Shown: in pieces, positions 1 to 12,134 of the stretch | Layout of the letters: each line of letters opens with the position of its first letter | Position numbering within the stretch: the stretch's first letter is position 1 | From: Hyphomicrobiales bacterium | GTDB lineage: Bacteria > Pseudomonadota > Alphaproteobacteria > Rhizobiales > Aestuariivirgaceae | Direction of reading: 5' to 3' | Length of the DNA: 12,134 bases | Assembly: GCA_027051995.1 (NCBI GenBank) | Contig: JALUFY010000216.1 | Coordinates: 1-12,134 of the forward strand | Notes under the pieces: model-generated | Databases searched by the model: none | The model's input: only the letters and a program-made list of their open reading frames with translations | Told to the model about the DNA's origin: nothing | Made by a program: the position numbers and the translations under genes

Positions 1-162
1 GCGCAACAGCCCCCGGCGGATATCCCCGTCGGTCACCGCCCCCAGCAGCCGCCCCGCATCGTCCGCCACAAGCGCGATGCGCAAGGCCCCCCTGTCGATG
101 CGCGCGATAACATTCATCAGGCTGTCATCGGGGGAGACGAGAATGTCGCGGATTTTTTTCAT
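1..162 (-). CDS. CBS-domain nucleotidyltransferase, PtmE-like, N-terminal 54 codons only (runs off the window)
   Basis: Only the N-terminus is present. The translation starts MKKIRDILVSPDDSLMNVI and contains VADDAGRLLGAVTDGDIRR, the typical end of a first CBS motif. In PtmE-type sugar-nucleotidyltransferases of legionaminic acid clusters a CBS pair precedes a GlmU/RmlA-like nucleotidyltransferase domain. In Campylobacter jejuni PtmE makes GDP-glucosamine, the precursor of the GDP-linked pathway. The start is the ATG at 162, with GGAG about 8 bases upstream and 27 bases after the legH stop, so the gene is very probably the next cistron of the same operon. The catalytic domain lies outside the window. 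The CBS identification is solid, while the PtmE assignment rests on context and on the resemblance of this N-terminus. A different CBS-containing protein remains possible. Confidence 0.68.
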   Translation of the reverse strand, partial: MKKIRDILVSPDDSLMNVIARIDRGALRIALVADDAGRLLGAVTDGDIRRGLLR

Positions 163-189
163 TGGTGTTCTCCGCCTGCCGGTTGTGAA

Positions 190-840
190 TCACAAATAGG
201 GATCGCCTTTTTCGCGCTTTCCGGCAACCCGCGCCGGAGAACCAAGAGCTGTCGTGCGTGGCGGAATATCTCCGTGCGCATAGGAGTTCGCGCCGAGTAT
301 GGCATCCTCCCCGATGTTCACGCCATGGCGCAACACCGCGCCGATGCACACGGCGGCCCGTTTGCCAATCCGGCACCCTCCGCCCGTGACCGCTCCCGGA
401 GCAAGGGAGGAAAACGATTCCATGACGACATTGTGCTCCACGATGGCCGCGCTGTTGACGATGCAATGCGCGCCGATGCGGGCTCCGGCTCCCGCCACCG
501 CGTTCTGCATGATTGCGGTGCCCGGGGCGATTTGCGCAAAGGACGAAACGGAGCTTGAGGGATGCCGCAATATGGCGAACCGCGCATCCGGCAGGGCGTT
601 GCGCAGTTCATTGACCGCCCGCTGGCGTCTCGCATTGTCCCCGATGGCGGCGAAGAAACGCACGCTGCCTTCAGCATGTTCATCCGGCGCGGAAGAAACA
701 ACCGGACAGCCCATGAAAGTCTCTCCCGCCTTCTCCGGATCAACGAAAACGATGCGCGAAAAGGCCCCGCAGGCCGTGGCCGTTTCCATCAGGCTGGCCG
801 CATGGCCGCCCGCGCCGAGCATCACGAGTTTCAGCCCCAT
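190..840 (-). CDS. legH: NeuD/LegH-type sugar O/N-acetyltransferase (left-handed beta-helix)
   Basis: The 216-residue product belongs to the NeuD/PglD family. Residues 1-90 form the small Rossmann-like domain with LVMLGAGGHA (6-14) for sugar-nucleotide binding. Residues about 100-205 are hexapeptide repeats of a left-handed beta-helix (for example IAPGTAI, ARIGAHCIV, VNIGEDAILGANS), the acetyl-CoA site. His136 in the VEHN motif fits the family's catalytic base. In legionaminate synthesis LegH acetylates the 4-amino group made by LegC, giving the 2,4-diacetamido-2,4,6-trideoxy sugar that LegG then uses. An upstream in-frame ATG exists at 858, but AAGGAGG lies inside that extension, 7 bases before the ATG at 840, so 840 is the start. 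The gene begins 39 bases after the legI stop. NeuD relatives sometimes O-acetylate sialic acids instead, but the presence of LegB and LegC favours LegH. Confidence 0.88.
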   Translation of the reverse strand: MGLKLVMLGAGGHAASLMETATACGAFSRIVFVDPEKAGETFMGCPVVSSAPDEHAEGSVRFFAAIGDNARRQRAVNELRNALPDARFAILRHPSSSVSSFAQIAPGTAIMQNAVAGAGARIGAHCIVNSAAIVEHNVVMESFSSLAPGAVTGGGCRIGKRAAVCIGAVLRHGVNIGEDAILGANSYAHGDIPPRTTALGSPARVAGKREKGDPYL

Positions 841-879
841 GGCGCGCCCTCCTTGCACTCGCGGGTGTTTGCGTGCCTT

Positions 880-1980
880 TCACGACAATATCTCATCTTC
901 GCCGATCCCTTCATCCGCCGCGTAATCCCGTTTCGCCCTCCGGCCCAGCAGATCCCAGTAAGACATGGGCGAGAGGCCCTCCGCCGGCCGCTTGGCGGTG
1001 AGGTTGTCCTCGCTGAAGGCCTCTCCCTCGCGGATGTCGCGCGCCGCCACCAGGCTCTTGCGGGCGATGCGCGCGTTCGCCGCCTCCGCCGGGGCGGGCA
1101 CCTTCAGCCCCGGCCGCATGGCCTGTTCCACCTCGCGGATGGCGCGCACCATGGCGGCCAGTTCATCGGGCTCCAGGGAAGCGGCGTGATCCGGCCCGGG
1201 CAGGGTTCTGTCCAGCGTGAAATGCTTTTCGATCACCTTCGCCCCGCGCGCTGCCGCCGCGATGGGCACGGCGATGCCCGGCGTGTGATCCGAATAGCCC
1301 GCGGGCAGGCCGAAGGCCGCCTCCAGAAGCTCCATGACCGGCAGATGCACATCGGCGAAGGGGGCGGGATATTCCGTCGTGCAATGCAGCAAGGTCACCT
1401 TGCCTTGCAGCCCCCGGCGCGTCTTCGGATCGCTCCAGGCCTCCCGGAAGGCGGCCCGGGAGGGTGCATCTCCGCCGCCATAACCGAAGGCCAGCACGCC
1501 CAGCGCCTCCTCGATGTCGCCCAGTGTGCTCATGCCGGTGGAGAGAATCACTGGCCGCCCGGCGCGCGCCACGCGCAGCAGCAGCGGCGCGTTGGTGATC
1601 TCGCCGGAGGGCAGCTTGATGAGCGGCAGATCAAGTTCATCGATGAGAAAATCCGCGCTGGCCAGATCGAAGGGCGTGGACAGATAAAGGATGCCGGTGT
1701 CCGCGCAATGTTGGCGCAGCGCCCTGTGTTCATCGAAGCTCAGCTCCAGCTTGCGCACCATCTCCAGCTGGCTTTCATCCGCTCCGGTGGCCTGTTTCTG
1801 ATAACCCGCCTTTTGCGCCCGCGCGCTGATGACCGCTTCGGCGCGGAAGGTCTGAAACTTCACCGCATCGGCCCCGGCATCCCTGGCCGCGCCCGCCAGC
1901 CGTTTCGCCATGTCCAGCGAGCCGTTGTGATTGACCCCGGCCTCGGCGATGATGAAGACGCCATCCTCTTTTCTGTTCAT
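880..1980 (-). CDS. legI: N,N'-diacetyllegionaminate synthase, NeuB family
   Basis: The 366-residue protein condenses phosphoenolpyruvate with the 6-deoxy-diacetamido-mannose analogue released by LegG to give legionaminic acid. The TIM-barrel part begins with IIAEAGVNHNGS (10-21) and DAVKFQTF (38-45). It continues with KLPSGEITN (122-130), HCTTEYPAP (199-207) and YSDHTPG (229-235). His232 and His253 (EKHFT) match the metal-binding histidines of NeuB. A C-terminal SAF/antifreeze-like domain (about 305-366, KSLVAARDI) completes the NeuB architecture, and the length is normal. The linker between about 166 and 195 is of the size seen in LegI-type synthases. The ATG start overlaps the legG stop by four bases (ATGA), which indicates translational coupling. 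Sialic acid or pseudaminic acid synthase are the alternatives. Pseudaminate is unlikely because its clusters use PseB/PseC and PseG rather than a NeuC-type enzyme. Confidence 0.93.
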   Translation of the reverse strand: MNRKEDGVFIIAEAGVNHNGSLDMAKRLAGAARDAGADAVKFQTFRAEAVISARAQKAGYQKQATGADESQLEMVRKLELSFDEHRALRQHCADTGILYLSTPFDLASADFLIDELDLPLIKLPSGEITNAPLLLRVARAGRPVILSTGMSTLGDIEEALGVLAFGYGGGDAPSRAAFREAWSDPKTRRGLQGKVTLLHCTTEYPAPFADVHLPVMELLEAAFGLPAGYSDHTPGIAVPIAAAARGAKVIEKHFTLDRTLPGPDHAASLEPDELAAMVRAIREVEQAMRPGLKVPAPAEAANARIARKSLVAARDIREGEAFSEDNLTAKRPAEGLSPMSYWDLLGRRAKRDYAADEGIGEDEILS

Positions 1981-3161
1981 GCGCCCTGATCCTCTCCCGG
2001 AAGGTCATGGAACCGCTTGGCCGCGCCCTTCGTGATGTCCATGGTCTTGAGTATATCGCGGATGCGCCGCGCGGCGTCCGCCTCGCCATAGAGCGAGACG
2101 GTATCGGGCAATCGGGCCTGAAAACCGGCATCCAGCGCCCGCCTGATGGCCTCCACGATTTGCGCCGTATCGGCCCGGGGGCAGTTGATGACGGATGAGG
2201 CCATCAGCCGCCCCTTCTGGCGCGCGCCGATGTTGACGGTCGCTACCTTCAGCGCCGGCGCCTCGATGATGCCCGACGAGGAATTGCCGATGACGGCGGC
2301 GCAATGCTTCATGGCGCTCAGGTATCGCAGGTGCCCCAAGGATGTCACGCAGCGCGCGCGCCCGCCGCTGGCCGCCGCATATGCCCGCGCCAGCTCGTTG
2401 ATGGCGCGCCCGCCCATGTCGGCATTGGATTCGGTTATCAGCACGGAATGACCGGGAAAAGCGTCCAGCGCCGCCAGCAGGGCGCGCATGTCCCGCGCCG
2501 CGTCATGCCCGCCCTGCGTCACGGGATGCCAGGTCACCAGGAAATAGGGCTTGTCCTGTGGCAGGCCGCATTCGCGGCGGATGTCCGCCGCGCGCATCAG
2601 CGGCAGCTTGCGGATGTTGTCCAGCGCCGTATCGCCCACGTTGAACACATTTTCGGGCGGCTCGCCAAGCTGGATGATGCGCCGCCGGTAAGACTCGGCG
2701 GCGGCGAAATGCACCCGCGCCATCTTGGTGATGCAATGGCGGATGGTGTCGTCGATCGCGCCTTCCGTCACCTCGCCGCCGTTCAGATGCGCCAGCGGAA
2801 TGCCGAGAAAGAAGGCGGCCTGCGCGGCGGCCAGAATCTCGAAGCGGTCGCCCAGCACCACCACGACATCGGGATCAAGGCGCGCGAAAGCATCCGCGAA
2901 ACCAATGAGCCCCAGCCCGGTGGACTTGGCCACCGCCACGCGGGTGTCGGACGACAGCAGCATCTCCACCTTTTCGTTGATGACAAATCCGTCCGTTTCG
3001 ATTTCACGGTATGTCAGGCCGAATTCCGGCGACAGGTGCATCCCGGTGACCGCGATTTGCAGATCGAGCGCCGCATCGTCGCGGATTTCCTCCATTACCG
3101 GGCGCAACAGGCCGTATTCGGCCCGCGATCCCGTCACCACGCAGATTTTCCGCCCGCTCAT
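1977..3161 (-). CDS. legG: NeuC/LegG-type hydrolysing UDP/GDP-sugar 2-epimerase
   Basis: The 394-residue protein is a GT-B-like hydrolysing 2-epimerase of the NeuC branch. It removes the nucleotide from the diacetamido-trideoxy-glucose precursor and inverts C2 to give the manno sugar used by LegI. Visible signatures are VVTGSRAEYGLLRPV near the N-terminus (8-22), VLGDRFEIL (102-110), HLNGGEVTEGAIDD (125-138), GDTALDNI (177-184), TWHPVT (210-215) and the nucleotide-binding GNSSSGIIEAP (292-302). The same frame stays open for 117 codons upstream, but that part lies inside legC and has no family resemblance. The ATG at 3161 gives the canonical N-terminus and overlaps the legC stop as ATGA. The 3' end overlaps the legI ATG in the same way. 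NeuC (UDP-GlcNAc 2-epimerase for sialic acid) has the same fold, and the LegG role comes from the flanking legB/legC genes. Confidence 0.92.
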   Translation of the reverse strand: MSGRKICVVTGSRAEYGLLRPVMEEIRDDAALDLQIAVTGMHLSPEFGLTYREIETDGFVINEKVEMLLSSDTRVAVAKSTGLGLIGFADAFARLDPDVVVVLGDRFEILAAAQAAFFLGIPLAHLNGGEVTEGAIDDTIRHCITKMARVHFAAAESYRRRIIQLGEPPENVFNVGDTALDNIRKLPLMRAADIRRECGLPQDKPYFLVTWHPVTQGGHDAARDMRALLAALDAFPGHSVLITESNADMGGRAINELARAYAAASGGRARCVTSLGHLRYLSAMKHCAAVIGNSSSGIIEAPALKVATVNIGARQKGRLMASSVINCPRADTAQIVEAIRRALDAGFQARLPDTVSLYGEADAARRIRDILKTMDITKGAAKRFHDLPGEDQGA

Positions 3162-4321
3162 GCGTCTTCTCCCAGATAGGCGCTGCTGGGGATGTTGATG
3201 ATCCGACGCGCCAGCGAATGGGCCACGTCCAGATCCGCACGCGGCGCCCCGGCATGGGGCGGCTGTTCGCTGAGCAGCCCCCACACCGGGCGCGACATGA
3301 AGCCCGCCGCGTTCAGCGCTTCGAGAATGCCGTCCCTTTGATCCTCCAGCCCTTCGTCCAGCACAAGGGTTTGCAGCCAGAAATTGCTCTCGCAGCCGTC
3401 CGGCTCGTCCATCAGGGACACCCCCTCCACATCCGCGAAGGCCCGGCTGTATCGCTCGTGCAGCGCCCGCTTGGAGCGCAGCATGTCCTCCAGCGCCTCC
3501 AGCTGCGCGCACCCCAGGGCGGCGTTGAGATTGGGCATGCGGTAATTGAAGCCGATCGCGTCATGGCGGTATTCCCAGGGATGGGGAACCTTGGCGGTCG
3601 TCGTCAGGTGTCTGGCCCGCGCCGCAAGCTGAACGTCATTGAACAGAATGGCCCCGCCGCCGCCGGTGGTGATGATCTTGTTTCCGTTGAAGCTCAGCGC
3701 CCCCGCCAGACCGGAAGTGCCCGTGTGCCGCCCGCCCATGCGGCTGCCCAGGGATTCGGCGGCGTCTTCCACCACGGCCAGATGAAAATCCTCCGCCACC
3801 CGCATGAGTTCGTCCATCCGCGCCGGATGGCCGAAGACATGCACCGGAACCATGGCCCGGATGACGCGCCCCGTCTCGCGGTTGACGCACAGGCCATCGC
3901 GGATGTCGCTGATTTCCTCCAGATGGGCGCGCAGCCGTTGCGGGCAAAGCCCTCCGTGGCCGGGTTCGCTGTCGGCGAAATGCGGGCTGGCCCCGCAATA
4001 GCTCACCGCGTTGGCCGTGGCGATGAAGGTCAATGCCGGAACGATCACCTCGTCCCCGCGCCGCACGCCCGCCATCAGCAGCGCCACATGCAGGGCCGCC
4101 GTGCCGTTGACCACCGCGACGGCGGCTTTTGCCCCGGTGAAGGCGGCCAGCTCCTGCTCGAAGCGCGTGACATGGGCGCCGACGGAGGAGACGAACGTGC
4201 TGGCTATGGCGTCATCCACATAGGCCTGTTCATTGCCCCGGAACACCGGCGCATGCAGCGGCGCGCCGCCCCCCGCGACTTCGGAAACCGCGGCAATGAT
4301 GCGCTGCGCCACAGACGTCAT
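3158..4321 (-). CDS. legC: LegC-family PLP-dependent sugar aminotransferase
   Basis: The 387-residue protein belongs to the DegT/DnrJ/EryC1 aminotransferases. It transfers an amino group from glutamate to C4 of the 4-keto-6-deoxy sugar produced by LegB. The fold-type I landmarks are visible: VNGTAALHVAL (71-81) for phosphate binding, VPALTFIATANAV (94-106), VVEDAAES with Asp186 for the pyridine nitrogen, and SFNGNKIITTGGGG, whose Lys215 would hold PLP. The C-terminal part has NYRMPNLNAALGCAQLE, the usual subunit-interface motif. The ATG at 4321 is chosen because GAGGAG lies 4-9 bases upstream and MTSVAQRII matches the family start. An in-frame upstream extension to 4402 has neither feature. 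It follows legB by 82 bases, the widest internal gap of the operon, in which I see no hairpin or promoter. Confidence 0.92.
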   Translation of the reverse strand: MTSVAQRIIAAVSEVAGGGAPLHAPVFRGNEQAYVDDAIASTFVSSVGAHVTRFEQELAAFTGAKAAVAVVNGTAALHVALLMAGVRRGDEVIVPALTFIATANAVSYCGASPHFADSEPGHGGLCPQRLRAHLEEISDIRDGLCVNRETGRVIRAMVPVHVFGHPARMDELMRVAEDFHLAVVEDAAESLGSRMGGRHTGTSGLAGALSFNGNKIITTGGGGAILFNDVQLAARARHLTTTAKVPHPWEYRHDAIGFNYRMPNLNAALGCAQLEALEDMLRSKRALHERYSRAFADVEGVSLMDEPDGCESNFWLQTLVLDEGLEDQRDGILEALNAAGFMSRPVWGLLSEQPPHAGAPRADLDVAHSLARRIINIPSSAYLGEDA

Positions 4322-4403
4322 GCTTTCTCCTCGTGCCCGTTTGCACCGCCGGTATACAGGCGCGCGGGATTGCGGGCAATGGCGCAAGCCCTCGCGGGCC
4401 ACC

Positions 4404-5381
4404 TCAGACGTTGTAGATATCCGCCTTGTAGCGCGCCAGATTCTCCGGCCTGGTTATCCAGTCAATGGTCTCCCGAAGCCCCCTGCGGATATCATATTCA
4501 TGGGTGAACCCGGTGAGCGACTTCATCAGGGTGTTGTCGCAGCACAGCCGGAAGACTTCGGATTTTTCCGGCCGCAGCCTCTGTTCATCCGTCTCGAAGG
4601 TCACGTCCGCGCCCATCAGCTCCCTGATGAGATTCAGGGTATCGCCCACCGAAATCTCCTCGCCGGAGCCGATGTTGACCGTCCTGCCCACCGCCTCCTC
4701 GCAGCGCGCCAAGGCCAGAAAGCCCCGGCAGGTGTCGGTGACGTAGTTGAAATCGCGCGTCGGCGTCACATCGCCCAGCTTGATGGTCTTCGCGCCGCTG
4801 GCGATCTGGGTGATGATGGTGGGGATGACGGCGCGGGCCGACTGGCGCGGGCCATAAGTGTTGAAGGGCCGCGCCACCACCACCGGCAGGCCGAAGCTGT
4901 TGTGAAAGCTCATGGCCATGGCGTCGGCGGCGATCTTCGTGGCGCTGTAAGGCGATTGCGGCTGAAGCGGGTGCTTTTCGTCGATGGGCACGTATCGCGC
5001 CGTGCCATAGACCTCGCTGGTGGAGGTGTGAATGACCTTCGCCCCGTGCGCGCGCGCCGCCTGGCAGATGTTCAGCGTGCCCCTGATGTTGGTGTCCACA
5101 TAGCTGTCCGGCGCGGCGTAGGAGAAGGGAATGGCGATCAGCGCCGCCAGATGAAACACCGTGTCAACGCCATCCACGATATCGCGGCAGAAGGCCGGAT
5201 CGCGCACGTCTCCGCTGACGATCTCGATGTCGTCGCGGCAGCCGGCCTCTTCCAGCCAGCCCCAGCTGTTGAAGGAGTTGTATTGCGCCAGCGCCCGCAC
5301 ATTGAGCCCCTCGGCATGCAGAAGCTCCGTCAGATGCGAGCCGATGAACCCGCCGGCGCCGGTGACAAGCACGTTTTTCAT
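4404..5381 (-). CDS. legB: LegB-type NAD-dependent nucleotide-sugar 4,6-dehydratase
   Basis: The 325-residue extended short-chain dehydrogenase starts the pathway by converting GDP- or UDP-GlcNAc to the 4-keto-6-deoxy sugar. The NAD site is VTGAGGFIGSHL (6-17, GxxGxxG). HTSTSEVYGT (118-127) carries the active-site Thr-x-Glu, with Ser122 at the place of the Asp of RmlB-type TDE motifs. The catalytic Tyr145 and Lys149 sit in PYSATK. Further family motifs are RPFNTYGPRQSARAVIP (171-187) and the sugar-binding RDFNYVTDT (209-217). It begins 15 bases after the stop of the preceding gene, and a GAAGGA overlapping that stop is the only ribosome-binding candidate, at a rather long spacing. This retaining-type dehydratase, not the PseB type, argues for legionaminate over pseudaminate. 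Substrate nucleotide (GDP or UDP) cannot be read from the sequence. Confidence 0.93.
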   Translation of the reverse strand: MKNVLVTGAGGFIGSHLTELLHAEGLNVRALAQYNSFNSWGWLEEAGCRDDIEIVSGDVRDPAFCRDIVDGVDTVFHLAALIAIPFSYAAPDSYVDTNIRGTLNICQAARAHGAKVIHTSTSEVYGTARYVPIDEKHPLQPQSPYSATKIAADAMAMSFHNSFGLPVVVARPFNTYGPRQSARAVIPTIITQIASGAKTIKLGDVTPTRDFNYVTDTCRGFLALARCEEAVGRTVNIGSGEEISVGDTLNLIRELMGADVTFETDEQRLRPEKSEVFRLCCDNTLMKSLTGFTHEYDIRRGLRETIDWITRPENLARYKADIYNV

Positions 5382-5396
5382 CTCGGATTCAGTCCT

Positions 5397-6713
5397 TCAG
5401 GGTTGCAGGTGATACATGGCCCGCCCGATGCGCCGGGCGCGCGGCGCGGGCAGCCCGGCCAGGGCGGCGATGCCTTCCAGCCTCCCTTGCAGCCGGGCGG
5501 CGGAAACATCGGGAAAAATGGATTTCTGGAACGCCTTGCGCCAGCGCCAGCGGCGGAAGAGCAGGGAGGGCTTCCAGGCGGGCGCATCATTTCGCGGCGC
5601 AAGGGCGGCGATTTCGGCGGCGATCCTCTCCGCCGCCAGGGGCCCCTCCTGGGCGGCGAAGAACCGGTGAAAGGTCTTCACCATCTCCCGCGTGCGCCAT
5701 GCGTCCGGATCAGCGCGCCCTTGCAAAACCTCTCCCGCCCAGCGCACCAGCTCGTCCAGATCGCCGGTGCGGCGGCTGACCCGGCCGGAGAGCAGGAATT
5801 CGTCATTCATGATGTTGCGCGATGCATCGAAGCTGATGGAGGGCACGCCCAGGGCGAAGGCCTCCACGCCGGTCGAGCAGCTCGTGTGCACCAGAAGACG
5901 GGAGGCCAGAATCCACGGCGCCGCCGCGCCGCCCGCATGGAATTCCACATTGGGCAGATCGCGCAGGGCCTCGCTGTAAGTTTCCAGCTTCTCGATCGGG
6001 TGCGGGCGCACGATGATCAGGGTATCGGGAAAGGCCCGCGCCAGCCGCCGCACGATGGCGCGCGCCGCCTCGATGTTCTCCAGACTGAACGTCTTGTAGT
6101 CCTCCGCCAGACGCACGTCCTCCGGCCTTGATGCGTCCAGCCGCCCGTCGCGGAACAGCCCCTCGATGAATCTGTCGGCGGACTTGTTGGCCGAATTGGC
6201 CAGCCCGGAATTGGTGTTGTAGAGAATGAACCGGCCATGCCGCTTGCGGATGTCGTCCGCCTGACCGGCGTAATAGCCGCGCAGTTCCTCGCGCAGCAGA
6301 TCCCAGCGCGGGTTGCCGGTGATGGCGCATTTCTCCACATGCCCCGGATAGACCGCCGCCAGCGCGTCCGCGTGCGCCTGCCCCAGGCAGAACAGCCTGT
6401 CGCAATTGCCGATGGCCTCCCTGGCCACCCAGCGCAAGCCTCCGCAGCCTTCACCCAGGCCGGTTACTTCCTCGTCAATGGCGCAGACCCTGTGGCCCAG
6501 TTCGCGCGCCTTGCGCATGTAGATGGCGTCGCCCGGCATCAGCGTCTTGAACATCCACACGCCACGGGGCACATGAGCGATGTTTCTTTGCAGCAGCCAC
6601 TTCTGCCCCAGAATGGTCTCAACGCCCTCGCGCGCCGCGAAAAGCGCCGTCAGCAGCCGCGAATCCATCTCGCGCGCGGCGATTTCCATCGGCATGTAGA
6701 GATAACGGGACAT
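5397..6713 (-). CDS. Surface carbohydrate biosynthesis protein, GT-B-like; candidate nonulosonate transferase
   Basis: The 438-residue protein resembles the family annotated as 'surface carbohydrate biosynthesis protein', often found next to nonulosonic acid genes. Landmarks are MPMEIAAREMDSRLLTAL near the N-terminus (8-25), the acidic AIDEE (78-82), TGNPRWDLLREEL (132-144), RFILYNTNSGLAN (161-173), IVRPHPIEK (234-242) and VHTSCSTGVEAFALGVPSI (275-293). The acidic, His-Pro and Ser/Thr-rich elements occur in the same order as in GT-B polysialyl- and KpsS/KpsC-type transferases that use CMP-activated nonulosonates or Kdo. That makes a CMP-legionaminate transferase plausible but unproven. There is no signal peptide or membrane segment, so it should be cytoplasmic or peripheral. 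The reading frame extends to a TTG at 6764 inside the upstream gene. I prefer the ATG at 6713 because it gives the family N-terminus, although no clear Shine-Dalgarno precedes it. Confidence 0.75.
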   Translation of the reverse strand: MSRYLYMPMEIAAREMDSRLLTALFAAREGVETILGQKWLLQRNIAHVPRGVWMFKTLMPGDAIYMRKARELGHRVCAIDEEVTGLGEGCGGLRWVAREAIGNCDRLFCLGQAHADALAAVYPGHVEKCAITGNPRWDLLREELRGYYAGQADDIRKRHGRFILYNTNSGLANSANKSADRFIEGLFRDGRLDASRPEDVRLAEDYKTFSLENIEAARAIVRRLARAFPDTLIIVRPHPIEKLETYSEALRDLPNVEFHAGGAAAPWILASRLLVHTSCSTGVEAFALGVPSISFDASRNIMNDEFLLSGRVSRRTGDLDELVRWAGEVLQGRADPDAWRTREMVKTFHRFFAAQEGPLAAERIAAEIAALAPRNDAPAWKPSLLFRRWRWRKAFQKSIFPDVSAARLQGRLEGIAALAGLPAPRARRIGRAMYHLQP

Positions 6714-6757
6714 GAAACGGCGGCTTTCGGCGGGGAACGGAGCTTGCGCCCCATGCG

Positions 6758-7912
6758 CTAGCAAATCCCGTCCAGCTTCTCAAGCACGGCCTTCTCCCAC
6801 AGCGGCCCCATCCTGGCCCATGTCAGGCGCGAGGCCATCTCCGCCGCCGCCTGGCCCATGTCCCGCCGCAGCGCGGCGTCTTCAATGAGACGTCCGGTTT
6901 TGTCCGCCAGTTCCTCGTCCGACCAGACGACGAACCCGTTGACGCCATCCTCGACGCCGGGCGCTCCGTAATTGCCAAAAATGACGGCGGGCAGACCGCA
7001 GGCCATGGCCTCCCGCGTCACCTTTGGCGTGCCTTCGGATTTTGATGGCAGCACATGAACGCAAGCGCGCCGGTATGTCTCCGCCAGTCCTTCCGGTGAT
7101 GTCGTTCCCGGCAGGGAAAGATTCGTCACGCCTTGCCGCTTCATTTCACTTTCCAGACGGCCCCGCAGCGCTCCATTGCCGAACCAGACAAAATCCGCCC
7201 CGGGAAAAGCCTTCGCCAGCCTGATGAAAACCTCCGGGCGCTTTCTCTCGTTCAGCGTGCCCGCGCAGACCACGAGCGGCCTTTCCGGCTCCTGGCGGCC
7301 GCGCGCGTGATAGATGGCGCCATCATGGCCAAGCGGGATGGTGAGCACGGGTTTCCTGTAATATTCCTCCGCCAGCCACGCCAGCAGCGGGCTGATGGCG
7401 ATGATCAGACTGGCCTGGCCATAAATCCATTCCGCGGCGGGCGCGCTTTTGTCCAGAAACACCTCGTAACCGGCGAGGGCGGAAAAATGCTTCTGGCGCG
7501 CGGCATCTCCCACCAGCCCCTCAAGCGTGGCGATGATGGGAACCTCCCGCCCAAGCCTCTTGCGCCAGCGCAGGCCAAGGGCGTCCGGCTTGCGCGCGTC
7601 GGGATAGAAAATGGCATCCGCGTCCTGCAGATAATGAAACGGCAGTTCCCATTTCGACAGGCTGTTGAGCAGCTTCGCGGGCAAAACGCCGCGTCTTGCG
7701 CCTTGCCCCCCGGCATATCTGGGCGGCAGCGGAGAGGCGAACCGCCGCAGCCGGACGCGCGGATTGGCGGCGGCGGCGGGATCGGGTTCTTCATGATGAA
7801 ACACGCTCCACACATGCCCCGGCGTGGTGAAATGGGGCAGCATGCTTTTCAGGCTCAGTTCCTGGGCGCGAATATGGCGCCGGTCAACAAAACGCGGAAT
7901 GAGAATGTTCAT
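6758..7912 (-). CDS. Glycosyltransferase, GT-B fold, GT4-like
   Basis: The 384-residue protein has the C-terminal domain of GT4 retaining glycosyltransferases. VVCAGTLNERKRPEVFIRL (214-232) supplies the basic residues that contact the donor phosphate, and FVWFGNG follows. HVLPSKSEGTPKVTREAMAC (286-305) contains the E-x7-E motif (Glu293, Glu301), and GLPAVIFGNYGAPGVEDG forms the donor-binding loop. The N-terminal acceptor domain (1-185) is divergent and does not reveal the acceptor. It is the first gene of the legionaminate operon and probably builds a neutral-sugar part of the same glycan. The ATG at 7912 has AGGGA about 7 bases upstream. The frame continues to a GTG at 7942 without a better site. 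The stop lies 44 bases before the next gene. Donor and acceptor are unknown. Confidence 0.85.
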   Translation of the reverse strand: MNILIPRFVDRRHIRAQELSLKSMLPHFTTPGHVWSVFHHEEPDPAAAANPRVRLRRFASPLPPRYAGGQGARRGVLPAKLLNSLSKWELPFHYLQDADAIFYPDARKPDALGLRWRKRLGREVPIIATLEGLVGDAARQKHFSALAGYEVFLDKSAPAAEWIYGQASLIIAISPLLAWLAEEYYRKPVLTIPLGHDGAIYHARGRQEPERPLVVCAGTLNERKRPEVFIRLAKAFPGADFVWFGNGALRGRLESEMKRQGVTNLSLPGTTSPEGLAETYRRACVHVLPSKSEGTPKVTREAMACGLPAVIFGNYGAPGVEDGVNGFVVWSDEELADKTGRLIEDAALRRDMGQAAAEMASRLTWARMGPLWEKAVLEKLDGIC

Positions 7913-8076
7913 TTGATTTCCCTGAAAACCATAGGCCAGCACCCTCGCGCTTTCCCCTGTCGCCGCACCCGGCTGGCAGAGAACATGAAAGCATCACGCC
8001 CCGGGACACAACAGCATCCATTGCCCGCCGTCAATGCGGCGCGCGCGCCCTGACCGTTCAACCGGCATGCGCGGGC
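7913..8076 (-). promoter_or_regulatory. Upstream region of the legionaminate operon; promoter not resolved
   Basis: This non-coding stretch lies between the terminator of the RTX gene and the first operon gene, so it should carry the operon promoter. The best -35 match is TTGACG (8034 down to 8029), but 17 bases further only TTGTGT is found, which is a poor -10. A perfect 12-base palindrome GGCGCGCGCGCC lies at 8038-8049. I see no ORF, RNA gene or recognised operator here, and the exact start point is not supported. Confidence 0.3.
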
Positions 8077-8111
8077 AAAAAAACCGTGCGGGGAACTGGC
8101 CCCCGCACGGT
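8077..8111 (-). terminator. Rho-independent terminator of the RTX gene
   Basis: Read on the minus strand, ACCGTGCGGGG (8111-8101) pairs perfectly with CCCCGCACGGT (8093-8083) around a 7-base loop. The last base of that arm opens a run of seven T (8083-8077). This is a canonical intrinsic terminator 27 bases after the RTX stop codon. It separates the RTX transcript from the downstream legionaminate operon on the same strand, so the two are probably independent units. Confidence 0.93.
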
Positions 8112-8137
8112 GGTGTTTCCCTTGACGCCGGCGGTTG

Positions 8138-10936
8138 TCAGACGATGATGTCGTCCTCGGTGAAGTCCGTTCCAAGCGTCATGCTCTCGATGTAGAGCAC
8201 ATCGCCTGCCGCGCCGCCGGGGGCGGAGGCAAGATCGAACTTCACAGCGCCCCAGCCGGTCTGGCTGGCGAAGGCCATGGCGGCGGCCTTGCTCGCGAAG
8301 CCGTAAGCCGTCAGGTCGATCACGTCGTGGCCGTCCTCGAACTGCCGCACCCGGTCGGCGCCATGGCCAGAGGCGAAGACGAAGGTATCCACCGCCCCGT
8401 CGGCAGAGCCAAGGAGCACATCATCGCCCGCGCCGCCGTCTAGCCTGTCCGCGCCGCCCTCGCCAAACAGCCAGTCATTGCCATCGCCGCCGTTCAGCGT
8501 GTCGTTCTGGCCGCCGCCGAACAGCGTGTCCGCGCCATCGCCGCCATTGAGGACGTCAACGCCCAGATTGCCGCGCAGCCTGTCATCGCCCGCGCCGCCA
8601 TTAAGCGTGTCGTTGTCGCGCCCGCCATAGAGGAGATCGTCACCCCCATCTCCATAAAGCGTGTCGCGGCCCGCGTAGCCGAGCAGAGTATCGCCGCCTC
8701 CGCCGCCGTGCAGATCGTCGGCGCCGTCCTTGCCCTTGAGCTTGTCCGCGCCGTCCTCGCCGGAGAGGAAGTCATCGCCCGCGCCGCCGATCAGCCGGTC
8801 ATCGCCGTCGCCGCCGAGCAGGGAATCGTTGCCCGCGCCGCCGTAGAGGTAGTCCACGCCGCCATCGCCGCTCGCCGCGTCGTCGCCATCGCCGCCGAAG
8901 AGCACGTCGTCGCCGTCTCCGCCATGGAGCACGTCATCGCCCCCCTTGCCCTTGATGCGGTCGGCTCCCGCGCCGCCATCGATGGTATTGGCGGCATTGC
9001 TCCCGGACAGCCGGTCATTGTAGTTCGAGCCCGTCAGATTCTCGATGCTTGTGAGCGTGTCCACGCCCGCGCCGCCGGTGTCGATGCCGGTATGCTGCAG
9101 ATAGACGCGCACGGCGGAAGGCGCCGTGGCGTAGGATGCGGTATCGGAGCCCGCCCCGCCATCGATGTGATCGTCGCCGCCGCCGCCTTCGAGCACGTTG
9201 CCGCCGGCATCGCCGGTGATCGTGTCGTCATGGGCGCTGCCAACCACGTTTTCGATGGAGACAAGCTGTTGCGTGACGTGTTCGCCCGTGGCCGGATTCG
9301 TTACCGCCGTGGCCTGATCGGACGGGGCGGACAGATCCACGGTCACCGCGACGGGCGCGCCGGAGAAATCGGCGGTGTCGCTTCCACTGCCGCCGTTCAG
9401 GGTGTCGTCGCCCATGCTGGCCACGAGGACGTCATCGCCCGCGCCGCCGTGGATCGTATCCACGCCGTCGCCGCCAATGACCTTGTCATCGCCGCCCAAG
9501 GCGTCGACAGTTTCACCACTGTCATTCAGGTATGCGATGTCATCGCCTTCGGTAAAACGCGAATCGCCGACAACGGTGAATCCATATGGTGTGGAGGGGT
9601 CAGCTCCTTCGGCCAGATTGGCGAAAATGTCCGTGCCCTCAGCCGTGCCGTCGCTGCGCCAAGGTTCCTCGCCTTCACTGGCGTTGCTGCCGCCATAATA
9701 GAAATAATTGCCGAAGCGGGCCGCCGACCCAAACCACAGAATGCTTCCAACGGGCCCAGCCCAGGTGTCTTCGACCATCACAGTGCCGGCCTCCGTGCCA
9801 TCGGAAACCCACAGCTCATTGCCATGTGCACCATCGTCGGCGGCGAACCACAGCTTGCCATTGGCCGAAAAAATTCTTCCCTGTGGCAATATCCCGCTGC
9901 CCCCGCCCGGATTAATATCCTTGACCATGTGTGTTCCGGCCGCCGTACCGTCGGTGCTCCACAGCTCCATTCCGTGGACGCCGTCATTGGCGGAGAAGTA
10001 GAACCGGCCATCGAATTCCACGCCATTCGCCAGACCGTTCGGGAAATCTGTTCCGCTGCCGCTGCCCGGATTGATGTCCTTGACCATGTGCGTGCCGGCG
10101 GTGGTGCCGTCCGTTATCCACAGCTCATTGCCATGGGTTCCGTCATCAGCGTAGAACATCATGCTGGAGCCGAAGGCGCCAAAGAGCCCCGGCATGGGGG
10201 TGAAGCCGGTGGTGGATGGATTGATGTCCTTGAGCATGAAGGTGCCGGCCGCCGTGCCGTCGCTCACCCAGAGCTCGTGGCCGTGTGTCCCGTCGTCAGC
10301 GGCGAAATAGAGCTTGTTTCCGGCCGCCAGTTTCTCGTGAATGCCGCTGCCACCGGAACCGGGATTGATGTCCTTGACCATCACGGTGCCGGCCGCCGTG
10401 CCGTCCGTCTTCCACAGCTCGTCGCCATGATCGGACGCGCCGGAGCCATCATTGGCCGTGAAGAAGGCCTCGGAGCCGATGGGCACGATGCTCCCGCCCC
10501 AGTAGGAACTCTCTCCGGCATGAACATTGATGTTCTTGAGCATGCTCGTGCCGGCCGCCGTGCCGTCTGTCATCCACAGTTCGCTGCCATTGGCTCCGTC
10601 ATTGGCGAAAAACAGCGCCTCGCCGCCAAAGGATGTGATGGCGCGGGGATCGGCATCATACGGGCCTGAATAGATATCCATGAGCATCGTGGTGCCGGCG
10701 CTCGTGCCATCGGTGATCCACAGCTCGCGCCCATGCACGCCATCATCCGCGGAGAAAAGCAGATCATCGCCAAAGGGCGTCAGTTCAGTGGGATTGGACC
10801 AGCCCAGGCCCGGATTGATATCCTTGACCAGTTGCAATGTGGTACCGTCAAAGGTCCACAACTCCATGCCCGATCCAATTGTCGTACCGGTTCCGTCGTC
10901 CTGATGCTGATCAGCAGTGAAATAAAGACGTGACAT
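8138..10936 (-). CDS. Secreted ELWxxDGT-repeat / RTX calcium-binding protein (type I secretion substrate)
   Basis: The 932-residue protein has three parts. Residues about 25-446 hold nine ELWxxDGT(x)AGTxMVKDINPG repeats, the last degenerate (EPWRSDGT). Such repeats look beta-propeller- or beta-sheet-like, but no activity is established that I can name. Residues about 480-843 are RTX nonapeptides (GGxGxDxLx) that bind calcium and fold outside the cell, with two SIENxxGSxxDD spacer modules. Residues about 844-932 (DTFVFASGHGADRV to DDIIV) form the C-terminal cap and uncleaved type I secretion signal. There is no N-terminal signal peptide, which fits ABC-transporter export. The start at 10936 has AAGGGAG 6 bases upstream, and the in-frame extension to 10975 lacks one. 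No transporter genes are in the window. Adhesin, matrix or S-layer-like roles are possible, and its target is unknown. The flanking glycan operon raises the possibility that it is glycosylated. Confidence 0.88.
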   Translation of the reverse strand: MSRLYFTADQHQDDGTGTTIGSGMELWTFDGTTLQLVKDINPGLGWSNPTELTPFGDDLLFSADDGVHGRELWITDGTSAGTTMLMDIYSGPYDADPRAITSFGGEALFFANDGANGSELWMTDGTAAGTSMLKNINVHAGESSYWGGSIVPIGSEAFFTANDGSGASDHGDELWKTDGTAAGTVMVKDINPGSGGSGIHEKLAAGNKLYFAADDGTHGHELWVSDGTAAGTFMLKDINPSTTGFTPMPGLFGAFGSSMMFYADDGTHGNELWITDGTTAGTHMVKDINPGSGSGTDFPNGLANGVEFDGRFYFSANDGVHGMELWSTDGTAAGTHMVKDINPGGGSGILPQGRIFSANGKLWFAADDGAHGNELWVSDGTEAGTVMVEDTWAGPVGSILWFGSAARFGNYFYYGGSNASEGEEPWRSDGTAEGTDIFANLAEGADPSTPYGFTVVGDSRFTEGDDIAYLNDSGETVDALGGDDKVIGGDGVDTIHGGAGDDVLVASMGDDTLNGGSGSDTADFSGAPVAVTVDLSAPSDQATAVTNPATGEHVTQQLVSIENVVGSAHDDTITGDAGGNVLEGGGGDDHIDGGAGSDTASYATAPSAVRVYLQHTGIDTGGAGVDTLTSIENLTGSNYNDRLSGSNAANTIDGGAGADRIKGKGGDDVLHGGDGDDVLFGGDGDDAASGDGGVDYLYGGAGNDSLLGGDGDDRLIGGAGDDFLSGEDGADKLKGKDGADDLHGGGGGDTLLGYAGRDTLYGDGGDDLLYGGRDNDTLNGGAGDDRLRGNLGVDVLNGGDGADTLFGGGQNDTLNGGDGNDWLFGEGGADRLDGGAGDDVLLGSADGAVDTFVFASGHGADRVRQFEDGHDVIDLTAYGFASKAAAMAFASQTGWGAVKFDLASAPGGAAGDVLYIESMTLGTDFTEDDIIV
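8423..8989 (-). repeat. Uninterrupted run of 21 RTX nonapeptide repeats (27-bp DNA period)
   Basis: From NTIDGGAGA to DRLDGGAGD the protein keeps a strict 9-residue register for 21 units, giving a 27-base period in the DNA rich in GCCGCCG. Two shorter RTX groups precede it (about 9346-9496 and 9140-9240), separated by SIENVVGS and SIENLTGS modules. Several units depart from the consensus at Gly or Asp positions (GKDGADDLH, GYAGRDTLY, GNLGVDVLN), so not every turn need bind calcium equally. Confidence 0.9.
9599..10864 (-). repeat. Nine ELWxxDGT coding repeats
   Basis: Each unit of about 45-55 residues contains SADDGxHGxELWxxDGTxAGTxMVKDINPGSG followed by a variable hydrophobic strand. The spacing varies, so this is a diverged protein repeat rather than a young DNA tandem duplication. 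The fourth unit carries a short insertion, SGASDHGD, before its ELW. The last unit is worn (EGEEPWRSDGT, then a shortened tail) and leads into the RTX part. Confidence 0.9.
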
Positions 10937-10993
10937 CTTCCGCTCCCTTGCGAAGCAGCGCCCAAAACGGCGCAAAGCGCCCCCTTCGCATTC

Positions 10994-11043
10994 TGGAGTT
11001 ATATTACAGGATCGAGCGTTACGGTTTGTTGATTCAAGTCAAC
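10994..11043 (-). promoter_or_regulatory. Putative FNR/FnrL/FixK-type class II promoter of the RTX gene
   Basis: On the minus strand TTGACTTGAATCAA (11042-11029) matches the FNR consensus TTGAT-N4-ATCAA at nine of ten positions. It is the core of a perfect GTTGA-N6-TCAAC inverted repeat (11028-11043). Downstream TAATAT (11006-11001) is the best -10-like hexamer in an AT-rich patch. If it is used, transcription starts near 10994 and the box is centred at -41.5, the class II activator position. No good -35 is present, as expected for an activator-dependent promoter. This is inferred from motif and geometry only. The leader to the ATG would be about 58 bases. Confidence 0.5.
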
Positions 11044-11168
11044 TTTTGTGCATCTTTTTCAAAGAAGTATGTTGGCCGCACCGGCGGCGGCGGGTTACAA
11101 TGAGGCGGCCCCAGGAAATCGGACAGAGGGTTAATGTGTATTCCGCCAGCAAATGGAGGAATACGGAT

Positions 11169-11472
11169 ATGAGCAAACGTCGCCGGTTTATGGCTGATTT
11201 CAAGGCCCGTGTGGCGCTGGAGGCGCTTCGGGGTGACCGGACGATCCAGGAGATCGCGGCCCGGCACAAGGTGCACCCCAACCAGGTGAGCACATGGAAA
11301 CGTCAGGCTGTTGACGGTCTTGGCGAGGTGTTCTCGAACGGCGCGGAACGCCGTCAGATCGACCGGGAAGCAGAGATACACGATCTTCACGCCAAGGCAT
11401 GTGCCCGCGCAGGCGGGTATCGGCCAGTTGACGGTGGAACGGGATTTTTTGGCCAGAGGGCTCAAGCGATGA
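11169..11472 (+). pseudogene. IS3-family orfA (HTH subunit), interrupted by a 22-bp palindromic insertion
   Basis: The product begins MSKRRRFMADFKARVALEAL and contains IQEIAARHKVHPNQVSTWK, the HTH of IS3 OrfA that binds the terminal repeats. GGAGG lies 9 bases before the ATG. The frame is normal up to HDLHAK (ending at 11396). There 22 additional bases intervene, after which the expected end IGQLTVERDFLARGLKR-stop is found in a different frame (11419-11472). The present reading frame instead crosses the insertion and continues straight into the orfB frame, losing the leucine-zipper-like tail that OrfA needs to dimerise. Without the insertion orfA and orfB would overlap as ATGA. Confidence 0.85.
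11397..11418 (-). repeat. 22-bp palindromic mini-insertion inside orfA
   Basis: The segment is absent from the reading frame expected for IS3 OrfA. It folds as CCCGC (11404-11408), loop GCAG, GCGGG (11413-11417), extended by a G-T and a T-A pair. On the minus strand its core reads CCCGCCTGCGCGGG followed by CA, almost the same as the second insertion at 11862. The exact ends are uncertain by a few bases, and no target duplication is evident. Confidence 0.78.
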
Positions 11473-12134
11473 GCCGGGAGGAGCGCAAGGGGATGATCCG
11501 GCGCGGCCATCCCGATCTGAGCTTGAGCCGTCAATGCCGTCTTGTCTCGATCAGCCGGTCTTCATTCTATTATGAGCCGAAAGGAGAGAGCGAAGCGAAC
11601 CTTGCCCTCATGGAGCGCATCGACAAGCTGTTCCTCAAATATCCATTCCATGGCTCGCGCCAGATGGCCCGCCAGTTGCGGCGTGATGGGCTGCGCGTTG
11701 GCCGTCACCGGGTCCGGCGGCTGATGCGTTTGATGGGCTTGCAAGCCATCTATCAGGCGCCGGGGACCAGCCAGCCGCACCCGGAACACCGGATATATCC
11801 ATATCTGCTCAAGGGTTTGGCGATCACCCGCCCCAATCAGGTCTGGTGCGCGGACATCACCCCCGCCTTCGCGGGGGCAGGCTCTATATCCCGGTGCAGC
11901 GCGGCTTCCTGTATCTGGTGGCCATCATGGACTGGGCGAGCCGCCATGTGCTCTCATGGCGATTGTCGAACACCATGGATGCAGACTTCTGCATCAAGGC
12001 CCTGAAAGATGCCCTGACCCATTATGGCAAGCCGGACATCTTCAACACCGATCAGGGCAGCCAGTTCACCTCGCAAGGCTTCACTGGTGCGCTTGATGCG
12101 GCGGACATCAAAATCTCCATGGACGGGCGGGGCC
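11469..12134 (+). pseudogene. IS3-family orfB (DDE transposase), frameshifted by a 23-bp palindromic insertion; 3' end outside the window
   Basis: The frame from ATG 11469 encodes MSREERKGMIRRGHPDLSL, an HTH_21-type region with YPFHGSRQMARQLRRDG, and the start of the integrase core, RPNQVWCADIT, whose Asp (11853-11855) is the first catalytic residue. Immediately after ADIT, 23 extra bases shift the frame and produce a stop at 12003-12005. The normal sequence resumes in another frame from 11885 (YIPVQRGFLYLVAIMDWASR). It reaches FNTDQGSQFTS with the second catalytic Asp (12050-12052) and stays open to the window end at ISMDGRG. The catalytic Glu lies beyond the window. Apart from the insertion the coding sequence is intact, so the damage looks recent. 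Confidence 0.87.
11862..11884 (+). repeat. 23-bp palindromic mini-insertion inside orfB
   Basis: These 23 bases separate two halves of a conserved DDE-domain segment (ADIT and YIPVQRG). With two C from the flank they form a perfect 7-base stem CCCCCGC / GCGGGGG around CTTC (11860-11877). The core CCCGCCTTCGCGGG followed by CA matches the 22-bp insertion at 11397 in inverse orientation. The length is not a multiple of three, so it inactivates the transposase. Ends are ambiguous by one or two bases. Confidence 0.82.

Follow-up and report, generated by a model that had tools for sequence, protein, structure and literature searches.

Precise insertion of a REP-like hairpin of about 22 bp at two sites in an IS3 transposase gene

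At the end of the window (the whole stretch of 12,134 nucleotides analysed here, contig C216), an IS3 transposase gene is interrupted by two short, related, hairpin-forming segments, which raises the question of what these segments are and how they entered the gene. The window comes from a MAG that is 88.6% complete and comprises 2.14 Mb on 457 contigs; only 1 copy of the IS was found in it. The element lies on the plus strand from 11101, a left edge taken from the similarity to relatives (which begins at 11101 in seven of nine compared and at 11098 in one, the last being truncated), to 12134, where the contig ends inside it; our analysis is therefore limited to its left part, from about 11101. 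The interrupted read-through frame scored 130 bits against NCBIfam NF033516 (IS3 family transposase), below the 160-bit cut-off, and the intact relative P0003 scored 334 bits, over the cut-off, which identifies the host as an IS3 OrfA/OrfB pair. No closer copy of the element was detected in the genus genomes searched. The contig end at 12134 falls in a conserved stretch of the IS3 transposase, a position that hints at similar IS copies lost in assembly.

Insert 1 comprises 22 bp at 11397-11418 and reads ACCCGCCTGCGCGGGCACATGC on the minus strand, with its hairpin core at 11404-11417 and its tail at 11397-11403; its placement is unique. Insert 2 comprises 23 bp at 11862-11884 on the plus strand, with the hairpin-strand sequence CCCCGCCTTCGCGGGGGCAGGCT and the core at 11862-11875, and can be placed equally well at 11861-11883. 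The original prediction, made from the letters of the DNA, had located both segments here and had described a shared core with 13 of 14 bases equal in opposite orientations, and in both respects it was correct: the cores CCCGCCTGCGCGGG (minus strand) and CCCGCCTTCGCGGG (plus strand) are identical at all but 1 of 14 bases. These are the sole exact core matches in the window, where five matches were found with up to two mismatches (shuffle mean 1.64). Both inserts also fold as proposed, each with a 5-6 bp stem, a 4-nt loop and an unpaired tail, at energies of -6.1 kcal/mol for insert 1 and -7.3 kcal/mol for insert 2; the corresponding z-scores (-1.66 and -1.73) are modest because the inserts are very short. 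No known RNA family was matched in the window. The tails, CACATGC in insert 1 and GGCAGGCT in insert 2, differ, and the inserts thus represent two subtypes of one mini-element, the consensus of which on one strand is T(A/C)CCCGCC-TKCG-CGGG(C/G)RCAKG, about 22 bp. Its layout is a CCCGC-4nt-GCGGG hairpin, with a stem of 5-7 bp and a 4-nt loop, followed by a one-sided CAKGC tail.

The OrfB start up to insert 2 (11469-11861, plus strand) was used as a query for IS3 relatives, of which 437 were found and the best 80 compared in pairwise alignments. Among these best 80, a 22-base gap starting at 11396-11398 (insert 1) was present in 58, a 23-base gap starting at 11860-11862 (insert 2) in 72, and both gaps were exact in 53; relatives without an exact gap were mostly more diverged, with misplaced gaps, or lay on contigs that were too short (not checked row by row). 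The two inserts are the only places at which the window carries extra bases relative to these 80, and the core CCCGCCTNCGCGGG was found at none of the 80 loci. About ten of the closest relatives (∼73-80% DNA identity) show the empty sites GCCAAG^ATCGG and ATCAC^CTATATC, the best plasmid match agrees with the summed insert length (967 query bases vs 922), and the peptides encoded by both inserts are absent from seven of seven aligned protein relatives. Inserts 1 and 2 are real, clean insertions with empty sites in relatives, which bears out the original prediction that they had entered the transposase gene separately. It is very improbable that the segments are an artefact of assembly or binning and are absent from the living genome. 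Such a case could point to the fragmented MAG, to the contig end inside the IS and to the single source contig behind the protein cluster, but two separate, exact-edged segments of a repeat that is found independently in other genomes are clean gains of a kind that assemblers do not make, and that cluster holds three member sequences, though all may be from this one contig.

The insertions alter the reading of the transposase. OrfA starts at 11169 and OrfB at 11469, and a run of six T at 11445-11450 (plus strand) is presumably, by analogy with IS3 biology, the -1 frameshift site that joins them. Since insert 1 measures 22 bp (1 mod 3), it joins the OrfA frame to the OrfB frame upstream of this run, giving an open frame of 278 codons (11169-12005, plus strand) that runs from OrfA into OrfB via insert 1 and bypasses the putative slippage site. 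Insert 2 throws the frame out again just past the first conserved D in OrfB (WCADIT). In the stretch 11397-11468, a -1 frameshift from OrfA to OrfB is no longer needed with insert 1 in place.

As had been anticipated, the hairpin core is dispersed in the source genome, with 28 places in the MAG vs 4 for a reversed control pattern. The assignment to a REP type stood in that the hairpin is REP-like, but not as an account of the dispersed copies, because 23 of the 27 distinct core copies are CGTC-tagged REPs rather than the inserted element. When the core plus tail CCCGCCTKCGCGGGNRCAKGC (21-mer) was sought in the MAG with up to 1 mismatch, four copies were obtained, three of them exact: insert 1, insert 2, one on C432 and one on C245. 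At up to 3 mismatches the 20 matches equalled the control (17), and the 16 further copies at 2-3 mismatches were therefore left unused. Two of the four copies lie in this IS3, within 490 bp of a 2.14-Mb genome (chance ∼0.003 by our own arithmetic), and the other two in the loop of a CGTC-type REP; the proposed targeting of IS3 DNA is accordingly not general. The low copy number in the genome, with no datable event, likewise did not bear out the description of the repeat as actively spreading. Of the two outcomes that the prediction had named as refuting it, neither occurred: the core is missing from all 80 relatives, and the genome holds more copies.

CGTC-tagged REPs form a described superfamily that includes the Neisseria dRS3 and Rickettsia RPE-4/RPE-6 repeats (Di Nocera 2013, PMC3733652). 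In the parts of that paper considered here, they are defined by the CGTC tag, a stem of 8-9 bp with AT first pairs, a 4-5 nt loop and a CCA tail, and they appear to have no dedicated transposase (PMC3733652). The mini-element resembles them as a short, GC-rich palindrome with a 4-nt loop that is dispersed in alphaproteobacteria and sometimes intragenic (as far as the same parts of PMC3733652 describe them), and its hairpin core is the one carried by the CGTC REPs of its own genome. It differs in the lack of the CGTC tag and CCA tail, in its shorter stem (5-7 bp) and other, one-sided conserved tail, and in residing both in a gene and within CGTC REPs. An unpaired CGTC tag was absent from both inserts and from the filled REP copy L025/L031, and a GTAG tetranucleotide next to the hairpin was absent from both inserts. 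We consider it unlikely that the inserts are truncated, ordinary intragenic CGTC-type REPs of the dRS3 or RPE kind, that is, pieces of the abundant CCCGC-GAAG-GCGGG repeat carried into the IS by whatever agent mobilises CGTC REPs. The core shared with 23 of 27 distinct copies in the genome would fit this origin, and intragenic CGTC REPs are reported in the parts of PMC3733652 considered; against it, the inserts have neither CGTC tag nor CCA tail, and their own conserved CAKGC tail is found again in other genera, with identical ends that random fragments of CGTC REPs would not share.

Nesting in other palindromic repeats provided further before-and-after pairs. A first, guessed pattern for the outer REP yielded no un-nested copy; a better pattern located CGTC-like REPs at 53 places in the MAG (control 0), together with an empty partner, and such REPs are present in all 11 genus genomes. 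The empty site (L260, on C21) reads CGTCATACCCGGC^CTTGTGCCGGGTATCC, and the filled copy (L032, on C245) adds TACCCGCCTTTGCGGGCACAGG at the mark. Removal of these 22 bp from L032 restores L260 with 0 mismatches over 28 bp and no target duplication, the next placement having 1 mismatch. The second filled copy (L025/L031) differs from the empty REP by 1 mismatch, and a similar filled/empty pair in G084 by 4. Another outer repeat, GAAAACCGNNNYCCACTTTTC (GAAAACC...TTTTC, from other families), hosts the mini-element in G070, G125 and G129. In G070 we counted 87 empty copies with no more than 2 mismatches, the control giving none, whereas the four genus genomes in which this repeat was sought do not have it. 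We examined 30 filled copies of this type in five genomes, 21 of which could be fitted within 3 mismatches. The best insert length among these 21 was 22 bp in 12, 21 bp in 8 and 24 bp in 1, and of the 12 copies best fitted at 22 bp, 9 had a single placement and 3 were unique at 22 bp with 0 mismatches. The fixed position inside REPs may reflect the amplification of one composite and not repeated insertion. In G003, G010 and other genus genomes, the CGTC-type REPs occur as opposed pairs ∼60-300 bp apart.

Empty versions are known for five site types, two of them related CGTC loops, and in each the right junction on the hairpin strand can be placed just before CT, mostly CTT, or, on the other strand, 3' of (A)AG. 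The bases at the junction are CTTG and CTTGAT in the REP loops, CTTTTC at a further site type, CTTGG at insert 1 and CTATAT at insert 2 (for one of the two possible placements). Among the copies for which no empty site is known, several continue instead with CATG, CATT, CCCG or similar, not CT, the C being demanded by the search pattern itself. Relative to the canonical 22-mer, insert 1 is shifted in register by one base, and an A adjoins the junction in 57 of the 58 relatives with the exact gap. Wherever the empty version is known, 22 bp (or 21-23) have been gained, with no duplication of the target and no visible loss. We also considered the apex of an inverted repeat as a general target and rejected it: in a permutation test 18 of 80 copies reached p<0.05, and the IS3 sites, at 0.34 and 0.49, did not exceed random flank pairs in palindromy.

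Gains that are precise, leave no duplication and fall at a short motif would fit single-strand transfer in trans. We put a probability of roughly 0.5 on the reading that the inserts are copies of a non-autonomous, REP-like hairpin of about 22 bp without GTAG or CGTC tags, inserted precisely in trans. Such a mini-element would be mobilised as single-stranded DNA by a putative strand-transfer enzyme that recognises the hairpin and acts in the manner of TnpA-REP or of the IS200/IS605 HUH enzymes, and the sites used would often be the loop edge of other REPs. The IS3 copy would have received two hits in opposite orientations, one from each subtype, and would have been left without an intact transposase frame. 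TnpA-REP enzymes are reported, in the excerpts of PMC8266576 drawn on here, to cleave REPs at CT next to the hairpin, which the CT junctions of the mini-element recall. More speculatively, and with considerable doubt, we suggest a third kind of tagged REP, of about 22 bp and with a CAKGC/GCMTG tail, which would live mainly inside other palindromes (a hairpin parasitising hairpins), be moved in trans by a putative single-strand transposase cutting at CT and be capable of entering coding DNA, as in IS3.

The original prediction had also proposed a RAYT-like enzyme elsewhere in the genome as a possible mover. A search for Y1_Tnp (PF01797), which as a positive control gave matches in 5 of 14 named genomes including E. 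coli, returned 0 matches in the MAG (88.6% complete) and in 0 of the 11 genus genomes. Among 150 relatives, the domain was present in 3 of 17 carriers of the mini-element vs 26 of 133 others, with no association, and a RAYT-like mover is unsupported. In a single case that we do not count as evidence, a Y1_Tnp frame in G116 (L236, C6) runs through a composite hairpin copy ∼340 bp from the domain.

The main rival to single-strand transfer is a mechanism without a dedicated enzyme: by replication slippage or template switching, a REP hairpin that lies nearby or has annealed would be copied into another hairpin-prone or a CT-rich site, aided by matches of 1-4 bp. The absence of a Y1 gene from the MAG and the 11 genus genomes is in keeping with it, as are the GGCT that flanks the insert on both sides in the filled REPs, the spread of fitted lengths over 21-24 bp and the statement, in the parts of PMC3733652 considered, that CGTC REPs lack a dedicated transposase. 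The fits of GAAAACC copies at 21 and 24 bp, together with the 23 bp of insert 2, also speak against a single fixed length. However, insert 1 and the REP pair of the source genome are uniquely placed, with no matching end bases, the lengths cluster at 22, and the IS3 sites lack the excess of palindromy over random flank pairs. On balance we regard this mechanism as possible but rather unlikely.

Beyond the source genome, the 21-mer at up to 1 mismatch gave 82 matches in 17 of the 150 relatives, vs 8 matches in 8 genomes for the reversed control; G116 has 23 matches, G070 has 22 and G084 has 9. Single-copy matches at 1 mismatch (e.g. G066, G101 and G103) may be due to chance, as the control matched in 8 of 150 genomes. 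Among 385 genomes from the class, 10 contain the exact 21-mer, as do 5 of 398 from the phylum, with no match for the control. G567, from another class, has 24 matches that are embedded in a longer palindrome, and their kinship with insert 2 is uncertain for that reason. Viral contigs contributed 25 matching stretches, 7 loci of which carry the subtype of the source genome inside a CCCCG...GCGGGGATGACG palindrome. In the viral contigs L286, L297, L298, L303 and L307, the insert-2 subtype stands near the start of an apparent phage gene and is followed by an in-frame TAG. L056/L068 is a possible further intragenic copy of the mini-element.

Among known systems, the mini-element belongs with the REPs, yet it fits neither published tag definition. 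It is like the GTAG REPs of the TnpA-REP (RAYT) system in having a hairpin with a one-sided tag, a length of ∼20-25 nt and CT at the junction, as far as the excerpts of PMC8266576 go, and unlike the GTAG REPs and the REPtron in lacking GTAG and in the absence of a Y1 transposase from the 11 genus genomes. The GTAG-14 REPs of Bradyrhizobium and R. palustris, with long self-complementary loops, likewise hold a second palindrome in the loop; in the parts of PMC3733652 considered, they are described as a loop variant with a GTAG outer repeat, and the comparison rests on that description. Yeast mitochondrial GC clusters and double-hairpin elements are reportedly also very small mobile hairpins, in organelle DNA and of unrelated sequence (PMC4478555). 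A MITE was considered and rejected: there is no target duplication, and inserts of 22-23 bp in all do not carry the terminal inverted repeats of a parent IS. The small dispersed repeats of Nostoc, attributed to Elhai in 2008, are reportedly mobile repeats of 21-27 bp found inserted in other repeats; they would be alike in size and nesting and differ in sequence and phylum, the likeness being one of description.

We found no published description of the mini-element in the literature searched. For a palindromic element of 22 bp, exact before-and-after sites are now available, including one pair within a single genome, along with a candidate junction motif; together these would allow a direct test of enzyme-driven single-strand transfer against replication errors. 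They also provide a lower limit, 22 bp, for the size of precise insertions in bacteria.

Two further features of the window lie on the minus strand. A probable nonulosonic-acid surface sugar cluster spans 190-7942, with genes for a PglD-like acyltransferase, NeuB, a UDP-GlcNAc 2-epimerase, a DegT aminotransferase, an NAD epimerase, an unassigned protein and a glycosyltransferase. At 8138-10975 lies the gene for a 945-aa protein with 11 stretches of RTX calcium-binding repeats, the N-terminal half of which consists of ELW..DGT repeats of ∼50 codons each.
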